In this document: positions 1 to 64,000 of the stretch, one piece after another | Layout: the number at the start of each line of letters is the position of its first letter | Numbering within the stretch: position 1 is the first letter of the stretch | From: a virus | Virus record (IMG/VR): IMGVR_UViG_3300036834_000189 | Location: 1-64,000 of that record | DNA length: 64,000 nucleotides | Reading direction: 5' to 3' (one strand) | Position numbers and translations under genes: made by a program | The notes under the pieces: model-generated | What the model was told of the DNA's origin: nothing | What the model saw: the letters and a program-made list of their open reading frames with translations, nothing else | Databases searched by the model: none

Positions 1-1
1 C

Positions 2-442
2 GACGGCGACCGTTTTCGCTTCAACCACTATGCATTCTATCCGGCCGGCGACAATTCTTTCTATTGCGGCGCGCAAGGCGGCAATGTGTGGGCCGCTGTC
101 TACTCATACAACTTCGTCACTCAAAGCGACCTCAGGCACAAGACCGACATTGAAGACCTGCCCGACTGCCTCGCCGTCCTGCATGTCCTCAAGCCGAAAC
201 GCTTCCGCTTCAACAACGCGCGGCCCGAAGACGATGTCACGCACTGGGGTTTTGTCGCGCAGGATGTCGGCGCCGCGCTGGCCGGGCACGATTTCGGCGG
301 ACACCGCGTCGACAACAGCGGCGAGGAATCCATCAGTTACAACGAATTGACCGCGGTGCTCTGGAAAGCCTGCCAGGAAATGAGCGCGCAGAACGCCGCG
401 CTCGAAGCCCGTGTCGCGGCACTGGAGATGAGGGTACAGTAA
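2..442 (+). CDS. Tail spike/fiber C-terminus with S74 chaperone domain (partial, 5' cut)
   Basis: The reading frame is open from the left edge, so this is the 3' end of a longer gene. The visible residues match the Peptidase_S74 intramolecular chaperone that folds and then cleaves itself from phage tail spikes and fibers: a SDLRHKTDIE start (the SD serine is the usual self-cleavage site), RFRFN, HWGFVAQDVG, a YNEL block and a terminal coiled coil (QEMSAQNAALEARVAALE). It is followed without a gap by the next gene (TAA then ATG). The receptor-binding part lies outside the window. Family assignment is firm; the type of tail structure is inferred. Confidence 0.9.
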   Translation, partial: DGDRFRFNHYAFYPAGDNSFYCGAQGGNVWAAVYSYNFVTQSDLRHKTDIEDLPDCLAVLHVLKPKRFRFNNARPEDDVTHWGFVAQDVGAALAGHDFGGHRVDNSGEESISYNELTAVLWKACQEMSAQNAALEARVAALEMRVQ

Positions 443-760
443 ATGACCAATCGCAGCGACCTCGACCAGATCGTGCGGCTCGAACAAGAGGCGCGGACCA
501 TCGCCCAAGGCCTCGACAACCTCGACGCCGGCTGCGTGATCACGTCGGTGGCGATCGGCGCGTCACCATACTCGCCGACGCCAAGTTTGACGTTGCCCGG
601 AACGATGGCGCCAGCACCGCCGATGCCGTCGACGCCGTCAATGACGGTAAGCGTGCCGGGGCCGATCACCGACAAGAAGCTGCTCAAAGATCTGCACACC
701 GCATTGACCGAGCGCCAGGACGAAATCACCCAACAACTCGCCGACCTAGGAGTGACCTGA
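443..760 (+). CDS. Small protein after the tail gene, unknown function
   Basis: This 105-residue protein starts directly at the stop of the S74 tail gene. It has a charged helical N-terminus (about 1-30, LDQIVRLEQEARTIAQGLDN), a Pro/Thr/Ser-rich middle and a helical C-terminus with KKLLKDLHTALTERQDEI. Its stop overlaps the next start (TGATG), so it is translationally coupled. Position suggests a minor structural or tail-assembly protein; I recognise no family. Confidence 0.65.
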   Translation: MTNRSDLDQIVRLEQEARTIAQGLDNLDAGCVITSVAIGASPYSPTPSLTLPGTMAPAPPMPSTPSMTVSVPGPITDKKLLKDLHTALTERQDEITQQLADLGVT

Positions 761-978
761 TGCAATACCAGCCGAACGACCCGATCACAATCACCTTGAC
801 CGCGCAGGAGTGGACGATTGCGCTCGGCGTACTCGAAACCGGGCCGTACCGCACCGTCGCCCCGCTGATCACCAGGATCAACGAGCAGGCGCAGGGCGGA
901 AATACCGCGCCGGGCAGTGCGCTTGACGGCCAAGGCGGCAAAGCGCTCCCTCACCCGAACTCGCTGAATGGGTGTTAG
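760..978 (+). CDS. Small hypothetical protein
   Basis: A 72-residue protein whose ATG overlaps the previous stop. The first 45 residues (TLTAQEWTIALGVLETGPYR and following) look structured and resemble small proteins often found near phage tail and lysis genes; the tail is Gly/Pro rich and ends in Cys. Its last codons overlap the start of the following lipoprotein gene. Function unknown. Confidence 0.6.
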   Translation: MQYQPNDPITITLTAQEWTIALGVLETGPYRTVAPLITRINEQAQGGNTAPGSALDGQGGKALPHPNSLNGC

Positions 979-1180
979 GTCATCCATTTCCGCGGTGCTG
1001 TTGCTGCTGCTGGCCGGCTGCAAGGGCATCGAGGGAGGGGCCTCTACGGGCGGCTGTATAGCCGGCGAAGCGGCGGCCTCGAACGCCCCGACGACAGGCA
1101 CCCTGGCCGCCCCCAAAGGACTGACGACGTTCAATTTTTCAGCGCCGCCAGGGACCAATTTCGCGCTGTGCGTCTGGTAA
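968..1180 (+). CDS. Small lipoprotein, possible outer spanin
   Basis: A 70-residue protein with a clear lipoprotein signal: basic start (MGVRSS), a hydrophobic core (AVLLLLLAG) and a lipobox ending in Cys at about residue 18. The mature part is short, Ala/Gly/Thr/Pro rich, with two further Cys. A short lipoprotein overlapping an upstream small gene at the end of a tail module resembles Rz1-type outer spanins, but no inner spanin with a coiled coil is visible next to it. Lipoprotein call firm, spanin role speculative. Confidence 0.6.
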   Translation: MGVRSSISAVLLLLLAGCKGIEGGASTGGCIAGEAAASNAPTTGTLAAPKGLTTFNFSAPPGTNFALCVW

Positions 1181-1190
1181 TGTTAACCAT

Positions 1191-1418
1191 TCAAAATTGG
1201 ATGACGATGCCGAGGCACGGCAGCGGCAGCACATAGAGCCGCCGCCGCTCGCGATCCCAGAACAGACCGACCCACAAGTCGTACCACGCGATCACGACAG
1301 ACCAGCGGCGGCGTGGAGGCGACGCGGTGACCGCGCCGCCCCACCCCACCACTTCCCACCGCAAAGGCTTAAGGTCGTGCATTCGGGTTCCGGCTCGTGT
1401 AATGATTTTGTTGGGCAT
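1191..1418 (-). CDS. Small hypothetical protein (YDLWVG motif)
   Basis: Leftward 75-residue ORF, convergent with the lipoprotein gene. I chose the ATG at 1418 because AAGGG sits six nucleotides upstream; an earlier start at 1451 is possible. The C-terminal half (IAWYDLWVGLFWDRERRRL then VLPLPCLGI) looks like a conserved phage family of unknown role: aromatic-rich strands followed by a Pro/Leu turn. It is isolated between rightward genes. Confidence 0.6.
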   Translation of the reverse strand: MPNKIITRAGTRMHDLKPLRWEVVGWGGAVTASPPRRRWSVVIAWYDLWVGLFWDRERRRLYVLPLPCLGIVIQF

Positions 1419-1580
1419 GGCTGACCCTTTCCCTACGGTCGGCGATGTCAAGGGCGGCGCGGTGCTTCAACATCACGTCGTCCAGCTCGGGAAAGTGTAG
1501 CATAACATTTCTATGCTGCGAGTGGGGGACGCAGCCTAGCTCTTCTGGGTTCCCCCATCCCTCAGAACGGAGCAGTGCAA

Positions 1581-2405
1581 ATGCCGGTTTATGATGCAGT
1601 CATCGTTGGCAAGGTGTATCTTCCCGAGGTCGGCGGCGGGCCGATCTATCCGCCGGAACAACCGCCGGGTGTCCCCGTATACCCCGCTCATCCAATCGTA
1701 CTACCACCGGGTGAGCCGGCTCACCCGATCGTCATTCCACCCGATGCGATTGCGCCAGGGGTGCCGGCTCACCCGATCTACCTTCCGGTGCACCCCATGC
1801 ACCCGATCGTCATCCCGCCGGGCTCGCTGGCTCCGGGAGTGCCGACGCATCCGATTGTACTACCGCCTCCAGGAGTACCGGAACACCCGATTGTCATCCC
1901 ACCGGATGCGGTTGGGCCGGGTGTGCCTTCCCATCCGATCGTATTGCCACCGGTACCGCCGCTGGGCATTTGGGGACCCACCGATCCGCGCCCGACACCG
2001 CCGATCTTCATTCCACCCGATGCGGTTTCACCGGGTGTACCCTCCCATCCGATCTACCTGCCGCCACCGGGGTCGCCAGCCCACCCGATTGTCATCCCGC
2101 CGGATGCGGTTGCCCCGGGTGTACCGACCCATCCAATCGTGCTTCCGCCTGTGCCTGGTTATCCGGCCCATCCGATCGTCATTCCACCCGATGCGATTGC
2201 CCCTGGGGTGCCAACCCATCCAATCGTCCTGCCGCCTCCCGGTGGCGGAGAGGGAGGCGAGGGAGAAGACCAGGGGTTGGTGGAATGGAAGATTGTCTGG
2301 ACCTTGCGAACCGGCTGGACTGTCGTAGGGGTGCCAAACGTACCGCATCCGGCACCAAGCCGGTCGGCTCCAGCAAGCCCCCCAGCAGAAGGCCGCCGCG
2401 GTTAG
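1581..2405 (+). CDS. Proline-rich tandem-repeat protein
   Basis: About 274 residues. GGAG lies 8 nt before the ATG at 1581, chosen over the GTG at 1575. After a short start (MPVYDAVIVGKVYLPEVGGG) it is made of about ten imperfect repeats of the form PxHPIV(I/L)PP-DA(I/V)xPGVP, then Gly/Glu-rich and a final short ordered stretch (EWKIVWTLRTGWTVVGVP). The regular Pro/His/Val pattern suggests an extended fibrous or surface-exposed structure. No enzyme motif or signal peptide is visible. It is the last gene before a strong terminator, so it probably closes the structural operon. Confidence 0.7.
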   Translation: MPVYDAVIVGKVYLPEVGGGPIYPPEQPPGVPVYPAHPIVLPPGEPAHPIVIPPDAIAPGVPAHPIYLPVHPMHPIVIPPGSLAPGVPTHPIVLPPPGVPEHPIVIPPDAVGPGVPSHPIVLPPVPPLGIWGPTDPRPTPPIFIPPDAVSPGVPSHPIYLPPPGSPAHPIVIPPDAVAPGVPTHPIVLPPVPGYPAHPIVIPPDAIAPGVPTHPIVLPPPGGGEGGEGEDQGLVEWKIVWTLRTGWTVVGVPNVPHPAPSRSAPASPPAEGRRG

Positions 2406-2499
2406 AGGAACCGCGGCTTTCGGCTCGTGAGCGACGCCGATTGCGGCGTCGCCTGCGTCGCGAAACGCGCCGAAAGTAGAAGTTCCTCCCAAACTCGAA

Positions 2500-2538
2500 A
2501 CTGGCTCCGGGGAGTTTCTCGGAGCCAGTTTTTTTTTT
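2500..2538 (+). terminator. Rho-independent terminator
   Basis: A perfect stem (ACTGGCTCC pairing with GGAGCCAGT) with a short loop is followed by ten T residues. It ends rightward transcription from the structural block and separates it from the convergent leftward early region. Confidence 0.92.
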
Positions 2539-2589
2539 GGCTCGACTGAGCCCCCGTGGAGCCCCGCTGAGCGCCGGGAGCCGCAACGG

Positions 2590-3126
2590 CTACTTAGCCA
2601 CGGCCGAGCCCGCGACAGCGGCTGTAGAGCCAGCAGATGCGGCCGGATCGCGTTGGTGCACGTGTTTGGCATGGGTGGCGCACCACGCCGTGCCGGTCGT
2701 GCACGGCGCGCCGCAGTAAGTCCAGCCCGGCTGCGTCGGATCACCGTCGATCCACCGGCAGCCGGTCTGTTGCACCTGCGACCAGTTGAGCCGCGCCCCG
2801 AGCTGGTCCACGGACGCCGGCAGGCGACGGTGCATGAGCCCGGCGATCGCGCTCCTTGTCGTGTCGAGTGCGTCGGCGATCTGGGTATAGCTCTGTCCCT
2901 GACGACGCAGCTCCAGCGCCTGCGTGATGCGTTCCGGGGGCCATTGGGGGCTAAAGAAGGGTCTGTCCCAGTCCGGTTGTCGCGCGCGGTACAGCATATT
3001 GCGAATCGCGCCGATACCCAGGCCGAGTTCGCGGGCGATCAGCACCGGTCCCTTGCCCGCCGCCCGCAGTTCGAGCACGTAGGCGGCGCGCTCGGGCGTC
3101 CACCAATGGGGCCGGCGCAGGGTCAT
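2590..3126 (-). CDS. gcrA: GcrA-like cell-cycle transcription regulator
   Basis: 178 residues. Two tandem helix-turn-helix units resemble the GcrA N-terminus: residues 7-50 (WWTPERAAYVLELRAAGKG, IARELGLGIGAIRNML) and 62-105 (WPPERITQALELRRQGQSY, IADALDTTRSAIAGLMHRR). The C-terminal part has the GcrA-like Cys/His pattern CRWIDGD, YCGAP, WCATHAKH. In alphaproteobacteria GcrA binds RNA polymerase sigma70 and activates promoters with CcrM-methylated GANTC sites. Family members usually have one HTH, so the duplication is notable. It is the last gene of the leftward region. A role in redirecting host transcription is inferred. Confidence 0.8.
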   Translation of the reverse strand: MTLRRPHWWTPERAAYVLELRAAGKGPVLIARELGLGIGAIRNMLYRARQPDWDRPFFSPQWPPERITQALELRRQGQSYTQIADALDTTRSAIAGLMHRRLPASVDQLGARLNWSQVQQTGCRWIDGDPTQPGWTYCGAPCTTGTAWCATHAKHVHQRDPAASAGSTAAVAGSAVAK

Positions 3127-3140
3127 GGTGCTTGCCTTAC

Positions 3141-3686
3141 CTATTTTGGCTCGCTCTCAGCGCCTTTGGGGAAATTGAGGTAGGCGAACTCGCCGTAAAA
3201 CTCAACTGCTTTCTCGTCGTAAGCGCGAGCGGCTTCTTCAGCGCTGGCGAAGGTGCCGATACAGCGGTGGTTGATTTGCGCATACCAAGGCTTTTTTAGT
3301 CGGTATGTGGTATTGGAATAATATACGCCTTTATAATTGCTGCTTGTTTTATTGTAATCCTTCGGGCGGTTCATCCCGTTTTGTGAGACAGTGGCAAGGC
3401 GTAAATTCGTCCATATGTTGTCGAGACTGTTGAGGTTGTGGTGGTCAACTTGATGCGGCGGCCATTCTCCCGTCATCAGGAGCCATGCGATGTGGGTAGC
3501 CGGATATGATCGGCCTAGTATTCGAATTGCGAGATAGAACTTACCGGGGCTGTGTTCTTTGATGTTGCCAGCCAAAGCTCCGGCGCCGCATCTACCGTGT
3601 GGTTTTATCCAGTGGAATTCACCGGTCCCGGGGTCGTAATCGAGATATTCGGCAACCGGTTCGCGTCCCGGTCTATCTTTTAACAT
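3141..3686 (-). CDS. HNH homing-type endonuclease with AP2 domain
   Basis: 181 residues. An HNH motif (HIAWLLMTGEWP, VDHHNLNSLDNIWTNLR, NGMNR) spans about 65-110, followed by an AP2-like DNA-binding segment (SNYKGVYYSNTTYRLKKPWYA, GTFASAEEAARAYDEKAV). This is the layout of phage free-standing HNH-AP2 homing endonucleases. The segment near 3290-3370 is visibly more AT-rich than its neighbours, consistent with mobile origin. The C-terminal codons contain one copy of the GAGCGAGCCA array motif. It overlaps the upstream gene by 14 nt. Confidence 0.85.
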   Translation of the reverse strand: MLKDRPGREPVAEYLDYDPGTGEFHWIKPHGRCGAGALAGNIKEHSPGKFYLAIRILGRSYPATHIAWLLMTGEWPPHQVDHHNLNSLDNIWTNLRLATVSQNGMNRPKDYNKTSSNYKGVYYSNTTYRLKKPWYAQINHRCIGTFASAEEAARAYDEKAVEFYGEFAYLNFPKGAESEPK

Positions 3687-4662
3687 TGATCACCCGATGA
3701 AGAGTTTCACCTTTTCCCCGAACATACGGCGTTACTACCCAATGACGGTCGCCGCGCCGGCCGAGGTAGCTGCTCACGCAATGCACTCTGGGCGACTTAC
3801 GCGTGTAGCCGAGCGGCTGGTTGGCGACGAGTCGTTCGATGCGCTTGTCGTCGAGGTGCATTGTCACCCGCGTGTGATCCAGCAATAGCGTCCTGCCCTT
3901 CTGGCGGCGGGTCCTGTTGAGCTTGGCGAGGCTGACTGGTGTGTAGTCGATGATCGGACGGCTGGCGGTCAGCAATAGCAGTGTCGCCCACACCATGATG
4001 TACTCGCCCACCACATCGGCATAGCAGAACGCCTCGTGCGCCGCATCGTTTAGGACAGCGAGAAAGTCACGGCCCCAGTTGCTGGGCCGGTGCTCGGCGG
4101 TGCGCCAGATCGCCAGCAACGCCTCCAGCTGGGGCGGGTTGTCCTGCCACAGCGTCCCGAGGTTCCCGTTCAGCAGGCCGTGCAGCTGGTGCTTCGACAT
4201 CGGGTGGTCGCGGTCGAGGTCGAAAAAACAGCCGATCGGCGCGATGTTGGCGGGATCGCCGCTCCTGTGCCACGCCCAGGTCACGGTGCCGCGCCGCCCG
4301 CTCGCCTCGCATTCGAGCAGAAAGCCGGTGTGGCTGGGCACCGGGCGGGTGATGTCGTTGGTGGTCGTGTCCATCCAGCCAAACACCTTGCGCAGTTTCT
4401 CGCGCCCGCTTTCCGGCCATTCGACCCACAGTCGTCGATACGGCACCCGGATGTGGCGGATCGCCTCCAACAGCACCTTGGGGCGACCGAGGGTCAGCTC
4501 CACTGCGGTGGCGATCGACGCCTCGTCGAACAGGTAGCGCGGCGTACCGGCGAAACGCTGGACGAGATCGGGGTAGATCGTCATCACCGGGTCGGCGGTC
4601 GCGGTCGGGCTGGCCGCGAGAAGGTCTGTGGTGGCGGCAATCGAGTCCATGAGGTAGGTCAT
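3673..4662 (-). CDS. Conserved hypothetical protein
   Basis: 329 residues, no recognised enzyme motif. The middle contains PYRRLWVEWPESGREKL and a globular Trp/His-rich region; a hydrophobic stretch sits near 215-235 (YIMVWATLLLLTASRPI). The C-terminus (SSYLGRRGDRHWVVTPYVRG) resembles a short basic Trp/Arg module seen at the end of several phage proteins, including the one at 14513-16138 here. The start is just upstream of the stop of a small basic gene. Function unknown. Confidence 0.7.
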   Translation of the reverse strand: MTYLMDSIAATTDLLAASPTATADPVMTIYPDLVQRFAGTPRYLFDEASIATAVELTLGRPKVLLEAIRHIRVPYRRLWVEWPESGREKLRKVFGWMDTTTNDITRPVPSHTGFLLECEASGRRGTVTWAWHRSGDPANIAPIGCFFDLDRDHPMSKHQLHGLLNGNLGTLWQDNPPQLEALLAIWRTAEHRPSNWGRDFLAVLNDAAHEAFCYADVVGEYIMVWATLLLLTASRPIIDYTPVSLAKLNRTRRQKGRTLLLDHTRVTMHLDDKRIERLVANQPLGYTRKSPRVHCVSSYLGRRGDRHWVVTPYVRGKGETLHRVINVKR

Positions 4663-4790
4663 TTCTTGGTTGTCTTCCTCACGGCTTTGGCGGCGAGGCG
4701 GCGCTGGTTGCGCGCGGAGGGCTGGGCTCCAGCCTGTCGGCTTGGTGCTGAGGGCAGCCCTTTCTCCAGGTGGCGGGCGGTTCCTTTCAT
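4659..4790 (-). CDS. Very small basic protein
   Basis: 43-residue ORF between the helicase and the 3673 gene. AAAGGA lies 7 nt upstream of the ATG at 4790; a second ATG at 4805 is possible. The sequence is Lys/Arg/Ala rich (NQRRLAAKAVRKTTKK at the end) and its stop overlaps the next start. It could be a nucleic-acid-binding peptide; nothing more can be said. Confidence 0.45.
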   Translation of the reverse strand: MKGTARHLEKGLPSAPSRQAGAQPSARNQRRLAAKAVRKTTKK

Positions 4791-4818
4791 TGGGGTTCCT
4801 TTCATTGTCCCTAGCCGG

Positions 4819-6567
4819 TCAAAAAGGTATCTCTGCGTCGTCGCGCAGGGACCGGTCATCGGTCGCGGCGGGACGCCCAGCAGCGTCGAGCAGCGCCTGC
4901 TCGTCCTCGGACAACGCGACTTGCTGGGTCGGATTGTCGAGTGTCGCATCGATCACCGCCTGCTTCTCGACGATCAGCGTCGCCATCCGCGCGTCGACCG
5001 AACTGTCAAACACCAGATGCTGGACCAGGACGCTGTCGCGCTGACCGATACGATGGCAGCGGTCTTCCGCTTGGCTGACATTGCCGGGGGTCCAGTCCAG
5101 CTCGCCGAACACGACATGGCTTGCCGCGGTCAAGGTGATCCCGACGCCGGCAGCGGTGATGCTGCCGATAAACAGCAAGCAGTTCGGGTCGTTCTGGAAG
5201 CGGTCGACTTCGCCCTGGCGCTTGGCCATCGCCGTCTCGCCGGTCACTACCGCGGCGCCGGGGAACGCTTCGCGGAGCGCCTTCACGACATCATGATGAT
5301 GCACAAAGCAGACGACCTTGTCACCGGTTTCGAGGCAGTCGCGCAGATGCTCGATCAGGTGCGGGATCTTGGCGACCGCAGTGTCGTGGCGGCGGCGGCT
5401 CATCTCTTCAAAAGCCACGCCTTGCGCCTGCCGCAGCTTGCGGACGGCGGCTTCGTACTCGGCTTTGTCGCCCCGCATCTTGGCAGCGGCGAGCATGTGA
5501 CGGGCATCGCGCAGCGCGACTTCGTGGCGCGTGTGCGCTTCGTTCTCGGCCCGCACGACGCTGGCCGCGCCGTTTGCCGAGAGATTGATGATCATCCGCC
5601 GCTTCGCCGGCAGCTCGGTCAATACATCGGCTTTCTTGCGGCGCACCATGAACTTGGCGCGCATCCGGGTCTGCAGTTCTTCGAGGTTGGCAGCGCCGTT
5701 GAAATCCCAGCCGTAGCCACTGTTCGTCGCATTGGTGTAGCGGAACATGAACTTGGTGAACGACGCTCCGAGATCGTGCGGGTCGAGCGAGCGCACCAGC
5801 GGCCACAACTCGTTTGGGCGATTGACGACCGGTGTCCCGGTCATGAAGATCCGCCGACGTGCGGCGATCGGCTTGTCAAAGCCCTTTTCGCGGTCGGCAT
5901 TGGTGGCGCGGTCGGTGCCGAGCAGCGCCCGGGTCCGCTGCGCCTTCTGATTTTTTGCATAATGCGCTTCGTCGGCGACCAGCAGATCCCAGCGCCGCGC
6001 GTCGATCAGCCGCCGAATCTTGGTTATCGTCTCCCATGACGCGATGACGATCGCCGTGTCGGGGAGGTTGTCGCCCGTCGCGATCGCGATCGACATCGGG
6101 CGGACCAGCCATTTGGTCAACTCGCGCTGCCAGTTGGTGCGCAACGTGGCGGGGCAGACGATCAAGATTGTCGCGATCGTCGGGTCGGCGTTGACGACCC
6201 CGATCGCCTCGATGGTCTTGCCCAGCCCCATCTCGTCGGCGATCAGGACGTTGGCGCGGCTCATCGCATAGGCGATGCCGGCCTTCTGATAGCCGAGATA
6301 AGCGAGACCCTGGGGCACTGGAACAGCGATGTCGGCGTCTTCGGCCCGGCTCTGCGCGATCGAGCGGTTGACTGCCGCCACTGCAGCGGCGGCGGTCTTG
6401 GGGTCGAGACGCGCCGCGATGCTCGCGTCAAGGGTGTACCAGACTTTTGCCTGTCCGTCGAAGCGGAACCCGGCATTCTTCACGATATCCTTCGTCTCGT
6501 ACGAGAACGCAAACCGGGCGATCCAGCGGTCGCCTTTCTTGACAACGGTGATGGGTGACAGCGGCAT
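4819..6567 (-). CDS. SNF2-family annealing-type helicase (SMARCAL1-like)
   Basis: 582 residues. An N-terminal module (about 1-60, GDRWIARFAF, NAGFRFDGQAKVWYT) resembles the HARP-like domain of annealing helicases. The SF2 core shows motif I DEMGLGKT, motif II DEAH, motif III TGTPVVNRP, motif V around SITAAGVGITLTAA and motif VI QAEDRCHRIGQ. Such proteins use ATP to rewind or remodel forked and ssDNA-coated DNA; phage versions act in replication-fork repair. It is the first gene behind a clear promoter with a hairpin leader (6570-6631), so it starts its own transcript. Confidence 0.9.
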   Translation of the reverse strand: MPLSPITVVKKGDRWIARFAFSYETKDIVKNAGFRFDGQAKVWYTLDASIAARLDPKTAAAAVAAVNRSIAQSRAEDADIAVPVPQGLAYLGYQKAGIAYAMSRANVLIADEMGLGKTIEAIGVVNADPTIATILIVCPATLRTNWQRELTKWLVRPMSIAIATGDNLPDTAIVIASWETITKIRRLIDARRWDLLVADEAHYAKNQKAQRTRALLGTDRATNADREKGFDKPIAARRRIFMTGTPVVNRPNELWPLVRSLDPHDLGASFTKFMFRYTNATNSGYGWDFNGAANLEELQTRMRAKFMVRRKKADVLTELPAKRRMIINLSANGAASVVRAENEAHTRHEVALRDARHMLAAAKMRGDKAEYEAAVRKLRQAQGVAFEEMSRRRHDTAVAKIPHLIEHLRDCLETGDKVVCFVHHHDVVKALREAFPGAAVVTGETAMAKRQGEVDRFQNDPNCLLFIGSITAAGVGITLTAASHVVFGELDWTPGNVSQAEDRCHRIGQRDSVLVQHLVFDSSVDARMATLIVEKQAVIDATLDNPTQQVALSEDEQALLDAAGRPAATDDRSLRDDAEIPF

Positions 6568-6569
6568 TT

Positions 6570-6631
6570 GACGCTCCTGAGTGCTCGATTGCCCTCGCCC
6601 TCTTATATAACGTGATAAACGAAAAAGTCAA
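6570..6631 (-). promoter_or_regulatory. Promoter with 5'-terminal AATCGA hairpin leader
   Basis: Read leftward: TTGACT (6631-6626), 16 nt, TATATA (6609-6604), then 9 nt to GGGCAATCGAG. The transcript would begin next to an imperfect hairpin whose loop is AATCGA, directly followed by CAGGAG, the ribosome binding site of the helicase gene. The same arrangement recurs at 9634, 12843, 35080 and 36808. Confidence 0.8.
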
Positions 6632-6671
6632 GCAGTTTTCTCGTTGAAACCTTGAAGCGCTTTTCCGGGGT

Positions 6672-6851
6672 TTATCGGTCAAGTTCGGCGCAGAAGGCCC
6701 ATGCGCACGGTCCCTCCTTCATGGAGACCTCGATTTGGCGAATTATCTCGTCGACCTTATCGGGCGTCAATCGCTCGCCGCAGTGCGCGGTCAAGATATT
6801 CCTAATTTCAAAGTTGCGCGTTGCCTCTGCGTCGTTAAACTTTTCAGACAT
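6672..6851 (-). CDS. Small hypothetical protein
   Basis: 59 residues starting at ATG 6851 behind AAGGGAAG. Charged and probably helical (DAEATRNFEIRNIL, TPDKVDEIIRQIEVSM) with two Cys and a Trp near the end. Last gene before the helicase promoter. No family recognised. Confidence 0.6.
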   Translation of the reverse strand: MSEKFNDAEATRNFEIRNILTAHCGERLTPDKVDEIIRQIEVSMKEGPCAWAFCAELDR

Positions 6852-6913
6852 ATTTGCTTCCCTTTGACACTGCCTCCGCATCCGCCCCTCGTGCAGCGGC
6901 GGCGATCGCGCGA

Positions 6914-7138
6914 TCATCGTCGCACGCCGCCGAAGGCCGAGCATGCCCGCTGCGCCTGCCGTAGAGCAAGCTCGTCGCAGTAGCCCCGTACACAGGCCAG
7001 CGCGATGCGGTCGGCCTCCAGGCAGGCGTCCTCGCGGGCGTGGACGCGATCCCAGTCGAACGCCTCGCTCGCGCGCGCCGGGGCAGCGGTGGCGAGCGCT
7101 CCGATGACCCAAAGAAGGGCGAGGAGTACCGGCTTCAT
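6914..7138 (-). CDS. Small secreted protein with four cysteines
   Basis: 74 residues. Residues 1-23 form a typical Sec signal peptide (KPVLLALLWVIGALATAAPARA) with an AxA cleavage site. The mature part is about 50 residues, acidic/basic helical, with four Cys (ACLEADRIALACVRGYCDE, RACSAF) that could make two disulfides. It overlaps the stop of the upstream gene (ATGA). Probably periplasmic; role unknown. Confidence 0.65.
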   Translation of the reverse strand: MKPVLLALLWVIGALATAAPARASEAFDWDRVHAREDACLEADRIALACVRGYCDELALRQAQRACSAFGGVRR

Positions 7139-7344
7139 CCCCGTGTCTCGTTTTCCCAGTGATCCAGGAGTTCGTTGGTGCCGTTGTCGACTAGAGCGAT
7201 AGCGGACGCCTTCCGGTGGGTCTGCGCGAGTGCGCAGTATTCCGCAAAGACCGCCCTCGCCTCGGCGATGTTGGTGCGTTCGTCGCGGTGCTCCTGACCG
7301 TCGTAGTCGATCAGGATCGTGTAGTTGCAGGTCGTGTCGGTCAT
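7135..7344 (-). CDS. Small hypothetical protein
   Basis: 69 residues from ATG 7344, preceded by GAGGAG. Soluble, acidic, with two beta-like strands (NYTILIDYDGQEH, ASAIALVDNG) flanking a helix (AEARAVFAEYCALAQ) and a terminal LLDHWENE. This layout is common in small phage proteins of unknown role. Overlaps the signal-peptide gene downstream. Confidence 0.65.
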   Translation of the reverse strand: MTDTTCNYTILIDYDGQEHRDERTNIAEARAVFAEYCALAQTHRKASAIALVDNGTNELLDHWENETRG

Positions 7345-7586
7345 TGTCGATTTACTCCTCTTGTTCCCAGGATGGCGCGCCCCACCAGTGCGGCGTGTGC
7401 CAGACGTGGCCGCTTGGGGTGACTCGGTAACATTCCTCGGTCGCGATCTTCGACGATCACGCTGTGCTTGCGCTCGCGGGCGAGGTAACGGGCGGTGTTG
7501 ATTGTCGCGTCGCACATCGCCTGCGACTGGACCCCGTCCGTCAGGACGTGGGCCGTTCGCATGTCGTAAATTGTGCTGTAGCTCAT
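7341..7586 (-). CDS. Small protein, possibly frameshifted near 7430
   Basis: As read, an 81-residue ORF from ATG 7586 (AAAGG 8 nt upstream). The first ~50 residues (MSYSTIYDMRTAHVLTDG to KHSVIVEDRDR) look normal. The rest in this frame is basic and atypical, whereas a +1 shift at about 7430 gives an aromatic ending, YRVTPSGHVWHTPHWWG then APSWEQEE, stopping at 7352 exactly at the ribosome binding site of the next gene. This suggests a mutation, a sequencing error or programmed frameshifting. Function unknown. Confidence 0.5.
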   Translation of the reverse strand: MSYSTIYDMRTAHVLTDGVQSQAMCDATINTARYLARERKHSVIVEDRDRGMLPSHPKRPRLAHAALVGRAILGTRGVNRQ

Positions 7587-7975
7587 CACAAAGACCTTTC
7601 GGCTTCATACTTGGCTTCCGCTTCGGCAGCTTCGCGCCACTGGCGCTGCCGATCGGCGAGTTGCGCAATCTGCTCGGGCGAGCGGACCAGCCCGTGCGAC
7701 TCGACAATGGCGAAGGTCCGCCGACTTGCCGCGACATAGCCGCCGTTGCAGGTCAAGCACGTCGCCCGGCTCGCCGCTGGCTTGACGCCGCACCACGCGC
7801 AGCGGATCGCGCCGCCGTAGCACGCCGGGTCGCCCCAGGCCCCGCATTCGGGGCATTCGGGGCAGATGCAGTCGACCTCGGGTAAGCCGCCGCACACCTC
7901 GCACGGCGTGTCGAGACCAAGCGCCTCGTCGATCATCCGGCTGGTGCAGCCGGGCGGCAGATTGAAACCGGTCAT
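7586..7975 (-). CDS. Cys-rich zinc-finger-like small protein
   Basis: 129 residues from ATG 7975 (GGAG nine nt upstream; CAATGA overlap with the previous stop). It has many paired Cys: CEVCGG, CICPECPECGAW, CAWCGV and CLTCNGG, consistent with two or more zinc knuckles between 30 and 85, then a helical tail (SPEQIAQLADRQRQWREAAE). Probably nucleic-acid or protein binding; no family assigned. Confidence 0.7.
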   Translation of the reverse strand: MTGFNLPPGCTSRMIDEALGLDTPCEVCGGLPEVDCICPECPECGAWGDPACYGGAIRCAWCGVKPAASRATCLTCNGGYVAASRRTFAIVESHGLVRSPEQIAQLADRQRQWREAAEAEAKYEAERSL

Positions 7976-8184
7976 TGGGCAGTCTCCCATTTCTTGTCGT
8001 GTATGGCGAAGCGGGAACGGTCGCCGAAGTTCTCGGCAATCTCCAATCGGTAGGAATCCAGGTGCGCAGTGGAAGACAGCCGCGCTTTCTCAGCCCATCT
8101 GCGCGCCTCGGTGAAAGTGACGAAAGCGCGAACGACGCTCTCCCGTCCGTTGACTATGGCGATTACCGAAAAAGGCGGTTTCAT
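7972..8184 (-). CDS. Small hypothetical protein
   Basis: 70 residues. Begins with beta strands (PFSVIAIVNGRESVVRAFVTF) then a helix (TEARRWAEKARL). Tightly coupled to neighbours by 4-nt overlaps on both sides. Unknown role. Confidence 0.65.
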   Translation of the reverse strand: MKPPFSVIAIVNGRESVVRAFVTFTEARRWAEKARLSSTAHLDSYRLEIAENFGDRSRFAIHDKKWETAQ

Positions 8185-8372
8185 TTGTAGCTCCTTTTGA
8201 GGATGTCGCGTGCGGCGTTGATCGCCGCCATCAGCTCGGCTCCGCGCGGGTTGCGGTCCGGGTGGTAGCGTCTGGCGAGCGCGAAATAGGCGGTTTTGAA
8301 CTCGCGGACAGCGAGCGCATGCGCGTCGACCCCGAGCCGCCGGAACAGCATGATCGCATCGGTCTCAGTCAT
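8181..8372 (-). CDS. Minimal J-domain (DnaJ-like) protein
   Basis: 63 residues from ATG 8372 behind AGGAGG. Helices II-III of a J-domain are clear: FKTAYFALARRYHPDRNPRG with the diagnostic HPD, then AELMAAINAARDIL. It lacks the Gly/Phe and zinc regions of full DnaJ. J-domains stimulate the ATPase of host DnaK; a stand-alone J-domain could recruit DnaK to a phage process such as replication-complex remodelling, as lambda relies on DnaJ. The target is unknown. Confidence 0.8.
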   Translation of the reverse strand: MTETDAIMLFRRLGVDAHALAVREFKTAYFALARRYHPDRNPRGAELMAAINAARDILKRSYK

Positions 8373-8545
8373 CGAGCCCCTCCTGGGATCTCCCTCACCG
8401 GGCATTCGTCGATGTCGCGTTGAGCAACAGCGTAGGCGTCGTCCTCGGTCTTGTAGGGACCGTCAAACCGGCCAAACTGATCGCATACCCACCAGCCGTG
8501 CTCGTCGTCCTCGACGTGGAGTTCCTTCGGGACATAGACGCTCAT
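8369..8545 (-). CDS. Small acidic protein
   Basis: 58 residues from ATG 8545, with GGAG nine nt upstream and ATGA overlaps with both neighbours. Sequence pattern: SVYVPKELHVEDDEHGWWVC, then DGPYKTEDDAYAVAQRDIDE. It looks like a compact beta-beta-alpha fold often seen in phage small proteins (a two-strand DUF with GWWV and FDGPY). Unknown function. Confidence 0.65.
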   Translation of the reverse strand: MSVYVPKELHVEDDEHGWWVCDQFGRFDGPYKTEDDAYAVAQRDIDECPVREIPGGAR

Positions 8546-9186
8546 TTCGTCGGTCTCCTGAGAACCGGACGCCTATGCAGCCGAGCCATCCGGCCATCAA
8601 GAATCATGTGACAGGATCGACATACCCCCATGATGTTGTCGTCGGAGTTGTTAAGGGGGTTGTCGTCGAGGTGATGTCGATCGATCGCGGGCTTTATGCC
8701 GCATCGCTCGCAAAGACCGAGCTGCTTGCGGCGTCTGGCTCGGTCGTTACCTTGACTTGGTCTAGTAGAGGTAAGGTGGTTCCAGAAGGGGTTTTTTTCC
8801 CCTACCATGGATTTGGTGTAGCATTCTTTGCATTGGCGTACTGAGGCGTGCCAAGTCGATTTCCCGCACTGCTCGCAGACGCCTTTTCTAGTTCGGCCAC
8901 CGCGCCAGTTTGGATTTTTCGATCCTGCATGATCGTGTTTGATATTTCGCGAGGTTTCGACGACGAGGCAACCACAGCTTCGTGTTCTTCCACTATGTAG
9001 AGCATCAATAGAGACTTGTTTGGTTCCGCCACAGTCACACTGACAAATCCAAAGACGTGGACCGAGATCGTCGAGATTGCGGGGGCCTCCGCCCCCGCCC
9101 CTTGACAAAAGACGGCGCCTGGGTGCTAATTCGAGCACTACTAAGCGCCCAAATCGTTGTCCGGTTAGATCGATCGGACTTGGCAT
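8542..9186 (-). CDS. HNH endonuclease with zinc-binding N-terminus
   Basis: 214 residues. N-terminal region (about 1-85) has the CQCDCGG ... SIDALHSGRTRSCGCL pattern found before many phage HNH domains. The middle has CEQCGK/CKECY zinc pairs. The C-terminal HNH nuclease reads CERCGIKP, IDRHHLDDNPLNNSDDN, CRSCHM. Probably a free-standing homing endonuclease inserted in a small-gene operon; its stop overlaps the next start. Second HNH gene of the window. Confidence 0.85.
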   Translation of the reverse strand: MPSPIDLTGQRFGRLVVLELAPRRRLLSRGGGGGPRNLDDLGPRLWICQCDCGGTKQVSIDALHSGRTRSCGCLVVETSRNIKHDHAGSKNPNWRGGRTRKGVCEQCGKSTWHASVRQCKECYTKSMVGEKNPFWNHLTSTRPSQGNDRARRRKQLGLCERCGIKPAIDRHHLDDNPLNNSDDNIMGVCRSCHMILDGRMARLHRRPVLRRPTK

Positions 9187-9187
9187 T

Positions 9188-9619
9188 TTACAGTCCCATT
9201 AGGGCGCGACATTCTGGTCCAAGTCCAGTATCCACCGACGAAGGAACTGTTAGCTTGCGGCCACAGCGCCCGCATGACCCTTCGTGGCGGATCTCCATCT
9301 CCGGGGGCATCCGGTCCTGCGCGATGTGCTTCCAGAAAAACTGGAACGCCCGCACCGGGATGCTGTCGGCGCTGTACTTCGACTTGGCGGTGAGCCGGAA
9401 GCCCGCCGTGTCGTTCAGCATCCCCATGTACTGGTAGTCGACATAGTTGTCAGGGCCGGTCAGCAGCCCGACGAACCACACGTCTTTAGGGTTGCCCGCG
9501 TCATCCTCGGCGCGCCTGATCTTGTAGGTGTAGCGGGCGCCGGTGCGCTCGCTGCTGAGCGTGATCGTGGCGTTGCCCGCCAGCGTGTAGGTTTTGACAT
9601 CGGCTGTGTCGTGGAACAT
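9188..9619 (-). CDS. DUF6011-like phage protein with C-terminal zinc knuckle
   Basis: 143 residues. N-terminal two thirds form a predicted beta-rich domain (TLAGNATITLSSERTGARYT, VWFVGLLTGPDNYVDYQYMG). The C-terminus has CGRCGRKLTVPSSVDTGLGP followed by EC, the pattern of the DUF6011 zinc motif common in phages of high-GC hosts. First gene of a transcript: a promoter with an AATCGA hairpin lies directly upstream and CCGGAG precedes the ATG. Molecular role unknown. Confidence 0.75.
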   Translation of the reverse strand: MFHDTADVKTYTLAGNATITLSSERTGARYTYKIRRAEDDAGNPKDVWFVGLLTGPDNYVDYQYMGMLNDTAGFRLTAKSKYSADSIPVRAFQFFWKHIAQDRMPPEMEIRHEGSCGRCGRKLTVPSSVDTGLGPECRALMGL

Positions 9620-9630
9620 CGTGAGACTCC

Positions 9631-9690
9631 GGTGAGCGAGGGCTCGATTGCCCGCACTCTTAAAATAGTGATTTCTGCTAAAAAAGTCAA
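9631..9690 (-). promoter_or_regulatory. Promoter with AATCGA hairpin leader
   Basis: Read leftward: TTGACT (9690-9685), 17 nt, TATTTT (9667-9662), 8 nt, then GGGCAATCGAGCCC forming the apical part of a longer imperfect hairpin (GAG...CTC at the base) just before the ribosome binding site. Drives the DUF6011-like gene. The next 190 nt upstream (9691-9880) show no convincing gene. Confidence 0.8.
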
Positions 9691-9880
9691 CCTATTTTCT
9701 AAGGAAAAATTTCGGATACGGTGCAACTCGCCTTGTCGCTCTTTGTGTCATGGCTTGCTCGCTCAGCCCCGCAGAAGCCTGCTGGAGCGTTTTTCCCTTG
9801 GGGAGCTACCTCAGCACCCGCCGACCCGCTTCCCATGCCCCAGCGGGCGGCGCATGCGGTCTGTCGGGCGCGCTCCGCGG

Positions 9881-10063
9881 TCACGTCCACGTCTTGCCTG
9901 CGTTCAGCCACTTCACGATTCCCCGGGCCGTGCCATAGCTCGTGATGGCTGCCTCTAGTGATTCTGTCTCGGCGTCTTCCTTTTCCTGTTCGGCGCGGCG
10001 GGTTTGAGCCTCGGCGGCTTCCTCGGCGAGCAGTTCGTCGAGGGTCTTTTTCCTTTTGGTCAT
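9881..10063 (-). CDS. Small charged helical protein
   Basis: 60 residues; ATG overlaps the previous stop. Strongly charged helix (LDELLAEEAAEAQTRRAEQE) then a short Gly/Trp region (TARGIVKWLNAGKTW). Unknown. Confidence 0.55.
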   Translation of the reverse strand: MTKRKKTLDELLAEEAAEAQTRRAEQEKEDAETESLEAAITSYGTARGIVKWLNAGKTWT

Positions 10064-10299
10064 TGGCTTTTAATCTTGATGTCGGGTCCGAGCAGCTCGT
10101 TATCGATGAAGAACTGCGTTATTTCTTCCTCGGTCCGCCCAGAGAAGATCATGATGTCGATTGGCACACCCGTATCATTACCGTCGATCCGGATAAACGT
10201 GTCGCCTGGCTCGGCGCGGAATCTATCGAGGTTGCGAAACGACAGCCCGATGGCCAGCATGGTGCGACCATCAGGCCGTTTCAGTATTGCTTTGATCAT
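10060..10299 (-). CDS. Small hypothetical protein
   Basis: 79 residues from ATG 10299. Beta-rich N-terminus (KAILKRPDGRTMLAIGLSFR, GDTFIRIDGNDTG) and a helical C-terminus (TEEEITQFFIDNELLG). Coupled to the downstream gene. Unknown. Confidence 0.6.
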   Translation of the reverse strand: MIKAILKRPDGRTMLAIGLSFRNLDRFRAEPGDTFIRIDGNDTGVPIDIMIFSGRTEEEITQFFIDNELLGPDIKIKSQ

Positions 10300-10317
10300 T
10301 CACGACTCCGACTGGGC

Positions 10318-10536
10318 TTAGCTCGGTCTCGGCCCCATTATGGGGTGGTGCAGGAGCTGGATGGCCATCGCGACCCAGCTTCCGGGCGCAACGTCGTCCC
10401 TGAGTTTGGCCTCCCGAACCTGGGCGGCTTCCCCCTCGGTGAAAGGACCGAAGAATTCGAAGCCGCCCCCGTCGGTGCTGTCCACCGGCTGCCCGGTCAT
10501 GACAATCCAATTCTTTGGTCCGTTTTCCTTGCTCAT
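10318..10536 (-). CDS. Small hypothetical protein
   Basis: 72 residues from ATG 10536. It reads NGPKNWIVMTGQPVDSTDGG then FEFFGPFTEGEAAQVREAK and SWVAMAIQLLHHP, the style of single-domain phage alpha/beta proteins. No family recognised. Confidence 0.6.
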   Translation of the reverse strand: MSKENGPKNWIVMTGQPVDSTDGGGFEFFGPFTEGEAAQVREAKLRDDVAPGSWVAMAIQLLHHPIMGPRPS

Positions 10537-10574
10537 TTTGGTGTGGCTTTCCTTGTCGTTATCTCTGTCTCGAC

Positions 10575-11045
10575 TCAAGCTGCCGGTCGGACCAGCACTT
10601 TGCGGGGGAAATGAAAGCCTCGCCCGACCCAATAGCGGATCATTCTAAAGTCGCCTTTCATCTCCATGATCGACGTGGTGATAGTCGACACGCCGAGATC
10701 GCTCGCGACCTCCTTGACGCTCATGCCGGAACGCTTGCGCGCCAGAAAGCAAAGCTCGGCGTCGTTTGCGTCGCTATCGTTCAGCGCGTCATCGAGCCAC
10801 CACCGGATCCGCGCCAGATCGTTGATCGAGAGCAAAGTCGTCTCGCCGTTTTCGAGCTTGATGTATTGGCTCAGGCTGACGCCGAGACCGTTCGCCGCCT
10901 CGCTCTGCGACATTGTTCCCTGCCGCCGACCGCGTGCTGTGCCCTCTACCGACGGCTGGCGATGTCGCCATAGCCACGCATTCTCCGCGAGGTCGCGACG
11001 CCCGAGGTCGAAGTTGATGCCGTTCATTCGTTGCTTTTTAGCCAT
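10575..11045 (-). CDS. XRE-type HTH transcription regulator
   Basis: 156 residues from ATG 11045, with GGAGG 8 nt upstream. A Cro/CI-type helix-turn-helix is visible at about 44-75 (MSQSEAANGLGVSLSQYIKL, ENGE) and a second weaker one at about 108-130 (MSVKEVASDLGVSTITT). It sits behind its own promoter (11069-11098), with a motif array just upstream. Likely a DNA-binding repressor or activator of early genes; targets unknown. Confidence 0.7.
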   Translation of the reverse strand: MAKKQRMNGINFDLGRRDLAENAWLWRHRQPSVEGTARGRRQGTMSQSEAANGLGVSLSQYIKLENGETTLLSINDLARIRWWLDDALNDSDANDAELCFLARKRSGMSVKEVASDLGVSTITTSIMEMKGDFRMIRYWVGRGFHFPRKVLVRPAA

Positions 11046-11068
11046 CTAAAGTACCTCCATTGGTTGTT

Positions 11069-11098
11069 GATATATGCGAGGTTTCACGCGAAAATCAA
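11069..11098 (-). promoter_or_regulatory. Putative promoter for HTH gene
   Basis: Leftward TTGATT (11098-11093), 18 nt, TATATC (11074-11069), about 25 nt before the ATG of the HTH regulator. No AATCGA hairpin here. Lies between the array and the gene. Confidence 0.55.
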
Positions 11099-11136
11099 GA
11101 TCCAGGCACCGCAGATCGGGCACGTTCCCTGGTTCA

Positions 11137-11382
11137 TGGTTCGACTCATTACCGATGGCTCGCTCGACTATCATGGCGCGCTCACGTGGCGTGGTCCGCT
11201 CGTCATCTGTGGCTCGCTCGCCCTTTATGGTGCTCGCAGAAGGTTTGGCTCGCTCTCACATCGTGGTACTCTCTAAATCTTTGGCTCGCTCAACCTTGGT
11301 GGTACTCTCGCCTACGATGGCTCGCTCACCTTCCTTGGTACTCTCTAAATCCTTGGCTCGCTCGCATACTTTGGTTCGACTC
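11137..11382 (+). repeat. Alternating-motif array 1
   Basis: About fourteen motif copies. Motif A (TGGCTCGCTC) alternates with motif B (TGGTACTCTC or TGGTTCGACTC), separated by variable spacers mostly 8 nt long (for example TCACATCG, TAAATCTT, AACCTTGG). Some copies in the first half are degenerate (CGCGCTC, GTGCTCGC). The array lies 5' of the leftward HTH gene. Confidence 0.9.
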
Positions 11383-11458
11383 GATGACGCTGGCTGACGT
11401 GGGCTCTTCGTCTATCCCTTTTGCGCCCTAAGCGAATTTATCTTATATTCGAGATCTC

Positions 11459-11540
11459 TGGCGGGCTCCCACCTGTTTTTTCCTTTGGGGTGGGAGCCCC
11501 GCCGGGGCACGCCGCCCGGATGTTCCAGCATCGCGGGCGG
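11459..11540 (-). terminator. Twin strong hairpins, possible termination region
   Basis: Two adjacent GC-rich inverted repeats downstream of the gene ending at 11551: one pairs GGCGGG-CTCCCACC with GGTGGGAGC-CCCGCC, the other pairs GCCGCCCG with CGGGCGGC. Neither is followed by a T-run, so they may be RNA-stability or factor-dependent termination elements rather than simple terminators. Confidence 0.5.
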
Positions 11541-11550
11541 CACCCTTACC

Positions 11551-11853
11551 TCAGCACGCGTAGTAATTCTGGGCGTAGGAGTTCCAGCAGCTTCGTGCCT
11601 GTGGATAATATGGTGGATAATACGGCGCAGGCGCAGGCGGATAGTAGGCCGGCGCCGGTGGATAATAGTATCCGTAGGGGTACGGGTTGTAGGCGTAGGG
11701 GGCGGCGAGCGCGGAGCCGAGCGCGAGACCGCCGAGCACTCCGAGCCCGATCCCCCAGCCGCCGCCGTGTCCGCCCCAGCCATGGGCGTCTGCGGGTGCT
11801 GTCATCGTCAGTGCGACCGTGATAGCGGCAGTAGCTAGTAGGGTTTTTATCAT
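11551..11853 (-). CDS. Secreted Gly/Tyr/Pro-rich protein
   Basis: 100 residues. Signal peptide (KTLLATAAITVALTMTAPADA) with cleavage near residue 23, then a Gly/Trp segment (HGWGGHGGGWGIGLG), a hydrophobic Gly/Ala stretch and a C-terminus of PYPYGYYYPPAPAYYPPAP-type repeats with two Cys at the end. Similar low-complexity secreted proteins are common on bacterial chromosomes, so this may be a host-derived cargo gene. Envelope location inferred. Confidence 0.65.
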   Translation of the reverse strand: MIKTLLATAAITVALTMTAPADAHGWGGHGGGWGIGLGVLGGLALGSALAAPYAYNPYPYGYYYPPAPAYYPPAPAPYYPPYYPQARSCWNSYAQNYYAC

Positions 11854-11934
11854 TGATAAGTTTCCTTTTGTTGGCCGACGTTTCGTTCCAGTGTCGGGAT
11901 TTGGGGTGCGCCGGGAACCGCCCGGCGCGCGGTG

Positions 11935-12153
11935 TTACGCAGAAGTGTCGCGATAGATCTGGAGCCGGGTGGTGCGCAGTCCGGGTCGACCATGCGCCGC
12001 GAAGGCGCGTTGCCATTCCGCCAGCTCTTCGATTGTGAGTTGGTAGCGGTCCAGCGCCTCGTCGATCGACAAGGTACCGGCCGCGATCATCGCCAGAATC
12101 TCGGCTTTGCGGCGAGGAACCCAGCGCAGCGTCTTTACTGTAGTCAGTCCCAT
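11935..12153 (-). CDS. sciP: SciP-like CtrA inhibitor (DUF1153), copy 1
   Basis: 72 residues from ATG 12153 behind AGGAGG. It shows the SciP/DUF1153 pattern: LRWVPRRKAEILAMI, then LSIDEALDRYQLTIEELAEW and HGRPGLRTTRLQIYR. In Caulobacter, SciP binds DNA and CtrA and blocks CtrA-activated transcription during S-phase. A phage copy could silence CtrA targets to hold the host in a replication-permissive state (inference). The upstream neighbour is a secreted protein. A second SciP gene lies at 49700. Confidence 0.85.
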   Translation of the reverse strand: MGLTTVKTLRWVPRRKAEILAMIAAGTLSIDEALDRYQLTIEELAEWQRAFAAHGRPGLRTTRLQIYRDTSA

Positions 12154-12169
12154 TTCAGTCCCTCCTGTA

Positions 12170-12535
12170 CTAGTGCTGGTGGGCAGTTGAAGCGAATGCA
12201 GCGGCAAGTCCAAGACACTGACGCCGATCGGTCAGAAACATATGAATCCCGTGCTTCCCGCCGAAATCGACAATCCGTAGTACCTTGGGATCGATATCGG
12301 TATGAGCTTCTGCGGCGAACTTGGCGGTAACATCTTGGATTCCACCAACAAAGCCCATATCGCGGATGACATCGTCTGGGGTGTGTGCTGCGGGCAGTGA
12401 CGGTTCCCAGGCCTTGTAGATGTCTTCGATTGTCTGGCAGTTGTCGGAAGCATCGTACCATGAGGCGTGAGCGGGCGACGCTGCTACACTAGCGGTGGCG
12501 AGGGCGACCGCCGTCGCGACGGATTTGAACGACAT
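12170..12535 (-). CDS. Secreted hypothetical protein
   Basis: 121 residues. Signal peptide of about 24 residues (SVATAVALATASVAASPAHA) followed by a soluble domain with SWYDASDNCQTIEDIYKAW and a second Cys in RRQCLGLAAAF. Probably periplasmic with one disulfide. It sits in the same transcript as SciP copy 1. Function unknown; candidate cargo or superinfection factor. Confidence 0.65.
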   Translation of the reverse strand: MSFKSVATAVALATASVAASPAHASWYDASDNCQTIEDIYKAWEPSLPAAHTPDDVIRDMGFVGGIQDVTAKFAAEAHTDIDPKVLRIVDFGGKHGIHMFLTDRRQCLGLAAAFASTAHQH

Positions 12536-12646
12536 TGTGGTATTCCTTTGTTTGCGACGCTTCCAGGCGTCGGCGGGACTTCCGCGACCACTCCTATTGG
12601 GTGGTTTCGGTCCGTGTCACTGGACCATGGTCTGCCGCGTCTTCGG

Positions 12647-12826
12647 TCATGGCTGCCCCCTCAACTTTTCTGCCAGCCGCTTCTCCAGTTCACGGCGTTC
12701 AATCTGGGTTGCTGCGAGATCGGGATGAACGCGGCGCTGGTGTTGCTCTGGGGTTTCGTCGAACCACGGTGGCGGCTCGTCGTTCAGCAGGGCGCGCATC
12801 GAGCATTGGATGCAGACGGTCGGCAT
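12647..12826 (-). CDS. Small zinc-pair protein
   Basis: 59 residues from ATG 12826 with AGGAGGAG immediately upstream. CIQCSMRALL at the start, then FDETPEQHQRRVHPDLAATQ and a charged helix (RRELEKRLAEKL). One CxxC plus His residues could bind zinc. The pattern occurs in small alphaproteobacterial phage proteins. First gene behind the hairpin promoter at 12843-12900. Confidence 0.65.
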   Translation of the reverse strand: MPTVCIQCSMRALLNDEPPPWFDETPEQHQRRVHPDLAATQIERRELEKRLAEKLRGQP

Positions 12827-12841
12827 GTCTCCTCCTGCTGA

Positions 12842-12900
12842 AGTGAGCGACTCGATTGCCCTCACGAATGCTTATATATCGCACTTTACTAATAAGTCAA
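12842..12900 (-). promoter_or_regulatory. Promoter with AATCGA hairpin leader
   Basis: Leftward TTGACT (12900-12895), 16 nt, TATATA (12878-12873), 11 nt, GGGCAATCGAG. The leader folds as GTGAG...CTCAC around the AATCGA loop, and AGGAGGAG follows for the gene at 12826. It likely drives the transcript carrying the small zinc protein, the secreted protein and SciP copy 1. Confidence 0.8.
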
Positions 12901-12931
12901 GTGTGATCCGGGGAAAAACGACCGGGCGGGT

Positions 12932-14512
12932 TCAGCCTCGTAAGCTCTCCCCGAGCTTTGGGTCCCTGAGCAATGCGTCGCGCAGGCTGTCGCCTTCCAG
13001 GATGAAGTCGAGCAGCTTCTGCTCGATCGGTGCGCACACCAGATCGTCGATGACCAGCGGCCGGCTGCCGCGCGCCAGCGGGCGAGCCTCGGCCTGCTTG
13101 CGCGCGATGACCGAAGCCGGCGATTCGAAAAACAGAATGTAGTCCGCCGCGCTCAGATCGATCGACATCCCGCCGGTCGCCGCGTTGGCGACCAGCACCG
13201 TCGAATCGCCTGCGCGAAACCGCTGGAGCAGTGCTGGGCGGTCGGTCGACCCGCCGTACAACCACTCGTGCGCGATCTTGCGCTTGGTCAGGAGCTGGCA
13301 CAGCAGCTCGCCGGTATGCGTGTACTCGTGGAAGATGATGAATTTGAAATCCGGCTCCTGACCGAGAAAGTCGTCGAGCCAGACCAGCTTGGCGGCCCCG
13401 GGAAAGTCGACGATGCGCCGCCGGCCGTGGTCGTCGGTGAACGGCAGATAGCCGCTGGCGATCTGCCGCAGCCGGACAAAGATGTTGTCGATCTCGACCG
13501 TGTCGCCTTTGCGCAGCGCGACCAGGGTATCGACGGCGGCGCCGTAGGCCTCGCGCTGCTCCGCTGTCATCGACAGGCGGACCATGCCGTTCAGGACATC
13601 GATGTCCTGCACGTCGCGCAATGCGCAGTGCAGGGTCATCGCCGACATCTTGTCGCGCAGCAGCGGCATCTTCTTGTGGTCGAAGACATAGTCGGTCTTC
13701 GACCATTTGAAGTGGTTGTACTTCTTCGTCGAGAACGCTTCCTCGAAAAAATGATAGACGCTCGACAACGCTTCGCCGCGGTCGATCAGAAAGGCTTGCG
13801 CCCACAGGAGCAGTGGATCGCGGCCGAACGGCGTCCCGGTCAATCCCAAACGCCACGTGCAGTGCGCCGTCAGCTCTTTGGCGATGCCGAACCGCAAGGT
13901 GTCGTAATGCCCAGCCATATGGATCTCGTCGATGACGACGGCGTCAAAGGCCGGGGCCACCGAGCGCACCAGCGGCAAGTTGGTATAAAGTTTTTCTTTC
14001 CCCGCGCGCCGCCCCTGGGTCGCCAGCCGCTTGACGCTGAAGATCTGCTGGAGGGTGCTCCAAGCGATGACGATCCCGTCGACACCGGGGGCGCGGGCTG
14101 CTTCGAGAAAGCGGTCCGCGGCGCCCGCGCCGCTGGTGATGGCGGTGATGTCGAGGTGCGAATGGAAGGGGATCTGGCTCATCCACTCGTCCGCGCCGAT
14201 CGGCGCGTGCGCGATGATCAGTGATTTTCGGGTGAGTATCCCGCTGTAAATCAAATGCGACAGCCAATCGAGGGCAATTTTGGTTTTTCCGGTGCGCATT
14301 TCATAAAACAACAGCGCCCGGCGCGCCCACAGGGCAAACGCCACGGCTTCGAGCTGGTGGCGGCGCGGTGTCGTCCTGGTCAGAAATTCATGCTCGCCGA
14401 TCGAGAAGATAAATGCTTCGAGACGGGATTGCTGAGCGCCGCGGAACTCGAACGGCGGCGGATCTGGTCGGTAGAGGAGAAAGCGGGAAATTGCTTGCTG
14501 TGAAGTCGGCAT
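12932..14512 (-). CDS. SNF2/SF2-type DNA helicase, second copy
   Basis: 526 residues. Motif I is unusual (YEMRTGKTK), motif II is DEIH, motif III GLTGTPFG, and the C-terminal RecA lobe has FKFIIFHEYTHTGELL, VANAATGGMSIDLSAADYIL and ARKQAEARPLARGS (motif VI). This is the layout of phage SNF2-like helicases that act with the replisome or on recombination intermediates. It differs clearly from the SMARCAL1-like protein at 4819. It directly follows the 14513 gene (ATG adjacent to that gene's stop). Confidence 0.85.
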   Translation of the reverse strand: MPTSQQAISRFLLYRPDPPPFEFRGAQQSRLEAFIFSIGEHEFLTRTTPRRHQLEAVAFALWARRALLFYEMRTGKTKIALDWLSHLIYSGILTRKSLIIAHAPIGADEWMSQIPFHSHLDITAITSGAGAADRFLEAARAPGVDGIVIAWSTLQQIFSVKRLATQGRRAGKEKLYTNLPLVRSVAPAFDAVVIDEIHMAGHYDTLRFGIAKELTAHCTWRLGLTGTPFGRDPLLLWAQAFLIDRGEALSSVYHFFEEAFSTKKYNHFKWSKTDYVFDHKKMPLLRDKMSAMTLHCALRDVQDIDVLNGMVRLSMTAEQREAYGAAVDTLVALRKGDTVEIDNIFVRLRQIASGYLPFTDDHGRRRIVDFPGAAKLVWLDDFLGQEPDFKFIIFHEYTHTGELLCQLLTKRKIAHEWLYGGSTDRPALLQRFRAGDSTVLVANAATGGMSIDLSAADYILFFESPASVIARKQAEARPLARGSRPLVIDDLVCAPIEQKLLDFILEGDSLRDALLRDPKLGESLRG

Positions 14513-16138
14513 TTAGACGGTGCGCGGCACCGGCGGTGTTTCACCTGTCCTATAATTTCGCGGTGACCCAGGCGAATCAGGCCCTAACACGGGCCTCGTC
14601 GGTCTCGGCTCGATCGGCTCGCTCGGCGGTGCGCTGTTCAGCCGACTCTTGGCAAATTGGATGGTGGGTTGACCGCGTCTGATCGTCGGCTTGCGCCGGG
14701 TCCATACCTCAGCTCGCATTACATCGGCTAGATACCCGATGGTCGTCAGATCTTTCTTGTCCCACTGCGCGTAGTTCCGGTCCTCATCGGTGATCGCGCC
14801 CGCGGTGAACGCTTCGACGGCGGCGTGGTGGATGCCCGGCACGCCGATTGTGATGTCGCAATCGTTCCACCTGAAGAAACGCTCGCCTCGCAGATGCTCG
14901 CGCACGACGATCTCCCGGCCATTGGCGAGCCGCCGCAGATGCGGGCGTCGCAGGTGCAGGATCTGCCCGCGCCGCCCGCTGTCCGCGTCGGGCTCGCGGT
15001 CACCAAAGAAGGCGCGCATGTTGGTGATCGGTAGACCGATCCTGACCGAGTTCCCACGGCGGCGCAACGTCACCTGGACCCCGCTGAGCGCGCTGGTCGT
15101 CATCGCCAGTACGAGATTGAACATGACCCTGACAAAGAAGTCCGGCCCCTTCTTCGTCTCCTGCAATCCCGGCGGCACCATCATGCCGGAATGGTGGACG
15201 ACATCGCCGTTCGGCAGTTTCTGCTGTAACGACATCTGGCACGGCAACGCCTTGACCGAGCCGTCGGGCAGGACGCCGACGAGCCACGAGGCACCCCAGC
15301 AACCGCGCGCACACGGGTATTTCTTCAACTCCTGGCGGCTGAAGGCCTCGCGGCCCAGGCTGATCACGTTGTGGCGGAAGATCGTGGTTCCCGGCGGTGC
15401 GGCGGTCGCGTAGTTCTTGGTAAGTTTCTCGAAAAACTCAAAGTCGAAAAACGCCGGTCTGTCATGGATGATGTCCTCGCGATAGTCTGCTTTGGTGCGC
15501 GGGACAAACGTGCCCACCTTGCTGGGCAGCCGGTCGGCGTTGGGAATCTTGAGGCGGACGATCTCGCGCTCGTAAACCGCGATGTTCCGCAGCGCGATCG
15601 GGGTGCCGACCCCGGAGAAATAACGATAGATGTCGCCGTCTTTGCGCCGCAGCTTGTCGAACAGTTCGAAATAATCATCGATCCCTTCGAGCAGGTCCTC
15701 GACCGTGGTGTGCTGGTTGCGCTCATTGGCCAGCAACTCCTTGGCCCAGTCCGCCATCTCAGGGGTCTGCCAGTTCTCCTGTGACGGCGCTGCCTCGGCA
15801 ACCGGCTCGCGATGCTCAACCGTCCGCGCCCGCCGCACCTTTGACGTGGCCCGACGCACGACGTGGGCATTCTGACGGCGCTGCTTGCGATTGGCCGCCG
15901 GTTCGAGCACCTCGGGTTCCGGTTCGAGCACCTCGGGTTCCGGTTCGAGCACCTCGGGTTCCGGTTCGAGCGCCTCGGGTTCCGCCTCGTCGAGCGCCTC
16001 GGGTCCTGGCCACCACTCGGGCAGTGGCGCAAGCGGCAACAGACTGGTGCCGCCTACCGCAGCCATGTGGCCAGCCCACCAATGATGCCACAAATTGGTG
16101 ATCTCGGCTGCGCTGAGTTGGCGGGCATCGAGCCGCAT
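14513..16138 (-). CDS. Large hypothetical protein with acidic repeats
   Basis: 541 residues between DnaB and a helicase. Residues 45-80 contain four to five EPEPEVL-type repeats encoded by 24-nt tandem DNA repeats (about 15900-15990), then a basic linker (RKQRRQNAHVVRRATSKVRR). The core (about 130-460) is globular, with CARGCWGASWLVGVLPDG and several conserved-looking acidic/Trp motifs, and it ends with LRRPHLRRLANGREIVVREH, the same type of basic module as in the 3673 protein. Position hints at a replication role. Not recognised. Confidence 0.65.
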   Translation of the reverse strand: MRLDARQLSAAEITNLWHHWWAGHMAAVGGTSLLPLAPLPEWWPGPEALDEAEPEALEPEPEVLEPEPEVLEPEPEVLEPAANRKQRRQNAHVVRRATSKVRRARTVEHREPVAEAAPSQENWQTPEMADWAKELLANERNQHTTVEDLLEGIDDYFELFDKLRRKDGDIYRYFSGVGTPIALRNIAVYEREIVRLKIPNADRLPSKVGTFVPRTKADYREDIIHDRPAFFDFEFFEKLTKNYATAAPPGTTIFRHNVISLGREAFSRQELKKYPCARGCWGASWLVGVLPDGSVKALPCQMSLQQKLPNGDVVHHSGMMVPPGLQETKKGPDFFVRVMFNLVLAMTTSALSGVQVTLRRRGNSVRIGLPITNMRAFFGDREPDADSGRRGQILHLRRPHLRRLANGREIVVREHLRGERFFRWNDCDITIGVPGIHHAAVEAFTAGAITDEDRNYAQWDKKDLTTIGYLADVMRAEVWTRRKPTIRRGQPTIQFAKSRLNSAPPSEPIEPRPTRPVLGPDSPGSPRNYRTGETPPVPRTV

Positions 16139-16285
16139 TGACGCACTCCCCTGTGCAGTGCCCCTGCCGCGGAAAGGGTGCGCGTGGCAGCCTGAGCAGG
16201 ATCAGGCGTTCGGTGTACGGCCTAGCCACGCCGTCCCAGTCTGTCATTAGGCAAGCAGCGAATGCAAGGATTGCGATCCGCCGCA

Positions 16286-17692
16286 TCATCTCGGTCCCTC
16301 TTCCGCGGCGATCTCATTCTCCAGCTGCTCCTTCAACGTCGCATTGAAATACTCCGAATCCAAGTGAAACTGCCCGCGGTCGTAGGACTGCGTGATAAAT
16401 GCGATCCACTTGTCCTGCGCGTTGCGCGCCTTGTCGACCAAGATGCGTGCGATACCCTGCTTGTGCTCGTGCGGGGTCTGTGAGTACGTCAGGAAGGTGT
16501 CGGCGGTGTGCACGATCGACCAGTCCTCGGCGACCGCGCCGGCAGTCACCAGCCCGGCGGTCAGCGCCCGGCGATGCGCCTGGACGACAGTCATAAAGGC
16601 GAACCGCCGGATCTCGGCGAGCCCGCGCAGGTCGCGCGCCAGCTTGCCCATCGCGACCCGTAGATCGCGAGTGTCGATGTTCATCAGCGCGAGGTAGTCG
16701 AGCAGCACGATGTCGGGTTTGAACTCATGCAGCTTGTCGAGCGAGTCGAGATACGCGACGAGCATCCCGAGCGACAATGTGCCGGTTGGGAAGTGCTTGA
16801 CGAGCAATTGCCCGCGCCGTTGGAATGGCGCAAGACGGTGCGCCAGCTCGTGGTAGCCGAGTGATCCGAGCGACTCGGCTGTCGGGTTGTCGGGCCGCCG
16901 CCGCAATCGCGCTTCGCTGCCGCCGTCCCCGCGGTCGAACAAGCGCACCTCGACCGTCTTGGTCTGGTCGCGGGTCAGCGACAGCAGGCATTGAGTATAG
17001 CGCCCCAAGGTCACGTCGAGCGAATTTTCCAGCGTGATGTGCAATACGTTTTTGTGCTCGTCGATTGCGTTGTGCTTCCCGGCGTTGATCAGAAACCAGG
17101 ATTTCCCGGTGCCGCTGCAGCCGAGCAGGGCAAAGAACTCGCCGCGCGCCGGCCGCACGCCACGCTCGTCGAGCGTGTCGATGCCGCAGGCGAAGCGGTC
17201 GTGGTCTTCTTCGTCGTCGCGCAGAAACGCCAGCCACCGCTCAGTGTCGCGGAGAAAGACCCCCGGCTTGTCGAGCGTCACGACATCGGGGGTGGCGAGA
17301 GTTTCGCGCGCCTCTTCGAGGCTGCCGGCATGCAGCAGATCGGAAGCTCGGTTGACGGTATTGATCAATCGCTGGGTGGCCAAAAATCTGTCGAGTTCGC
17401 CGAGGACGTAGGCTTCCTGCAGCTCGGGTCCGAGCCGCTCCATCTCGCGCAGGATCTCGGTCATGAACCGGCCCTCGGGACCGCGGCGGATCTCGTCTTC
17501 GAGGATGTCGCCGATGTGCGCGCGGGCCGGGCGGTTGTGCCGTTCGAGAAAGTCGAGCGCGGCGGCAGCAATGGTCCGGTAGGTCTGTGTACTGAAATCG
17601 GTTATTTTGATCTTCAGCGCGATCTGCGGCGCGAGCCGGTCGTGCCAGCACAACGCTGTGATTATATTATCTTCGAGCGAGCCACCTAACAT
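16286..17692 (-). CDS. dnaB: DnaB-like replicative DNA helicase
   Basis: 468 residues. A small N-terminal helical domain (about 1-120; SLEDNIITALCWHDRLAP) leads to a RecA-fold ATPase: Walker A GCSGTGKS near residue 200, Walker B DIVLLDYLALM near 330, then VVQAHRRAL (motif H3-like) and the terminal ILVDKARNAQDK loop. It would be a ring helicase unwinding the fork ahead of the phage polymerase, loaded with the primase at 42373. The annotated ATG has no good ribosome site; a G-rich site and a short ORF lie just upstream (17698-17757). Residues 16139-16285 downstream hold no convincing gene. Confidence 0.88.
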   Translation of the reverse strand: MLGGSLEDNIITALCWHDRLAPQIALKIKITDFSTQTYRTIAAAALDFLERHNRPARAHIGDILEDEIRRGPEGRFMTEILREMERLGPELQEAYVLGELDRFLATQRLINTVNRASDLLHAGSLEEARETLATPDVVTLDKPGVFLRDTERWLAFLRDDEEDHDRFACGIDTLDERGVRPARGEFFALLGCSGTGKSWFLINAGKHNAIDEHKNVLHITLENSLDVTLGRYTQCLLSLTRDQTKTVEVRLFDRGDGGSEARLRRRPDNPTAESLGSLGYHELAHRLAPFQRRGQLLVKHFPTGTLSLGMLVAYLDSLDKLHEFKPDIVLLDYLALMNIDTRDLRVAMGKLARDLRGLAEIRRFAFMTVVQAHRRALTAGLVTAGAVAEDWSIVHTADTFLTYSQTPHEHKQGIARILVDKARNAQDKWIAFITQSYDRGQFHLDSEYFNATLKEQLENEIAAEEGPR

Positions 17693-17697
17693 TTTAG

Positions 17698-17757
17698 TTA
17701 TTCTCGCTCAGGCAGACTTTCATCTTTTTTTGCAGGCATCGTACCTCCCCCCCCCCC
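17698..17757 (-). other. Poly-G tract, ribosome site and 13-codon leader ORF before dnaB
   Basis: Read leftward, the stop of the 17758 gene is followed at once by eleven G residues (17757-17747) that run into AGG, then an ATG at 17739 starting MPAKKDESLPERE and a stop at 17698. The dnaB ATG follows 6 nt later in another frame. Either the leader peptide couples translation to dnaB, or a frameshift separates the true DnaB N-terminus from its body. The homopolymer could vary in length. Confidence 0.6.
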
Positions 17758-17988
17758 TCACAACCACGTCTCGACAATGACCGGATCGTCGCCGGCTTCG
17801 CGGATGAAGCGGGTCAGGCCGAGCGGCAGTTTGGCACGCAACTCGGACAATGAGGATGCGGTCAATGTATCCCTGGTCGGCACCGGTTCACTGGCGCCGC
17901 CGCCAATCTCAAAGCGCCGGGCGATAAAGCCATTGCAATAATCGGCTGGGTGGTCATAGATCGTCCACATCGATAGTTTGCGCGGCAT
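17758..17988 (-). CDS. Conserved small protein (WTIYDHPADY family)
   Basis: 76 residues: WTIYDHPADYCNGFIARRFE, then a helix (LTASSLSELRAKLPLGLTRF) and DDPVIVETWL at the end. I recall this pattern as a small protein widespread in rhizobial genomes and phages, with no known function. Its stop abuts the poly-G tract. Confidence 0.7.
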   Translation of the reverse strand: MPRKLSMWTIYDHPADYCNGFIARRFEIGGGASEPVPTRDTLTASSLSELRAKLPLGLTRFIREAGDDPVIVETWL

Positions 17989-17992
17989 GAAT

Positions 17993-18376
17993 TCACAGCC
18001 CGCGCCGCGCCAGTCTTTCCTCGACGATGCGGTCCAGTACCGCTGCCTGCTTTTCGGTCAAGCGCCTCCACTGCTGGATCGATTCGGCGATCGAGTCGAT
18101 GAAGTCGCGCTCCCAAGCACTGAGCAAGGTAGCATGCTGCCGGCAGCGCTCGATCTGCTCCATACGGGAATCATACGTGTCTTCTTCGGCAAATAGATCA
18201 CGCTGTTTTGGGCGTTGGCGAAAACCGCCGATTTGGACGATCAAGTCGTTCCATTCGAGCTGGCGGTTGCGCACCAGCTTGTGGATCAGCCGCGCGGCGT
18301 TGACGACCTCGCCGTCGAAGTGCGAGCCGAGCATGCCCAGCAGTTTGATCAGCCGGTCACGATCGTTCTCGACCAT
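17993..18376 (-). CDS. Conserved hypothetical protein
   Basis: 127 residues, all-helical. MLGSHFDGEVVNAARLIHKL and LSAWERDFIDSIAES, plus a C-terminal EKQAAVLDRIVEERLAR. This motif set recurs in small alphaproteobacterial phage and chromosomal proteins of unknown role. Short 4-nt gaps link it to both neighbours. Confidence 0.65.
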   Translation of the reverse strand: MVENDRDRLIKLLGMLGSHFDGEVVNAARLIHKLVRNRQLEWNDLIVQIGGFRQRPKQRDLFAEEDTYDSRMEQIERCRQHATLLSAWERDFIDSIAESIQQWRRLTEKQAAVLDRIVEERLARRGL

Positions 18377-18379
18377 GAA

Positions 18380-19477
18380 TCACTCTGCTCTGAACCACCC
18401 ATAAGTCTGGCCTAGCCATTTGGTGAAGCGCTCCCAGCTCGATCCGTGCTTGACCAGTAGGTTGGGTACCATGGCTCTTCCGGCGCCGAGGTGTCTTTCT
18501 CTCTCCAGCTCCCGCTCCAGAGCATTGATCGAGCCCCCCAGAAACCGTTTCAAATACCATGCGATGTGCCGCTCCTTGCGGGCGTGCAGGCTCACCACGT
18601 GTCCGTTTACCTGATACGCTACCATCGACGGCTGTCCCGGAGGCAGTATCGGCGACGACGCCTGTGCCGGTGTCGATACGACAATGGGCACGACAATGGG
18701 CACGACAACAGGCGCGGCAACGGGCGCGACAGGCGGTGGAAGCGGCGCCGTGTGCTCGATGAGCGTTTCGGTGAGATCCGTGACGATTTGCACGGGCGTA
18801 GCGGCGTGGTCTCGCACGTGGCGGCGGGAGCCCCGCCGTCGACCGCGCCGTCCCGCTCGGTGTCGGTCTGGCGGTTGCGCAAGGGCAGGAGCCGGCTCGC
18901 CGTCGATGATAGGGTCTGGTGAGGATGTGACGGGCTCACCAGACCCCTTCGCTGGCCCGTCGCCGTCACACGATGCGGGTTCGCGAAACTCGGAGACAGC
19001 GGCTTGCATCTCGGATTGCAAGCGTGGTACCGACTCGACAACCGGCGCGACCGCCGATCCGACCGGCTCGCCAGCCGCGCACGCCAGACATACCACACCC
19101 TTGCGCGCCGTCCAACCCGATTTGATCACCGGTCCGTCGCACACCTCGCATACCCGCCCAGCGACATAGCGCAACCGTATCCTGGTGCCCCACTGATACC
19201 CTTTGCCCGAGATCGGCGGCTCTGAATCGACTCCGATCAGCGAGATCTTCGTGCGGAACAGCCGCCAGCGAGCTTCGAAATTGGACGGCAGCCCGCCGCC
19301 GTCGGACGGCAGCCCGCCGCCACGGCGCTGAAGCTGCAGGGTCGCACGCATGGCGTGGTGCAGCGGGATGTCCTTCTCCACCGCCTCGAACAGATCGCCG
19401 ACATTGTGCCACTGCATGTCGCGCAGCTGTGCGTACACCCGGTTCTGCCACCCCGTACCGCCGTCGCACTGGGACAT
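18380..19477 (-). CDS. Large hypothetical protein with zinc pairs and low-complexity linker
   Basis: 365 residues. N-terminal part (1-130) is globular (VYAQLRDMQWHNVGDLFEAV) with a tandem micro-repeat GGGLPSDGGGLPSN and a zinc-ribbon-like CEVCDGP ... CLACA. The middle (140-300) is Pro/Glu/Ala rich with VVVPIVVPIVV repeats. The C-terminal 65 residues (HIAWYLKRFLGGSINALERE) are helical. Sits directly after the ParB-like gene. No function assigned; a DNA-binding accessory to that protein is possible. Confidence 0.6.
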   Translation of the reverse strand: MSQCDGGTGWQNRVYAQLRDMQWHNVGDLFEAVEKDIPLHHAMRATLQLQRRGGGLPSDGGGLPSNFEARWRLFRTKISLIGVDSEPPISGKGYQWGTRIRLRYVAGRVCEVCDGPVIKSGWTARKGVVCLACAAGEPVGSAVAPVVESVPRLQSEMQAAVSEFREPASCDGDGPAKGSGEPVTSSPDPIIDGEPAPALAQPPDRHRAGRRGRRRGSRRHVRDHAATPVQIVTDLTETLIEHTAPLPPPVAPVAAPVVVPIVVPIVVSTPAQASSPILPPGQPSMVAYQVNGHVVSLHARKERHIAWYLKRFLGGSINALERELERERHLGAGRAMVPNLLVKHGSSWERFTKWLGQTYGWFRAE

Positions 19478-20515
19478 TCAGTGGACCGCGGCAGCGCCTG
19501 TGCCGATCATCGCCGACTGCGCCACCCGCAGCCGCCGCTGCCGCTCCAACTCGGCGATCACCTTCTTCAGATGCTCGACCGCGCTCTCGCAGACCGTGAT
19601 GGCCTGATCCAGATCGCCGACCGCGCTCAGATGCAGATGGTCGATGGTGTTGCCCTCGATATCCTTCAGCAGAGCCTTGCATTTGCCCAGCATGCGCTGC
19701 GCCGGGGCCGATGGAATCCGGCCATGCCGACGCATCGCCTCCTGCATGCGCTTCACTGCCAGATCGACATACCTGTCGACCACCGCCAGACCCGCCGTCT
19801 CCTCGCGCGGGGCTTTCTTGATCTCGCGGATCATCGAATCGATCTCGACCGGCAAGACCCCAGTCATCTGGGCGAATTGCGCCGCTTTTTGAAAGACCAC
19901 GTCGGAGTGGATCGCATTGAGCTGGATCTGCGCGGCCTTGGACAATTTGGCGCGGTTGAAGTCGTACCCGAAGCGCTGACCCCGGCGCAGCGCCTGATCG
20001 GCGGTCCATGCGGCTCGGACAGTCTTCTCTCTGAGGCGCCATTCCTTGCACAGCAGGGGCAGCGACCGGTCCGGGTGCTTTTCGTGCAACAGCAGGACTT
20101 GAGCGATGCGGTCCTGGATCGTGACGCCCTGCCCCTCGATCGTGTTGAGTTGTCGGATCAGCACCTCTTCGCGGTATTTGTCCGGCTCGATCACGACATA
20201 GGCGTCGAAGTCCTTGCGGTCGATCGCTTCGGCCCCTTTGACGCGGTGCACTCCGGTGGCGATCAGGTACTTTTTCCCGGGGGCGGCGGTGGCTGATTGC
20301 AGGTCGAGCTGCAACAGCACGATCGCCGGAAACTCGTCGCCGGCCTCCATCGCGATCCCGTACGAGATCGCCAAGTCCTCGTTGAGCCGCCGGATTATCC
20401 GCGACGGATTGTCCTCCGACGCCTTGATGTCGATCTCGCTCAGCGGCACCTTTGGCAGATACCGCCATTTGAAGCCGCCGTTGTTGAGAAACTGTTCAGT
20501 CTTTAAATCCTTCAT
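19478..20515 (-). CDS. ParB-like nuclease-fold protein 1
   Basis: About 345 residues from ATG 20515 (GGAAG 7 nt upstream; a start at 20548 would leave a leader of only ~10 nt). The N-terminal ParB/sulfiredoxin-like domain shows LSEIDIKASEDNPSR and the hallmark IATGVHRVKGAEAIDR, followed by an HTH-like helical part (IQDRIAQVLLLHEKHPDRSL). The C-terminus is a long helical region. Phage ParB-like proteins act in partition, transcription control or as nucleases; no ParA is visible. It could bind the motif arrays, which is speculation. Confidence 0.75.
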   Translation of the reverse strand: MKDLKTEQFLNNGGFKWRYLPKVPLSEIDIKASEDNPSRIIRRLNEDLAISYGIAMEAGDEFPAIVLLQLDLQSATAAPGKKYLIATGVHRVKGAEAIDRKDFDAYVVIEPDKYREEVLIRQLNTIEGQGVTIQDRIAQVLLLHEKHPDRSLPLLCKEWRLREKTVRAAWTADQALRRGQRFGYDFNRAKLSKAAQIQLNAIHSDVVFQKAAQFAQMTGVLPVEIDSMIREIKKAPREETAGLAVVDRYVDLAVKRMQEAMRRHGRIPSAPAQRMLGKCKALLKDIEGNTIDHLHLSAVGDLDQAITVCESAVEHLKKVIAELERQRRLRVAQSAMIGTGAAAVH

Positions 20516-20565
20516 CACGTTCTTCCATTCCCGGCATTGCACCGGCATGTCCCAGTTCAGTTCTT

Positions 20566-20595
20566 ATTATACTCTTATTATATTCCGAACGTCAA
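20566..20595 (-). promoter_or_regulatory. Promoter for ParB-like gene
   Basis: Leftward TTGACG (20595-20590), 18 nt, TATAAT (20571-20566). This gives a leader of about 45 nt before ATG 20515. The region is the most AT-rich of the neighbourhood. Confidence 0.7.
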
Positions 20596-20640
20596 CCAGT
20601 TAGTCGAGTCGCTCACCTGCCGGGATCTGGTTCCGTCAAA

Positions 20641-21141
20641 TCAGAAAGGTGAATTGCGCAGCCACGGTCCGCGAAAGGTACGCGGGACGTTCCCTTTGTC
20701 GTCGACCCACCAATAGTCGTGTCCATCGCTACTCGTCAGCCGTGGCGCTTTCGCCAAGCGGATCTGCATCTCGTCGAGCATGGCGCAATGATGGATGACG
20801 GGCGACTCATCGTCAAAGTTTTCCACCAGGACGACATAAACCCGAGCGGCTTTTTCGCGGTTCAGCTGGCGGTTCAGCCAGCGCAATGTATCAGAGTCGA
20901 CGGCAAACCGGCCAACCCACCCGCTGCGCGGCGGGATCGACCGCTTGATCACATAATACAGCGTCGCCGCGGTCTCGTCCCATCGAAGATGCCGACGCGG
21001 GTCAACCCCCGCCCGCCGCATGTCCGTCGCAGTGATCCAGGGATAAGTCCACAAATTGTCCGCGAGTTGCGTTGTCCGTTCATCGGTGAACGGCCCCCGT
21101 TGCCGGGGGCCTGATCGTAAATCTTCCGGGTCAGGTTCCAA
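20641..21141 (-). CDS. Hypothetical protein
   Basis: 166 residues; TTG start at 21141 chosen because GGAGG lies 9 nt upstream. Possible winged-helix-like first half (TWITATDMRRAGV-type region around LWTYPWITATDMRRAGVDPR), then a conserved-looking strand (ARVYVVLVENFDDE) and a Trp-rich end (HDYWWVDDKGNVPRTFRG). Directly downstream of array 2. Unknown function. Confidence 0.6.
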   Translation of the reverse strand: MEPDPEDLRSGPRQRGPFTDERTTQLADNLWTYPWITATDMRRAGVDPRRHLRWDETAATLYYVIKRSIPPRSGWVGRFAVDSDTLRWLNRQLNREKAARVYVVLVENFDDESPVIHHCAMLDEMQIRLAKAPRLTSSDGHDYWWVDDKGNVPRTFRGPWLRNSPF

Positions 21142-21169
21142 TCGGCATCACCTCCCTTCATAAAAAGCG

Positions 21170-21304
21170 TGGCTCGCGCGTGATTTTGGTGCTCTCTGCC
21201 CCAATGGCTCGCTCCTTCGCCATGGTTCTCTCGTCAGCTCCGGCTCGCTCGCCTACATTGGTTCTCTCAGATGGCACGGCTCGCTCTTCGTTGTTGGTTC
21301 TCTC
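21170..21304 (+). repeat. Alternating-motif array 2
   Basis: Eight motif copies. A (TGGCTCGCTC, also CGGCTCGCTC) alternates with B (TGGTTCTCTC or TGGTGCTCTC); spacers are 8 nt except the first (7). Fills the gap between the SbcC-like gene and the leftward 20641 gene, so it is 5' of that gene. Confidence 0.92.
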
Positions 21305-21340
21305 CATTGGTTCGGCTTCTTTAAATATACCAGTCGCTTC

Positions 21341-23116
21341 TCAATTTGCCAACCGTGACCCGCGATCGTCCTTGATTATACGCAAGATTTTCGAAAATCC
21401 GGTATGTTGGAGACTCCGGTGGTCGCAAATGTAGATCGCCCGGTTCTTGGCAAGCGCGCGAGCATGGAGACATTCCAAGAGATCCTCGACGCCTTGCTCC
21501 GACAGCCAGGCGGTCGGCTCGTCAAAGACTTCCAGGTTGAACACGACCCCGGCATGGCGCTGCACCAGATTGGCAAAGCCGAGCGAGGTCGCGAGCCGGG
21601 CGCGCTGCCCCTCGCCGCCGCTGATCATGTCGAATTTGCAGTCTGCATTCGGACCAGTCATCTCGGTTTGGACACCGAGGCGCACGACACCGCTCTTGCT
21701 CTCGGTCGTCGCAGTGAAGGTGATCTCCCAGTCCCGCAGACCGAGTTCCAAAAGCGAATTCCTGGTCTCGATCGTCAATTCGCCGAGGACCCGCTCAAGG
21801 CAGAACAGGCGCACCCGGCGAAAGCCCTGCCGCCAGAAGTCGAGCGCCGCGACCTCGGAAACCAGCATCGCTTCCGCAGTCTGCGCGGTGTGCCGCGCCG
21901 CATCCAGCCGTGCCCGTTCGGCAGCGACGCGACACCGCTCGGCGGCATGCGGGTTTTCTTCGGCATCGATGGCGACCGCCTGGCGTTCCAGGTCAGCCAG
22001 GAGTTCGGTGAGATGGCGCGCCTCGCGCTGCTGCGCCGCGCGCTCGCTCTTTTTTCGCTCGTTGCTGGCGACTGCCTGGCGCAGCGTGATCTCGGCGCCC
22101 GATATCTCGGCTTCGGTGGTGGCGATGTCGAGCTTGCTGATCTCGCAGGTGTGCGCCAATTCGGCGAGCCGGGGGCGGACCGCGTGCGCGTAAGCCGTCG
22201 AATGCTCGGCCGTGATGGCTTGCCCGCAGGTCGGGCATGTCGTGTGGCGCGCAAGAAACTGTATCGTGTCGTAAATCATCTTGTGCTCGGCGCTGGCCGT
22301 AGCCAGCCACTCGCGCGCGGTGTGGTGGCTGGCGCTGAAGGTGCGGGACCGGTCGCGCACCGCTGTTTCGTCGGTCAGCTCGATGTCCTGGGCGAGGTCG
22401 TCGGTCAGCGCCGCCAGCCGCGTTTCGTGCTCGGCAAATCTGGTCAGCACCGCCTCGATGCGCCGCTCTTTGTCGTCTTTGAATGCGGCTTCGAGAGCGT
22501 CGAACCGGGTAATGTCGCCCAAGCCTTCGATCTGCCCCTCGATCCGCGCGATTCGACTGCGCAACGCGGTCAATTCAGTCGTCTTGGCGCGGCTCTGCAC
22601 GGCAGCCCGGTCAGCCGCTCGCATCCACAATTCAAGCTCAAGGACCTCGTCGAGCAGATCGCCACGCGCCGGCACCGGCAGGTCGATAAACAGCGGCGTC
22701 GACTGGCCAAAGACGACCGAATTGAGAAACCGCGCTTTGCCGAGCCCGATCAGGCGCTCGACATCGGCTTGCTCGACCAGTTCGCCGTCGAGATGGATGC
22801 GCTGCGGCGGCGCGGTGCGGCGGATCAGGTGCTCGTCGTCGTCGACAGCGAGCGTGAGCGACACTTCGAGACCGGCGTGCCCGTACGAGATCAGATCGGC
22901 GGCGCGCAATCCTCTGACCGAGCTGCCGTAGAGCGCGAAGGTCACGGCGTCCCACAGCGACGACTTGCCTGCTCCGTTGCCGCCCAGCCGCGGTTCAGCC
23001 AGGTTGTCGCCGGTGACGAGCGACAGCCCCGCACGGGTGGCGAAGTCGATTCGCGTGGGCTGGACAAACGAGCGAAAAGCGGTGAGCCCGAGGCCGGTCA
23101 GCGTGATCCGTCGCAT
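21341..23116 (-). CDS. sbcC: SbcC/Rad50-like recombination ATPase (T4 gp46-like)
   Basis: 591 residues. N-terminal ATPase half with Walker A GNGAGKSS near residue 46; a coiled coil on both sides of a zinc hook CPTCG near 290; C-terminal half with signature SGGEGQRARLA and Walker B VFNLEVFDEPTAWL. With the SbcD/Mre11-like nuclease at 44594 it should form the complex that processes DNA ends for recombination-dependent replication. The two subunits are unusually far apart and on opposite strands. GTG/ATG alternatives at the start do not matter for the call. Confidence 0.9.
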   Translation of the reverse strand: MRRITLTGLGLTAFRSFVQPTRIDFATRAGLSLVTGDNLAEPRLGGNGAGKSSLWDAVTFALYGSSVRGLRAADLISYGHAGLEVSLTLAVDDDEHLIRRTAPPQRIHLDGELVEQADVERLIGLGKARFLNSVVFGQSTPLFIDLPVPARGDLLDEVLELELWMRAADRAAVQSRAKTTELTALRSRIARIEGQIEGLGDITRFDALEAAFKDDKERRIEAVLTRFAEHETRLAALTDDLAQDIELTDETAVRDRSRTFSASHHTAREWLATASAEHKMIYDTIQFLARHTTCPTCGQAITAEHSTAYAHAVRPRLAELAHTCEISKLDIATTEAEISGAEITLRQAVASNERKKSERAAQQREARHLTELLADLERQAVAIDAEENPHAAERCRVAAERARLDAARHTAQTAEAMLVSEVAALDFWRQGFRRVRLFCLERVLGELTIETRNSLLELGLRDWEITFTATTESKSGVVRLGVQTEMTGPNADCKFDMISGGEGQRARLATSLGFANLVQRHAGVVFNLEVFDEPTAWLSEQGVEDLLECLHARALAKNRAIYICDHRSLQHTGFSKILRIIKDDRGSRLAN

Positions 23117-23168
23117 CTTCCATGCTTCCCTGCGGCGCCATGCCGTCGCGCAGCGCGCGACCCTGCAT

Positions 23169-23678
23169 CTACCATTTCCGATTCAGCATGCGCAGTGCTT
23201 GTCGGTTGGCTGGTTGCTCATGCCCTTTTTGTTCGGCGGTACGCAGATACCCTTCCCAAAATCGGCGCTCGGCTTCGAGCTTTTGCCTTTCGTTCGATTC
23301 TCCTTGTTTCCAAATCCCGTACAGCGCTGTCGCCTGCGCCCGAATCTTCTCATGGAGTTCAGGGGGTAATTCACGGCGGGCGACCGCCTCAAAGCAGTCT
23401 GCAAACGTACGCCGATTGTGGAGGATCGAGACGTAGTCCTTCAACTGCCGATTCACCTCACCGAGTTCGGTCGCGAGCTTCTGATCAGACTGGCCGCGGT
23501 TCCGCAGTTCGGCAACCTTCTTGGCATATTGGTTGGCGTCACTGTAACGCCGGGTGATGGCGGCACTGGCACGGGTTTGCATAAGCCAATGCCGCACCTC
23601 GTTGATCTTATCGAGATTGTCCTGCTTTTCCCGCATCAGATCATCGCGTTGCGCGATCAGGTCATCTTGAGAAATCAT
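23169..23678 (-). CDS. Coiled-coil hypothetical protein
   Basis: 169 residues, almost fully helical and charged (LIAQRDDLMREKQDNLDKIN, VAELRNRGQSDQKLATELGE) with a C-terminal WEGYLRTAEQK. Between the SbcC-like and NusG-like genes. May be a structural or regulatory partner; no family recognised. Confidence 0.6.
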   Translation of the reverse strand: MISQDDLIAQRDDLMREKQDNLDKINEVRHWLMQTRASAAITRRYSDANQYAKKVAELRNRGQSDQKLATELGEVNRQLKDYVSILHNRRTFADCFEAVARRELPPELHEKIRAQATALYGIWKQGESNERQKLEAERRFWEGYLRTAEQKGHEQPANRQALRMLNRKW

Positions 23679-23720
23679 CCTTGTGCCCGTCCCGGCCGCC
23701 CTTGCCCCCGCTTATCTGCA

Positions 23721-24212
23721 TTATACACGCACGACCGCATCGATCTCGAACTCGACCATAATTTCGCGATTAAACACTTCGAGGATCAAACGCACGCGGT
23801 CGTGGCGCGACATCTCGACCAGTGCCACGCGCTCGGCAAAGGGGCCGCGCCGGATCTTCACGCGGGTATTGACCGGCAGGAGATCCGGCTCAGCGCTATT
23901 ATCGCGGATCCGCATGCGGTGCAGCGCCTCGGCGAACTCGATGCGGCACGGGTGTATCTCGTCGCCGCCCGCGCGGGTCAGCAGACGGGTGACCCCGAGT
24001 GTCGAGTTGATCGGCGACCAGTTCTGCCCAGTCTCGTCGTTCAGCTCGATAAAGACATAGCTCGGGAATACCGGGACAATGGCTTGTCGGCCGCGCTTGT
24101 CCCGCGCCAGAAACAGCGGGTAGAAGGCGTGAAAGTTCTGTCGTTTGAGATTGCGTAATGCTAGAGGTTCACGGCGCGGTCCCGTCTGCGCGCAAGACCA
24201 GTACGACCCCAT
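23721..24212 (-). CDS. NusG/RfaH-like transcription factor
   Basis: 163 residues from ATG 24212 behind GGAGG. The NGN domain is clear: YWSCAQTGPRREPLALRNL, FHAFYPLFLA, VPVFPSYVFIEL and the segment WSPINSTLGVTRLLT. The C-terminal 50 residues (LPVNTRVKIRRGPFAERVAL) match a KOW-type start. Such specialised NusG paralogues (RfaH type) modify RNA polymerase to read through terminators at target operons. Array 3 lies right upstream. A phage antitermination role is inferred. Confidence 0.82.
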   Translation of the reverse strand: MGSYWSCAQTGPRREPLALRNLKRQNFHAFYPLFLARDKRGRQAIVPVFPSYVFIELNDETGQNWSPINSTLGVTRLLTRAGGDEIHPCRIEFAEALHRMRIRDNSAEPDLLPVNTRVKIRRGPFAERVALVEMSRHDRVRLILEVFNREIMVEFEIDAVVRV

Positions 24213-24312
24213 CCAAAAGACCTCCGTCGAATGGATGAGGATGAGGGTGTGGGCAGCCTATTGGAGAGCGGCCGGTTGTGCAAGCCGGCGCCGGTCGGTG
24301 GAACATAGCACC

Positions 24313-24581
24313 GAGCGAGCCATGGAATGTGAGTCGAACCAAGGGTGACGAGCGAGCCAGGATCAACGAGTTGTACCAAAGCGATTGAGCGAGCCATGAC
24401 GGGGGAGTTGAACCAGTTTCCAGGAGCGAGCCACTCGAACTGAGTCGAACCATGAAGCAGGAGCGAGCCACAGAGCGGGAGTTGAACCACACCATGTGAG
24501 CGAGCCATGTAGTCGGAGTTGAACCATACCATGTGAGCGAGCCAAAAGGAGAGAGTTGAACCAACGGACATGAGCGAGCCA
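24313..24581 (-). repeat. Alternating-motif array 3 (inverted orientation)
   Basis: The cleanest array: eight copies of GAGCGAGCCA alternate with seven copies of GAGTTGAACCA, GAGTCGAACCA or GAGTTGTACCA, and all fourteen spacers are exactly 8 nt. Spacers differ from each other (TGGAATGT, AGGGTGAC, GGATCAAC, AAGCGATT and so on) except for CACCATGT/TACCATGT. Orientation is opposite to arrays 1, 2, 4, 5 and 6. Lies 5' of the NusG-like gene. Confidence 0.95.
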
Positions 24582-24794
24582 TGGCGCAGGAGCGCCGCGA
24601 CCCTCGGGGAGAGCGGAAATCGCGCCAGAACCACCGCTGCTGGCGCAGCATGCGCCCTTTCGGGTTTGGCTGTGCTTGGGTAGCCCGCCCCGGAAAACAG
24701 CGCTCAGCGGGCTCTGGCGGGGCTCAGGCGGGATTTTGGTTGGAGCCGCTTGACAGGGAGGAAATCCGGGGGTTAGGCTGCCCCCTCGAATGAC

Positions 24795-24831
24795 GAAAGC
24801 CGACTGGTGGGATCATCACCAGCCGGCTTTC
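24795..24831. other. Strong hairpin, possible terminator
   Basis: GAAAGCCG-CTGGTG pairs with CACCAG-CGGCTTTC (15 positions, one mismatch, 7-nt loop). No T-run follows on either strand. It lies at the left end of a gene-free region. Confidence 0.6.
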
Positions 24832-25429
24832 TAGGAAGTGTCGATCGATGCGGGCGATCGCTTTCCTGCCCGCCATTCTACTGGCGGCCCCTGGAAAAGC
24901 AAGCTCAAAATCGATCGGTGCCGAAAGCCACTGTAGCGAACGCAGCCAAGCTGCCCCGATACAGGAGGGGCGATGCGTTCCCCCGGCTTTTCGCCGGGTG
25001 GCAGACCCAAGAACAAGACTTCAGCAAGCGGTAACTGCGCCCTGACGGACTCCGCGGTCACCTGCTGTCGTAGACACGCACCTTTCAAAAAGGGCAAGCA
25101 ACTTGCCCACCGATGTCCCCCAAGCGATGCCTGGCGCGCTTGGCTGGACCAGTGCCCGCATGCTGGCTTGAGCGTCGAAAACGGAGTACAGGGGTAACCG
25201 GCCCGTCCCCAAAAAGGGGTTGCTCAAAGCGCCAAGGAGTCGGTCGACTAAAATCAGATCGATCTATCATCAGCCACTCCCCTCGCCGCGTATCCCGAGT
25301 TCCACGGACTGATTCGGTCTTTGGCAAAAATTCGGAATTTCGAACCTTTCTCGAAATTTCGCGGCGGGGGGAGTGGACTCTGCCGTTGGACTAAGGAGCC
25401 GGTGCTGCATGAGATACCTTATGCACCGA
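24832..25429. ncRNA. Candidate structured noncoding RNA region
   Basis: From 24582 to 25542 no ORF has a convincing protein. The stretch holds several perfect hairpins: CCCGGC/GCCGGG (24982-24998), GGGCAAG/CTTGCCC (25092-25108), CCCC/GGGG with A5 loop (25207-25219), AATTTCGA/TCGAAATT (25336-25358) and TGCAT/ATGCA (about 25406-25424). In a genome packed with genes, a 950-nt gap this rich in inverted repeats suggests a structured RNA or replication element. No known RNA family was recognised and strand is unknown. Confidence 0.35.
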
Positions 25430-25529
25430 GCCGAGATAGTTGCTCTGGCTATGGCATGAGCCGAGATAGTTGCTCTGGCTATGGCATGAGCCGAGATAGT
25501 TGCTCTGGCTATGGCATGAGCCGAGATAG
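25430..25529. repeat. 30-nt direct repeat, three exact copies plus 10 nt
   Basis: Copies begin at 25430, 25460 and 25490 and are identical; a fourth is cut after GCCGAGATAG. Each unit can fold as GCCGAG pairing with CTC-T-GGC. Perfect identity implies recent expansion or strong selection. Adjacent to the candidate RNA region and just past the end of the RNase HI gene. Confidence 0.9.
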
Positions 25530-25542
25530 GGATAATGACTAT

Positions 25543-26091
25543 CTATGTCTGCGGTTTGGACTGCTTCTGTAACCGGTCGACATGCGACTGTTTACGTCGT
25601 TCCTCGCGTCGTTCCTCGTACTTGGCGCGAACTGCAGCGAGGCGTGGTAGACGTTTGAGGATCTGACGGTTTGCCAAAGCATCGCAGCGCTCGTTCTCGG
25701 GATGACCGGAATGCCCGCGCACCCAGATCCAGGTAATTTGATGTTGCGTAGCGAAAGCATCGAGCCGTTGCCAGAGGTCGACGTTCTTCACCGGCTTCTG
25801 GTTGGCGGTCAGCCATCCTTTGCGCTTCCACCCGTTGATCCATTTGGTCATGCCATCGCGCAGGTATTGGCTGTCGCTGTGCAGGCGGACGCGACACGGC
25901 CGGGTTAACGCCGCCAAACCGGCGATCGCCGCCATCAGCTCCATGCGGTTGTTGGTCGTGTCGGGGGCAAAACCGCTCAATTCCCTCTCGGTCGTGCGAT
26001 AGCGCAGGATCGCCGCCCAGCCGCCGGCACCGGGGTTTGGCAGGCAGGCGCCGTCGGTGAAGATGTCGACTTCTGCCGGTGTCTCCGTCAT
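25543..26091 (-). CDS. rnhA: Ribonuclease HI
   Basis: 182 residues from ATG 26091. All catalytic elements of RNase HI are visible: [18 protein letters not shown], the [10 protein letters not shown] glutamate, [10 protein letters not shown] and the His/Asp loop [17 protein letters not shown]. It removes RNA from RNA-DNA hybrids, probably Okazaki primers of the phage. The C-terminal 30 residues are an extra basic tail ([19 protein letters not shown]). An AAACCCA/TGGGTTT hairpin (26142-26161) lies upstream. Weak ribosome site, so the exact start is uncertain. Confidence 0.92.
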
Positions 26092-26101
26092 ATTTCGGTC
26101 A

Positions 26102-26126
26102 ATTCCGTCGTGTCGGGGGAGCGGCA
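26102..26126. repeat. 25-nt repeat, copy 1 (copy 2 at 28339-28362)
   Basis: The string beginning ATTCCGTCGTGTCGGG and ending GAGCGGCA occurs twice, 2.2 kb apart, with one G difference. Both copies lie in leader regions: upstream of RNase HI and between the divergent 28231/28515 genes. Could be an operator or protein-binding site. Confidence 0.7.
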
Positions 26127-26220
26127 TGGTTCGCTCACCACCAAACCCAATTAAGTGGGTTTGCTCAAGCCTGCCGCGGTGCGGTCGAGGGTCCGCTTCA
26201 GAAGCCATCAACGCTACTCA

Positions 26221-26820
26221 TCAGATCGCCAGCTCTAGCTCTTGAGCATAATCCTCCATCTCCTCGGTAAATCGGGTCATATCCTGTTCGAGATGTTGAC
26301 TCCAGCGCTGCAGATGCGCGAACATGCGCGGAGAAAATACTCCTAAATTATGACACTGCTCGATAATGATCCGGTTCCCGGCAAATCTCGACTTGTCGGC
26401 AGATCGATCCGCTTTAGCACTGGAAACCAGAGCGTCTCGATTATGAGACGCACGCACCGCAATCTCTGCGGGGCGGTATAGTCGCGGTTGACGCGTGTTG
26501 ATATGCACTCGACCGGGCGGTACCTCAGGTCCCGGTTGCCATCGTGCTCTGCTCCCCGGCATCCAATCGATATCGCCCGACTTGAACTGATCGTGTAGGC
26601 AGGCTTCGAGGTAGTGTATCTCTGGGGCACTGATCGGCCCCAATTCGGGGTTCAGCAACAGAAGCAAATGCGCGAGATCGGCAGCAGTCTGCAAGGGATT
26701 GTCATAAGGCACGTGCTTCCAGTCCAGCCCGAGGACCCGCCAGCCGCGCCACCAGGTTTCAACCGTCTCGTAGTAGTACGGTATCAATAGCTGTCTCGTG
26801 CGGAGGCGTAGCCTAGACAT
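26221..26820 (-). CDS. Hypothetical protein
   Basis: 199 residues from ATG 26820 with GGGAGGAG upstream, overlapping the end of the ParB-like gene by 8 nt. It begins LRLRTRQLLIPYYYETVETW then WRGWRVLGLDWKHVPYDNPL; the C-terminus is a charged helix (QRWSQHLEQDMTRFTEEMED). Coupled to the ParB-like gene, so the two may act together. Function unknown. Confidence 0.65.
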   Translation of the reverse strand: MSRLRLRTRQLLIPYYYETVETWWRGWRVLGLDWKHVPYDNPLQTAADLAHLLLLLNPELGPISAPEIHYLEACLHDQFKSGDIDWMPGSRARWQPGPEVPPGRVHINTRQPRLYRPAEIAVRASHNRDALVSSAKADRSADKSRFAGNRIIIEQCHNLGVFSPRMFAHLQRWSQHLEQDMTRFTEEMEDYAQELELAI

Positions 26821-28231
26821 GCTCTCCTCCCTGCACAACAGTAAGAAATTCGCGCCGATCTTCGACGCGTTCACGGCGTAAAGCAGCCAGCAGCTGCGCC
26901 ACTTGGGCTTGCAGGAGCAGGGTTTCGTCGATGTAGACTTCAAACAAGCTGTTATCGACACGCCTGATTCGCTCTTGGTGGCTGTCGGCCAGCTCGATCG
27001 CCTGGAGAACCGGGACTCGCGCATTCATTATTTGATTGAGTATAGTATGGAAACTTGAGCTTTGATCACGGACGTAGTGACTCCAAACCGCTGACCGCAG
27101 AACATCGCGGGTCTGATCCTGTAACCGATCTGAAGGATCGACGATCCGCGACGCTGCGCTCAGCTGTTGCTCCAACTCGGCTCGGGGCAGCGTGATGTCG
27201 ATCGGCTGCACAAGACGCAGGACATTATTGATGTCGGTCGCAGCTGCGACCAGTCGCGCCATCACATCGACCGGGGGCGGTGGGGCCGACAGCGCTTCTT
27301 CGAGCGCGCGAGCCTGCTCTTCTGCTTCGTCCAAGGTCAGCTCGCCATTGCGAAAGCGCTCGACCAGCTCCGGGTTTTGCATGAGGAGAACGCGTTCGCG
27401 CTCTTGATTGGCCGCAATCGCGCTGGCCTGCTCTTCTGCTTCTGCCAGTGACAGCTCGCCGCTGCTCACGCGATCGGCCAACAGGGGATTTTGCGTACGC
27501 AGCGCCAGTGCTCGTTGGCGTTCCTCTTCGATAGCTCGAACCAGCGCTTCCGCTTCTGCCAGCGTCAATTCGTCATTGTCGAGCTGCTCGGTGAGTTCGG
27601 GATAGGCCGCTCGAATTTCACGCAGTCGTCGGATATCTTGTTGCTCGTTGGACCACAAATTGGATAAGGCTTTGTATGCCGTGCGCAGAGGTATTTGGCC
27701 ATTCTTGACTTGGTCGGGATATGATTTCAAAGGTGAGTCGTCCGGCAGAGCTTCACAAAAGCTTAGAATCTTCCGGGCTATGTGCAGTGATTGGTAAGCG
27801 GCATTGCGATTTTCGCTATTTTGTGCAAAAGACCGCTCAAGCACAGGATCTCTGCGCCCATCCCCTGGACCGACGCCATCAGGCTCCATCATTGCGTCGA
27901 CCATGGCCTTTTGACCATTCGTCATGTTGCGACGCCTTAGTGCGCATGATCTGATGTAGGCCGGGATGTCTACATTTGCGGGCAAGTCTTCGTAGATCGG
28001 TTCGACACCCGCAATTTGACAAGCTTGCTGACGACCGCGACCATCAGCGACAACTTTTTGTATTCCCTCGCCGTTATTCCAATCACACAGCACAATGGGA
28101 TGATGTTGACCATATTCCTGTATATCATCGGCCATCGCCTGCAATTCCTCATCGGAAAGCCTTGGCGGAATTTCGGCGAGGGGATGGATAGGATAAGGCT
28201 GAAACTGTCGTCGTCTTCGACTGCGGGCCAT
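26813..28231 (-). CDS. ParB-like nuclease-fold protein 2 with helical repeats
   Basis: 472 residues. N-terminal ParB/Srx domain: IHPLAEIPPRLSDEELQAMA, HHPIVLCD, VVADGRGRQQACQIAGV. A helical HTH-like region follows (RNAAYQSLHIARKILSFCEA). Residues 200-310 hold three ~36-residue repeats of the form NPxLxxRxxxGELxLAEAEE. The C-terminus is helical. Phage ParB-domain proteins may be regulators, partition factors or nucleases. It differs from the 19478 protein in everything but the ParB fold. Confidence 0.78.
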   Translation of the reverse strand: MARSRRRRQFQPYPIHPLAEIPPRLSDEELQAMADDIQEYGQHHPIVLCDWNNGEGIQKVVADGRGRQQACQIAGVEPIYEDLPANVDIPAYIRSCALRRRNMTNGQKAMVDAMMEPDGVGPGDGRRDPVLERSFAQNSENRNAAYQSLHIARKILSFCEALPDDSPLKSYPDQVKNGQIPLRTAYKALSNLWSNEQQDIRRLREIRAAYPELTEQLDNDELTLAEAEALVRAIEEERQRALALRTQNPLLADRVSSGELSLAEAEEQASAIAANQERERVLLMQNPELVERFRNGELTLDEAEEQARALEEALSAPPPPVDVMARLVAAATDINNVLRLVQPIDITLPRAELEQQLSAASRIVDPSDRLQDQTRDVLRSAVWSHYVRDQSSSFHTILNQIMNARVPVLQAIELADSHQERIRRVDNSLFEVYIDETLLLQAQVAQLLAALRRERVEDRREFLTVVQGGEHV

Positions 28232-28453
28232 TTCTAATGCCTCGTTGAGAATCGCTCTGATCAGGTACGTGCAGGGCTAGCAGACCTCATGGGTTGAGCG
28301 CAAGCCGACCTTTCGAAGCTGGATCTCGGATCCCTCAAATTCCGTCGTGTCGGGGAGCGGCACGACGCGCTCGCCATCCATCATGCTCTCTACGCGGCGG
28401 GCAACGCGACACGCTCGATTTCGTTACACTTCCGCTACACGACTCGTTTGCCG

Positions 28454-28482
28454 TTGCCGATCGGCGACTCGCCGACTATATA
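28454..28482 (+). promoter_or_regulatory. Rightward promoter inside the leftward region
   Basis: TTGCCG (28454-28459), 17 nt, TATATA (28477-28482), about 30 nt before the ATG at 28515. The second copy of the 25-nt repeat lies ~90 nt upstream. Confidence 0.55.
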
Positions 28483-28514
28483 CCGCGCGTGCGACACCGG
28501 AAAGAGGCTGGCGG

Positions 28515-29009
28515 ATGCTCGATTTGTCCGCACTGAAAAAGCAGATCCTCGGCTTGTCGGTGGCCGACCGCGACCAGTTGAAGAACCTGCTCGACTACGA
28601 GGAGGCGCGGGCGCCGGTCAGGACGACACGCGACGAGGAGGAGGTCTGGCGGATCCTGACGCGGCTGACGCCGCGCGGCGTGCTGATGCCGCGCTATGGG
28701 CTCGGCGATTTTCTGCGCGACCGGCGCCACGGCGTCGGCCGCGTCGAGTTTGCCGAGGGGGTGCGCCAGCTCGCCGCGTTCGCCGCCGAAGCCGCGCCGG
28801 TGCGTCATCAGGCGCAGGACCGCGTCGCCTTGCTGGAGATCGGGCTCGATTGTCTGGCGGGGGATCTCGCCGCGCGCGGTGTCGAGATCAACCCGAAGAC
28901 CTTGTTGCTCGCGCTGCCGCGATTGCGTGTCGCGGTCGATCACTGCTACCCGGGGTATGTCGAGGCCGGGATGCTGCACAAATTGATCCGGGTTGCCGCG
29001 ACCGAATAA
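28515..29009 (+). CDS. Hypothetical protein on the opposite strand
   Basis: 164 residues from ATG 28515 (GAGG 8 nt upstream). Helical and globular: LDLSALKKQILGLSVADRDQ, VWRILTRLTPRGVLMPRYGL, LAARGVEINPKTLLLALPRL. It is the only rightward gene in the leftward early region and has its own promoter, which often marks cargo genes or lysogeny functions. The start resembles small proteins with an LSxxDRxxLxxLL helix, but no family is certain. Confidence 0.65.
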   Translation: MLDLSALKKQILGLSVADRDQLKNLLDYEEARAPVRTTRDEEEVWRILTRLTPRGVLMPRYGLGDFLRDRRHGVGRVEFAEGVRQLAAFAAEAAPVRHQAQDRVALLEIGLDCLAGDLAARGVEINPKTLLLALPRLRVAVDHCYPGYVEAGMLHKLIRVAATE

Positions 29010-29084
29010 AACAGGGCTTACTGTCGCGTTGTACCCGCAAAAAACTATCCGCCATTAGGATATCTGCGAGACGCTTCATACATC

Positions 29085-29498
29085 TTAACCGGGCTGAACG
29101 ACATTGACCGGCTGAACGACATTGACCGCCTTGCCATGACCCTGCAGTTCCTCTAGCCAGATTCGGCAGGCGGCAAGCCCGCCGACAAAGCCCAGCTCCT
29201 CGGCGACCGCCCACACGGCGTGCCGGTTCGGGACGCGGCCCTCACGCTCGACCGACAGGCTCATGTGGCGACAGACGCCGGCCGGGTGGCCGATCTCGAT
29301 CGAGAACGTCACCGCGTAGGCCGCTGGCAGATAGACCGTCTGCCGGCTCATCTGCCGCATGTGGACGCGCTTGCCGTTGCGCGTCTGCAGCCGCGCCATC
29401 AAGTTCGACATGTCGACCGGATGCCGGGCGGCGAGGTGGCGCAGGCCATCGAGGGCGGCATGCTCGGTCGGGCCAATCAGCAACGGAGTGCCGCTCAT
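29085..29498 (-). CDS. Hypothetical protein
   Basis: 137 residues from ATG 29498 (GGGAG nine nt upstream). Central part VHMRQMSRQTVYLPAAYAVT and HPAGVCRHMSLSVEREGRVP resembles a conserved phage family; the end AACRIWLEELQGHGKAVNVV repeats as NVVQP twice because an 18-nt DNA unit is duplicated at 29092-29127. Array 4 lies directly 5'. Function unknown. Confidence 0.65.
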   Translation of the reverse strand: MSGTPLLIGPTEHAALDGLRHLAARHPVDMSNLMARLQTRNGKRVHMRQMSRQTVYLPAAYAVTFSIEIGHPAGVCRHMSLSVEREGRVPNRHAVWAVAEELGFVGGLAACRIWLEELQGHGKAVNVVQPVNVVQPG

Positions 29499-29518
29499 GA
29501 GGCGCAACTCCCTAATTT

Positions 29519-29781
29519 TGGCTCGCTCGCGCAATATGGTGCTCTCATGTATCGTGGCTCGCTCACCTCTTCTGGCCTTCGCTCAGATTTTATGGCTCTC
29601 TCAGCTTACGTTGGCTCGCTCGAACCTTATGGTACTCTCAGGAGGATTGGCTCGCTCGTCTGGTTCAGCTCGGCTCCATGGCCCGCTTCGATGATATGGT
29701 TCAACTCCCGCCGCTTGGCTCGCTCAGGCCGCCTGGTCCAACTCCCGGTCTTTGGCTCGCTCGGCAGCTTTGATACAACTC
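29519..29781 (+). repeat. Alternating-motif array 4
   Basis: About fourteen motif copies, A (TGGCTCGCTC) alternating with B (TGGTGCTCTC, TGGTACTCTC, TGGTTCAACTC, TGGTCCAACTC), spacers mostly 8 nt; a few copies in the middle are degenerate. Its right part overlaps the last codons of the HTH gene at 29701, so the array is partly translated there. Confidence 0.9.
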
Positions 29782-30015
29782 TCCCGCGGTGGCTCCAAGT
29801 ACCCGGAGAATCCGAGCGACCGTCCTCAACGTAAGATTCTTGGCATCATCAGAGAACATCTGAGATACGCGCGCCTGCGACACGTCAAGCTCACGCGCGA
29901 GATCGGCGCGGCTCAGGCCACGATCCAGCATCAAGGTGTGGATCGCCACCTGAACGTCCACGATCAACGCTTCCTCAGCAGAGATCATTTCGTCCTGAGT
30001 GAGTTTGTGCGCCAT
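29701..30015 (-). CDS. XRE-family HTH regulator ending inside array 4
   Basis: 104 residues from ATG 30015 with GAGG 7 nt upstream. Cro/CI-type HTH at about 32-75: HTLMLDRGLSRADLARELDV then SQARVSQMFSDDAKNLTLRT. The last ~25 residues (ASQRPGVGPGGLSEPSGG) are encoded by array units, so an array inserted into or expanded over the gene's 3' end. Likely antitoxin-like or repressor-like DNA binding; target unknown. Confidence 0.8.
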   Translation of the reverse strand: MAHKLTQDEMISAEEALIVDVQVAIHTLMLDRGLSRADLARELDVSQARVSQMFSDDAKNLTLRTVARILRVLGATAGELYQSCRASQRPGVGPGGLSEPSGGS

Positions 30016-30065
30016 TTGATATCCTCTGCGCGGTTGAGCGGGGCTATTCCCAGAACGGCCGACTG

Positions 30066-31025
30066 TTACTCAGCAGCGGTGGGCGGTGCCCGATAGTGGG
30101 CATGTCCCAGTATCGCGATCGGGTAGGGGGCGGGCGGCTCTTTGCCGAATTCGCGTCGGTACCATTCATTATGTAGATTCGCCAGGAACAGCTTCACAAC
30201 CCACCGCCGCGCCATCGCATCGATATGGCCGGGCGACAGCACGCCAGTGCTGTAGTGCTTGAACGCCTCGGTGTCCCGGCCGACCTTGGTCGCCAGCCCC
30301 AATGCCCGCTCGCGGTAGTCGCCGCGGAGATTGTTCGCGACATATTTCGCCTTCTGCTCGCGGTACAACCGCCCGTAATAGCATTCGGGTTGGTTGCTGA
30401 ACTTCATGAACGATTGTCCGACCTTCCATTGGATAACCTTCAGCCGCGCGTTGAACGGGCGCTTCGTGCCTTTTTCCCACGGCTTCTGCCCGTCGCCCGC
30501 CAAGCCGGCGAACTGCCAGATGTGACCGACAGTCGGGCAGGACTCCACCGGGGTATAGACGTGGCTGTGGAGCTTCCGCTTCTTGTCGGCCTGCCGCTTG
30601 GCGCAGTTCGCTGCGGAGCGGCCATGGCACACGCTGCACCACAGACCCATGTAGATGTGCGCCAACAACCCGGCGCTGAGCACAGGGCCGATGCCGTAAA
30701 TCGACCGCATGAAACTACCCATGCGGTGCGCTCGGGTGTACTGGTCGAGCGCGGATTTGATGCCCTCTTCGAGGGTCTCGAACGATCCGCCGAGCCAGTC
30801 GAGCACGGCATTGGGCGGCTCGCCCTCGGCGACCTGGCGGATCTGCGCCGCCGCACGAATGCGGTCGTGCTGCATGTCGTAGTACGTGTCGACCAAGTAG
30901 CGCGCCGCGTCATCTCCCAGCACTGCGGCGGCGCTCCGCAGTTCCCGGGTCAGCCGCCGCACCGCGGTGGAAAAATCATCAAACGCGTCGTCTTGGTCGT
31001 CGATTGGGGTGCTCTCGTTTTTCAT
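30066..31025 (-). CDS. IS110-transposase-like HhH protein (phage domesticated)
   Basis: 319 residues. A helix-hairpin-helix IYGIGPVLSAGLLAHI near residue 110 matches the C-terminal domain of IS110/IS116 transposases, followed by TVGHIWQFAGLAGDG, KWEKG-like KPWEKGTKRPFNARLKVIQW, ECYYGRLYREQKA and an end PPAPYPIAILGHAHYRA. No N-terminal DEDD RuvC-like catalytic domain is visible and no inverted repeats flank it, so it is unlikely to be a mobile element. The pattern is common in phages; DNA binding is likely, role unknown. Its start codon is contributed by array 5. Confidence 0.65.
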   Translation of the reverse strand: MKNESTPIDDQDDAFDDFSTAVRRLTRELRSAAAVLGDDAARYLVDTYYDMQHDRIRAAAQIRQVAEGEPPNAVLDWLGGSFETLEEGIKSALDQYTRAHRMGSFMRSIYGIGPVLSAGLLAHIYMGLWCSVCHGRSAANCAKRQADKKRKLHSHVYTPVESCPTVGHIWQFAGLAGDGQKPWEKGTKRPFNARLKVIQWKVGQSFMKFSNQPECYYGRLYREQKAKYVANNLRGDYRERALGLATKVGRDTEAFKHYSTGVLSPGHIDAMARRWVVKLFLANLHNEWYRREFGKEPPAPYPIAILGHAHYRAPPTAAE

Positions 31026-31678
31026 GGTTCCTCACTCATCGGTATTGGTTCTCTCTACTGATGATGGCTCGCTCATCATCCCTGGTACCCTCTAGGTTTG
31101 TGGCTCGCTCGGTCTCAATGGTTCAACTCCCGCTTCACGGCTCGCTCATATTCTTTGGTGCTCTCAATGGCAATGGCTCGCACTGGCTCGCACTCGCCGT
31201 ATGGTTCATCTCGCTCAACATTCATGGTGCCCTCTATATTCGTGGCTCGCTCAGCCTCAATGGTTCAACTTGGGCCGAGTGGCTCGCTCAGACTGTTTGG
31301 TGCTCTCAGCTGACATGGCTCGCTTCGCTCTTGTGGCACTCTCCCTTACTTTGGCTCGCTCCTCGCGCATGGTGCTCTCATGTACCGTGGCTCGCTCCCT
31401 CATCCTGGTTCATACTCCCCAATCATGGCTCGCTCTCACCATATGGTGCTCTCGTCGCGGGTGGCTCGCTCCCTCATCCTGGTTCATACTCTCCAATCAT
31501 GGCTCGCTCGACTTCCTTGGTTCGTACTCCGGCGTGACGGCTCGCTCTCGTTCCTTGGTTCAACTCATGCACGCATGGCTCGCTCATTACGTCTGGTTCG
31601 ACTCCGGTCTCTTGGCTCGCTCGCCTGGTGTGGTCCTACTCGTGATGTCTGGCTCGCTCTCGCAAATTTGGTACTCTC
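31025..31678 (+). repeat. Alternating-motif array 5 (largest)
   Basis: About 35 motif copies over 650 nt. A is TGGCTCGCTC; B varies (TGGTNCTCTC, TGGTTCNACTC, TGGTTCNTACTC). Spacers are 8 nt with few 7-9 exceptions. One block with spacers CCTCATCC and CCCAATCA/TCCAATCA appears twice, showing internal duplication. The left-most B motif supplies the ribosome site and ATG of the 30066 gene read leftward (GAGTGAGGAACCATG). Confidence 0.95.
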
Positions 31679-31697
31679 GGTCGCTCGTTCCATCCAG

Positions 31698-32342
31698 TTA
31701 TACGCGTGCCTCGACGCCTACCAGCTGAGCTTGCAGCTCGGCAATCGTCGCTTCGAGCTGGGCGATCTTAGCTCGCAGCTCGTCGATCGTCTGCCGCAGA
31801 TCGGCAATCGTCGCCTCTTGGCTGTCGAGCAGGCGCTGCGTGGCATTGGGTCCGGTGCGCGCTCGATTTGGTCGCCGGAACGGCGGTAGTGTCGCGCCCG
31901 GCGTGGGACCGATATCGTCGCTTTCCGGCCACTCGACAGGGAGCGATTCCTGCCAGCGTTTAAAGACGGTCGCGGGGTGATTGAAGCGCAGTCTGTCGCG
32001 GTCGTCCAGAGTCGCGCGCCACGCTGTGATCGCTTCCAGATTTTCGATGCATTGCTTGAGCATCGAACGGTCGCGCGGCGGGATCTCGTCCAGTTCGGTT
32101 GCTCTCAGGATCTGGCCCCAGGCTGCGTTGTACTCGGCGCTGATGGTGGAGTTGAAGCGCTGCTGCCGCATCATTGTCATGCGCGCCGACTCGATGCACT
32201 CGCCGACGATCACCCAGCCTTCCCATGTCTTCGTATTGCGAATCTTGTCCCACGCTTTGGCGGCGACCAACAATGTTCTAATCAACCCTGGACGACATTC
32301 GAGCTTGCGCAGCTCTTCCCGCATTTCATTTATGCTTATCAT
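31698..32342 (-). CDS. Hypothetical protein with C-terminal coiled coil
   Basis: 214 residues from ATG 32342. N-terminal helical domain (MREELRKLECRPGLIRTLLV, TWEGWVIVGECIESARM), a Trp-containing middle and a leucine-heptad coiled coil at the end (IADLRQTIDELRAKIAQLEA). First leftward gene from the divergent promoter region, so an early product. A dimeric regulator or scaffold is plausible; no family recognised. Confidence 0.65.
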   Translation of the reverse strand: MISINEMREELRKLECRPGLIRTLLVAAKAWDKIRNTKTWEGWVIVGECIESARMTMMRQQRFNSTISAEYNAAWGQILRATELDEIPPRDRSMLKQCIENLEAITAWRATLDDRDRLRFNHPATVFKRWQESLPVEWPESDDIGPTPGATLPPFRRPNRARTGPNATQRLLDSQEATIADLRQTIDELRAKIAQLEATIAELQAQLVGVEARV

Positions 32343-32364
32343 GGTGGTGCTCGATCCTTTCCGT

Positions 32365-32444
32365 AACGATTGCACTGGTGCAATCGTTGGCCCGTCATTC
32401 GCAGTGGCGGCTCTAATATCTAACAAAACTTTTTAAAAAGTCAA
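32365..32444 (-). promoter_or_regulatory. Leftward promoter and perfect 11-bp palindrome (operator candidate)
   Basis: Leftward TTGACT (32444-32439), 16 nt, TAGATA (32422-32417). Downstream lies a perfect inverted repeat, AACGATTGCAC and GTGCAATCGTT with a 2-nt centre (32365-32388), just before AAAGGA of the 32342 gene. The half-site contains GCAATCG, the core of the hairpin leaders elsewhere. It could be a repressor site or a leader hairpin. Confidence 0.7.
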
Positions 32445-32503
32445 CTAAGAAAATTGAAAAATAAGATAAAAGCATGTTATTGCTTAATTCGGGAAAAAAA
32501 CGC

Positions 32504-32532
32504 TTGCATATCGAGATCGCGGGGTGTATGGT
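32504..32532 (+). promoter_or_regulatory. Rightward promoter of the divergent region
   Basis: TTGCAT (32504-32509), 17 nt, TATGGT (32527-32532), about 40 nt before AAGGAG and the ATG at 32574. The 80 nt to the left are very AT-rich for this genome, so an origin or melting region here is also possible. Confidence 0.55.
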
Positions 32533-32573
32533 GCGTTTGCGAGCAGATTATCTCGTGGAAAGGAGATAAAAAA

Positions 32574-33002
32574 ATGCCCTCAAAGCGGGGACGAGAGGAG
32601 GTCTCGTTCTGTCGTGAACTGGCTCGGCAACATAACACTACAACCGATCTGGTTCTGGACTTGTACGACGCTTTCTATGACCACTTTTTTCCTGAAGTGG
32701 TGAGAGTCGTCGAAAGCGTTCTCAAAGACGCTTTCGTGTCGATCCAAGACCGCATCGCACAGATGGAAATTGGTGAACAACTTCCCGATGTGGATGCGCT
32801 GATGATCGATGCGGGTCTTGACCCTACGGTCCGGTCCGCCAAGATACGCACACGTACCTTTCTCAAGGAGTGCGGGTTATTGGAGTACCACTCGCCGTCG
32901 GGGGAGCGTTGGATCAAGCGGCTTACTGATCAGTCGTCCAAGACAGAGAGCGAGCCGGAAGCAGAAAAGACAGAGGGCGAGACCGAAGACGAGATCGCCT
33001 GA
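32574..33002 (+). CDS. Early protein with acidic tail, unknown
   Basis: 142 residues from ATG 32574 with AAGGAG upstream. Helical N-terminus (EEVSFCRELARQHNTTTDLV, LYDAFYDHFFPEVVRVVESV), then a possible winged-helix-like segment (IRTRTFLKECGLLEYHSPSG) and an acidic tail (ESEPEAEKTEGETEDEIA). First rightward gene from the divergent promoter and followed by its own terminator, so it is a single-gene unit such as a regulator. Not recognised. Confidence 0.65.
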   Translation: MPSKRGREEVSFCRELARQHNTTTDLVLDLYDAFYDHFFPEVVRVVESVLKDAFVSIQDRIAQMEIGEQLPDVDALMIDAGLDPTVRSAKIRTRTFLKECGLLEYHSPSGERWIKRLTDQSSKTESEPEAEKTEGETEDEIA

Positions 33003-33024
33003 GTCTAATCTGGTATAACTTCAA

Positions 33025-33061
33025 GAGGGATCGATGGTCTAATGTCGATCCCTCTTTTTTT
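33025..33061 (+). terminator. Rho-independent terminator
   Basis: Perfect 10-bp stem GAGGGATCGA / TCGATCCCTC followed by seven T residues, directly after the 32574 gene. Confidence 0.93.
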
Positions 33062-33073
33062 GGAGTCTGAGGT

Positions 33074-34168
33074 ATGCCGAGAAACATCGACGAATTGGAC
33101 GATCTCGCCAACAAGCTGCGCGTGGACTATCGGAAAGCGTTTAATTATGGCGCTTGTGTAGCACGAGATTATTTCGAAGCTAAGAGCAGGATCGAATCTG
33201 GCGAATATGGATCACGTACGGCTCCCAATGGAAGGGTCGTACCGTGGGACATGAACAGCTGGATGATCGATAAGGTTCGTCTTTTCGACTCGCAGATCGT
33301 AAAGTTCATATTGCTCTTCCAACGCGTACTGGCTGATGGTGATCGTGCTGCGCTGCAAGCTCAACAGCAGCGCGTTAAGCAGGAACGCCGGGAGACACGT
33401 GACGCCGCTGCTCAAGCGGCTCGGGCCGTCCGAGAGGCCGCTGCTCGCGAGCGTGATGCCGTTAGACAACAGAAGGCTGCCGAGAAGGCGGTCGAGGAAG
33501 CTGAGAAGGCGGCTAAAGCAGCTGAGAAACAACACAAGGACGCTGCCGAGAAAGCGGCCAAAAAGAAAGCCGCTCAAAAAGCCGCGCGCGATCCCGACCG
33601 CAACGAACGGGGTCGGCGCAAAGTCATCGAGAACAAGGGCATTACGATGCTGAAGGAGATGCTCGCCAGTGAGCGACTACCGTTGTCGACTTGCGAGCGC
33701 ATCGCTCGCATGCCGGCAGAAGCGCAACCACAGGGGATCGACGAGGCGCTCGCTAACCCTCGGGTTCGCTCATTTCCAGCGCGCCACCGTCCGTCAGCCG
33801 ATGAGAAGGTCGCGGGCGTGACCGCCGCGCTAAACGCAGAGCGCTCACGTGCTACGAGCCAGACCGCGTCGACTGCGCCGGCTGAGCCAGCAGACCAGCG
33901 GTTGGCTTCACTGCTCGCCGAGTGTAGGCAGATCGAGAGCACCTCACGTATCGAGCTAGGCAAGCGCTACGCGGCGATGAAGGAAATTGTCCAGACTCAG
34001 CAGGCAGGACTCGACCCCAGCGGAAAACATTGGACATGGGGTGCCTGGGCGAAAGCTTACATCCAGCGCTCGCGTCAGGATATCAACAGATGCATCGCGG
34101 AGTTTGGAACATCATGTTCCAAAACACAGGACGACAATGTAATTATTTTGCGCAAAAATATTAATTAG
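33074..34168 (+). CDS. Coiled-coil protein with two similar end domains
   Basis: 364 residues. N-terminal domain (1-95: AFNYGACVARDYFEAKSRI, VVPWDMNSWMIDKVRLF) and C-terminal segment (285-350: ELGKRYAAMKEIVQTQQAGL, KHWTWGAWAKAYIQRSRQDI) look related to each other and to DUF3102-like segments near plasmid and phage replication genes. A long Ala/Lys/Glu coiled coil (95-175) separates them. Possibly a DNA-organising or replication protein. No terminator separates it from the HTH gene that follows. Confidence 0.6.
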   Translation: MPRNIDELDDLANKLRVDYRKAFNYGACVARDYFEAKSRIESGEYGSRTAPNGRVVPWDMNSWMIDKVRLFDSQIVKFILLFQRVLADGDRAALQAQQQRVKQERRETRDAAAQAARAVREAAARERDAVRQQKAAEKAVEEAEKAAKAAEKQHKDAAEKAAKKKAAQKAARDPDRNERGRRKVIENKGITMLKEMLASERLPLSTCERIARMPAEAQPQGIDEALANPRVRSFPARHRPSADEKVAGVTAALNAERSRATSQTASTAPAEPADQRLASLLAECRQIESTSRIELGKRYAAMKEIVQTQQAGLDPSGKHWTWGAWAKAYIQRSRQDINRCIAEFGTSCSKTQDDNVIILRKNIN

Positions 34169-34194
34169 ATCAAGAGCTTAAAAGGAGAGGTGAC

Positions 34195-34485
34195 ATGAAT
34201 GCCAAAATTCTGGCCGAGGTGATCGAGAAGCGCACGAGGCATAGGGTCAGTGAGATGCTACTTATCGACCAGTCACTCGAAAAGATCCGAGATTACATGC
34301 GAACCCATAATCTGAAGTACCACACGATGGCGACGATGGCCGGGATTCAGAATACCAGTCTTCGCGGTCTTATGACCAATCCCGATTACAGTGCGACGGT
34401 CCGAACGATTCGTAAATTGGAGAGTGTGGTCGATCAGTACCCTGATCCACGGGAGCACCCTTCTGTTGGCGCGCGTTATTCCTGA
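34195..34485 (+). CDS. Small HTH-like regulator
   Basis: 96 residues from ATG 34195 behind AAAGGAGAGG. A helix-turn-helix-like segment at about 42-75: NLKYHTMATMAGIQNTSLRG then TVRTIRKLESVV, similar to Cro/CI-type proteins that use a short recognition helix. It follows the coiled-coil gene and precedes two promoters, so it may regulate this early cluster, including the palindromic site at 32365. Inferred. Confidence 0.6.
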   Translation: MNAKILAEVIEKRTRHRVSEMLLIDQSLEKIRDYMRTHNLKYHTMATMAGIQNTSLRGLMTNPDYSATVRTIRKLESVVDQYPDPREHPSVGARYS

Positions 34486-34508
34486 GTGTCCGCCTGTTAA
34501 AAAAGCGC

Positions 34509-34613
34509 TTGACCTTATCATCAACCGCGTCTACAGCACCTGTGCCGCACTGAAAGGCGGCATTAATCGACACGCAACGATTTCACGAATCCTCCGTGTT
34601 CAGTCGTTGCGGT
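34509..34613 (+). promoter_or_regulatory. Promoter with leader hairpin
   Basis: TTGACC (34509-34514), 17 nt, TACAGC (34532-34537). Downstream GCAACGA ... TCGTTGC (34577-34613) forms a leader hairpin with inner CACG/CGTG pairing. The left arm carries CAACGATTTCAC, nearly the same as the half-site of the 32365 palindrome. Confidence 0.55.
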
Positions 34614-34675
34614 CAAATATCGCAACCCCCGAGCGTGTCCGGGTCTTTCAGGGCTGGACACGGAGGTACTTTGTT

Positions 34676-35053
34676 GTGTCCAATGACCTCAAATCATTAA
34701 GCTTGTGTATCAGCACTGAGGCGGCAAAGGCGCTCTTTCCGTACCTCACAAGCTCTTCCAAGATGACCGCGGAAGCCACTGAGGCAGCGATCGACCAGGC
34801 GATTGCCGACGGCAAGGTGCGCAAGGTCGCGGTGCAATATGGTGAAGAGTACTTACTCGCTGTCGACGAAAGCGACGACGTTGCAAAACAGCTGGATCAG
34901 CAGGTGATCAGAGAACTCTTTGATCGGTGTGCCGTTGAGCTGGCATGCGAAGACGAGGAACTTATGCATCGGGTGTTGATGCGAGTTGCCGTTAAGCGCG
35001 GTCTACTTGAACAAACCGGGCCGGACACCTTCCGCAAACCGTTCAAGCAGTGA
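34676..35053 (+). CDS. Hypothetical protein
   Basis: 125 residues; GTG 34676 chosen because GGAGG lies 9 nt upstream and a promoter/hairpin precedes it. The open frame extends further up but would overlap the HTH gene. Helical: KALFPYLTSSSKMTAEATEA, AIADGKVRKVAVQYGEEYLL, RELFDRCAVELACEDEELMH. It reads like a two-domain winged-helix or helical adaptor; no family recognised. Confidence 0.55.
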   Translation: MSNDLKSLSLCISTEAAKALFPYLTSSSKMTAEATEAAIDQAIADGKVRKVAVQYGEEYLLAVDESDDVAKQLDQQVIRELFDRCAVELACEDEELMHRVLMRVAVKRGLLEQTGPDTFRKPFKQ

Positions 35054-35079
35054 CCTTCCCCGCCTGCATAAGAAAGAGC

Positions 35080-35132
35080 TTGACCTTATCGGCAATCGGT
35101 ACTAAATAAATGGTGCGGGCAATCGAGCCCGC
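35080..35132 (+). promoter_or_regulatory. Promoter with perfect AATCGA hairpin leader
   Basis: TTGACC (35080-35085), 17 nt, TAAATA (35103-35108), then a perfect hairpin GCGGGC-AATCGA-GCCCGC (35115-35132) at the expected transcript start, followed by AAGGAGGAGG for the amidoligase gene. Confidence 0.85.
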
Positions 35133-35156
35133 CGAACCCAAGGAGGAGGTGGCTAA

Positions 35157-36338
35157 ATGCCATCGCGTGCCCGTCAGATCATGGACGAATGGAACGCACT
35201 CGTCCCGCAAGCTTCGCATCTCCCCGGCGTCCGCCGGTGGACCGGGATCCCGTCCACCATCGCGCAGGGGGAAGAACGCCTCGCGTGGCTGCGCGCGCGG
35301 CTCAACGGCGGCGCAGCGACACCGGCTCCCGCACCGCTGCGGATGGCGGATCGCGATACGCCGCAGGCGGCGCGCTTGCGCGCGGTCTACGAGGAATGGA
35401 ATTCGCTGGTCCCGCAAGCCGCGGGTCTGTCACGGGTCCGCGTGTGGACGCAAGTCCCGGCCGACATCGCGCGCGGCGAGGCGCGGCTCAACTGGCTCAA
35501 GACCCAGCTACGCTACCGCTCCTCGACATTGGGGCTGGACTTCGGGGTCGAGATGGAGTCGCTCTTGCCGAGCGGCACGTATCGCGAAAACCTGCGCGAC
35601 CGCCTGCGCGAAGCCGGGCTGGCTGCCGAAGTCGAGATGCTGAACCACACGACCAGAACATGGTGGAAACTGACGACCGATGGGTCGCTCGGCGATTACG
35701 TGCGCGGGGTCGAAACCGTCAGCCCGATCCTGAACGGCGACGACGGCTTTGCCGCGCTGCGCACCACCTGCCGGACCTTGACCGCGATGCGCGCCACGGT
35801 CACAAAGATATGCGGGCTCCACGTCCACGTCGGGGTGCGTGATCGCGATGTCGAGTTCTTCAAGCGGCTGATCAAGCTCTACGCCACCTTCGAGCCGGTG
35901 ATCGACCGGTTCATGGCAAAGTCGCGGCGCGCCAACAACAGCCGCTGGGCGCGCTCGATCCGTCAGTTTCACGACAGCCAGACGCTCGCCGCCGCGACCA
36001 CGCTCGATGAGCTTGGTCAGGTTTACGGGCGCGACACGCATCACCGCTCGCATCACCGCCAGTACAAGTACCGCAAGCTCAATCTGGACAATGTGTGGGA
36101 GCGCGGCACCGTCGAGTTCCGCCAACATCAAGGATCGGTCGACGCGTTAAAAGTCGAGATGTGGACCCGGCTGTGCCTGAAGATGGTGATCGCCGCGGCG
36201 AAGCCCGATCTCGTACTCGGCCCCGTCACCCTCGACGGTTTTATGACGACGATCGACGCCAGCGATGCCGAGCGCGTCTATTACGCGGCGCGCACTGCCG
36301 CATTCGCCATGCGCGCGCTCGACCAGACCAACCGATAG
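35157..36338 (+). CDS. Amidoligase-family enzyme (COOH-NH2 ligase type)
   Basis: 393 residues. Residues 7-46 and 80-120 are a tandem repeat (MDEWNALVPQASHLPGVRRW versus YEEWNSLVPQAAGLSRVRVW, each ending in a GExRLxWL helix). The catalytic domain (130-390) has amidoligase hallmarks: LGLDFGVEMES, YVRGVETVSPILNG, CGLHVHVG and TVEFRQHQGS. It belongs to the glutamine-synthetase-like ligases predicted to form peptide or amide bonds using ATP. A gamma-glutamylcyclotransferase follows at 36890, the pairing described for phage amidoligase operons. Substrate unknown. Confidence 0.82.
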   Translation: MPSRARQIMDEWNALVPQASHLPGVRRWTGIPSTIAQGEERLAWLRARLNGGAATPAPAPLRMADRDTPQAARLRAVYEEWNSLVPQAAGLSRVRVWTQVPADIARGEARLNWLKTQLRYRSSTLGLDFGVEMESLLPSGTYRENLRDRLREAGLAAEVEMLNHTTRTWWKLTTDGSLGDYVRGVETVSPILNGDDGFAALRTTCRTLTAMRATVTKICGLHVHVGVRDRDVEFFKRLIKLYATFEPVIDRFMAKSRRANNSRWARSIRQFHDSQTLAAATTLDELGQVYGRDTHHRSHHRQYKYRKLNLDNVWERGTVEFRQHQGSVDALKVEMWTRLCLKMVIAAAKPDLVLGPVTLDGFMTTIDASDAERVYYAARTAAFAMRALDQTNR

Positions 36339-36347
36339 GAGGCAATT

Positions 36348-36620
36348 ATGCGTACCCGTGACGGGATCGAACTCAGCGGCAACAGCCCCGAGGAAATCGT
36401 CAGCGATCTTCGCCGACGCTCGTTCGAGCAGGCGGGCGACAACCGCGCCTTCATGCACGAGACGCAGGGCCGGGTGACCTTGCAGATCGGCAAGCGGATT
36501 CGCTGCGACACGGCGGAGCACTTTGTCGACGATCTGATCAAAGTCGGGCTCTTGCTCGACGAGCCGAGCAAGATTGTCGAGCCGGCGAAGAAAGCGGACT
36601 GCGTCGAAGAAAGTAGCTGA
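36348..36620 (+). CDS. Small protein of the amidoligase cassette
   Basis: 90 residues from ATG 36348 behind GGAGG. ELSGNSPEEIVSDLRRRSFE, then RVTLQIGKRIRCDTAEHFVD and DLIKVGLLLDEPSKIVE. Located between the amidoligase and the cyclotransferase, so it may be the acceptor protein or a regulator of the pathway. It ends with Lys/Glu/Ser residues that could be modified. Purely contextual inference. Confidence 0.6.
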   Translation: MRTRDGIELSGNSPEEIVSDLRRRSFEQAGDNRAFMHETQGRVTLQIGKRIRCDTAEHFVDDLIKVGLLLDEPSKIVEPAKKADCVEESS

Positions 36621-36625
36621 TCGTG

Positions 36626-36811
36626 ATGATACCTACTCCCTCTACGCTAGAAGTCATGTTGTTCGGGTTTCTCTGCCAAAAGTATGTGCAAAGGGCCGAC
36701 GATCGACAGAAGGCTATGGGATTACTGTATACCGAAGCCGAGACACATGACCTAGCCCGAGAGTTAAGTCTGTGGTTCCAGATGCTGACAGAGAAGGGGC
36801 TGTCCCCTTGA
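36626..36811 (+). CDS. Very small hypothetical protein
   Basis: 61 residues (ATG 36626; GTG 36623 possible). Helical, LEVMLFGFLCQKYVQRADDR and LYTEAETHDLARELSLWFQM. Its end overlaps the -35 of the promoter for the cyclotransferase gene. Weak ribosome site; moderate support only. Confidence 0.45.
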   Translation: MIPTPSTLEVMLFGFLCQKYVQRADDRQKAMGLLYTEAETHDLARELSLWFQMLTEKGLSP

Positions 36812-36868
36812 TTTTGGGAGCTAATTCAGTATCTTTGACTACTAAGCGGGGAGGGCAATCAAGCCCTC
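36808..36868 (+). promoter_or_regulatory. Promoter with AATCAA hairpin leader
   Basis: TTGATT (36808-36813), 16 nt, TATCTT (36830-36835), then a perfect hairpin GAGGGC-AATCAA-GCCCTC (36851-36868). An alternative -10 (TACTAA) would place the hairpin closer to the start, as in the other leaders, but lacks a -35. AAAGGA follows for the gene at 36890. Confidence 0.7.
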
Positions 36869-36889
36869 GCCTGGAAAGGAACGAAAGCC

Positions 36890-37537
36890 ATGCACACAAT
36901 CTCCGCGATCGAGTATCTGCGCGACACCCAAGGCCGCTTCGTCGATCAGCCGCCGCTCCCCAAGGACCGCAAGGTCCGCAGAGCGGTCATGCCGGCGCCG
37001 ATGCGGCGCAAGGGCGGCACCTTGCTCTACGCGGCTTATGGGAGCAACCTGAACATCGCCGCGATGGCGCAGCGCTGCCCGCGCGCCGAACCGCTCTACC
37101 CGCTGATCCTCGACAATGCGGCGCTGGTGTTCCGCGGCGTCGCCGACATGGTCCATCGCAAGGGTTCGCGGTGCCCGCTCGGCATTTGGTCGATCACCCG
37201 CGAATGCGAGAAGGCGCTCGACCGCTACGAGGGTGTCAAAGGCCAAAATGGGATGTATGTGCGCCGCTGGTTCACATTGCAAATGCACAACGGATTGAAC
37301 CGCCCGGTGCTGTTCTACCAGATGCGCGAGCGCGGGGTATGCCCGCCCTCGGTGCATTATCTACAGGTCATCGAGCAAGGCTATCGCGATTTTGGTCTCG
37401 ATCCCGCTGTCCTCGAAGTGGCAGTCGAGGAGGCTTGGAAGGAGCGGCAAGTCACGCCCCGAATCGCCACGCGCTACTATCAAAAAGGTCGTCCCGAGTT
37501 TGGCCATACCTGGGATCTCGATCTGGAAGGGGGCTGA
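36890..37537 (+). CDS. Gamma-glutamylcyclotransferase-like protein (GGCT/AIG2)
   Basis: 215 residues from ATG 36890. GGCT core from about residue 44: LLYAAYGSNLNIAAMAQRCP (the YGSN loop), ALVFRGVADMVH, CPLGIWSITRECEKALDRYE (catalytic Glu expected in the ECE/EKALD region), then VLFYQMRE and an end HYLQVIEQGYRDFGLD. The family cleaves gamma-glutamyl-amine bonds with release of 5-oxoproline. Next to the amidoligase it would reverse or edit a gamma-glutamyl linkage, or process a peptide. The first ~40 residues are a phage-specific extension. Confidence 0.85.
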   Translation: MHTISAIEYLRDTQGRFVDQPPLPKDRKVRRAVMPAPMRRKGGTLLYAAYGSNLNIAAMAQRCPRAEPLYPLILDNAALVFRGVADMVHRKGSRCPLGIWSITRECEKALDRYEGVKGQNGMYVRRWFTLQMHNGLNRPVLFYQMRERGVCPPSVHYLQVIEQGYRDFGLDPAVLEVAVEEAWKERQVTPRIATRYYQKGRPEFGHTWDLDLEGG

Positions 37538-37538
37538 C

Positions 37539-37736
37539 ATGATCCCGATGATGTGCGCGTGGCGGGGCTGCCGCGCCGCTTTCCTAGGCGACATGCCCGT
37601 CGGCTGGTGTTGGCTGACCACGTACTGGTCGCCGCAGCCGAAGACGATCGATTTCCTGGTCGACCCGGTCGAGCGCGATGCGGTGCTGTGCCCCGAGCAT
37701 CGGAGCGTCTTCGAGCAAGCATTGAAGGACCTCTGA
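37539..37736 (+). CDS. Small Cys/His protein
   Basis: 65 residues from ATG 37539 with GGAAGGGGG upstream, right after the cyclotransferase stop. CAWRGC at the start and CPEHR near the end make a possible zinc site of the CxxxxC-x-CPxH type seen in small phage proteins. Unknown role, probably part of the same transcript. Confidence 0.6.
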   Translation: MIPMMCAWRGCRAAFLGDMPVGWCWLTTYWSPQPKTIDFLVDPVERDAVLCPEHRSVFEQALKDL

Positions 37737-37745
37737 GAGGGTGCC

Positions 37746-38063
37746 ATGGATGAGGAAGCAGAAGCACAGGCGGCGCTGGCGCACAGGCTCTATGCCACGC
37801 AGTGGCACGGCGAGATCCTGCACGAGTGCCGGGCGCTGCTCGGGCTCAAATACCGCGGTGCGGTCGAGGGTCCGCTAAAGGGGATCTTGACGGCGCGGCG
37901 GCTGCGGCGCTGCGAGAAGGGGCAAGAGGATGTGCCGCCGCGCGCCTGGAATGTGCTGGCTGACATGCTGGAGTACCAGGGGCAGCACATTACCAGCACT
38001 GTGTGGCAAGAGCGCTGGCGGGCGCTGCGTCCAACCATTGTCGAGATCATCGAGCGCAGGTAA
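37746..38063 (+). CDS. Small basic helical protein
   Basis: 105 residues: LAHRLYATQWHGEILHECRA, GAVEGPLKGILTARRLRRCE, AWNVLADMLEYQGQHITSTV. Helical and basic; a DNA-binding or adaptor role is possible. Last gene before array 6. Confidence 0.55.
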   Translation: MDEEAEAQAALAHRLYATQWHGEILHECRALLGLKYRGAVEGPLKGILTARRLRRCEKGQEDVPPRAWNVLADMLEYQGQHITSTVWQERWRALRPTIVEIIERR

Positions 38064-38120
38064 GGAAAGAGCGCCGCAGCGTGGCTCACTTCGATTGAGG
38101 CTAGGCACGCTCTCCTTTTT

Positions 38121-38402
38121 TGGTTCTCTCCATTATCATGGCTCGCTCATCGGTCGTGGTTCTCTTCTGCGTAATGGCTCGCTCTCTTGACTTGGTCCGA
38201 CTCCCTAGTGCTGGCTCGCTCGCCATCGTGGTTCTCTCATTCCTCTCGGCTCGCTCCGTTTCGGTGGTTCAACTCGCGGTATATGGCTCGCTCTCAGCCA
38301 GTGGTACTCTCTGATGCTATGGCTCGCTCAGCGGTAATGGCCCTACTCACCGATTGGGGCTCGCTCTCGGTCGTTGGTACTCTCTCACTATTTGGCTCGC
38401 TT
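38121..38402 (+). repeat. Alternating-motif array 6
   Basis: Sixteen motif copies with A (TGGCTCGCTC) and B (TGGTTCTCTC, TGGTACTCTC, TGGTTCAACTC, TGGTCCGACTC); spacers are 8 nt except three of 7. Lies 5' of the rightward gene at 38523 and its promoter. Confidence 0.93.
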
Positions 38403-38462
38403 AGTGCGGCTCGCATGCAATGTACATTGCTGGACCAAGCGCGCACAAGCGCCATATTTTTC

Positions 38463-38491
38463 TTGATCTTTTAAATATGATCGCTTATATA
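38463..38491 (+). promoter_or_regulatory. Promoter after array 6
   Basis: TTGATC (38463-38468), 17 nt, TATATA (38486-38491) inside an AT-rich patch. Transcript start would be near 38500, only a few nt before ATG 38508 and about 25 nt before ATG 38523. Confidence 0.7.
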
Positions 38492-38522
38492 TATATACGC
38501 TCCAGACATGGGGTTTAAAACC

Positions 38523-39377
38523 ATGGATACACCCCCCATCACTGCCGAAGCGCGCGGCAAACTTCGCACCTGGGTGCGCGCGGCGCACAAGCGGCAAGAA
38601 CGCTTCGAGACCGTCATCACCGACGGCGACACTGGTCTGATCGCCTCCAACCTCGCGCGCCGCTCGTCGCTCCAGGGCCGTCAGCGCGCCTTCCACCAAT
38701 TGCGCCGACGCTTCGCGCCATTCGCTGCGCTGCAAGGAGTGCGGCTCGACCACGACCCGATGGCGGTATGGACGATGCTCAAAGCCCGCAGCTCGGTGAC
38801 AGTCGACAGCGCCAGCGACGATCCCGGTCTCTACCAGGACTGCATCACCGTCAACTATATCATGGCCGGACGCTTGCCGCGCGACGCCAATCACAGCGCC
38901 TATGCGCTCGCCGACGGGCTGTGGTCGCTGGAAGTCTCCAAGCATGCGCTGCTCCGCTTGCTGCAGCGCCATCGCAGCGCCGACATCGCGAACGTACTGA
39001 TGTCGGCGCATCACACGCTGCTGCGCGCAAAAATGACCAGTATCCGTCCATTCCTACGCGACAAGACCGCACGGTTTTATCTCGACACCGGCGACGGCGT
39101 GTTCGGCTGCACTCTACGGGTCATCAAGGACTGCGCGCTCGGTGAGATGACAATGCACGTGCGAGCGCGCACTTGGTTGCACCGCGACCAGCTCAGCGCA
39201 CGTCAGGAAAACGCAGTGCTGCACGACGAAGGCTCGCCCGGAGAGCGGCTCGGCGACTGCTGGCTGCTGCCGGCGCCGCTGGTCCGCTTTGTGCGCCGCG
39301 AGGACGGCAAGATCGATGCGCTGTACTGGTCGAGCGGCCTACCCGACAATCTCAGTCAGCCGCGCGGCAACGCGTAA
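38523..39377 (+). CDS. Hypothetical protein
   Basis: 284 residues from ATG 38523 (ATG 38508 is too close to the likely transcript start unless leaderless). Two parts: a basic helical N-terminus (RTWVRAAHKRQERFETVITD, LARRSSLQGRQRAFHQLRRR) and a domain with VSKHALLRLLQRHRSADIAN and FVRREDGKIDALYWSSGLPD. No known family, but conserved-looking; first gene of a transcript directly downstream of an array and promoter. Confidence 0.65.
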   Translation: MDTPPITAEARGKLRTWVRAAHKRQERFETVITDGDTGLIASNLARRSSLQGRQRAFHQLRRRFAPFAALQGVRLDHDPMAVWTMLKARSSVTVDSASDDPGLYQDCITVNYIMAGRLPRDANHSAYALADGLWSLEVSKHALLRLLQRHRSADIANVLMSAHHTLLRAKMTSIRPFLRDKTARFYLDTGDGVFGCTLRVIKDCALGEMTMHVRARTWLHRDQLSARQENAVLHDEGSPGERLGDCWLLPAPLVRFVRREDGKIDALYWSSGLPDNLSQPRGNA

Positions 39378-39388
39378 AGGAGACAGCA

Positions 39389-39853
39389 ATGCGGACCTGG
39401 AAGACATCGTCTACGCCAATGACCACAGTGAACAATTATGCCTTTGGTCGCTATGACGATGGCGAAGTCTGGATACAGACCGAGCCTCGCCAATTAGTGG
39501 CGAACAATGGGAAGGTCTATTTGACCATAAAGGAGCTTCGCGAGCTTCTGGCTTGCGCTGACGGGCAGTGCGGCGGCTGGCGACACCCGCAGAATGAGGC
39601 GAAGGGTGAAGAGATAAACCACATCGGATTTACCGGGACCCGCAGCAAGATCACCAATGAGCAGCAGATGGCTCTGCGGCAAATCTTGCGTGATTGGTGC
39701 CTAGGAGAACCATCGGTGACTGAAAAACCAATGTATCAGAGCTTCGAATCCTATCAACGCTCGTTACTAGAACTCAAACGGCGGGTAGACAAAGGCATAC
39801 CGTTAAAGTTCTACGATATCGCGAACAAGCCGCCTTACGGATCACCACAATAG
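39389..39853 (+). CDS. Hybrid protein containing a copied SLOG-family start
   Basis: 154 residues from ATG 39389 behind AAAGGAG. The first 75 residues look like a small phage domain (YDDGEVWIQTEPRQLVANNG, VYLTIKELRELLACADGQ). Residues ~77-99 (NHIGFTGTRSKITNEQQMAL and following) are nearly identical to the start of the next gene because 71 nt are duplicated (39617-39687 and 39888-39958). The tail then diverges. It looks like a recombination product of two genes. Confidence 0.6.
   Translation: MRTWKTSSTPMTTVNNYAFGRYDDGEVWIQTEPRQLVANNGKVYLTIKELRELLACADGQCGGWRHPQNEAKGEEINHIGFTGTRSKITNEQQMALRQILRDWCLGEPSVTEKPMYQSFESYQRSLLELKRRVDKGIPLKFYDIANKPPYGSPQ
39617..39687 (+). repeat. 71-nt direct duplication (partner 39888-39958)
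   Basis: The two copies differ at only two positions and are in the same reading frame of adjacent genes. They start at AACCACATCGG and end at CAAATCTT. The high identity indicates a recent duplication. Confidence 0.9.
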
Positions 39854-39884
39854 TTGACAGGCTTGATCTGTCGAGTGAGAAAAA

Positions 39885-40316
39885 ATGAACCACATCGGAT
39901 TTACCGGGACCCGCAGCAAGATAACCAATGAGCAGCAGACGGCTCTGCGGCAAATCTTCTACGAGATCGACCAGTTGACGCAGCGTTTTGTGCCTGTGCT
40001 CCACCACGGCGACTGCATCGGCGCTGATGCCTGGGCACATGAGCTGGCCAGAGAGAAGGATTGGGAAATCACCATCCACCCACCCACGGACAACAAAGCC
40101 CGAGCGTTCTGCCAAGGTTATACCAGAATCAATCCACCGGCTTCGTACATGGAACGGAACCAGGCGATCGTCGATGCAGCTGATCAGCTGATCGCTGTGC
40201 TCGACGGCCCCGAGAGACCGCGGTCGGGGACTTGGGCGACGGTACGCCGCGCACAGCAGCGCGGCATTCCAATCACCATGGTCTGGCCAAGCGGCCAGAC
40301 CACTGAGGAGAGGTAG
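39885..40316 (+). CDS. SLOG/DprA-like nucleotide-binding protein
   Basis: 143 residues. IGFTGTRSKITNEQQTALRQ at the start, then HHGDCIGADAWAHELARE (the GDCxGAD loop), IHPPTDNKARAF and a final DGPERPRSGTWATVRRAQQR (the SGTW loop). This is the Rossmann-like SLOG fold used to bind nucleotide-derived ligands, related to DprA and LOG proteins. In phages such proteins are common but their ligand is unknown; sensing or sequestering a nucleotide signal is possible. Confidence 0.75.
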   Translation: MNHIGFTGTRSKITNEQQTALRQIFYEIDQLTQRFVPVLHHGDCIGADAWAHELAREKDWEITIHPPTDNKARAFCQGYTRINPPASYMERNQAIVDAADQLIAVLDGPERPRSGTWATVRRAQQRGIPITMVWPSGQTTEER

Positions 40317-40318
40317 AA

Positions 40319-40627
40319 ATGATCTGGCTAAGGCGCCACCCCGACATGACCCCTGAGATGTTGGGGGTCCTCCCAATGTTCTTTGACGACAACGACCCGC
40401 GCCCGGCTGCCGAGCAGATCAACGAGAAGTATGCTCACGGAGGCGGCTGGAACCCGATACCGCGCTTCACGATGGAGGCTGACGGCACGCTGCGCTACCC
40501 CGGCGTCCCGCCGCTGCCGGTGCTTGCCGAGGCGATATTCCGCAACGAGCTAATTCGTTTTTACGACCATGCCTGGGTGGCGATCATGCAGCCCGGCGGA
40601 GCGTTCGAGGTCAGCCGGATGGACTAG
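40319..40627 (+). CDS. Conserved small phage protein
   Basis: 102 residues. LRRHPDMTPEMLGVLPMFFD, HGGGWNPIPRFTMEADGTLR and FYDHAWVAIMQPGGAFEVSR. This pattern is frequent in phages of alpha- and betaproteobacteria, but no function is known to me. ATG 40319 follows the SLOG gene stop by 2 nt. Confidence 0.7.
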   Translation: MIWLRRHPDMTPEMLGVLPMFFDDNDPRPAAEQINEKYAHGGGWNPIPRFTMEADGTLRYPGVPPLPVLAEAIFRNELIRFYDHAWVAIMQPGGAFEVSRMD

Positions 40628-40640
40628 CTGAGCTTCAACG

Positions 40641-41234
40641 ATGATCACGATCCCCAAGCGAATGCGCCACCTGCCGCGCGACCGGCGCGGCTACCCGATC
40701 CCCAAGAGCGTGCTGATCGACCGCAACGGCCGACCACATTTCACGATCAACGACGATGTGGTGCGGCTGAAGCAGCTCGTCGAGAAGCGCTGCCCGATCT
40801 GTGGTGCCAAGCTCACCGGCAAGCAATGGTTTGTCGGCGGCCCCCAATCCGCCTTTAACGAGCACGGCGCTTACATCGATTTGCCGATGCATTACGAGTG
40901 CGCGCATTACGCGCTCCAGGCTTGTCCCTATCTCGCCGCACCGAACTACAGCGGTCGGATCAACGCCGCAACACTCAGCGACGACGACGACACAATGCGG
41001 GTACTGCTCGATCAAACGATGATCCCCGATCGACCACCACTGTTTGTCGCCGTGCAATGCCGCACGCACCAGATCACCTTGAACGGCTATCTGCAGCCGA
41101 TGCGGCCCTACCTGCGGGTCGAATACTGGCAGCACGGCAAGCGGCTCGACGACGCCGAGGGCGAGGCGCAAACCAAGGACTACATGACCGTGCCGCTACC
41201 CGCGCGCCAACCAATGCGGATCATCGTGAGGTAA
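40641..41234 (+). CDS. Conserved hypothetical protein with zinc pair
   Basis: 197 residues. Starts MRHLPRDRRGYPIPKSVLID and FTINDDVVRLKQLVEKRCPI, with CPICGAKL as one zinc half and HYECAHYALQACPYLA as another. The C-terminus is beta-rich (EYWQHGKRLDDAEGEAQTKD). I recall this as a conserved actinobacterial/alphaproteobacterial phage family without known role. Confidence 0.68.
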   Translation: MITIPKRMRHLPRDRRGYPIPKSVLIDRNGRPHFTINDDVVRLKQLVEKRCPICGAKLTGKQWFVGGPQSAFNEHGAYIDLPMHYECAHYALQACPYLAAPNYSGRINAATLSDDDDTMRVLLDQTMIPDRPPLFVAVQCRTHQITLNGYLQPMRPYLRVEYWQHGKRLDDAEGEAQTKDYMTVPLPARQPMRIIVR

Positions 41235-41240
41235 GGAAAA

Positions 41241-41510
41241 ATGCAAAGTGTAACTGGACGCGACACCGATATTATCGCCGATGCATTGGCGTATGCGATC
41301 ATTACGATCGAACGACTGCCGATCGAATGGCGAGAACAAAGCAATGCCGATGACATGAAGCGTCTGCTCAGCGCAGTCGCGCCGGGACGAGAACAATTCT
41401 ATCTGACCAAGGCACGCTCCCACATAGAGCGACGTGGACTTGCGGTCGATAATGCAGGAAAGCTCAAACTGGCCGAGCGTGACGACACCGATGGCGTCGT
41501 TAAACTCTGA
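41241..41510 (+). CDS. Small hypothetical protein
   Basis: 89 residues. Helical first half: IIADALAYAIITIERLPIEW and SNADDMKRLLSAVAPG; the rest is charged. Ribosome site AAGGAAA before ATG 41241. Unknown. Confidence 0.6.
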   Translation: MQSVTGRDTDIIADALAYAIITIERLPIEWREQSNADDMKRLLSAVAPGREQFYLTKARSHIERRGLAVDNAGKLKLAERDDTDGVVKL

Positions 41511-41546
41511 TGGTCCACTAGCCGAATAAAACGAGGCTTATCGACT

Positions 41547-41816
41547 ATGGAAAATTACGATATCAGCGGCAAGATCGGCAACTTGTTCAATACCAATCCC
41601 GAGCCAGAATGGCCGATGTATTCCTATGATCGGCCCGCCTCTATCCTGTGGAGCGCCATCGCGGGCAAACTCCATGAGGCGGGGTGGACGGACGAGCAGA
41701 TCAAAGAATGGTTGCAGTCCAAAGAGACGCGATGGGCACTCGACGGCTCGCTCGGCGACGCTCTCAGAGCACTCGGCGAAAGGTTTGCGATAGAGGCCGC
41801 GCATCTGAATGAGTAG
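41547..41816 (+). CDS. Small hypothetical protein
   Basis: 89 residues: SYDRPASILWSAIAGKLHEA, GWTDEQIKEWLQSKETRWAL, then DGSLGDALRALGERFA. Helical; the GWTDEQIxEWLQSKxxR pattern is common in small phage proteins of unknown role. The stop is followed by the ribosome site of the next gene. Confidence 0.65.
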   Translation: MENYDISGKIGNLFNTNPEPEWPMYSYDRPASILWSAIAGKLHEAGWTDEQIKEWLQSKETRWALDGSLGDALRALGERFAIEAAHLNE

Positions 41817-41827
41817 GAGTGAGACCC

Positions 41828-42373
41828 ATGACATCAGTGATGGCGCGAACATGTTCGTCGTGTACCCTGTGCTGTTGTCTCGTGCCGGTCAAAGAGATCG
41901 GGCTGCCGGCCTTCACACAATGTCCGCAGCTGCAGCCGATGCCCGCCGCGAAGCCGGGCTGCGGGATCTACGCGCAGCGCCCGCGCTCGTGCCGCAACTG
42001 GTCGTGCTTGTGGCTCAAAAATGTTGATTGGGATGACGAGCTGCGCCCCGACCGCTGCGGCGTCGTGTTCGACGAGGTGCCCGACATCATCCGCATCCAG
42101 GACAAGGAACATCCCTGCATGCAGGGCTGGGTGCGCCCCGGTATGCCTGAGGATTTCTGGCAGCGCCAGCCGGTCCTCGCGGTCGTGCTGGCAGCCCTCG
42201 ATCAGAAGCTCGCAATACTGTTCCGGCGCGGTCCGCACAGCGCCTTCGCGGTGTGGCGCGGTGCAACGGGCGAGCTGTGCTTCAGCCCCTCGGGTGAGCC
42301 GCGATCGATGGAGCCGGACGAGAGCCGGCTGCGACGGGCCAGCAAGATGATCGCAACCGCTGGAGGGGACTGA
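41828..42373 (+). CDS. YkgJ-like cysteine-cluster protein
   Basis: 181 residues from ATG 41828 with GGAG 8 nt upstream. Cys cluster at the N-terminus: CSSCTLCCCLVP ... CGIYAQRPRSCRNWSC, as in the YkgJ/UPF0153 family thought to bind zinc or an iron-sulfur centre. The rest includes HPCMQGWVRPGMPEDFW. Function of the family is uncertain. Its stop overlaps the primase start (TGATGA). Confidence 0.72.
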   Translation: MTSVMARTCSSCTLCCCLVPVKEIGLPAFTQCPQLQPMPAAKPGCGIYAQRPRSCRNWSCLWLKNVDWDDELRPDRCGVVFDEVPDIIRIQDKEHPCMQGWVRPGMPEDFWQRQPVLAVVLAALDQKLAILFRRGPHSAFAVWRGATGELCFSPSGEPRSMEPDESRLRRASKMIATAGGD

Positions 42374-43335
42374 TGATCCGCTGGCGCGCGCTCCTCGACC
42401 ATTGCAACGTCGCGTGGCTCGACCGCGGGCGCAATCTGTCGCGCGGTTGGCTCGCGATCAAGTGTCCGTGGTGCGGACCCGCCGATCCCAGCGCCCATCT
42501 CGGGATCAACGAAGAGAGCGGAATCTACCACTGTCTGCGCAACAACGCGCATCGCGGCAAGTCGCCATATTACCTGCTCGCCGCGCTTGGGGTGCCGCGG
42601 CGCACGATCGACGATGTCCTCGTGGCCTATTCATCGGGTCTGCCGGTTCGTCCAGCTCCGCCGGTGGAGATCCCGCGATCGCGGTTTGCTCAGCGCTGGG
42701 CATCGTTCGCGCCTGCGGCGCACGACGCGCGGGCGCTCGAATACCTTCGAGCCCGTCATTTCTGGCATCCGCGGCGCACGGCCGAGACGTTTGATCTGCG
42801 GGTCGGCAGAGGCAATTACGCTGCGCGGCTGTGGTTCCCGCTGCTGGCGGGCGAGGATGAGGTCGTTGGGTTCACCGGGCGCGCGATGACCGACATCCAG
42901 CCGCGGTATTACACCGAGACCGCCACTCATGTGCTCTACATTCCGCGCGCTCCGCGCCCTAACGATCGGATAATCATCCTGGTCGAAGGGCCATTCGACG
43001 CGTTGCGGCTTGCCGATGCGACGATTGATCGTTATGATGTTTTTGTTGCCGCACTCTGTGGGGCAGCGCTGACAGAAACCAAGAAACGCCAAGTCCGTTG
43101 GCTGTCCGATACCATTCCCCGCTTGTTTCTCGTTCTCGACCGCATCTTGAGCGACGCGACAAAAACGCCGACTGAAATCAATGATGCTCAGATTACCGCC
43201 GTAGATGCCAATCGCTTGGTAAAAGAGCTGCACATCTCTACGGGTCAGCGCACTGAGCTGCCCGAGGGGATCAAGGATCCGGGGGAAATGACCAACCATG
43301 ACATTTACCAATGGTTGAACCGCCTCCTCGCCTGA
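42373..43335 (+). CDS. DNA primase-like protein (zinc finger plus Toprim)
   Basis: 320 residues. N-terminal zinc-finger region IKCPWCGPADPSAHLGINEE ... YHCLRNNAH (CxxC-x-CxxxxxH, like the CHC2/T7 gp4 primase finger). A Toprim domain follows: VVGFTGRAMTDIQPRY, IILVEGPFDALRLADA, VAALCGAALTETKKRQ and LFLVLDRI. It would make RNA primers for the DnaB-like helicase at 16286. No helicase domain is fused, unlike T7 gp4. The last residues overlap the next gene. Confidence 0.85.
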   Translation: MIRWRALLDHCNVAWLDRGRNLSRGWLAIKCPWCGPADPSAHLGINEESGIYHCLRNNAHRGKSPYYLLAALGVPRRTIDDVLVAYSSGLPVRPAPPVEIPRSRFAQRWASFAPAAHDARALEYLRARHFWHPRRTAETFDLRVGRGNYAARLWFPLLAGEDEVVGFTGRAMTDIQPRYYTETATHVLYIPRAPRPNDRIIILVEGPFDALRLADATIDRYDVFVAALCGAALTETKKRQVRWLSDTIPRLFLVLDRILSDATKTPTEINDAQITAVDANRLVKELHISTGQRTELPEGIKDPGEMTNHDIYQWLNRLLA

Positions 43336-43859
43336 CGCGTCCGCAGTATCAGCCGTTGTGGCAGGGACCTTTCGAGGCGTGGTCGCGGCAGTTTGTCGCC
43401 AAGAACCATTGGCGGGTCGCGGCGCTGTGTGAATTCGACGACGCAGTGCAGGAGTGCGCCGTGGTATTTGCGCGTTGCGCCAAATTGTACTACGGCAAGG
43501 TCGACAATGCGGCGTGGTTCATGGCGCTCTACAAGGCCGCGGTCGTCAACTATTTCAATACCTTGGCGAAGAAAAATAAAAAGGCTGCAGAGAGCAGCAA
43601 GACCGCGCCGCCGCGCTATGCTGACGGCGAGGCTGTCGACTGGTCGAGCGGGCCGCTATTGGCGCTGCTCAACCAAGCTTCCGTCGAGCTGCGGGAAGTG
43701 CTGATCGTCATCGCTGCCGCGCCGAGCGAATTGCTGACCCTGATGCTGGCGGGCTCGAAAAGCGACGCGGCGGCATGGTCGCGCGCCTTGTGCCGCTTGG
43801 CGCGGACCAGGCGGGTGCGCAACGACCTGCTCTTTGAGTTGCGCAACCTGCTCGAATGA
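43311..43859 (+). CDS. Possible sigma-70-like factor
   Basis: 182 residues. Residues 40-90 (FDDAVQECAVVFARCAKLYY then GKVDNAAWFMALYKAAVVNY and FNTLAKKNKK) resemble sigma region 2: an acidic DDxxQE start, an AxF/W-MxL hydrophobic stretch and a final basic patch. The C-terminal half (ELREVLIVIAAAPSELLTLM, RRVRNDLLFELRNLL) could be region 4-like but lacks a clear HTH. A phage late sigma factor is possible; this is a hypothesis. Upstream gene overlaps by 25 nt. Confidence 0.5.
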   Translation: MVEPPPRLTRPQYQPLWQGPFEAWSRQFVAKNHWRVAALCEFDDAVQECAVVFARCAKLYYGKVDNAAWFMALYKAAVVNYFNTLAKKNKKAAESSKTAPPRYADGEAVDWSSGPLLALLNQASVELREVLIVIAAAPSELLTLMLAGSKSDAAAWSRALCRLARTRRVRNDLLFELRNLLE

Positions 43860-43890
43860 TTCAGTATATCCATGAAAGGGAGAAATCGGC

Positions 43891-44589
43891 GTGCCTACCG
43901 CATTCGAAGCTCTGCTAGCCACTGCGCGCAAAGCCAAAGCTCGGTTTTTGCCGCTCGGCAAAGACGAAGACGACGCGGCATACTTCAGCCGCCTGGCGCA
44001 GGCTGTGTCGGCGTCGACCAAAGAGGCGTTCGACGCGATGCCGGCTGCTGCGCAGACTTGGTTTGACGAGACTGCCGATGCGCTGTCGGAGGGGCGGCAG
44101 CTCATGCCGCCCGAGGGCTACAATCGTGATTTTTTTGCCCCCGTGAAAGAGCACAAGCCGGTAATGATGCGGCCGGTCGCCAACCGGCCGTCAGCTGCTG
44201 CGGCAGAAGCCGCGGAAACGGCAGCGGTGGAAACCGAGGCCGAAGCCGATGAGCCTGCGGTTGATGAAGATGAGCCCGAGACGGTAGTAGACGAACCGCC
44301 GAAGGCGGCGCGAAAAAGGGTGGCGCGCGGCGTCGCGGCGGCGCCTGTCCCGACACGCGGACGCGTGCGCAAGGCGGCGAGCCCGCCGGTTGTGGACGGG
44401 CCGGTTTCGATCGCGACTCGGACCCGCCAGCTCGTCATCGCCAATGAGAAGGCGTCGCCGGACGAGATCCTCAAAATGCTGCGCGACGAGGGCATCGACA
44501 TGACCGAGCGGCGTCAGACGGTCACGGCGGTTCGCTATGTCACGCTGCTGACCCTAAGACTCGCGCGGGAAGCGGGCAAGATGCGTTAG
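43891..44589 (+). CDS. Hypothetical protein with basic hinge
   Basis: 232 residues; GTG start at 43891 behind AGGGAG. N-terminal helical domain (FEALLATARKAKARFLPLGK, AAYFSRLAQAVSASTKEAFD), an acidic Glu/Ala stretch, a basic linker (KAARKRVARGVAAAPVPTRG) and a helical C-terminus (NEKASPDEILKMLRDEGIDM). The C-terminal part resembles small DNA-binding domains. Possibly a transcription or nucleoid-type protein; not recognised. Confidence 0.6.
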   Translation: MPTAFEALLATARKAKARFLPLGKDEDDAAYFSRLAQAVSASTKEAFDAMPAAAQTWFDETADALSEGRQLMPPEGYNRDFFAPVKEHKPVMMRPVANRPSAAAAEAAETAAVETEAEADEPAVDEDEPETVVDEPPKAARKRVARGVAAAPVPTRGRVRKAASPPVVDGPVSIATRTRQLVIANEKASPDEILKMLRDEGIDMTERRQTVTAVRYVTLLTLRLAREAGKMR

Positions 44590-44593
44590 GGCG

Positions 44594-45571
44594 ATGATTT
44601 TATGTACGTCTGACTTGCATTTAACAGATCGCGCCGAAGATGACTACCGGTGGGCGGTCTTCGACGCGATCGCCGCGAGCCTCGATCGCTATCCAAGCAT
44701 CACGGCGATCTACATCCTCGGCGACGCCTGGGACCGCCGCGACCGCCACAGCGCGGTGCTGGTCAACCGCACGGTGACGGAATTCACCAGGATTGCCGAG
44801 CGCGTGCCGCTGACCGTGCTGCGCGGCAACCACGACACGCCATTGCGCGACCCGGCATTCTGGCAATTCCTCAACGAGTTCAGAGACCTCGATTATGTCA
44901 CTGAGCCGACCGTTCGCCAACGCCTGCTGCTCGCGCCGTTCACCGCGACCCCGAAGCAGACGTGGCACGGCATCCGCTTTCGCGACCATGCGGCGCTGTT
45001 CATGCATGCGACAGTCTCGGGGGCGGTGTTTGAGAACGGCACGGTCATGGAGCACGCCGATTTTCCGCTCCTCCCGCGCAGCCTCAAGGTTTACAGCGGC
45101 GATGTCCACGTCCCGCAGCAAATCGGCGGCATCACCTATGTCGGCGCGCCGCATCCGATCCGCTTTGGCGACCGGTATAAGTGTCGTATGTTGGTGCTCG
45201 ACGACCATTTCGATATCGCGCACGAGATCATCCTGCATCCACAGCAGAAGATCATGGCCGACATCACCAGCCTCGCCGACTTGATTTATTTGGGAGCTGC
45301 ACCCGGGGATCAAGTGAAGATCCGGTTTGCCGCCTCGCCTGCCGATGTCGAGAACTGGGGACAGATCGAGGCCGCGCTGGCGAGCTGGGCCGTCGACAAT
45401 CGAGTCACCATTACCGGCACTGAGGTTGCGTTGACTGCTCCCCGACCCGGCGGCGCATTGGAGGTCCTGGGGACACCCGAACAGATTTTGCGCGATTTTG
45501 CGGCGCACGAGCGGCTCACCGAAGAGCTGTTGACCACGGGATTGAGCTTGCTCACAGAGGTTCAAGGGTGA
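44594..45571 (+). CDS. sbcD: SbcD/Mre11-like nuclease (T4 gp47-like)
   Basis: 325 residues. Metallophosphoesterase motifs: SDLHLTD (I), LGDAWDRRDRH (II), RGNHDT (III), FMHATVSG (IV) and SGDVHVPQQIGG (V). This is the catalytic subunit that pairs with the SbcC-like ATPase at 21341 to trim DNA ends in recombination. Starts 4 nt after the previous gene. The C-terminal 90 residues form the usual cap and SbcC-binding region. Confidence 0.92.
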   Translation: MILCTSDLHLTDRAEDDYRWAVFDAIAASLDRYPSITAIYILGDAWDRRDRHSAVLVNRTVTEFTRIAERVPLTVLRGNHDTPLRDPAFWQFLNEFRDLDYVTEPTVRQRLLLAPFTATPKQTWHGIRFRDHAALFMHATVSGAVFENGTVMEHADFPLLPRSLKVYSGDVHVPQQIGGITYVGAPHPIRFGDRYKCRMLVLDDHFDIAHEIILHPQQKIMADITSLADLIYLGAAPGDQVKIRFAASPADVENWGQIEAALASWAVDNRVTITGTEVALTAPRPGGALEVLGTPEQILRDFAAHERLTEELLTTGLSLLTEVQG

Positions 45572-45578
45572 CAGTCGA

Positions 45579-47312
45579 ATGACTGTACAAATTCTCGTTG
45601 GGCACGTTCTTTCGCGTCTCAGAGAATTGCCTGACGAGAGCGTGCACTGCGTCGTCACCTCGCCGCCATACTACGGCCTTAGATCCTACGGCGTAGAGCC
45701 GCAGGTATGGGGCGGCGGTAAGGATTGTCGACACGATTTTCAAATGGAGGAGATCGGCACCGAGATCGGAAAAGGCAACTGGACACAAGCGACGGGCGGT
45801 TCTGACTGGGCCGCCGGTGTGCGTAACAAGGTGACGGCCGAGCATCGCGAACCGATTCGCGAGGTCAAAGAGCGTGGCTTCTGCCGCCGCTGTGGCGCCT
45901 GGCGCGGCGACCTGGGGCTGGAGCCGACAGTCGAGTTGTACATCGCCCATCTGGTCGAGGTGTTTCGCGAGGTCCGCCGGGTGCTGTGCAAGGACGGCAC
46001 GCTGTGGGTGAATCTGGGCGATTCTTACGCTGGCGGCGGTGGGTTTTCGGCTGGAGCGCCATCATCGGAGCATAGCAAATCCGGGAAGTACGGCACGCTT
46101 GGCGCATTGAAGAGCGGCGGCATTAAACCAAGCGGTACGATCAAGCCGAAGGATCTGTTGCTAATGCCGGCGCAGCTGGCGCTGGCGCTGCGGGCCGATG
46201 GGTGGGTGCTGAGATCGGAGATTGTGTGGGCGAAGGCTGCGCCTATGCCAGAAAGCGTGACCGATCGGGCCACGTGCGCGCATGAGAAAATCTTTATGCT
46301 CGCGAAATCGAATCAAACGACATTCTGGACGCACCGCGACCACGCAGGATCGAGGACGAAGCCGGCGCCGGATTATCGTTGGGTCGACCACGACAACGAT
46401 GATACGGAGACGGACATCGAGCCACCAAACTGGCGCACGGAGCCTGCCGCAGTCAAAGTGCCGGCACACCCAAAGAATTCGTTCAGCTCGGATACTGACG
46501 ACTCCAATAGAGCGCCAGGCATGTCGTGGGCTGGGCATTTCCGCAAGCGCTGGTCACGCATCAACCTCTGGGCCGCGCACGATTATTTCTTCGACAACGA
46601 GGCGGTGAAGGAAGAGGCGGAATATCCGAATGGGCCGAATGCACCCGACGCCATCAAGTCGCCCTATGGGCAGGGGTTTATGCGCCGGGCGCCGCTGATC
46701 AGCGAGAACCGCAAGGATCTGAGATCGGATATTGAGAGCCGTCACCGATCGTCAATCGATGGCGGCCAATCGCTACAGGTCAAACCGGACGGCAAGCGCA
46801 ACATGCGCAACGTCTGGCACCTCGGCCCCGAGCCCTTCCCCGAGGCGCACTTCGCAACATACCCGACCGAGATCCCGCGCCGCGCGATCCTCGCCGGCAC
46901 CAGCGCTAAGGGTGTCTGCCCGAAATGCGGGGCGCCTTGGGTGAGGGTGGTTGAGAAGAAATCATTCGCTCGCGCGATGGATCGGCTTTACGGCGGAACG
47001 CTCGGTCACAATCCGAGCGGTACGGTTCCCGGCAGTAATACGCGCGGCTGCCCAGATCCGGAGACGCAGACCATTGGCTGGCGCCCCTCCTGCTCCTGCG
47101 ATGCGGGCGATCCGCAACCGGCCACAGTGCTCGACCCGTTTCTCGGCAGCGGCACTACTGCGATGGTCGCCAATTGGTTTGGTCGTGATTGCATCGGCAT
47201 CGAATTGAACGAGGAGTATGCGGTAATGGCTGAATACCGCTCCCGTGGAGAGCCGCCGCCGCCGTCCGAATTGGCTGTTCCGACCGCGTTCGGCGCGCTG
47301 CTGCATTGGTGA
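45579..47312 (+). CDS. DNA methyltransferase (N4/N6 amino-type, beta class)
   Basis: 577 residues. Catalytic motif IV VTSPPYYGLRSYG near residue 30 (TSPPY, typical of N4-cytosine or N6-adenine enzymes) and SAM-binding motif I at the end (TVLDPFLGSGTTAMVANWF), the permuted beta-class order. Large inserts contain CRRCGAW and CPKCGAPW zinc pairs. It may protect phage DNA from restriction or change host methylation patterns read by GcrA; no cognate restriction enzyme is visible. Specificity cannot be read from sequence, and similarity to CcrM was not established. Confidence 0.88.
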   Translation: MTVQILVGHVLSRLRELPDESVHCVVTSPPYYGLRSYGVEPQVWGGGKDCRHDFQMEEIGTEIGKGNWTQATGGSDWAAGVRNKVTAEHREPIREVKERGFCRRCGAWRGDLGLEPTVELYIAHLVEVFREVRRVLCKDGTLWVNLGDSYAGGGGFSAGAPSSEHSKSGKYGTLGALKSGGIKPSGTIKPKDLLLMPAQLALALRADGWVLRSEIVWAKAAPMPESVTDRATCAHEKIFMLAKSNQTTFWTHRDHAGSRTKPAPDYRWVDHDNDDTETDIEPPNWRTEPAAVKVPAHPKNSFSSDTDDSNRAPGMSWAGHFRKRWSRINLWAAHDYFFDNEAVKEEAEYPNGPNAPDAIKSPYGQGFMRRAPLISENRKDLRSDIESRHRSSIDGGQSLQVKPDGKRNMRNVWHLGPEPFPEAHFATYPTEIPRRAILAGTSAKGVCPKCGAPWVRVVEKKSFARAMDRLYGGTLGHNPSGTVPGSNTRGCPDPETQTIGWRPSCSCDAGDPQPATVLDPFLGSGTTAMVANWFGRDCIGIELNEEYAVMAEYRSRGEPPPPSELAVPTAFGALLHW

Positions 47313-47316
47313 AACT

Positions 47317-48447
47317 GTGAAAGCGCGCGACCTACATCGCGACCTCGATCTGTTTCGCCTGCTGGTCAGCCGCAACGCGATGTCACCGGCGTACCGCGCG
47401 CTGGTCCTGGCCAAGGACCATGTCCGCGGCTGCGCGCCGTTCGGCGCGATGCGCTGCGCCGCGGCGCTGGGGTTTGCCGACGAAGTCTGGGTCGACGGCG
47501 ACGACTTTCTCAAGGTTATCGCGTCCTTGCCGGACAAAGAGTTCACCGCCGAGATCCGCGACCACGCGCTGCACTGGGAATGCCTCGAAGATGCGCATGA
47601 AGGTCGAGCGCAGCGCGTGCTGATCCGCGGGCATCTGGCTTTGATGACCGAGCAGCTCGACGTGCCGCCGCCGGTTTACGACCATGACTTGTCGAGCGAT
47701 CCGGTCTCCGAGCATTTTGGTGCCGGGCTCGAATTAGGATCATTGTCGTGCGGGCCGATAGCGATGCGCACGCTCGGGCTCTATGGCGTGCAGATCAAGA
47801 ATGTCGGCGACCGGGCTTATGCCTATGCCAGCGACGACACGACAATGTCGGGATGCTCGCTCGGCGGCCCGCTGTTCACCAGCGATGGAGCGCCCGGCAT
47901 CATCACGTTGTCGCTCAACGCCACGGCGCTGCTGGCAGCGGTGGTCAAGCGCGACAAGACCGCTTATCTGGCGGCTGACAACGCGTCGCTCTACTGCCTG
48001 ACCGAGAACGGTGGCGTGCTGGCGACCGAGCTGCTGCTCAACCAAGCCGATTCGCTGCGCGGCGACATCGGTGCGCTGCTCGCCCGGTTTGCCGGTTCGC
48101 AGCACGCGCTGCGCCTGCATCGCGACGCGGTGGCGGCGTTTCTCCGCCGGGCCGAGGCATTGGCCGAGCAGCAGCGCGACGCGGTTGTCGAATTCTCCGT
48201 GGTCGATGGTGAAACCCGTTTGGCATTTAACGAGCTGACCGGGTCGACCGAAGAATACCATGTGGTCCCCGACAGCGACCCCGATCTCAACATCCCCCCG
48301 GTACGGGTGGATGCCGACCGCATCGCCAAGGCGCTCGGTCACGCCGACCGGATGGTGTTTGATTATGCCGTCAGCGACAAGATTCTGATCCTCCGCGGGG
48401 ACCACGATTTTGCTTTTGCCATCTTTGGCAGGCGCGATCGTGAATAG
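47317..48447 (+). CDS. Possible beta-type sliding clamp
   Basis: 376 residues; GTG 47317, 4 nt after the methyltransferase stop. Length fits DnaN (about 370). Features suggesting a clamp: EVWVDGDDFLKVIASLPD, AYLAADNASLYCLTENGG, DADRIAKALGHADRMVFDYA and the ending SDKILILRGDHDFAFAIFG, similar to the last strand of beta clamps. The sequence is very divergent, so this is a hypothesis supported by the presence of a DnaX-like clamp loader. Alternative: an unrelated beta-rich protein. Confidence 0.5.
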   Translation: MKARDLHRDLDLFRLLVSRNAMSPAYRALVLAKDHVRGCAPFGAMRCAAALGFADEVWVDGDDFLKVIASLPDKEFTAEIRDHALHWECLEDAHEGRAQRVLIRGHLALMTEQLDVPPPVYDHDLSSDPVSEHFGAGLELGSLSCGPIAMRTLGLYGVQIKNVGDRAYAYASDDTTMSGCSLGGPLFTSDGAPGIITLSLNATALLAAVVKRDKTAYLAADNASLYCLTENGGVLATELLLNQADSLRGDIGALLARFAGSQHALRLHRDAVAAFLRRAEALAEQQRDAVVEFSVVDGETRLAFNELTGSTEEYHVVPDSDPDLNIPPVRVDADRIAKALGHADRMVFDYAVSDKILILRGDHDFAFAIFGRRDRE

Positions 48448-48826
48448 CCGTAGAAATCGCCGCCCGCGCCCGCTGAGCCGCCTCTCTGACGGGAGCGCGG
48501 CATACATGGCTCAGCCCGCCTCGTGCCTCCCAGCGTCAGGAGAACGGCTTGTAGAGCATTTTGTCGGTAATTTTTACAGGGTGGAAACAGCCGGCTTGCG
48601 CGAATGGTGTGCCGGCGCAACGGCTCGGTGTTCAAGCACCCGATTCGTGCCCGATTCGTTCTGTAAAAAGATTTTACACTCGCGTTTAACGAGTGCCCGG
48701 CACAACCCGGAAAATCCCAGCAAATCGGTCATTTTTCGCAAATGGCATAGAGCTTGCTCTAAAGGCTTGCAGGGGTTGTTCCGTGCTCTATTGTGGGGCG
48801 CGTGAGACAATGAAACAGAGGATGTC
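48448..48826 (+). promoter_or_regulatory. Noncoding gap with promoter for the PEP-CTERM gene
   Basis: 379 nt without a convincing gene. A promoter fits TTGCAG (48767-48772), 16 nt, TATTGT (48789-48794), about 30 nt before the ATG at 48827, which is preceded by AGAGGA. A GTAAAA/TTTTAC inverted repeat lies at about 48662-48676. The own promoter makes the next gene an independent unit. Confidence 0.55.
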
Positions 48827-49546
48827 ATGAAAAATCTGTTGCTCGCGGGTGCGGTTGTTACCAGCGTTTGCGCCGCCGGGTCATCCGCTCGCGCTAGTGA
48901 GATCTTTTTCGGCTCGTTTCCAACGCCGGGCGGGTGCGGCGCGATCGTTGCCGGCGACCAAGGCGCGGTTTGCCCCTCGGGATTGCAATTTGCCGGCGGC
49001 ACCGCGGGCACCTTGACAGTCAGCGGGACTCTTGGCAATCCCAACACCAGCGCTGTGGCTTTCACGACGTTCAAGGGTACGCAGAATGCGCTCGACGAGC
49101 AGGGCATCGGCGAGAACAACCTAGGTCCCCCGGCCCCGTGCAACACCACCGACTGCGAGATCGGCGGCGGCGCTTCGGTGGTGGTCGCTGCGGGCATGCC
49201 GCTCAGTCAGGTCGATGTTATCGTCAGTTCGGTGCAGGGCTTCGAGTCGTTCAACGTCTGGGCGGGCAATTCTCGGGGCTCTTTGGTCGAAATCGCAAGC
49301 GGGCTGAACGCCAGCAATTGCGTTTTGTTCCCTGGTCAGACCGACGTGTGTGTAGTCGATCTGACGACACCGGCCACGACGATCGCGATCGAGTCGAACA
49401 ATTCGCTCGTGGCCGCAGCTGACGTGCTGTTGGCGGCGGTCTCGACCGCGGCACCGACCGGCGTCTCCGAGCCCGGCTCGCTGGCGATCCTTGGCGGCGC
49501 GTTACTGTCTCTCGGCTGGATGATTCGACGGCGCTGGCAGTCGTAG
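48827..49546 (+). CDS. PEP-CTERM-like secreted protein
   Basis: 239 residues. Signal peptide at residues 1-23 (KNLLLAGAVVTSVCAAGSSA), a beta-rich mature domain with a few Cys, and a C-terminus with the tripartite PEP-CTERM sorting pattern: SEPGSLAILGGALLSLGWMI followed by RRRW (Pro motif, hydrophobic span, basic end). The PEP motif is slightly altered (SEPGS). In bacteria with exosortase EpsH/XrtA these proteins are cleaved and anchored in the envelope or exopolysaccharide. Unusual in a phage; may be a lysogenic-conversion cargo gene. Confidence 0.75.
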   Translation: MKNLLLAGAVVTSVCAAGSSARASEIFFGSFPTPGGCGAIVAGDQGAVCPSGLQFAGGTAGTLTVSGTLGNPNTSAVAFTTFKGTQNALDEQGIGENNLGPPAPCNTTDCEIGGGASVVVAAGMPLSQVDVIVSSVQGFESFNVWAGNSRGSLVEIASGLNASNCVLFPGQTDVCVVDLTTPATTIAIESNNSLVAAADVLLAAVSTAAPTGVSEPGSLAILGGALLSLGWMIRRRWQS

Positions 49547-49618
49547 GCTGCGGCAGCGCTTCTTTATGTGCTACGCCTCGATTGGGGCGCGGATTGAAAC
49601 CACTAAGCCACGAGCGGT

Positions 49619-49682
49619 GAGAGAACCATAGTAGGCGAGCGAGCCAACAAGGCGGAGGGCACCACTGAGCCAGAGCGAGCCA
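49619..49682 (-). repeat. Alternating-motif array 7 (short)
   Basis: Four motifs (GAGAGAACCA, GAGCGAGCCA, GAGGGCACCA, GAGCGAGCCA) with three exact 8-nt spacers TAGTAGGC, ACAAGGCG and CTGAGCCA. Same inverted orientation as array 3. Lies just before the SciP copy 2 gene. Confidence 0.88.
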
Positions 49683-49699
49683 CGAGGGGGGCTTTTAAC

Positions 49700-49915
49700 A
49701 TGCGTTGGACGATGCGCCGCAAAGCCAACGTGATCGAGGCGATCGAGGAAGGCCGGATCGACGAGGCAACGGCGCTGCGGCAGTATGAGCTTTCTCGGGA
49801 AGAACTGGCCGAGTGGCGGAGGTATTACGACCCGCATGGTGTGACGGGACTAAGGGCGACGTGGACGCAGCGCTACCGCCTGGCAGACACCAAGCGGCGC
49901 AATGGCGAATCCTAA
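49700..49915 (+). CDS. sciP: SciP-like CtrA inhibitor (DUF1153), copy 2
   Basis: 71 residues from ATG 49700. RWTMRRKANVIEAIEEG, then LRQYELSREELAEWRRYYDP and HGVTGLRATWTQRYR, the same DUF1153 pattern as copy 1 at 11935 but clearly divergent from it. SciP is an antagonist of the cell-cycle regulator CtrA. Directly downstream of array 7. Two different SciP genes in one phage suggest two targets or times of action (inference). Confidence 0.85.
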   Translation: MRWTMRRKANVIEAIEEGRIDEATALRQYELSREELAEWRRYYDPHGVTGLRATWTQRYRLADTKRRNGES

Positions 49916-50114
49916 GCCGCGCGTGGTCGTTGACGAGACCGCTTTTCGCGACCTTGTCGACGGCCGCGCGGTCGCCCTGACCCTCAGCGACGGAACCAAG
50001 TTCGACATGATCCTGTCCGACATCGGCTGGGCGCGCATGCTGCTGACGATCGATGATGCTCGCGGTCTTCCCCGCAATATCGTGAGCCTTGATCCAGAAG
50101 ACGACGATGACTGA
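49902..50114 (+). CDS. Small hypothetical protein
   Basis: 70 residues from ATG 49902, overlapping SciP copy 2. PRVVVDETAFRDLVDGRAVA, LTLSDGTKFDMILSDIGWAR, ending in acidic residues. Probably co-translated with SciP; function unknown. Confidence 0.65.
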   Translation: MANPKPRVVVDETAFRDLVDGRAVALTLSDGTKFDMILSDIGWARMLLTIDDARGLPRNIVSLDPEDDDD

Positions 50115-50174
50115 AGCGCATTGCCGATGGTACTGCTACCCCAGTCATGGTCCTCCTGTACAAAAGCGGGCAAT

Positions 50175-50250
50175 GCCCAGGTAGCTCAGCTGGTAGAGCA
50201 CCGGATCTGTAATCCGCGAGGCGTCGGTTCAAATCCGGCCCTGGGCGCCA
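50175..50250 (+). tRNA. tRNA, anticodon probably UGU (Thr)
   Basis: 76 nt with encoded CCA. Acceptor GCCCAGG/CCTGGGC, D-stem GCTC/GAGC, T-arm GTCGG-TTCAAAT-CCGGC. The anticodon stem is CCGGA/TCCGC (one C-C mismatch) and the loop TCTGTAA places UGU at positions 34-36, giving Thr; position 33 would be C instead of the near-universal U, so the anticodon call is uncertain. The discriminator base is G. Confidence 0.85.
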
Positions 50251-50273
50251 AGCTGTCTTTTAGGCCACCTGTT

Positions 50274-50561
50274 TTACGTCAAGCGCTGACGCATCATGTC
50301 CGCGAAGTCGAGGTAATGCCTGCTCATCTCCAAGAACAGATCGCAGAGTTCATCGGGCTGCTCGTTGTTCTTGGACATTCTCGCCAAGCCCGCCATGTCG
50401 CGGGCGGCCTCCTGACAGTGCTCTATCCAACTCAGCACCTCGGGGGAAGTGCTGACTTTTCTTAATTCGATGGCAGTGCAAATGAGCAGCTTGATCATCG
50501 CATCGATACTGTCGATCAACTGATCTTCCGCCGCTCTGTCTGATTTCCTGCTCATTTGCAC
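50274..50561 (-). CDS. Small helical protein on reverse strand
   Basis: 95 residues; GTG 50561 has GGAG at a good distance. All-helical: SIDAMIKLLICTAIELRKVS, HCQEAARDMAGLARMSKNNE, EMSRHYLDFADMMRQRL. It is the leftmost of three leftward genes inside the rightward half. Unknown. Confidence 0.6.
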   Translation of the reverse strand: MQMSRKSDRAAEDQLIDSIDAMIKLLICTAIELRKVSTSPEVLSWIEHCQEAARDMAGLARMSKNNEQPDELCDLFLEMSRHYLDFADMMRQRLT

Positions 50562-50611
50562 GCGGGGCTCCTAAACTTTTGAACGAGGCAGATCTTCGAG
50601 CTTGACTGGGT

Positions 50612-50830
50612 TTACGCACGACCCGGTCGCATGCGCACCTCGGCGGTCGGGGCCAGCCGGTTGATTTCATCCACGCGTAACGGCTTTCTCCAATGCATGG
50701 CCACTGCGGCCATAGCAAGCACGGCAGTCAGCTGCTCTTCAATCCATGGGTCTGCGGTGCCGAGACCGTAAGCTATCCGGTCACGTGCCGCTTCAGCCTT
50801 GCGCAGTGCGGCCCGGCTCCAACGGAGCAC
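50612..50830 (-). CDS. Small hypothetical protein
   Basis: 72 residues (GTG 50830). LRWSRAALRKAEAARDRIAY and a hydrophobic segment TAVLAMAAVAMHW. Weak ribosome site, so support is modest. Unknown. Confidence 0.45.
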   Translation of the reverse strand: MLRWSRAALRKAEAARDRIAYGLGTADPWIEEQLTAVLAMAAVAMHWRKPLRVDEINRLAPTAEVRMRPGRA

Positions 50831-50981
50831 GGGAATCGGCGGCTGACCCCGATGACCCCACAGCGCGATGCTGAGATGGTATAGCGGCCGACCGCCGGCA
50901 TAAACACTTCATTCTTGTCCTATATTGCAGGTCAGCACAAAGCTCAGCCGGTCTTCCCGCCAACCGTGGTCGCGAGTGATG

Positions 50982-51233
50982 TCACGGTCTGGGTCGTAGA
51001 CCGGGTGCGCCAGAGCGTAGGCTACGTGACTGTTCATCTGGCAAATCCTTTTCGATTTCGTCTGCCATCCTGCGGAGCAACGCCGGCAAACTTAGTGTCG
51101 TGGCCTTGTCTGCCTGGACACTGAAACCGCTGCCGTGTCTCCCGTTGAAAACGATAACGATCACCCCTTCTGCGTTTGTGTTTTCGCGAACGGTCGTGGC
51201 GAAATCGTCGTACTTCCCTGGTCCTTGGGCCAA
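50982..51233 (-). CDS. Small conserved phage protein
   Basis: 83 residues, TTG 51233 with GGAGG upstream. FATTVRENTNAEGVIVIVFN, GRHGSGFSVQADKATTLSLP and RRMADEIEKDLP. The GVIVIV-x-GxxGSGFSVQ pattern recurs in many phage proteins; function unknown. Divergent from the polymerase gene, sharing a 130-nt promoter region. Confidence 0.65.
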   Translation of the reverse strand: MAQGPGKYDDFATTVRENTNAEGVIVIVFNGRHGSGFSVQADKATTLSLPALLRRMADEIEKDLPDEQSRSLRSGAPGLRPRP

Positions 51234-51363
51234 TGTTTGTCAACTCCTCCTCGTGGCCGGGGGGGTAAGGAACGGCAGCTGCCGCCATCGTAAATCGATT
51301 CAGTAGGTTCTGTACAGAGGTGCAGTTTGAAACGTGTATAAGTAGGTGGTTGGGAGGGGACCG

Positions 51364-53904
51364 ATGGGATTCTTTTTTCCTGAGGGGATTGCGGTTCCGC
51401 AGCGCGTCGAGCGGCGTGAGCGCATGGTCAAGTTCAGAAGCAACGAGCCCTCTGCCCGGGGCTGCGACGCCTGCACATTGCAGAAGACTTGGGTGCAGCT
51501 GACCACGCCGCAGATGCCGATCGACGGGGCAGAGCGCAGCGATATTCTGGTCGTCGGCGAGGGTCCCGGCGAAGAGGAAGACTTCCGGGGCCGACCGTTT
51601 GTCGGTCGAGCCGGTGCGCTGCTTCGCAGAGTCATGCCGATGCGCCAGAGCGAGCGGATCGCGATGACCAACGCCGTGCGCTGCCGCCCGATGACCGCCA
51701 GCCGCGACAACCGCGTTCCGACTGCCCGCGAAGTCGAGGCCTGCTCGATCCATCTCGAAAACGACATTGCCGCCGGTAATTACACCGCGATTTTGGGGCT
51801 GGGCGGCGCCCCGCTGGCGCGGTTTTTCACTGAAGCGACGATCACCCAGTCGCATGGGCTCAAGTTTCCGGTCGCGATCGGCGGCAAGGTATTGTGGTAT
51901 TATCCAACCTTGCATCCCTCCTTTGTCAATCGCACCGGCGGCGACAAGTCGCCGATGCTCCCGGTGTTCGAGAACGACATCAAGACGTTTTTTCGCGATG
52001 TCGACCATTGGCCGAAGCCGGTCATCGAGAACGTCACTGCCAAATCCGTGACGTGCGCCTATGACGAGGACGAGGCCGCCGCGCTCTGTCGGCGGATGCT
52101 CGCCGCTGGAAAGCCGATCGGGTTCGACATCGAGACCAACGATCTGCGCCCCAACGTCAAGGGCGCGGCGATCATGACCGCGGCGGTTTCCGATGGCGCG
52201 GCCACGGTGGCTTGGCCGGTCAGCCACCCCGAACTGCCCAATGATTGGGGACTTCCGCTCGCGCTCAACATGACGCAGCGCTTGCGCTGGGTGGCGCATC
52301 ATGCCGGGTTCGAGCTGGCGTGGCTGACCGAGCACGCCCGCCGCCAGTCGATCCCCTGGGAGCCGGCAGCCGGGTTTGACGATTCGATGGTCGCGGCGCG
52401 CCTGTATCAGCGCCGCGCGTCGTGCCTCAATCTCGGGGTCTTGACCCGATTGTACTGCGGTGTCAACGTCAAGCGCCTCTCCGACATCAACCCGAACAAG
52501 ATCGCCGAGACCCCGCTGTCGGAAGTGCTGCCGTACAACGGACTGGATGCGTGGGGCTCGTGGCAGATCCTCGACCGGCTCGGCGACCGCGTCGACCCCG
52601 ACAATTACCGATCGATCATCGAGACGATCCAATCGGTCACCGAGATGCAATTGCTCGGTCTCGATGTCGACCGCGCCGCGGCGACGGAATTGCTCGGCGA
52701 GTGGCAGGGACGGGCGCAAGCCGCAGCGTTGCGTGCGATGACGGTGTACGAGGTCAAGCGCTATACCAAGGATCGCGAGTTCAACATCGGGTCCAACGAG
52801 CAGGTCGGCGAAGCCCTGGTGACCTATGGCCGGGTGACCTTGCCCAAGACGCCGGGCGGGCAATACTCGACCGACGACAAAACATTGACCGATGCCGCGC
52901 CCGACAACCCGCTGGTCAAGGACGTGCTGGAATACCGCCATGCCAAGAAGATGGAGTCGACTTATGTCCTCCCGGTCCTCGCCGCCGCCGAGCGGTTTGT
53001 CGACGGGCGGCTGCACCCGGTCTACAGCACCAGCTTGACCCATACCCTTCGGTTATCGTCCGAGGACGTGAACATTCAGAATTTTCCAAAGCGCAAAGAC
53101 CACGAGCTGCGCCGCCCGGTCGTCCCGCCGAAGGGCTGTCTGTGGGCATCGGCGGATTGGGGGCAGTTGGAAGCCCGAGTCTATGGGATGGCGTCGAAAG
53201 ACCCCGCGCTGTGCGATTCGATCATCGCCGACGAGGACATTCACAGCTACTGGCTCAATGTTATCCTCGAAGCCTATCCGCCCTACTTCGACCGGCTCGC
53301 CAGCAAGGTCACGCCCAACGACACCGAAGCCCAGATCCGCAAGGGCGGTCGCGACATCATCAAAAGCGACTTTGTCTTCGCCACGTTTTTTGGGACTACG
53401 GCGCGCAACGTCAGCGAACGCACCGGCATCCCCCCAGACATCGCCACCGAGGTCCTGGGATTGTTTTGGCGACGCTATGCCGCCGCTCATCGGTGGCTCA
53501 AAGGCCAGCGTTCAGGCTATCGCGACAACGCGGCGGTGCGCAATCTGTGTGGGGTCGAGCGCTACGGGATCATGCTCGGAAACGAGCCGATCAATCACCC
53601 GATCCAGTCGACTGCGGCGCGCCTCGTCCTCGAAGCACAGAACGAGGTGTTCGGTCTGGCGAAGCGGCACGGCGATCTTCACTTCATGCCGCGGATCAAT
53701 ATTCACGATGATCTCGTCTTTGCGTTGCCCGACGACAGCGACCTGATGATCACCTACATCAAAGAGATCTCCAAGGTGTTGACCAAGGTCCGGTTCGACT
53801 GGCAGATCGTACCGCTGAAGGTTGAGTGGAAGGTCGGGGCGAATTGGGCCGATCTCGAAGCGGTCCACGAGTTCACCGGCGACTACCGCCGCAAAGCGCG
53901 ATAA
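51364..53904 (+). CDS. Family A DNA polymerase with N-terminal uracil-DNA-glycosylase-like domain
   Basis: 846 residues from ATG 51364 behind GGGAGGGG. Residues ~25-215 resemble a UDG superfamily domain: CDACTLQKTW, VVGEGPGEEEDFRG and the terminal TLHPSFVNR. A 3'-5' exonuclease-like region carries GFDIETNDLRPN and ends in YNGLDAW. The polymerase domain shows motif A SADWGQLEARVYG, motif B KGGRDIIKSDFVFATFFG and motif C NIHDDLVFALP. This is the main phage replicase. HDD replaces the usual HDE of family A motif C. UDG-polymerase fusions are known in some phages such as SPO1. Confidence 0.92.
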   Translation: MGFFFPEGIAVPQRVERRERMVKFRSNEPSARGCDACTLQKTWVQLTTPQMPIDGAERSDILVVGEGPGEEEDFRGRPFVGRAGALLRRVMPMRQSERIAMTNAVRCRPMTASRDNRVPTAREVEACSIHLENDIAAGNYTAILGLGGAPLARFFTEATITQSHGLKFPVAIGGKVLWYYPTLHPSFVNRTGGDKSPMLPVFENDIKTFFRDVDHWPKPVIENVTAKSVTCAYDEDEAAALCRRMLAAGKPIGFDIETNDLRPNVKGAAIMTAAVSDGAATVAWPVSHPELPNDWGLPLALNMTQRLRWVAHHAGFELAWLTEHARRQSIPWEPAAGFDDSMVAARLYQRRASCLNLGVLTRLYCGVNVKRLSDINPNKIAETPLSEVLPYNGLDAWGSWQILDRLGDRVDPDNYRSIIETIQSVTEMQLLGLDVDRAAATELLGEWQGRAQAAALRAMTVYEVKRYTKDREFNIGSNEQVGEALVTYGRVTLPKTPGGQYSTDDKTLTDAAPDNPLVKDVLEYRHAKKMESTYVLPVLAAAERFVDGRLHPVYSTSLTHTLRLSSEDVNIQNFPKRKDHELRRPVVPPKGCLWASADWGQLEARVYGMASKDPALCDSIIADEDIHSYWLNVILEAYPPYFDRLASKVTPNDTEAQIRKGGRDIIKSDFVFATFFGTTARNVSERTGIPPDIATEVLGLFWRRYAAAHRWLKGQRSGYRDNAAVRNLCGVERYGIMLGNEPINHPIQSTAARLVLEAQNEVFGLAKRHGDLHFMPRINIHDDLVFALPDDSDLMITYIKEISKVLTKVRFDWQIVPLKVEWKVGANWADLEAVHEFTGDYRRKAR

Positions 53905-53936
53905 AGCGATGTATAATTAAAATGCCAAGCGGAGCC

Positions 53937-54025
53937 ATGGAATGGGATTTGGATCACCGACTTTGAGCGAAGCCGGGCCTGGCGGTGCCCCACTTGGCGC
54001 GCGGATCCCGCGCCTTGTGGGGCAC
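53937..54025 (+). promoter_or_regulatory. Leader peptide ORF and long hairpin before clamp loader
   Basis: GGAG precedes a short ORF at 53937-53966 (MEWDLDHRL). Then a near-perfect hairpin spans 53985-54025: GTGCCCCAC/GTGGGGCAC outside and GGCGCG/CGCGCC inside. The clamp-loader start follows 25 nt later. The arrangement resembles translational or attenuation control. Confidence 0.5.
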
Positions 54026-54049
54026 TCACGTGAGCAGCGGAAATAAACC

Positions 54050-55000
54050 ATGCAGACCGACGGCGCCGCGCAACCGCTCATCGTGCGTCACCGCCCTGCC
54101 ACGTTTGACGGGGTGTGGGGCCACAAAGCCATCGTCGACGCGCTGCAGCGGCGGATTACCGGTGATGGGCGTCCACACGCCTACCTGTTCACCGGGAAGT
54201 CCGGGGTCGGCAAGACCACCCTGGCGCGGATCATCGCCCATACCCTGAACTCCGAGATCCTCGAAATCGACGCGGCGTCGAACAACGGGGTCGATGCGAT
54301 GCGCGCGCTGGTCGACATCGGGTACTACATGTCGCCCGGTGCCGGCTCGCGGATGATCATCCTCGACGAATGTCACATGTTGTCGCGCTCGGCCTGGAAT
54401 GCGGCGCTCAAGGTCTTGGAGGAGCCGCCCAGCCATCTCTATCTGGCGTTGTGCACGACCGAACTGTATCGTGTCCCGGAGACCGTCGTCACGCGCTCGT
54501 ACCATGTCAAGCTCGACCGGCTCAGTGATCTCGACATCGAGGACTACCTGATCGACATCCTCATCAAAGAAGAGTGGGATGTCGACAAGGACGTTTTCCG
54601 CCTCGTCGTCAAAGAGGCCGAAGGCAGCCCGCGATTGGCGCTCGCGCTCCTGCAGGAATGCTACGACGCGCCGAACGAAGCCGAGGCCAAGCGGATCATC
54701 GCGACCGCCGGATCGAGCGCCCCGTTGCTGCAGATCATCGATCTGGTGATGCGGGGCGACGGGAATTGGAAGGAGCACATTCAGCCGCTGCTCGGGCAAA
54801 TCCCGGACGACGATTTTTCCGAGGCGGGGATCACCGGGGCGTGTCGCCGGATCATCGGCTGGATCAGAAATGCCGAGACCGAGAACCAGGCGCGGCGCTA
54901 TTGGAGTTTTCTGGCCTATCTGACTTATCCGGCGCACTCCTACGATCCCAAAAGTTTGTTTTATACCGCGCTTGGGCGGATGCTGTGGAGTAATGAATGA
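54050..55000 (+). CDS. DnaX-like clamp loader ATPase
   Basis: 316 residues. AAA+ core: GHKAIVDALQRR, Walker A TGKSGVGKTT near residue 48, AASNNGVDAMR, Walker B IILDECHML, sensor 1 region LALCTTELYRVPETVVTR. This matches the DnaX/DNA polymerase III gamma clamp loader. It implies a sliding clamp; the best candidate in this window is the protein at 47317. The C-terminal domain (200-316) is divergent. Confidence 0.9.
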   Translation: MQTDGAAQPLIVRHRPATFDGVWGHKAIVDALQRRITGDGRPHAYLFTGKSGVGKTTLARIIAHTLNSEILEIDAASNNGVDAMRALVDIGYYMSPGAGSRMIILDECHMLSRSAWNAALKVLEEPPSHLYLALCTTELYRVPETVVTRSYHVKLDRLSDLDIEDYLIDILIKEEWDVDKDVFRLVVKEAEGSPRLALALLQECYDAPNEAEAKRIIATAGSSAPLLQIIDLVMRGDGNWKEHIQPLLGQIPDDDFSEAGITGACRRIIGWIRNAETENQARRYWSFLAYLTYPAHSYDPKSLFYTALGRMLWSNE

Positions 55001-55550
55001 TTATCGGAGTGCTCGGCGGCATGGGATGCGTGACATGACCGAACCGCGCGACTCATCGCTCAGCGCATGCATGCAAAAATATTACGAGTTGCGGCGCCAC
55101 CTCGGGATCGATCTCCTCGAACTCGACCATGCCTTTATGGTCACGCCGACAATTTTGCAGAGCGCCGGGGAGCTGGCGGCGGAGGCGGACCGCGACGAAG
55201 CCGTGGCCAAGCACAACTTCGACATCGCCAAGGGCGAAGCCGGCGAGCGGCTGCGCGCGGTGCGCGCCGGGATTTCGGAAGCCCGGCTGGCGACCTTGGT
55301 GCCGCTCGACAACGAGGTCAAAAGCGCCCGCAAAGCCGTCGAACTCGCGACTTTCGAGTCGTCGATCTGCACGTCGCTGTATAAAGCGTTTGACGCACAA
55401 TGGCGGATGGTGAATAAAGCAGTCGACATGATCGCGGCCGGATATGTCAACCCCGAGCAAGCCCATCTGCAGCGGCGGGCCGAGATCAATCGTGCGCGAC
55501 GAGCGGCGCAGACCGACGCTCCGATGAAACCACTTGTCCGGCCTAGCTGA
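54993..55550 (+). CDS. Helical protein, possible UvsY-like recombination mediator
   Basis: 185 residues if ATG 54993, which overlaps the clamp-loader stop; starts at 55026 or 55035 are equally possible. Middle AEADRDEAVAKHNFDIAKGE, then SEARLATLVPLDNEVKSARK and FDAQWRMVNKAVDMIAAGYV. The order (acidic helix, SE-x-L, D-x-V, QW, then a D-x-I-x-G end) resembles T4-type UvsY, the loader of the RecA-like protein at 57894. Low certainty, but the ssDNA-binding protein and recombinase nearby support it. Confidence 0.5.
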   Translation: MNDYRSARRHGMRDMTEPRDSSLSACMQKYYELRRHLGIDLLELDHAFMVTPTILQSAGELAAEADRDEAVAKHNFDIAKGEAGERLRAVRAGISEARLATLVPLDNEVKSARKAVELATFESSICTSLYKAFDAQWRMVNKAVDMIAAGYVNPEQAHLQRRAEINRARRAAQTDAPMKPLVRPS

Positions 55551-55816
55551 TGCATAGCCCGATTGACGATACAGTTGTTCGTGCGCTGACCGACACCAGC
55601 CGGGTGCTGCAGCAGGTCAGTCTCGCGATCGACGGCGGCATGGAACGGTTGGATCTCGTGTTGGACACGGCACCGGCGCTGTCTCGCCCAATTCTCGAAA
55701 CGCTTATGCGCGCGCTCGGCGACTGCAACGACGGAGTGGGTCAAGCCGCCAAGACGTTCCGCAGTGCTCTGGAGCAGGTGCAGCTGCTTGCGTTTCCGCC
55801 CGACGGCCATGCTTGA
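55550..55816 (+). CDS. Small hypothetical protein
   Basis: 88 residues; ATG overlaps the previous stop. Helical: VVRALTDTSRVLQQVSLAID, LVLDTAPALSRPILETLMRA, FRSALEQVQLLAF. No family recognised. Confidence 0.6.
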   Translation: MHSPIDDTVVRALTDTSRVLQQVSLAIDGGMERLDLVLDTAPALSRPILETLMRALGDCNDGVGQAAKTFRSALEQVQLLAFPPDGHA

Positions 55817-55982
55817 CATCGCGCGCTACGCAGTCGCCGCAGTCGTCGCGCTGCTGGTGTTTTACGTTCTGCTCAGAGTCGGTACTCTGGCGATCCTCCG
55901 CTCGATCGCCGAGTTTCGCGCCGCGGAAAATGCGCAAAAATCTTCCCCGATCAAACGCAAAGTCGAAGAAAAACCGGTATAA
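55809..55982 (+). CDS. Small single-pass membrane protein
   Basis: 57 residues from ATG 55809. One hydrophobic span (YAVAAVVALLVFYVLLRVGT) and a basic cytoplasmic-like tail (NAQKSSPIKRKVEEKPV). Sits between recombination genes. A membrane anchor or spanin-like role is possible but unproven. Confidence 0.6.
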   Translation: MLDIARYAVAAVVALLVFYVLLRVGTLAILRSIAEFRAAENAQKSSPIKRKVEEKPV

Positions 55983-56015
55983 TCTATTAGACTGTTCCGA
56001 ACCGGAGGAGTTCCG

Positions 56016-57107
56016 ATGCCTGCATTCAAATACCGGGTACGCTCGCGCGAGGATATGGATAAACGCGCCAATCAAAGCGGCAGTGATTTCGAGGGTTGGC
56101 TGAAGGACGAATATCGGATGTATACCCCGACCAAAGGGGAGAACTGCATTCGGATACTGCCGCCTTCGCCGGCTTGGGATGAGACGCATTACAGCATGGA
56201 CGTTTGGGTGCACTTTAGCGTCGGTCCCGAACGCGCATCGGTCATTTGTCTGTGGAAGATGAATGGTCAGCCTTGTCCGGTCTGCGAAGAGCGCGCACGC
56301 GCCGAACGGGCGCGCGACGAGGAGACCGCCAAGCCGCTCAAACCCTCGCGACGGGTGTTGATGTTTCTGATCAACCGCAAGGACGAGGCACAGGGTGTGC
56401 TGGCCTGGGGCATGCCGTTTACCCTGGACCGTGACATTGTCAAAGCGTCGAAGGATCGCTCGACCGGTGAATACTTTTTTATCGACGAGCCCGAGCAGGG
56501 ATACGACATTTATTTTGACAAAGAGGGCGAGCAGCTGATGACCAAATATACCGGTGTCGCACGCGCGCAGCGCGCCAGCTCGATCAATCCCAAGCATCTC
56601 GATTGGCTGGCCGACAATCCGCTTCCCGAGGCCTTGCGATGGCGTGATTACGACGAGGTCAAGCGTCTGTACGAGGGGGCCGGGCGCGGTGAGGCGCGTC
56701 CGCAAGAGTCGGCGCGCCCGCAAGAGTCGGGGCGTTCACAAGAGCGCCCGCAAGAGTCGGGGCGTCCGCAGTCGGGACGTTCGCAGTCGGAGCGTCCGCA
56801 AGCATCGGCGCGTCCGCAAGCGCGTCCGCAAGCTCGGGACGAAGACGACGAGGACATCGACGACAGCATAGACGACAACGATTACCGCGGCGCTGCCGGG
56901 CACTCTGGTACGGTAGCCGAGCCGCCGCCGCGCGACGAGCCGTTCGCGCGGACCGCGCCTCTCCGGCGCCCCAGCGCAGCCAAGCCGCAAGCCGAGGATG
57001 CTCCGCCATTCGAACCGGGGCCAAAGCCGCGCGACAATGGCGCTGGGAAGTCGACATCCGGGGTCTCGCGCGCGGATGAGTTGCGCGCCAAATTCCGTTC
57101 CGGGTAG
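56016..57107 (+). CDS. Single-stranded DNA-binding protein (gp32-like)
   Basis: 363 residues from ATG 56016 with GGAGGAG upstream. N-terminal domain (1-215): SGSDFEGWLKDEYRMYTPTK, NCIRILPPSPAWDETHYSMD, WVHFSVGPERASVICLWKMN and CPVCEERARAERARDEETAK, the layout of phage gp32-like SSBs with a zinc-like CxxC. Residues ~225-270 are RPQES/GRSQ tandem repeats, followed by an acidic stretch (RDEDDEDIDDSIDDNDYRG) that likely binds partner proteins. It coats ssDNA for replication and RecA loading. Confidence 0.8.
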   Translation: MPAFKYRVRSREDMDKRANQSGSDFEGWLKDEYRMYTPTKGENCIRILPPSPAWDETHYSMDVWVHFSVGPERASVICLWKMNGQPCPVCEERARAERARDEETAKPLKPSRRVLMFLINRKDEAQGVLAWGMPFTLDRDIVKASKDRSTGEYFFIDEPEQGYDIYFDKEGEQLMTKYTGVARAQRASSINPKHLDWLADNPLPEALRWRDYDEVKRLYEGAGRGEARPQESARPQESGRSQERPQESGRPQSGRSQSERPQASARPQARPQARDEDDEDIDDSIDDNDYRGAAGHSGTVAEPPPRDEPFARTAPLRRPSAAKPQAEDAPPFEPGPKPRDNGAGKSTSGVSRADELRAKFRSG

Positions 57108-57118
57108 GAGGCGACCAA

Positions 57119-57517
57119 ATGAGCGACATCACACGCCGGTATCACCGTGATAATCCGCAGAGCGCGGCGGCCAACAAGCGCGCCAACAAGTACAAGTATC
57201 AAGCCCTCATCGTGTGGTTTCTCAAATCACGAGGTTGGCGCGGCGCGACTTGTGACGAGGCGATAATGGCGATCGACCCGCAAAAGCATCAGAGCATCTC
57301 GCCGCGCTTTACCGAGCTGAAGCAGGACGAGGTGATCGTTCCGAAAATCATTTGGGGTGAAGGCCGCGACGCAGTCCCGGAAACGCGCCCGACGCGGACC
57401 GGAAGTGACGCGGTGGTGTATGTTCTGGCGCCCGGGCTCGAACCGCCGGACCACTGGACGGTAGAGGACATCCAGAAATGGCTGATGTCGTGCCCGCGGC
57501 GTCGACACAGTGCGTGA
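57119..57517 (+). CDS. Winged-helix-like protein
   Basis: 132 residues. KYKYQALIVWFLKSRGWRGA, then SISPRFTELKQDEVIVP and a wing-like strand RPTRTGSDAVVYVLA. Consistent with a small winged helix that binds DNA. In the recombination operon; exact role unknown. Confidence 0.6.
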   Translation: MSDITRRYHRDNPQSAAANKRANKYKYQALIVWFLKSRGWRGATCDEAIMAIDPQKHQSISPRFTELKQDEVIVPKIIWGEGRDAVPETRPTRTGSDAVVYVLAPGLEPPDHWTVEDIQKWLMSCPRRRHSA

Positions 57518-57518
57518 C

Positions 57519-57887
57519 ATGGCACTGAAACCTGATCGCCACGACCGGCCCAGGAAACGGCACGGGATGACAGTCATTCCGCTGTCGATGGTCGAGCGCA
57601 ATCTGCAGACCATCAATCAGGCGATCGACGAGCTTGGCGGCTATCCAGATCCGTTCCGTAGCTCAGACGATGAGTATCGCGCGTATCACGATCGAGTGAA
57701 GCAGATCGTCGATTGGCAGTCGGCTGGAATGCATGAGGCGCTGGAACGCCGGTCTACCGATCTACTGGCTGATACGCGAGCCCTGATGTGCGAGCTGGTG
57801 TTGTATCTGGTCCTGGAATCAAAATTTCACCAGTCACAAGCAGCTGAACATGCGGCCGAGCTTGATTTCCGTGATGGTAATTTGTAA
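57519..57887 (+). CDS. Hypothetical protein
   Basis: 122 residues from ATG 57519 (one base after the previous stop; GTG 57510 possible). MVERNLQTINQAIDELGGYP, HDRVKQIVDWQSAGMHEALE, ALMCELVLYLVLESKFHQS. Helical. Directly upstream of the RecA-like gene. Unknown. Confidence 0.6.
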   Translation: MALKPDRHDRPRKRHGMTVIPLSMVERNLQTINQAIDELGGYPDPFRSSDDEYRAYHDRVKQIVDWQSAGMHEALERRSTDLLADTRALMCELVLYLVLESKFHQSQAAEHAAELDFRDGNL

Positions 57888-57893
57888 ACCCTA

Positions 57894-58880
57894 ATGCCCG
57901 TCACCCGCATGACCCGCCCCGCGGCGCCGCCGCCGCGCGTGTTCCCGACCGGCTCGACTTTGCTCGATCTGCAGAACGGCGGTGGCTGGGCGCTGGGCCG
58001 TGTGGTCAACGTGGTCGGCGATTCGTCGTCCGGCAAAACTCTGCTGGCGATCGAGGCGTGCGCCAATTTCGATCGGCTCTACGGGGTCGAGGCGATCCGC
58101 TATGTCGAGAGCGAGTCGGCGTTCGACCAGGATTATGCGCTGACCCTGGGATTGCCGCCCGGCATCGCGGTGATCAGCGACCAGATCCATACCGTCGAGG
58201 ATTTCGGCGACGATCTCAGTGATTTTCTCAAGCGGGTCGATGGCCCCGCCGCGCTCTACTGCCTCGATTCGGCGGATGCATTGTCGAGCAACGCCGAGGT
58301 CGAGCGAAAGATCGGCACCGCGACTTACGGAGCCGACAAAGCCAAGGCCTTCTCGGAGATCTTCCGCCGCCACATCGCCGAGGTTGGCAAGAAGAATTGT
58401 TGTTTGTTCATCATCAGCCAGACCCGCGACAACATCGGCAACATGTTTGTCCCGAAGACCCGCTCGGGGGGAAAAGCCCTGCGGTTCTACGCCAGTCAGG
58501 AAGTCTGGCTGCACGAAGTGCAGAAGGAGCGGCGGCAGGCATTGGGCGGGGTCGAACGCGTGGTCGGCATCCATGTCCGGGCGCAGAACAAGAAGAACAA
58601 GATCAGCCTGCCGTTCTACGAAATCGACTTCCTGCTGCTATTCGGCTATGGCGTCGACGACGAATTGTCGATGGTCAGCTGGTTGAAAAAGAACAAGGCC
58701 GACTCCCGCGATCTCTCCGAGCCGTTGGAGCGCTATGGTCTGGCGATCCGCAAAGCCCGCGACCGGCGGGATCTGGCGGTGTTGTCCGAGTATGCCGGGG
58801 AATTGCGTGCGGCGACGCGCGCCCGCTGGCTGGAAATCGAGGAGGCGTTCAAACCGCCGATCGCCAAGTATGCCAGATGA
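57894..58880 (+). CDS. RecA/UvsX-like recombinase
   Basis: 328 residues. Walker A VGDSSSGKTLLAIEA near residue 42; Walker B YCLDSADAL; L1/L2 region SQTRDNIGNMFVPKTRSGGK; then VWLHEVQKERRQALGGVERV. Strand exchange enzyme for recombination-dependent replication with the SSB at 56016, possible mediator at 54993 and SbcCD. The start follows the previous stop by a few bases. The C-terminal 80 residues are helical and phage-specific. Confidence 0.9.
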   Translation: MPVTRMTRPAAPPPRVFPTGSTLLDLQNGGGWALGRVVNVVGDSSSGKTLLAIEACANFDRLYGVEAIRYVESESAFDQDYALTLGLPPGIAVISDQIHTVEDFGDDLSDFLKRVDGPAALYCLDSADALSSNAEVERKIGTATYGADKAKAFSEIFRRHIAEVGKKNCCLFIISQTRDNIGNMFVPKTRSGGKALRFYASQEVWLHEVQKERRQALGGVERVVGIHVRAQNKKNKISLPFYEIDFLLLFGYGVDDELSMVSWLKKNKADSRDLSEPLERYGLAIRKARDRRDLAVLSEYAGELRAATRARWLEIEEAFKPPIAKYAR

Positions 58881-59044
58881 CCCGCGTCTGGCTAAGGGGA
58901 TACCGATGCAAATCCGCCGATTTGGGACCATTACCACGGGGTTGGGTGTTTCTTACGATCGGGCGTTGGACGCTCTCATTGTACTGGGTGCGAGAAAAAG
59001 GTGCTCGGCGCGAACCAACCCCCGACTACGATTCAATTCCGTGA
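58877..59044 (+). CDS. Small hypothetical protein
   Basis: 55 residues; ATG 58877 overlaps the recA-like stop (ATGA). Reads CKSADLGPLPRGWVFLTIGR then WTLSLYWVREKGARR. The PRGWVFLTIGRWTLSLYW pattern looks like a conserved small phage family. Unknown role. Confidence 0.6.
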   Translation: MTRVWLRGYRCKSADLGPLPRGWVFLTIGRWTLSLYWVREKGARREPTPDYDSIP

Positions 59045-59070
59045 GGACGGCCCGAATACCACGGTGACAC

Positions 59071-59523
59071 ATGATCCTACCGGCGCAAACCATCCGTACC
59101 CTCGGCATCCTCACCCCGTGTTGTGAACGGACTCGCCTACACGGGGTCACCTACGGCCTGGGACCGGCGGGTTACGACCTGCGCACCGCCGAGGACATCA
59201 CCCTGTGGCCGAGCAGCTCCGCCCGCGTCGACGCCATCGAGCGCTTCGACATGCCAAACGATGTCATGGGGTTACTCTACTCGAAGTCGACCTGGGCACG
59301 CCTCCACATCGAGCACGCGGCCACCGTCATCGAACCGGGCTGGCGCGGAACCCTGCGGCTGGAGGTCAACATGCACTATGGCGACAAACCGATCACGATC
59401 CGCCGGGGGACGGGGATCGTGCAGGCCGTCTTTTTTCGTCTGGAGAGCGCGACCGAACAACCCTACGAAGGCAAGTTCCAGGCCCAGGGACCGGGACAAG
59501 ACGCCATCTTCGACCCGCCATGA
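59071..59523 (+). CDS. dcd: dCTP deaminase / dUTPase-like enzyme
   Basis: 150 residues. [53 protein letters not shown] and [16 protein letters not shown] match the trimeric dCTP deaminase/dUTPase superfamily. It lowers dUTP and feeds dTTP synthesis. The glutamate in GWRGTLRLE and the Ser/Arg in KSTWAR fit the active site. Deaminase versus bifunctional activity cannot be told from sequence. Confidence 0.88.
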
Positions 59524-59780
59524 CGACGCTGTACTGCAACTTTTGCGGCAAGTCGCAGCACGAGGTCGCCCCGATGGTGTACATCTGCGACGCGTGCGTC
59601 GACCTGTGCCACGCCATTGCGCATCCGCCGGATGCGGCAACGACCGACAAGCAGCCGATACCGCCGCCGCTCGACGAGGGGCTGCGGCTGGCCAAGATAG
59701 CGATAGAAACGCTGTGCGATCTCTGTGACTGGATGCGCGAGCATCAGAAGCATTGGACGACACCGGAGGACGAGGATTGA
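59520..59780 (+). CDS. ClpX-type zinc-binding domain protein
   Basis: 86 residues; ATG overlaps the dcd-like stop. [17 protein letters not shown] ... [10 protein letters not shown] is the four-Cys zf-C4 domain of ClpX, without an AAA+ domain. The rest is a helix ([20 protein letters not shown]). Such stand-alone domains occur in phages and may bind or redirect ClpXP adaptors; unproven. Confidence 0.8.
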
Positions 59781-59784
59781 ACCG

Positions 59785-60039
59785 TTGAAGCTGTGCAAGG
59801 ATTGTAAATGGGCACTGAACCGGGGAGCGGAGCTGGGCACCCCTCGCCCCTACGACTGGAGTTGTCGGCACCCGGCTGCGCTGCAGCCCCCGCTCGCCGA
59901 TTATGTCACCGGAACCCCGCAGCAGCCGCACCCGCGCGACTGCCTCGGGATGCGCGACGATCCCGACCTGTGCGGTCCCGAGGGGCGCTACTGGGAAGCG
60001 GCGATTTCGGAGGTCGAGGAATTGGACGCGCGGCGATGA
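59785..60039 (+). CDS. Small zinc-knuckle protein
   Basis: 84 residues with TTG start 59785 (no better start). KLCKDCKWALN, WSCRHPAALQP, CLGMRDDPDLCGPEG: six Cys in pairs, a common pattern in phage KDCKW proteins. Unknown role. Confidence 0.6.
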   Translation: MKLCKDCKWALNRGAELGTPRPYDWSCRHPAALQPPLADYVTGTPQQPHPRDCLGMRDDPDLCGPEGRYWEAAISEVEELDARR

Positions 60040-60245
60040 GACAGCTTACCCCGGCAGCCAGGCTGACCCTCGCGTTGCGTGAAGCCGGTGCGCCGCAGGA
60101 CATGATCGACCGCGCCGCCACCGGGTATTACGGCGATTTCACGTCACCGCTGCCGTTCCCGATCAGTCGATTGGTCAAGGATGCCAGAGCCGCCGGGCTC
60201 GACGCGATCGCGCGCCGCGCGATGGATGGCGAGTTCGACGGCTGA
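60036..60245 (+). CDS. Small hypothetical protein
   Basis: 69 residues; ATG 60036 overlaps the previous stop. LTPAARLTLALREAGAPQDM, IDRAATGYYGDFTSPLPFPI and ISRLVKDARAAGLDAIARRA. Helical. Unknown. Confidence 0.6.
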   Translation: MRQLTPAARLTLALREAGAPQDMIDRAATGYYGDFTSPLPFPISRLVKDARAAGLDAIARRAMDGEFDG

Positions 60246-60256
60246 CCGGAGAGCAA

Positions 60257-60556
60257 ATGATGCTCACGACTGACAATATCCTCGATTTGCTGCGTAAGAT
60301 GCCTGACAGCCTGAAGCCGCTCATGGATGGGCTCGGCTGCGGCATAGCGCCGATTGCTCGCATAACTTTGCGCGACACAGACCTGCACGGCAACAAGCTG
60401 CGCCTTGTTTGCGGCGTCGAGTTCATTGAGGACGATGAAGCCGTCGAGGACGATGAAAACGGCGACATGCCTGATAGCGATTGGGAAACCCAGAATGCCG
60501 ACGATCAAGCAGAAAGCCGATCATGTCCGTGCCGCGCAGCAGACGCGGACCCATGA
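60257..60556 (+). CDS. Small acidic hypothetical protein
   Basis: 99 residues. NILDLLRKMPDSLKPLMDGL, GIAPIARITLRDTDLHGNKL then a strongly acidic C-terminus (EDDEAVEDDENGDMPDSDWE) with two closing Cys. Overlaps the following ORF at its end. Unknown. Confidence 0.55.
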   Translation: MMLTTDNILDLLRKMPDSLKPLMDGLGCGIAPIARITLRDTDLHGNKLRLVCGVEFIEDDEAVEDDENGDMPDSDWETQNADDQAESRSCPCRAADADP

Positions 60557-60761
60557 ATGTCACTGGCCGGGATGCGACCGGCAGGTACCCCCGGCGAAAT
60601 GGGGATGTCTGCGTCATTGGCGGATGCTGCCGCGGTCTCTGCAGCAGCGGATCTGGCGGGCGTACCAGCCGGGGCAGGAAACGACGCTGACCCCGAGCCG
60701 GGAATATGTCGAAGCGGCCCGCGCGGTGCAGGAGTGGATTCGCGATGGGCGCCGTGTATAG
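60495..60761 (+). CDS. Conserved small phage protein with CHWPGC motif
   Basis: 88 residues from ATG 60495. PTIKQKADHVRAAQQTRTHE, CHWPGCDRQVPPAKWGCLRH then WRMLPRSLQQRIWRAYQPGQ and TLTPSREYVEAARAVQEWI. The C-W-P-G-C and C-x-x-H residues suggest one zinc site. A widespread phage family of unknown function. Overlaps the previous gene by 62 nt in another frame. Confidence 0.72.
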   Translation: MPTIKQKADHVRAAQQTRTHECHWPGCDRQVPPAKWGCLRHWRMLPRSLQQRIWRAYQPGQETTLTPSREYVEAARAVQEWIRDGRRV

Positions 60762-60791
60762 TGAGCAAAACCGCCATTTTTGGAGGATTTT

Positions 60792-61184
60792 ATGATCGTC
60801 GACCGCCTGCCCTTTGGTCCCGTTCCGATCGAGCCGATGGCCGAGATCACCACCCGCTTCGAGGTCGCGACCGACGGCAAGATCACCCTCGGCGAGCGCG
60901 ACGCCGACCACCCGCTGATCGAGGCCGAAACCGACGAGATCGCGCTGAGCGTGAGCTACAGCGAGATCGCCGAGCATGTCGGCGGCGACCGCGTCGACTG
61001 GTGCTGGCTGCGGCTGACGACGCAGGGCGCCAGCGCCGACACCGGGCGAGCCTTCGAGGCGTGCCTGGAAGCCTGTCTGCCGTGGACCCAGCTGCGCCAG
61101 CTGCACGCCTATCTCGGGTTCCTGCTCGCTCAGGTCGAAAAAGGCGACCGGCGCGAAGCGAAGCCGCGCGAGGACATGCCGTGA
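60792..61184 (+). CDS. Hypothetical protein
   Basis: 130 residues from ATG 60792 with TGGAGG upstream. FGPVPIEPMAEITTRFEVAT, ITLGERDADHPLIEAETDEI, DWCWLRLTTQGASADT, ending with HAYLGFLLAQVEKGD. Beta-rich then helical. Unknown. Confidence 0.6.
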   Translation: MIVDRLPFGPVPIEPMAEITTRFEVATDGKITLGERDADHPLIEAETDEIALSVSYSEIAEHVGGDRVDWCWLRLTTQGASADTGRAFEACLEACLPWTQLRQLHAYLGFLLAQVEKGDRREAKPREDMP

Positions 61185-61302
61185 CCAATCGTTGACCCGG
61201 TTGGGCAATCTTGGTGTGCAACCTTGGATTGCGTTATCCATCCGGTGTGCATTCTCCGGTCGATGCTCGATTCCGCCATTCGGACACCACATCTATGTCG
61301 TG

Positions 61303-61809
61303 ATGAAGGGCCATCTCAAAGGCAGCGCCTTCGAGCGTCTGTTGTGCCGTAAATTGTCGTTGTGGCTGTCGCACGGCGAGCGTTCCGATCTGCTGTGGCG
61401 ATCCTCGATGTCGGGCGGCCGAGCCACGTTGCAGCTCGCCAAGGACGAGGTCAATCGGGCGCAGAGCGGCGATCTCACCGCGATTGCCCGCGACGCCTAC
61501 CGGTTCTGCGACCGGACGTTTATCGAGGCCAAGCACTACCGTGATCTGGCCATTGCGCGGGGTCTGCTGTGCGACACCGGCCGGCTGGCGGGGTTCTGGA
61601 AAAACACCGTGGCCGCCGCCGCCAAGTACGACAAGACACCGCTGCTGATCGCCCGGCAGAACCGCTATCCGATCATCGCGATCACCGGCGCCACGGTGTT
61701 CGCCTGCCCGCCGGTGCTGACACTGCACGGCTGGAGTGCGCAGCTGTACCTGCTCGACGATGCGCTCAACGAGCCGGCGGTGACCATGCTGCGCCGCCCG
61801 CGCCACTGA
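61303..61809 (+). CDS. PD-(D/E)XK nuclease, Holliday-junction-resolvase-like
   Basis: 168 residues from ATG 61303. KGSAFERLLCRKLSLWLSHG, WRSSMSGGRATLQLAKDEVN, then GDLTAIARDAYRFCDRTFIE AKHY (D then E-x-K of the nuclease fold) and LAGFWKNTVAAAAKYDKTPL, IARQNRYPIIAI. Typical of phage resolvases or packaging nucleases next to the terminase. The upstream 110 nt are noncoding. Confidence 0.75.
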   Translation: MKGHLKGSAFERLLCRKLSLWLSHGERSDLLWRSSMSGGRATLQLAKDEVNRAQSGDLTAIARDAYRFCDRTFIEAKHYRDLAIARGLLCDTGRLAGFWKNTVAAAAKYDKTPLLIARQNRYPIIAITGATVFACPPVLTLHGWSAQLYLLDDALNEPAVTMLRRPRH

Positions 61810-61936
61810 CACCGCCAAAAAAGCCGGATAAAAAACGCTTGGCAAGCCCGCCATCTGCTGCTAATGGGAAAACCGCTGCCGGGGGAACGACGCTCAGCCT
61901 TGGTGCGGTAGCCGTGAAGCGCTGACGACACGACAG

Positions 61937-62839
61937 ATGCCGCAGTCCCGCTCGATCAACAACTACAAGCCGGCCATACCCTACGACTACATCGGTCTGC
62001 AGCCGTCGCACAAGCGGCTGGTCGACGAGTATCTGGTCGATTTGAACATTGCGCAGGCGGCGCAGCGCTGCAACATCAACCTGACGACCGCCGAGCACAT
62101 CATCCGGCGTGACGACGTGCAGCGCGCGGTCAAGGAGCGCCGCACCTTTCTCGACAGTGGGCGTGCCCTCAAAGGCGCCAAGTTTGTGCTCGACAAGCTG
62201 TGGGAGGTGGCCACCGCCGACCCGCGCGATCTGGTGCAGATCTGGAAATTGCCGTGCCGCTTCTGCTGGGGATTGAACGGGCGCTACCAATTCACCAAAG
62301 CGGAGTTCGACCGGTTGTTGAAGGCGCATGAATACGGCTTGAGCGACCGCCCGTTCGACGCGTTGTGGCCGCGCTCCGACGCCGACCGCGCCGCCTGGGT
62401 GTGCGGCAAGAACCGGCTTGGTCTGGACACGCTCGGCGGCGACGGCTACACGACGCGCCGCGACCCCAACCCGAATTGCACCGAGTGCGCCGGTCAGGGG
62501 GTGACAATCAACGTGACCGCGGACACCCGCAAACTGTCCAAGGGCGCCCAGGCGCTGTATCGCGGCGTCAAGCTCGACAAGCAGGGCCGGATCGAGGTCC
62601 TGATGGCCAACGCCGATATCGCCAACGGTTTGTTGGCCAAGCACTATGGGATCATCGACAAGCACAAGGCCGGGTCCGGGGAGAGCATGACGATCGATCC
62701 GTCGACCTTGTCCGAGGAAGAACTGGCGCAGGCGATCACTCATCTGGAGCAGATGGTCGACGGCGAGTTCACGGTGATCGAGTCGGGTGCGCCGGTCGAG
62801 CAGATCGCACCACGCAAGCTCACTCGGCCGGTCGGATGA
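61937..62839 (+). CDS. terS: Terminase small subunit
   Basis: 300 residues. An HTH-like N-terminus (SHKRLVDEYLVDLNIAQAAQ, RCNINLTTAEHIIRRDDVQR) and the diagnostic Cys region CRFCWGLNGRYQFTKAEFDR ... CTECAGQG, with acidic segments, as in Terminase_2-type small subunits. It would start packaging together with a large subunit expected beyond the window. Marks the beginning of the packaging/structural module. Confidence 0.85.
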   Translation: MPQSRSINNYKPAIPYDYIGLQPSHKRLVDEYLVDLNIAQAAQRCNINLTTAEHIIRRDDVQRAVKERRTFLDSGRALKGAKFVLDKLWEVATADPRDLVQIWKLPCRFCWGLNGRYQFTKAEFDRLLKAHEYGLSDRPFDALWPRSDADRAAWVCGKNRLGLDTLGGDGYTTRRDPNPNCTECAGQGVTINVTADTRKLSKGAQALYRGVKLDKQGRIEVLMANADIANGLLAKHYGIIDKHKAGSGESMTIDPSTLSEEELAQAITHLEQMVDGEFTVIESGAPVEQIAPRKLTRPVG

Positions 62840-63051
62840 CCGACAGCAAGCTCGTCGAGCTTGACGGCAATCTCGATGTCGAGCGCCCGACCGCGCTGGC
62901 TTACCGGTTCTACGACGGGCGGGTGCACGTCTGGCTGCCGAAGTCGCTGTGCACATGGACGCCGGATCACGGGGCGGTCGACGAACTTGAAGGCGAATGC
63001 GGTACGATGGAAGTGCCGGAGTGGCTCGCCCTCAGGGCGGGGCTTTTGTGA
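62836..63051 (+). CDS. Small hypothetical protein
   Basis: 71 residues; ATG 62836 overlaps the terminase small subunit stop. KLVELDGNLDVERPTALAYR, FYDGRVHVWLPKSLCTWTPD. Short beta-rich phage protein with unknown role; its stop overlaps the next start. Confidence 0.62.
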   Translation: MTDSKLVELDGNLDVERPTALAYRFYDGRVHVWLPKSLCTWTPDHGAVDELEGECGTMEVPEWLALRAGLL

Positions 63052-63257
63052 TGCCTGACGATCCCGTCTCAGAGCCGCTGCTGCAATTCTTCCGCTACGA
63101 GCACCTGCGCCCGGAATTGCAGTCGATCAGCAAGGTGTTCGGCGATCTGGCGCACGACCTCGTCGTCGCGTTGCCGCGCAACCCCGAGCGCACGGTCTGC
63201 TTGCGCAAGCTATTAGAGGCAAAGGACTGCGCGGTGCGCGCCTTGCTGTTCAAGTAA
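63051..63257 (+). CDS. Acb2/Tad1-hairpin-like small protein (possible anti-defence)
   Basis: 68 residues from ATG 63051. LLQFFRYEHLRPELQSISKV, FGDLAHDLVVALPRNPERTV, CLRKLLEAKDCAVRALLFK matches my memory of the small alpha-helical Acb2/Tad1 hairpin family. Acb2 and Tad1 are phage proteins that bind cyclic nucleotide signals and block CBASS or Thoeris. The annotation often covers proteins whose activity was never tested, so anti-defence function is inferred. Confidence 0.68.
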   Translation: MPDDPVSEPLLQFFRYEHLRPELQSISKVFGDLAHDLVVALPRNPERTVCLRKLLEAKDCAVRALLFK

Positions 63258-63304
63258 GTCGAGTCGATCTGCCCCCGCATGCTCAGCGCCAGTGAGTGAC
63301 TCGC

Positions 63305-63505
63305 ATGCCTGTTCCCCCCGACGGTTCGAAGAACCACCCGCTCTACGTGGTCACCACCACGGCTCCGGGCACCGCTCCGACAGTCCCGCCCGACGGGACA
63401 GCAGGCAACCCGCTGTATGTCGTGACCGTGGCCGCCCCGGCGGTTGCCGCCACGGCGCCTCCCGACGGCACCGCGGGCAACCCGCTGAATGTGACGCCGG
63501 GCTGA
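63305..63505 (+). CDS. Small repeat protein
   Basis: 66 residues from ATG 63305 (GTG 63296 possible). Three repeats of the type PPDGTAGNPLYVVTV, Pro/Gly/Thr/Val rich. Looks like a small structural or surface repeat peptide; the repeats suggest a beta structure. Unknown. The next 250 nt (63506-63755) hold only GC-rich inverted segments and no convincing gene. Confidence 0.55.
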   Translation: MPVPPDGSKNHPLYVVTTTAPGTAPTVPPDGTAGNPLYVVTVAAPAVAATAPPDGTAGNPLNVTPG

Positions 63506-63755
63506 TGTCGGCACCGCGCATTGATACATAACAATCCAGAGACGCGCGTGGGGAGTTAGCCTGGGACAAGCCGCGGGGCGCGGTCGTAGTTGCCCGCGCG
63601 GCCCGAGGCCCCGCAGGTCTCCCTGCGCGCTGCGGCGAAGGCCGCCCGATGGCCCTTTCGGCTTTGGCCGGGGTTATCTAGCCCTCGGGGCTCCACGCGT
63701 GCCTACGGGCTTCTACGGGGTTTTTGACGGCACAACAATAGATCGGGAGGGGCCG

Positions 63756-64000
63756 ATGCCGATGCCGCTGCGGGCGCTGTTGGGGCTGTGCATGCTGGCG
63801 GGGGTGACATTGACCTACTGCAGCGCGCAGGCGGTTCCCCACCAGCCGCCGTGCGGCCATGGGCACCAACCACCCTGCCCACAACCACCACCCCCGCCAC
63901 CCCCGCCACCCCCGCCGCCGCCGACGCCGACGCTGACCCTGACCTTTGCGCCACAGATGCCGGCGATCCCGGCGGACACGCCGCTGGGCACCACCGTCGC
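63756..64000 (+). CDS. Secreted proline-rich protein (partial, 3' cut)
   Basis: ATG 63756 behind GGGAGGGG; the frame stays open to the window end. Signal peptide-like start (LRALLGLCMLAGVTLTYCSA), then GHGHQPPCPQPPPPP-type proline stretches and a beginning domain TLTLTFAPQMPAIPADTPLG. Probably an exported or envelope-associated phage protein; no family can be assigned from the fragment. Confidence 0.6.
   Translation, partial: MPMPLRALLGLCMLAGVTLTYCSAQAVPHQPPCGHGHQPPCPQPPPPPPPPPPPPPTPTLTLTFAPQMPAIPADTPLGTTV

Follow-up and report, generated by a model that had tools for sequence, protein, structure and literature searches.

Does a tailed phage encode regulators from both sides of the alphaproteobacterial cell cycle and, if so, what might it do with them? 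The question is raised by a 64-kb stretch of viral DNA (the window), part of a phage record of 116,206 bases known from metagenomes only, in which the initial annotation had discerned two DUF1153/SciP patterns and one GcrA pattern. SciP is active in G1 and GcrA during S phase; in Caulobacter, ctrA, ccrM and podJ are among the genes preceded by SciP motifs. GcrA recognises m6A-modified GANTC and binds domain 2 of sigma70. At GCGNC motifs, SciP binds DNA and acts as a repressor of CtrA-activated promoters, that of ctrA among them (PMC4287350), while GcrA is a sigma70 cofactor whose GcrA-SID binds sigma2 (PMC7403470).

The SciP1, SciP2 and GcrA-like genes sit amid phage replication genes on a single 116-kb record. 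The replication genes encode a DnaB-like helicase, a primase, a DNA polymerase, a clamp loader, a UvsX-like recombinase and homologues of SbcC and SbcD; portal, major head protein and terminase genes are present on the record as well, and no integrase was found in the subset of genes scanned. SciP1 and the GcrA-like gene belong to a leftward block, and SciP2 belongs to a rightward block and is directly followed by a tRNA-Thr gene. All three gene starts have a plausible ribosome-binding site (AGGAGGG for SciP1). A second assembly, a separate record of 60 kb, is 99.995% identical over 20 kb around SciP2, which argues against a chimera at this position. Because the first gene (1-442) resembles a tail-fibre end that is absent from the last gene, the 116 kb probably represent an almost complete genome in permuted form. 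The host is probably an alphaproteobacterium, to judge from the regulators themselves.

Several further features of this phage merit description. Two separate SNF2-type helicase genes (PHROG 62) occupy positions 4819-6567 and 12932-14512, and close to SciP1 (10575-11045) lies the gene for a 156-aa protein that combines a Cro/C1-type HTH with another HTH-like stretch and may be a phage repressor. An amidoligase-family protein is encoded at 35157-36338 (PHROG 2443, 4.9e-37). The 1623-aa protein at L004:4653-9524 matches phage portal proteins over its first 500 residues and continues for 1100 more. DNA repeats occur in gene 81 (56696-56818; 75-base units, about 79% identical) and near gene 58 (39608-39880; an 80-base repeat, 94% identical).

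Coordinates of the regulator genes, their domains and the DNA methyltransferase gene in the window.
Feature	Coordinates	Strand	Supporting matches
SciP1, DUF1153/SciP-core HTH protein, 72 aa	11935..12153	minus	Pfam DUF1153 6.6e-23, profile 23-87
SciP2, more diverged DUF1153/SciP-core HTH protein, 71 aa	49700..49915	plus	Pfam DUF1153 5e-19, profile 29-87
GcrA-like protein, 178 aa	2590..3126	minus	Pfam GcrA 3.4e-13; PDB 7YE1 GcrA 8.4e-7
HTH1, residues 13-50, diverged	2977..3090	minus	Sigma70_r4_2 match
HTH2, residues 61-100, aligned to GcrA DNA-binding domain	2827..2946	minus	GcrA profile 2-42; 5YIU/7YE1 alignment
Sigma-interacting-type domain, residues 111-160	2647..2796	minus	GcrA profile 99-148
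DNA methyltransferase, TSPPY ... DPFLGSGTT	45579..47312	plus	N6_N4_Mtase 1.3e-32; PHROG 67 3.1e-47

Searches with the DUF1153 and GcrA models placed all three proteins in the families that had been proposed for them. By their profile matches, the two small proteins are clearly members of the DUF1153/SciP family: SciP1 scores 81.1 bits and SciP2 68.7 bits with Pfam DUF1153 (PF06627), above the curated cut-off of 23.5 bits. An HMM built from host SciPs only and run against all six translated reading frames of the 116-kb record returned exactly two matches, SciP1 at 85.8 and SciP2 at 51.3 bits; since the best score on 20 Markov-shuffled genomes was 13.8 bits, chance matches can be excluded. In an alignment of 20 SciPs (SciP1, SciP2, 17 host proteins and one from another phage), 18 positions are invariant, including RW..RRKA, Y, L, E, W and GLR.T....YR. 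The phage proteins thus have in common with host SciP, the Caulobacter CtrA inhibitor, the HTH core from RWVxRRK to GLRxTRxQxYR at roughly 39-61% identity; SciP1 is about 49-61% identical to the host proteins and about 46% to SciP2, and SciP2 is 39-47% identical to the other aligned SciPs. Among host proteins, the nearest ones found belong to Sphingomonadales, at less than 62% identity, too low for naming a host.

SciP1 matches the solved DUF1153 structure PDB 2JRT with an E-value of 4e-13, with 2OA4 as a further relative, and the same two structures are the best PDB matches, with weak E-values, of the SciP2 AlphaFold model (pLDDT 71.5). In a tree of 62 columns with long branches, SciP1, SciP2 and the SciP of the other phage form a clade (95/79) in which SciP1 and SciP2 pair (97/73); given these long branches and few columns, the tree does not choose between one duplication and two separate captures.

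What sets the phage proteins apart from host SciP, besides being phage-borne and present in two copies, is their N-terminus. SciP1 and SciP2 start at the RW motif or shortly ahead of it (SciP2 directly at it). In the alignment, neither has the VIGPxGxPLTxADLP segment of host proteins, in which G, P, L, T, L and P show at least 90% conservation across the aligned sequences; nor is this segment encoded in-frame upstream of either start. Its absence contributes to the scores of both proteins with the NCBIfam SciP equivalog (NF051866), 82.4 bits for SciP1 (model 28-90) and 67.4 bits for SciP2 (32-90), which lie below the cut-off of 100 bits.

The third protein is also a family member of unusual make-up. 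With Pfam GcrA (PF07750) it scores 50.7 bits against a curated cut-off of 26.9, and both the DNA-binding and the sigma domain are matched. Its score with the NCBIfam GcrA equivalog (NF050816) is 38.6 bits, far under the cut-off of 280 bits, and it is therefore to be regarded as a GcrA-family protein rather than a GcrA orthologue. The two HTH units that the initial annotation ascribed to it are real: HTH1 resembles HTH2 and the canonical GcrA DNA-binding domain better than all 300 of 300 shuffles. A CRWxxGDP...CG...C..H signature is common to this protein, host GcrAs and phiCbK gp222. The AlphaFold model is poor (pLDDT 54.6).

How rare is such a combination? When 50,697 records of cultured phages were searched by tblastn, SciP was detected in one, Erythrobacter phage XM05, by queries comprising SciP1, SciP2, a host SciP and the SciP of viral contig L019, while a host GcrA query detected GcrA in 28, mostly phiCbK-like phages. 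Profile searches found no DUF1153 in five representative GcrA phages, GcrA was not found in XM05, and no cultured phage with SciP and GcrA together was found. Scans of IMG/VR, which use short exact patterns and miss diverged copies, added a single other phage lineage whose SciP is convincing (L019 and L020, whose phage nature is a reading of neighbouring open reading frames); the sole match of SciP2 was the second assembly of the same phage, and no relatives of SciP1, the GcrA-like protein or the XM05 SciP were found. Two other candidates, L018 (a SciP identical to that of S. meliloti at a contig end) and L021 (a degenerate frame), were excluded because they are probably debris or host DNA. 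DUF1153 occurs in 108 of 289 sampled alphaproteobacterial genomes, and as only five of these carry two copies, two on one phage are unusual. Two SciPs together with a GcrA-like protein are a real and very rare set, and in this respect the claim that the phage holds a richer toolkit stands; the part of that claim that rested on a two-HTH GcrA does not make the phage unique, as Brevundimonas phage vB_BgoS-Bajun has one too.

Comparison with other phages brings out what is particular to this one. Phage homologues of GcrA have reportedly been known since 2012. Phage GcrAs have been described (PMC3556154, PMC9437464), and those of phiCbK-like phages were proposed to alter the replicative state of the host (PMC3556154). 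The gp222 protein of the Caulobacter phage phiCbK is likewise a GcrA-family protein with the C-terminal sigma-interacting signature; the window protein differs in its second, diverged HTH and in that its phage also carries SciPs, DUF1153 being found neither in phiCbK nor in CcrRogue. BAJUN_00520 of Bajun also combines tandem GcrA-type HTHs with a sigma domain. Its two HTHs, however, resemble each other much more closely than HTH1 resembles HTH2 in the window protein, a difference suggestive of an independent duplication, and Bajun has no DUF1153. XM05 carries a phage DUF1153 protein (annotated from MRYTARIKAE), but in one copy and without GcrA; it is about 38-40% identical to the window proteins and is unplaced in the tree. 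Phage GcrA was already known from phiCbK, whereas no report of a phage-borne SciP was found in the open-access literature searched.

The initial annotation further linked the regulators to a DNA methyltransferase and to GANTC methylation in a circuit that could lock the host in a replication-permissive state. The methyltransferase gene is real, but its product is not CcrM: with the CcrM equivalog (NF050803) it scores 70.4 bits under a cut-off of 830 bits, and it is not counted as part of the regulator set. Both enzymes belong to the beta-type N6/N4 superfamily, and the window enzyme has TSPPY and a large insert. GANTC is depleted in the phage genome (225 sites against 311 expected under a Markov model, a ratio of 0.72) and not enriched between genes (40 versus 53), and a CcrM/GANTC circuit on phage DNA is thus not supported. 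The exact CtrA box TTAA-N7-TTAA is absent from the phage genome, and with up to one mismatch it occurs once, inside the simulated range of 1-7. All motif counts concern phage DNA only. The proposed lock is weakened on three counts: the methyltransferase falls outside CcrM, GANTC sites are depleted without intergenic enrichment, and the SciPs lack the N-terminal segment; moreover, with SciP acting in G1 and GcrA in S phase, a replication-permissive state is only one possible net effect.

As a set, the sequences suggest that the phage reprograms host cell-cycle gene expression. The reading we favour, tentatively and at somewhat less than even confidence, is that it acquired and reshaped the DNA-binding cores of two regulators of the host cell cycle, and that it mutes the host CtrA programme and redirects the sigma70 polymerase. 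SciP1 and SciP2 would be made from the phage's own ribosome-binding sites and, as their conserved residues predict, would bind SciP-type operators (GCGNC) upstream of CtrA-activated host promoters and repress them. The GcrA-like protein would bind sigma70 domain 2 via its conserved C-terminal domain, and its two HTH units may steer RNA polymerase to a chosen set of promoters. We hypothesise as the physiological outcome that the CtrA programme of the host would be muted and transcription turned toward replication-phase or phage genes. A more elaborate form of this scheme, in which the two SciP cores, stripped of their N-terminal segment, have diverged for different host promoters and, with a two-headed GcrA redirecting sigma70, form a rebuilt CtrA-override kit that turns off the CtrA programme of the host and sets an infection-specific cell-cycle phase, appears rather unlikely.

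Alternatively, the regulators could be host-derived proteins that now control phage promoters only, for autoregulation or timing, and leave the host cell cycle untouched, which is possible if doubtful. Such a role would fit the position of SciP1 near the small two-HTH regulator gene and the divergence of the HTH regions, and a phage without CtrA boxes has promoters that need not depend on CtrA. The full SciP motif GCGNC-N5-GNCGC (taken from PMC4287350) occurs 30 times in the phage genome against a simulated mean of 18.8, with two intergenic copies just upstream of gene starts (4690 and 23135); the excess nevertheless lies inside the simulated range (14-32), and only three of the 30 motifs are intergenic, about chance level. 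The invariant SciP core and the sigma-domain signature also suggest, against purely phage-directed control, that host partners are still contacted.

The missing N-terminal segment allows for a different role, in which the phage SciPs would be dominant-negative decoys that sit on SciP sites or associate with host SciP but do not repress, so that CtrA-activated genes, for example those for surface appendages, stay on. In its annotated form the XM05 protein shares the short N-terminus of SciP1 and SciP2, and the Caulobacter alleles sciP(T24I) and sciP(T65A) reduce SciP effects (PMC4241560). In the aligned SciP of S. meliloti, T21 and T62 are the only two threonines with a spacing of 41 residues; this spacing, rather than the Caulobacter sequence, would place T24 at the PLT threonine of the absent segment and T65 where the putative recognition helix begins, a position occupied by T in SciP1 and by S in SciP2. 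On the other hand, the SciP of the unrelated 38.7-kb viral contig (IMGVR_UViG_3300018420_000045; L019:7929-8213) is full length with its N-terminal segment, and the decoy role seems unlikely. The contig encodes a family-A DNA polymerase, and its SciP gene is flanked by an exonuclease-like gene and a large ATPase-like gene (rIIA-like by eye). Least probable of all, and very unlikely, is that the genes are neutral cargo or contamination, that is, functionless host genes acquired by chance or a chimeric contig. They are small, and a single lineage of this phage is known; yet they are equipped with ribosome-binding sites and surrounded by phage genes, the second assembly carries the SciP2 region, contaminating host DNA would bring a full-length SciP, and noise is an unlikely source of three genes of a common regulatory theme on a single phage.

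Control of phage promoters by host CtrA is known, and a CtrA-sensing 'lytic deferment' has been described for other alphaproteobacterial phages; if it proves true, a phage-encoded override of CtrA would be its active counterpart. Carrying the activator as well as the repressor side of the circuit, this phage provides a natural minimal SciP, reduced to its core, and a GcrA with two DNA-binding heads. The core-only SciPs could reveal the role of the missing N-terminal segment, and the set as a whole could show whether phages actively steer, and not merely sense, the alphaproteobacterial cell cycle.

Follow-up and report, generated by a model that had tools for sequence, protein, structure and literature searches.

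The phage genome analysed here (116,206 bp) carries ten copies of a promoter-linked hairpin with a conserved six-base loop, five in the window, the stretch of 64,000 nucleotides that corresponds to bases 1–64000 of the virus record, and five more beyond it. All ten copies are in the mRNA sense and share a single layout: a TTGA(C/T) −35 box, a spacer of 16–18 nt, an AT-rich −10 box, the hairpin, a Shine-Dalgarno sequence, and a start codon 27–40 nt past the start of the hairpin core. The cores in the window are located at 6594, 9653, and 12861 on the minus strand and at 35117 and 36853 on the plus strand; those beyond the window, at 68606, 83875, 86548, 86938, and 88071, are all on the minus strand. 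Sequence comparison supports selection on an RNA structure whose loop is kept. Similar hairpins also follow promoters in phages with no apparent relationship to this one, so the element looks like a device, as yet in no catalogue, that phages have reused at the 5′ end of their messages. Our preferred explanation, to which we assign a probability of roughly one half (0.48), is a promoter-plus-leader cassette whose 5′ hairpin would protect non-structural phage mRNAs from 5′-end-dependent decay.

The window encodes a tail sheath, a terminase small subunit, RecA, SNF2-type helicases, and, at 51364–53904 (+), a family A DNA polymerase fused in one protein to an N-terminal uracil-DNA glycosylase domain, which together identify it as a large contractile-tailed phage. 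Megablast with 24 kb from the middle of the window found no named relative among phage records at the DNA level. The DNA polymerase query matched one other IMG/VR contig (60 kb), whose best segment is 100% identical and is uninformative on divergence. The ten promoters resemble the alphaproteobacterial housekeeping form, (C)TTGAC-N17-CTATAT, a weak pointer to the host. Elsewhere in the window, a strong terminator-like hairpin with a T-run (33023–33056, +) lies immediately 5′ of an ORF at 33074, and a perfect 10-bp hairpin, AACGATTGCA-CCAG-TGCAATCGTT (32365–32388, −), with no T-run after it, sits shortly upstream of the Shine-Dalgarno sequence of the ORF at 31698–32342 (−).

At the 35117 site (+), the −35 box TTGACC (35080–35085) and the −10 box TAAATA (35103–35108) are separated by 17 nt, and the hairpin GCGGGC-AATCGA-GCCCGC (35115–35132) begins 6 nt past the −10 box with a perfect 6-bp stem. 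The first gene (35157–36338, +) encodes a 393-residue Amidoligase_2 protein and is preceded by the Shine-Dalgarno sequence AAGGAGGAGG at 35140–35149; the automatic start call is an overlapping GTG, and the ORF that carries the amidoligase domain is longer and begins at ATG 35157. The other rightward site, 36853, is the outlier: its promoter, TTGATT-16-TATCTT at 36808–36835 (+; −35 box 36808–36813, −10 box 36830–36835), is the weakest of the set, and 15 nt separate the −10 box from the perfect 6-bp stem of GAGGGC-AATCAA-GCCCTC (36851–36868, +). It precedes the gene for a 215-residue gamma-glutamyl cyclotransferase-like (AIG2) protein (36890–37537, +).

The three remaining window sites point leftward. 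Site 6594 combines the promoter TTGACT-16-TATATA at 6604–6631 (−; −35 box 6626–6631, −10 box 6604–6609) with the hairpin GAGGGC-AATCGA-GCACTC (6579–6596, −), which has one stem mismatch, ahead of a 582-residue SNF2-type helicase gene (4819–6567, −). Site 9653 has the promoter TTGACT-17-TATTTT at 9662–9690 (−; −35 box 9685–9690, −10 box 9662–9667), the hairpin GAGTGCGGGC-AATCGA-GCCCTCGCTC (9634–9659, −) with one mismatch, and a first gene for 143 residues (9188–9619, −; phrog_20259, C-terminal DUF6011). At 12861, the promoter TTGACT-16-TATATA at 12873–12900 (−; −35 box 12895–12900, −10 box 12873–12878) precedes GTGAGGGC-AATCGA-GTCGCTCAC (12843–12865, −), which contains a bulged G and one G-U pair, and a gene for 59 residues (12647–12826, −) assigned to no family. 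Wherever a first gene can be named, its product is non-structural: helicase, amidoligase, or cyclotransferase. An earlier note on this DNA had listed these five sites with their TTGA(C/T) box, spacer, AT-rich −10 box, and hairpin; all five are present as described, and each also has a Shine-Dalgarno sequence and a start codon.

The loop reads AATCGA in eight copies and AATCAA in two, and 89% of the cells of the 6-bp stem are paired across the ten copies. The stem covariation score of this set is equalled in 4 of 500 shuffles and is lost when one arm is slid along the other. Compensation is two-sided in three places, a C-G pair at 35117 and U-A pairs at 86548 and 68606. The stems are imperfect at 6594, 9653, 68606, and 83875, each with one mismatch, and at 12861, with its bulge and G-U pair. 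The earlier note had called both rightward hairpins perfect, as they are, and had described the others as compensated with the loop kept; the kept loop and the three two-sided changes bear this out, but four stems retain mismatches and one a bulge. Predicted stem energies range from −3.5 to −14.5 kcal/mol, site 6594 lying at the weak end (−3.5), and the Shine-Dalgarno sequence downstream is left free. The same note's proposal of selection on RNA structure is upheld by covariation, both in this genome and in an independent phage set described below, by the uniform mRNA sense, and by coupling to promoters. Rfam has no family for the hairpin: the window at gathering score yields a single tRNA, and a low-threshold scan of 35000–37000 gives no match at the hairpins.

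The coupling to promoters emerges from a genome scan for TTGA(C/T)-N16–18-(−10) followed by a Shine-Dalgarno sequence and a start codon, which lists all ten leaders and few others. Three sites have no hairpin: the possible promoters at 11098 (−) and 20595 (−) and a further sequence resembling a promoter at 6770 (−). Among ~186 predicted genes, such a hairpin is almost absent outside the ten starts, so the element belongs to the predicted transcript starts and not to translation starts generally. The base of the stem lies 6–8 nt past the −10 box in eight copies, 2 nt past it in 9653, and 15 nt past it in 36853. If initiation occurs ~7 nt past the −10 box, the stem falls at about +1, and from the 6–8-nt spacing the transcripts are predicted to begin at the hairpin. 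The earlier suggestion that they do so agrees with the spacing at eight of the ten sites, the other two being spaced otherwise.

The motif is enriched in this genome beyond what composition gives. There are 12 matches to the core GCAATCRAG, where 100 dinucleotide shuffles give 3.1 on average and 8 at most, and ten of the 12 are the promoter-hairpin-Shine-Dalgarno-start sites; GGCAATCRAGCC occurs eight times and its reversed control pattern not at all. Allowing two mismatches in the window removes significance (24 matches seen, 17.9 expected).

The earlier note had suggested searching other phages for the same pattern, and promoter-linked GGCAATC(A/G)AGCC hairpins of the same layout are indeed found in many viral contigs. 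An exact 14-mer scan of these contigs gives mostly chance matches; it becomes informative once a Shine-Dalgarno sequence and a start codon are required and a permuted-loop control is added. GGCAATCRAGCC followed by a Shine-Dalgarno sequence and ATG then occurs in at least 120 stretches, and among the matches listed 59 of 117 distinct ones are in leader position, compared with 30 of 105 for the permuted loop; about half of the matches are chance even under these conditions. A few of the control matches are themselves genuine leader hairpins with different loops, which implies that hairpin leaders are common in general. Twenty distinct promoter-linked examples, picked blind to the outer stem, covary strongly at the two outer pairs that were free to vary (0 of 500 shuffles score as high); the three inner pairs are fixed by the search pattern. 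Several contigs carry two to four copies. Several other phages have the stem 10–15 nt past the −10 box. The examined contigs have few or no proteins in common with this phage, the nearest (3300010048_000002) having three. With an unconstrained loop, AAT begins the loop in 11 of 123 GGGC-N6-GCCC leaders, whereas ~2 are expected at 1 in 64, and UUCG-type loops come next. The wider pattern GGGCAATNNNGCCC is found in at least 120 stretches and GGGCTAANNNGCCC in 63 in the whole collection; as a single family GGGCAATNNNGCCC was rejected, since leaders of several kinds are mixed in it. Caulobacter phage RW, related at the DNA level to contig L074, has no such hairpin, and the 50 kb examined of Salmonella phage Chi contain just one vaguely similar leader hairpin, GGGCAAAAAGGCCC. 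No earlier report of the motif was found in the open-access library searched, which omits most subscription papers.

One matching contig is the isolate Aeromonas phage vB_AhyS-A18P4 (L823), whose relatives are 80–86% identical. Their orthologous leaders keep the promoter, position, and stem, with loops of AATCCC, AATGAC, AATTCC, AACAAC, and AAACCC, and one leader of phiA034 has an unrelated hairpin, GGGGGCGCACCGGCCCCC, instead. In this group, stem and position are kept better than the loop and seem at least as important as its letters, which favours a structural role over strict loop recognition there. L823 (2634, 6046, and 8420, all minus strand) and its orthologs in L825–L827 also have a GACACC...GGTGTC palindrome between the −35 and −10 boxes, ahead of several operons. 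Nor is the motif confined to phages: bacterial genomes contain 60 exact 14-mer matches in 257 Gb. Nine of the first genes there were translated. At the Massilia, Frateuria, and Rhizobium loci L768, L772, and L785 and their relatives, the 14-mer hairpin lies ahead of genes that apparently encode the ribosomal proteins L25 (Massilia) and L35 (Frateuria) and a small secreted protein (Rhizobium).

In the proposed cassette, host RNA polymerase would initiate at the TTGAC-type promoter, and the transcript, judged by the −10 spacing, would start no more than a few nucleotides from a G+C-rich stem that closes on the loop AAUCRA. With the 5′ end paired, the triphosphate-removing enzyme and 5′-end-dependent RNases would act poorly, so that the non-structural mRNAs would live longer, while the Shine-Dalgarno sequence just downstream would remain available. 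The loop may be kept either as a compact closure of the stem or as an additional protein contact. We count in favour of this stabilizing role the ten-copy layout, the 6–8-nt spacing, the covariation with a kept loop, the stem energies, the promoter coupling, the non-structural first genes, the Aeromonas position that keeps a stable hairpin though its loop changes and in one case the hairpin itself is a different one, and the established effect of 5′ pairing. Against it count the 10–15-nt gap in 36853 and several other phages, which would leave an unpaired 5′ tail, the weak stem of 6594 (−3.5 kcal/mol), and the loop: a pure stabilizer needs no fixed loop, yet AATCRA is present in ten of ten copies, even in mismatched stems. 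Because stabilization leaves this strictness unexplained, the main rival is a phage or host protein that binds the loop on the nascent leader, the stem merely presenting it, and acts by antitermination, ribosome recruitment, or control of translation or decay. The constancy of the loop while stem and promoter spacer drift would follow naturally, as would the recurrence of the GGCAATC(A/G)AGCC core in phages for which few protein homologs to this one, or none, are detectable, and the loops of contig 3300000968_000002 (AATCGA, AATCGA, AATAGA, and AATTGA, all AATNRA). We nevertheless find a loop-binding protein doubtful: the Aeromonas loops vary and the hairpin is once replaced, no candidate binder was found, and an unsystematic look noticed no lambda boxA-like element beside the hairpin.

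Recognition could instead take place on DNA, with a repressor or activator bound to the interrupted palindrome GGGCAATCRAGCCC just 3′ of the promoter. This inverted repeat spans the site where transcription is predicted to start, as classical repressor sites often do, but its asymmetric centre is kept while its arms change in step, the opposite of the usual operator; its orientation is the same in all ten copies, and the Aeromonas phages have a clear spacer palindrome, GACACC-GGTGTC, with the hairpin separate from it, all of which makes an operator quite unlikely. Another reading is descent: TTGACTTTTTCG and similar strings are common to several spacers, so the copies are probably homologous, and a functionless hairpin might have been kept through recent copying of one cassette. 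That the spacers have diverged far and the core has not, that stem changes are compensatory, and that a similar element occurs in phages with few or no proteins in common render this very improbable. Scarcely credible is an intrinsic terminator or attenuator early in the transcript; a G+C-rich hairpin close to the transcript start would suit it, but at none of the ten sites is the hairpin, read in the mRNA sense, followed by a T-run, and a T-run scan of regions holding eight of them flags none in the mRNA sense.

Lambdoid boxB, in nut, is likewise a small early-leader hairpin with a conserved loop, and works with boxA and an N-type protein; its loop differs in sequence and length from the six-base AAUCRA, for which no boxA or N-like partner is known. 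The stabilizing reading has its closest footing in bacterial mRNA, where 5′-terminal base pairing is an established stabilizer and the Bacillus pyrophosphohydrolase requires at least two unpaired 5′ nucleotides, according to PMC3997798. Like the classical E. coli ompA/papA-type stabilizing stem-loops (Emory, Bouvet and Belasco 1992, as cited there), the phage element has a G+C-rich stem where the 5′ end is predicted, or close to it, with the Shine-Dalgarno sequence free downstream; unlike them, it occurs ten times in one genome, keeps a six-base loop, and is found in other phages too. T4-type phages have PeSL cassettes (Arbiol 2010, Comeau 2014, as cited in PMC4503421), titled ‘promoter-terminator motifs’, in which an early promoter of host type and a stem-loop are likewise repeated between phage genes. 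In the present phage, the hairpin comes after its promoter, keeps a loop of its own, and, having no T-run, is not the terminator that the PeSL title implies. Start-associated sequences (SAS, GGGATAGGAGCCC) of cluster K mycobacteriophages (PMC3203893, PMC12699233) share a short GGG...CCC motif repeated ahead of many phage genes, but the SAS consensus contains AGGAG, whereas here the Shine-Dalgarno sequence comes after the hairpin and every copy is served by a promoter of its own; the core GGGCAATCRAGCCC does not fit the SAS consensus within two mismatches, differing in the loop and containing no internal Shine-Dalgarno sequence. The T4 gp43 translational operator (PMC3014915) is a leader hairpin with a conserved loop, UAAC, belonging to the polymerase gene itself, in contrast to the ten copies here, none directly ahead of the DNA polymerase gene.

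The element is of interest because its cassette is repeated and turns up again in other phages rather than for an established new mechanism. We hold it unlikely, though worth stating, that GGCAAU...GCC leader hairpins are a widespread unnamed phage RNA element, coupled to promoters, whose loop is recognized by a factor that many bacteria share, such as RNA polymerase, the ribosome, or a decay enzyme, and which unrelated phages reuse to favour their own transcripts. If the hairpin governs message life or translation, one portable element would partly explain strong expression in otherwise unrelated phages, offering a compact, testable leader part and a short RNA family absent from Rfam. If it only stabilizes, it would be a clean natural example, with ten copies in a single genome, for weighing stem against loop contributions.

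The contig searches also brought up other leaders. In L561 (IMGVR_UViG_3300045944_000157), four GGGCAATNNNGCCC leaders at 1431, 1756, 2163, and 2455 (+) each have an upstream complement of their own GCAATNNN; these complements (GAAATTGC, GAGATCGC, and GGAATTGC), 37–42 nt upstream, change in step and enclose a 10–12-bp stem-loop, so that two mutually exclusive folds may possibly form. L561 has no Rfam match, and L546 at 1403 resembles its leaders. Two tandem hairpins occur in the leader just before the Shine-Dalgarno sequence and start codon in L513, L517, L547, L560, L592, and L605, the second being GGGCAAT(C/T)(C/T)TGCCC or similar, with an ACTCT(n)CAAG-like stretch in most of the six; these leaders are a candidate structured RNA, and the two scanned (L513 and L560) have no Rfam match. 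Finally, a spacer palindrome, GGGCCA(A/T)TGGCCC or a close form, lies just 5′ of the −10 box in L208, L450, L535, L538, L171, and L172, ahead of a leader hairpin of that same type, and looks like a repressor operator common to several phages.

Follow-up and report, generated by a model that had tools for sequence, protein, structure and literature searches.

A large virus record carries a gene for a predicted secreted protein with a PEP-CTERM sorting tail. Comparison of the sequences makes it probable that this gene is host-derived and that the phage expresses it through the PEP-CTERM control circuit of its host. The gene lies in the window, that is, the whole stretch of 64,000 nucleotides analysed here, which is part of a 116,206-base virus record. 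Support for this explanation includes the true phage context of the gene in both records and its occurrence in a podophage that is otherwise unrelated. None of the papers searched reports a PEP-CTERM protein encoded by a phage.

The first-pass annotation had taken a signal peptide, together with a terminal SEPGS, hydrophobic span and RRRW, as the marks of a PEP-CTERM protein. This assignment held: the open reading frame lies where Table 1 places it, and its product scored 16.4 bits with the TIGR02595 (PEP_CTERM) model, for which the cut-off is 16. The profile match that had been anticipated came from TIGR02595 and did not come from PF07589, with which the protein scored 16.2 bits (E 0.012), under the gathering score of 20.7. 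When the records were searched in all six frames, the window tail reached 20.6 bits for TIGR02595. The leader, judged by eye, looks like a Sec-type signal peptide (MKNLLLAGAVVTSVCAAGSSARA/SE), and the C-terminus reads VSEPGSLAILGGALLSLGWMIRRRWQS, with SEP where the canonical motif has PEP. Taken alone, the tail is therefore a borderline PEP-CTERM match. The ectodomain without the tail matched no NCBIfam family in a profile search, and the structure model of the protein was poor (pLDDT 44) and unfit for a fold search.

Table 1. Features of the PEP-CTERM locus, in window coordinates
Feature	Position	Strand	Sequence	Remarks
Distal motif 1 (PrsR/PEP-CTERM box)	48562..48578	+	TGTCGGTAATTTTTACA	17 nt, TTTACA at end, as published
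Proximal motif 1, palindromic	48662..48678	+	TGTAAAAAGATTTTACA	17 nt, TTTACA at end; 64-nt spacer to sigma-54 site
Sigma-54 (-24/-12) promoter	48743..48758	+	TGGCATAGAGCTTGCT	68 nt before ATG; top sigma-54 score of the record
PEP-CTERM protein gene	48827..49546	+		239 aa; ATG at 48827, stop codon ends at 49546; profile match and homologue comparison
Signal peptide	48827..48895	+		Predicted cut after ARA (residue 23), by sequence
PEP-CTERM sorting tail	49463..49540	+		SEPGS, hydrophobic span, RRRW; TIGR02595 above cut-off, PF07589 just under
CRISPR type I-C repeat-like solitary unit	49574..49600	+	CGGATTGAAAC (handle)	6-bp stem, 4-nt loop, 11-nt handle; starts 28 nt past the stop codon
SciP-like (DUF1153) CtrA-inhibitor homologue	49700..49915	+		Next gene downstream; PF06627 68.7 bits

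The homologue in a second record (IMGVR_UViG_3300036834_000083, hereafter L002) is 78% identical to the window protein over the aligned length. Its tail, IPEPSSLALLGAGLLGLGVAWRRRHNN, has the canonical PEP, and it passed the cut-offs of both models (PF07589, 31.7 bits; TIGR02595, 23.6 bits). Because the homologue passes both, we accept the window tail as PEP-CTERM, and at the level of sequence these scores settle the doubt over its identity. In the alignment, ARA is conserved despite the divergence of the leader around it, and all six of the cysteines in the mature part are shared. The tail could in principle be a mere C-terminal membrane anchor and no exosortase substrate, making the product a plain membrane-anchored phage protein. 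The window copy does fall below the Pfam cut-off with its SEP, and LPXTG-type anchor models also match it weakly. We regard this alternative as quite improbable, given the score and the canonical PEP of the L002 copy and an upstream region of the type seen before PEP-CTERM genes.

Comparison of the two genes by the NG86 method gave dN of 0.194 and dS of 0.772. The ectodomain was the most constrained part (dN 0.14, dS 0.78; dN/dS about 0.18), while the tail, at dN 0.51, has changed almost without restraint apart from its retention of EP, SLA, the hydrophobic span and RRR. These values suggest purifying selection on the ectodomain, part of which may predate capture and have acted in bacteria. 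The gene was present in three records, two of which represent one phage: the window phage itself, a contig of the same phage (L001) that is identical to the window across 16.7 kb, and L002. An assembly chimera was considered and is unlikely, as the assembly of L001 gave the identical sequence and a second phage has a homologue. TIGR02595 at E 0.01 matched none of the 48 other viral records. No relatives of the protein were found among annotated phages and plasmids, nor in bacterial genomes by a peptide-pattern search. The tail used as a query by itself also gave no phage or plasmid match, probably through the action of the low-complexity filter.

The gene is preceded by a gap of 379 bp. An own promoter had been proposed for it, and the gap indeed contains a control region of the sigma-54/PrsR type; a consensus scan of the same 379 bp for a sigma-70 promoter returned no site, and the sigma-54 assignment was preferred. 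The sigma-54 site was the best in the 116-kb record, scoring 15.0 of 19.7, and the next best scored 13.6. In proteobacteria, the cis-site of PEP-CTERM genes contains a 17-nt motif 1 that ends in TTTACA and is sometimes repeated, followed after a mean of 62.8 nt (SD 10.6, range 32–92) by a sigma-54 motif, which in turn lies a mean of 71 nt (SD 38.5, range 23–221) from the start codon (Haft et al., 2006; PMC1569441). According to the same study, this site stands behind large intergenic gaps, usually before single-gene operons, and the PrsR/sigma-54 cis-site was found only in PEP-CTERM-positive proteobacteria. The window has two copies of motif 1, then a spacer of 64 nt and the sigma-54 site, from which the ATG is 68 nt away; the motif-1 boxes were matched to the consensus as described in the published text and not to aligned bacterial sites. 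The spacings are an independent check, because the sigma-54 site had been found before Haft et al. (2006) was consulted. A simplified pattern (TTTACA, 32–92 nt, TGGC-N7-TTGC) occurred once in the record, at this position, compared with 0.013 occurrences per shuffled record.

This fit to a cis-site known only from PEP-CTERM-positive proteobacteria (PMC1569441) supports the earlier suggestion of a PEP-CTERM system in the host. The predicted control region implies a host with PrsK/PrsR and, presumably, an exosortase; no exosortase was found in the window phage record or in L002. The homologue in L002 has no sigma-54/PrsR region upstream. Elsewhere, an RpoN-dependent PEP-CTERM gene with a predicted enhancer upstream is known in Aquincola (PMC9850573), and DAP-chip has shown binding to PEP-CTERM targets by the D. 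vulgaris PrsR homologue DVUA0057 (PMC3333781). Alphaproteobacterial megaplasmids, which were sought as a training source for the promoter, contained no PEP-CTERM genes.

Another phage record (L139, IMGVR_UViG_3300049198_000022) contains a complete PrsR/sigma-54 control region of the PEP-CTERM type at 585–748 on the minus strand. Its layout is that of the window (TGACGGAATTTTTTACAG, TGTAAAGTTTCTTTACA, 63 nt, TGGCACGACGCTTGCA), and a strong form of motif 1, TG[AT]CGG..TTTTTACAG, is common to the two phages. The 46-kb record of L139 has no PEP-CTERM gene, and its control region may be either a phage promoter that borrows the same PrsR/sigma-54 circuit or a leftover.

The placement of the PEP-CTERM protein on a real phage was confirmed by the terminase, portal and major head protein genes of the record, which also encodes a head protease, tail sheath and tape measure; these all lie in the half of the record outside the window. 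Because the tail sheath and its companions are encoded there, the record is that of a large contractile-tailed phage. The replication genes are in the window half and encode helicases, a DnaB-like helicase, an SbcC-like subunit, a clamp loader, a single-strand DNA-binding protein and a DNA polymerase of family A that carries a fused uracil-DNA-glycosylase domain. The polymerase open reading frame is at 51346–53904 (+), with the uracil-DNA-glycosylase superfamily domain at its N-terminus. The open reading frame directly 5' of the gap (47245–48447, +) gave a weak match (E 0.00036) to phrog_947, a phage DNA polymerase processivity factor. A tRNA-Thr (tgt) gene is located at 50175–50250 (+) in the window, just past the SciP gene, and a tRNA-Asp (gtc) gene at 1365–1461 (+) of L009, in the other half of the record. 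L002 encodes a T7-like head-tail adaptor and major head protein and is a different phage, a podophage; the 11.8-kb stretch of it that was compared has no DNA in common with the window except the PEP-CTERM gene.

Neither a tyrosine integrase (PF00589) nor a serine recombinase (PF00239) was found in the 116-kb record, which may be incomplete, and neither was found in L002. The window phage looks virulent, not temperate, as far as its genes indicate, and the lysogenic conversion that the first-pass annotation had offered as one role is disfavoured by the lack of PF00589 and PF00239 in this possibly incomplete record. For a virulent phage, which as a rule times its own transcription, a sigma-54 promoter that depends on a host signal is odd. 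Such a promoter is what simple capture would leave, and the gene could be a recently acquired passenger of no benefit to the phage, brought in with its bacterial-type regulatory region by illegitimate recombination. The small number of carriers (three records, two of them the same phage) agrees with this, and the purifying selection between the homologues could date from before capture, in bacteria. We nevertheless consider a passenger unlikely: the gene is carried by a contractile-tailed phage and by an unrelated T7-like podophage, with an ectodomain dN/dS of about 0.18, repeat units stand beside it in both, and tightly packed phage genomes usually lose junk.

These repeat units are short hairpins that resemble CRISPR repeats. 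The window unit reads CGCCTC-GATT-GGGGCG-CGGATTGAAAC and contains the sole GGATTGAAAC of its record, where 0.1 would be expected. Two such units directly abut the ATG of the homologue in L002 and contain the only GGATTGAAAC sites of that record (0.02 expected). The chance of a random element falling within 50 bp of the gene is about 0.001 for the window record and 0.003 for L002, both calculated post hoc. An intrinsic terminator was rejected as an explanation of the downstream hairpin, which has no T-run and whose tail is a type I-C handle. In other viral contigs, 28 of 111 distinct sites of the GGATTGAAAC 14-mer follow a perfect stem that is 6 bp or longer, compared with 2.7% of background sites, and the stem count peaks where the end of the stem meets the 11-nt tail exactly. 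An Acidisoma (alphaproteobacterium) type I-C array, with cas5c/cas8c/cas7c adjoining, has the repeat GTCGCTCCTCGCGCGGGAGCGCGGATCGAAAC, laid out as the window unit is, with a stem that differs from that of the window unit. In both phages, the hairpins with a type I-C handle are intergenic and outside any array, one in the window record and two adjacent in L002. On the strength of the stem statistics in viral contigs and the layout of the Acidisoma type I-C repeat, the units in the two records look like type I-C solitary repeat units; the SRUFinder rule for such units is an identity of 90% or more to a known CRISPR repeat. Hairpins with CGGATTGAAAC were also seen in L068 (3579–3615 and 5182–5212), L011 (5882–5911), L059 (2079–2105), L064 (minus strand) and L105 (5933–5961), with varied stems and between co-directional phage genes. 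They are often 0–30 nt from a stop or start codon, and one phage may have more than one.

Some solitary repeat units are RNA anti-CRISPRs (Racrs), and acrIC5 shares one transcript with RacrIC1, which lies 11 nt downstream of it (PMC10651486). By analogy, the window unit may act as a Racr. It is like RacrIC1 in being a solitary type I-C repeat-like hairpin with an 11-nt handle, intergenic and on the same strand just 3' of a small phage gene; it is unlike RacrIC1 in that the neighbouring gene encodes a PEP-CTERM protein and not an Acr, and in that the two units of L002 are upstream of the gene. The locus might accordingly serve counter-defence in the main, with the unit an active Racr and the PEP-CTERM gene either a source of promoter and transcript or a second, envelope-level defence against competing phages. 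Several findings are in line with this: the sole GGATTGAAAC sites of both records flank the PEP-CTERM gene, the hairpin stops right where the 11-nt handle begins and belongs to a class that is enriched in viral contigs, the layout is that of a real Acidisoma type I-C repeat, and the acrIC5–RacrIC1 transcript is a precedent. Others weigh against it, as the Rfam CRISPR-DR9 model matched the window unit weakly (22.7 bits; gathering score 45), the stem is unlike that of the Acidisoma repeat, the second L002 unit folds no better than shuffled sequences, no known Acr is adjacent, and the pairing rests on two phages, as a search of 48 other viral records gave no PEP-CTERM gene. We hold a mainly counter-defensive role to be possible and somewhat doubtful. 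A broader proposal joins the two parts into a mobile cassette of phages that infect exosortase-bearing bacteria, in which a PEP-CTERM protein under PrsR/sigma-54 control and a type I-C repeat mimic would be made on one transcript, and a surface change and an RNA anti-CRISPR would be switched on together in the EPS/biofilm state of the host. This is speculative and, in our judgement, rather unlikely.

The product of the next gene downstream resembles SciP. Neither this gene nor the repeat-like unit figured in the first-pass annotation of the PEP-CTERM gene. The SciP-like product scored 67.4 bits with the NCBIfam SciP model, under the cut-off of 100, and all of its plasmid matches were in alphaproteobacterial genera; one Erythrobacter phage has a homologue. 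Genome contigs that were probed with SciP for a host gave no relative. An N6/N4 DNA methyltransferase gene lies near the SciP-like gene, at 45579–47312, and interference of the two with the alphaproteobacterial cell-cycle circuit is possible. The distribution of SciP homologues, the promoter of PrsR type and the type I-C unit together lead us to infer an alphaproteobacterial host, which would have a type I-C CRISPR system besides an EPS/PEP-CTERM system. The putative repeat units in two unrelated phages likewise suggest a shared host with a type I-C CRISPR system.

The locus agrees in many respects with the PEP-CTERM/exosortase (EpsH) system under PrsK/PrsR/sigma-54 (PMC1569441). The window protein has a predicted signal peptide and the PEP-CTERM tail, and its single gene is preceded by a gap of over 200 bp with a repeated motif 1, a spacer of 60-odd nt, a sigma-54 site and about 70 nt to the start. 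It differs in being phage-borne among replication genes, in having SEP for PEP, and in an ectodomain outside the described PEP-CTERM families. Flocculation-associated PepA (NF033554) of Aquincola (PMC9850573) is a similarly short secreted PEP-CTERM protein with an RpoN-dependent promoter. The whole-protein similarity to PepA was weak (19.1 bits for the window protein, 33.8 bits for L002), far under the 80-bit cut-off, and there was no match without the tail, so the window protein is not a member of this family.

In the explanation that we favour, expression of a host-derived PEP-CTERM protein through the host circuit, PrsR would bind the motif-1 boxes and activate sigma-54 RNA polymerase. The protein would be exported by Sec, with its tail retained by the inner membrane and then processed by an exosortase of the host, and the ectodomain would pass to the outer surface or the exopolysaccharide layer. 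Its most likely role would then be to change the surface or EPS once a cell is infected, and with it adsorption or aggregation, so as to exclude superinfection, mask receptors or keep infected cells within aggregates; PepA of Aquincola lowers released exopolymer and raises bound exopolymer (PMC9850573). As the phage looks virulent, not temperate, the surface effect would be exerted during infection rather than through lysogeny, and surface remodelling or superinfection exclusion during infection is the best candidate function by analogy. The mRNA may run on into the type I-C repeat-like unit, a possible Racr, as in the acrIC5–RacrIC1 bicistron.

That both of these unrelated phages have a CRISPR-repeat-like unit next to the gene points towards a role in counter-defence. 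If the unit and the gene do form a cassette, the promoter would let the phage sense the surface physiology of its host. The role of PEP-CTERM proteins at the surface is so far poorly known, and the phage gene offers a testable case. If the explanation is true, a phage that taps the PEP-CTERM regulon of its host would represent a new coupling of infection to the biofilm/EPS state in floc- and biofilm-forming bacteria.
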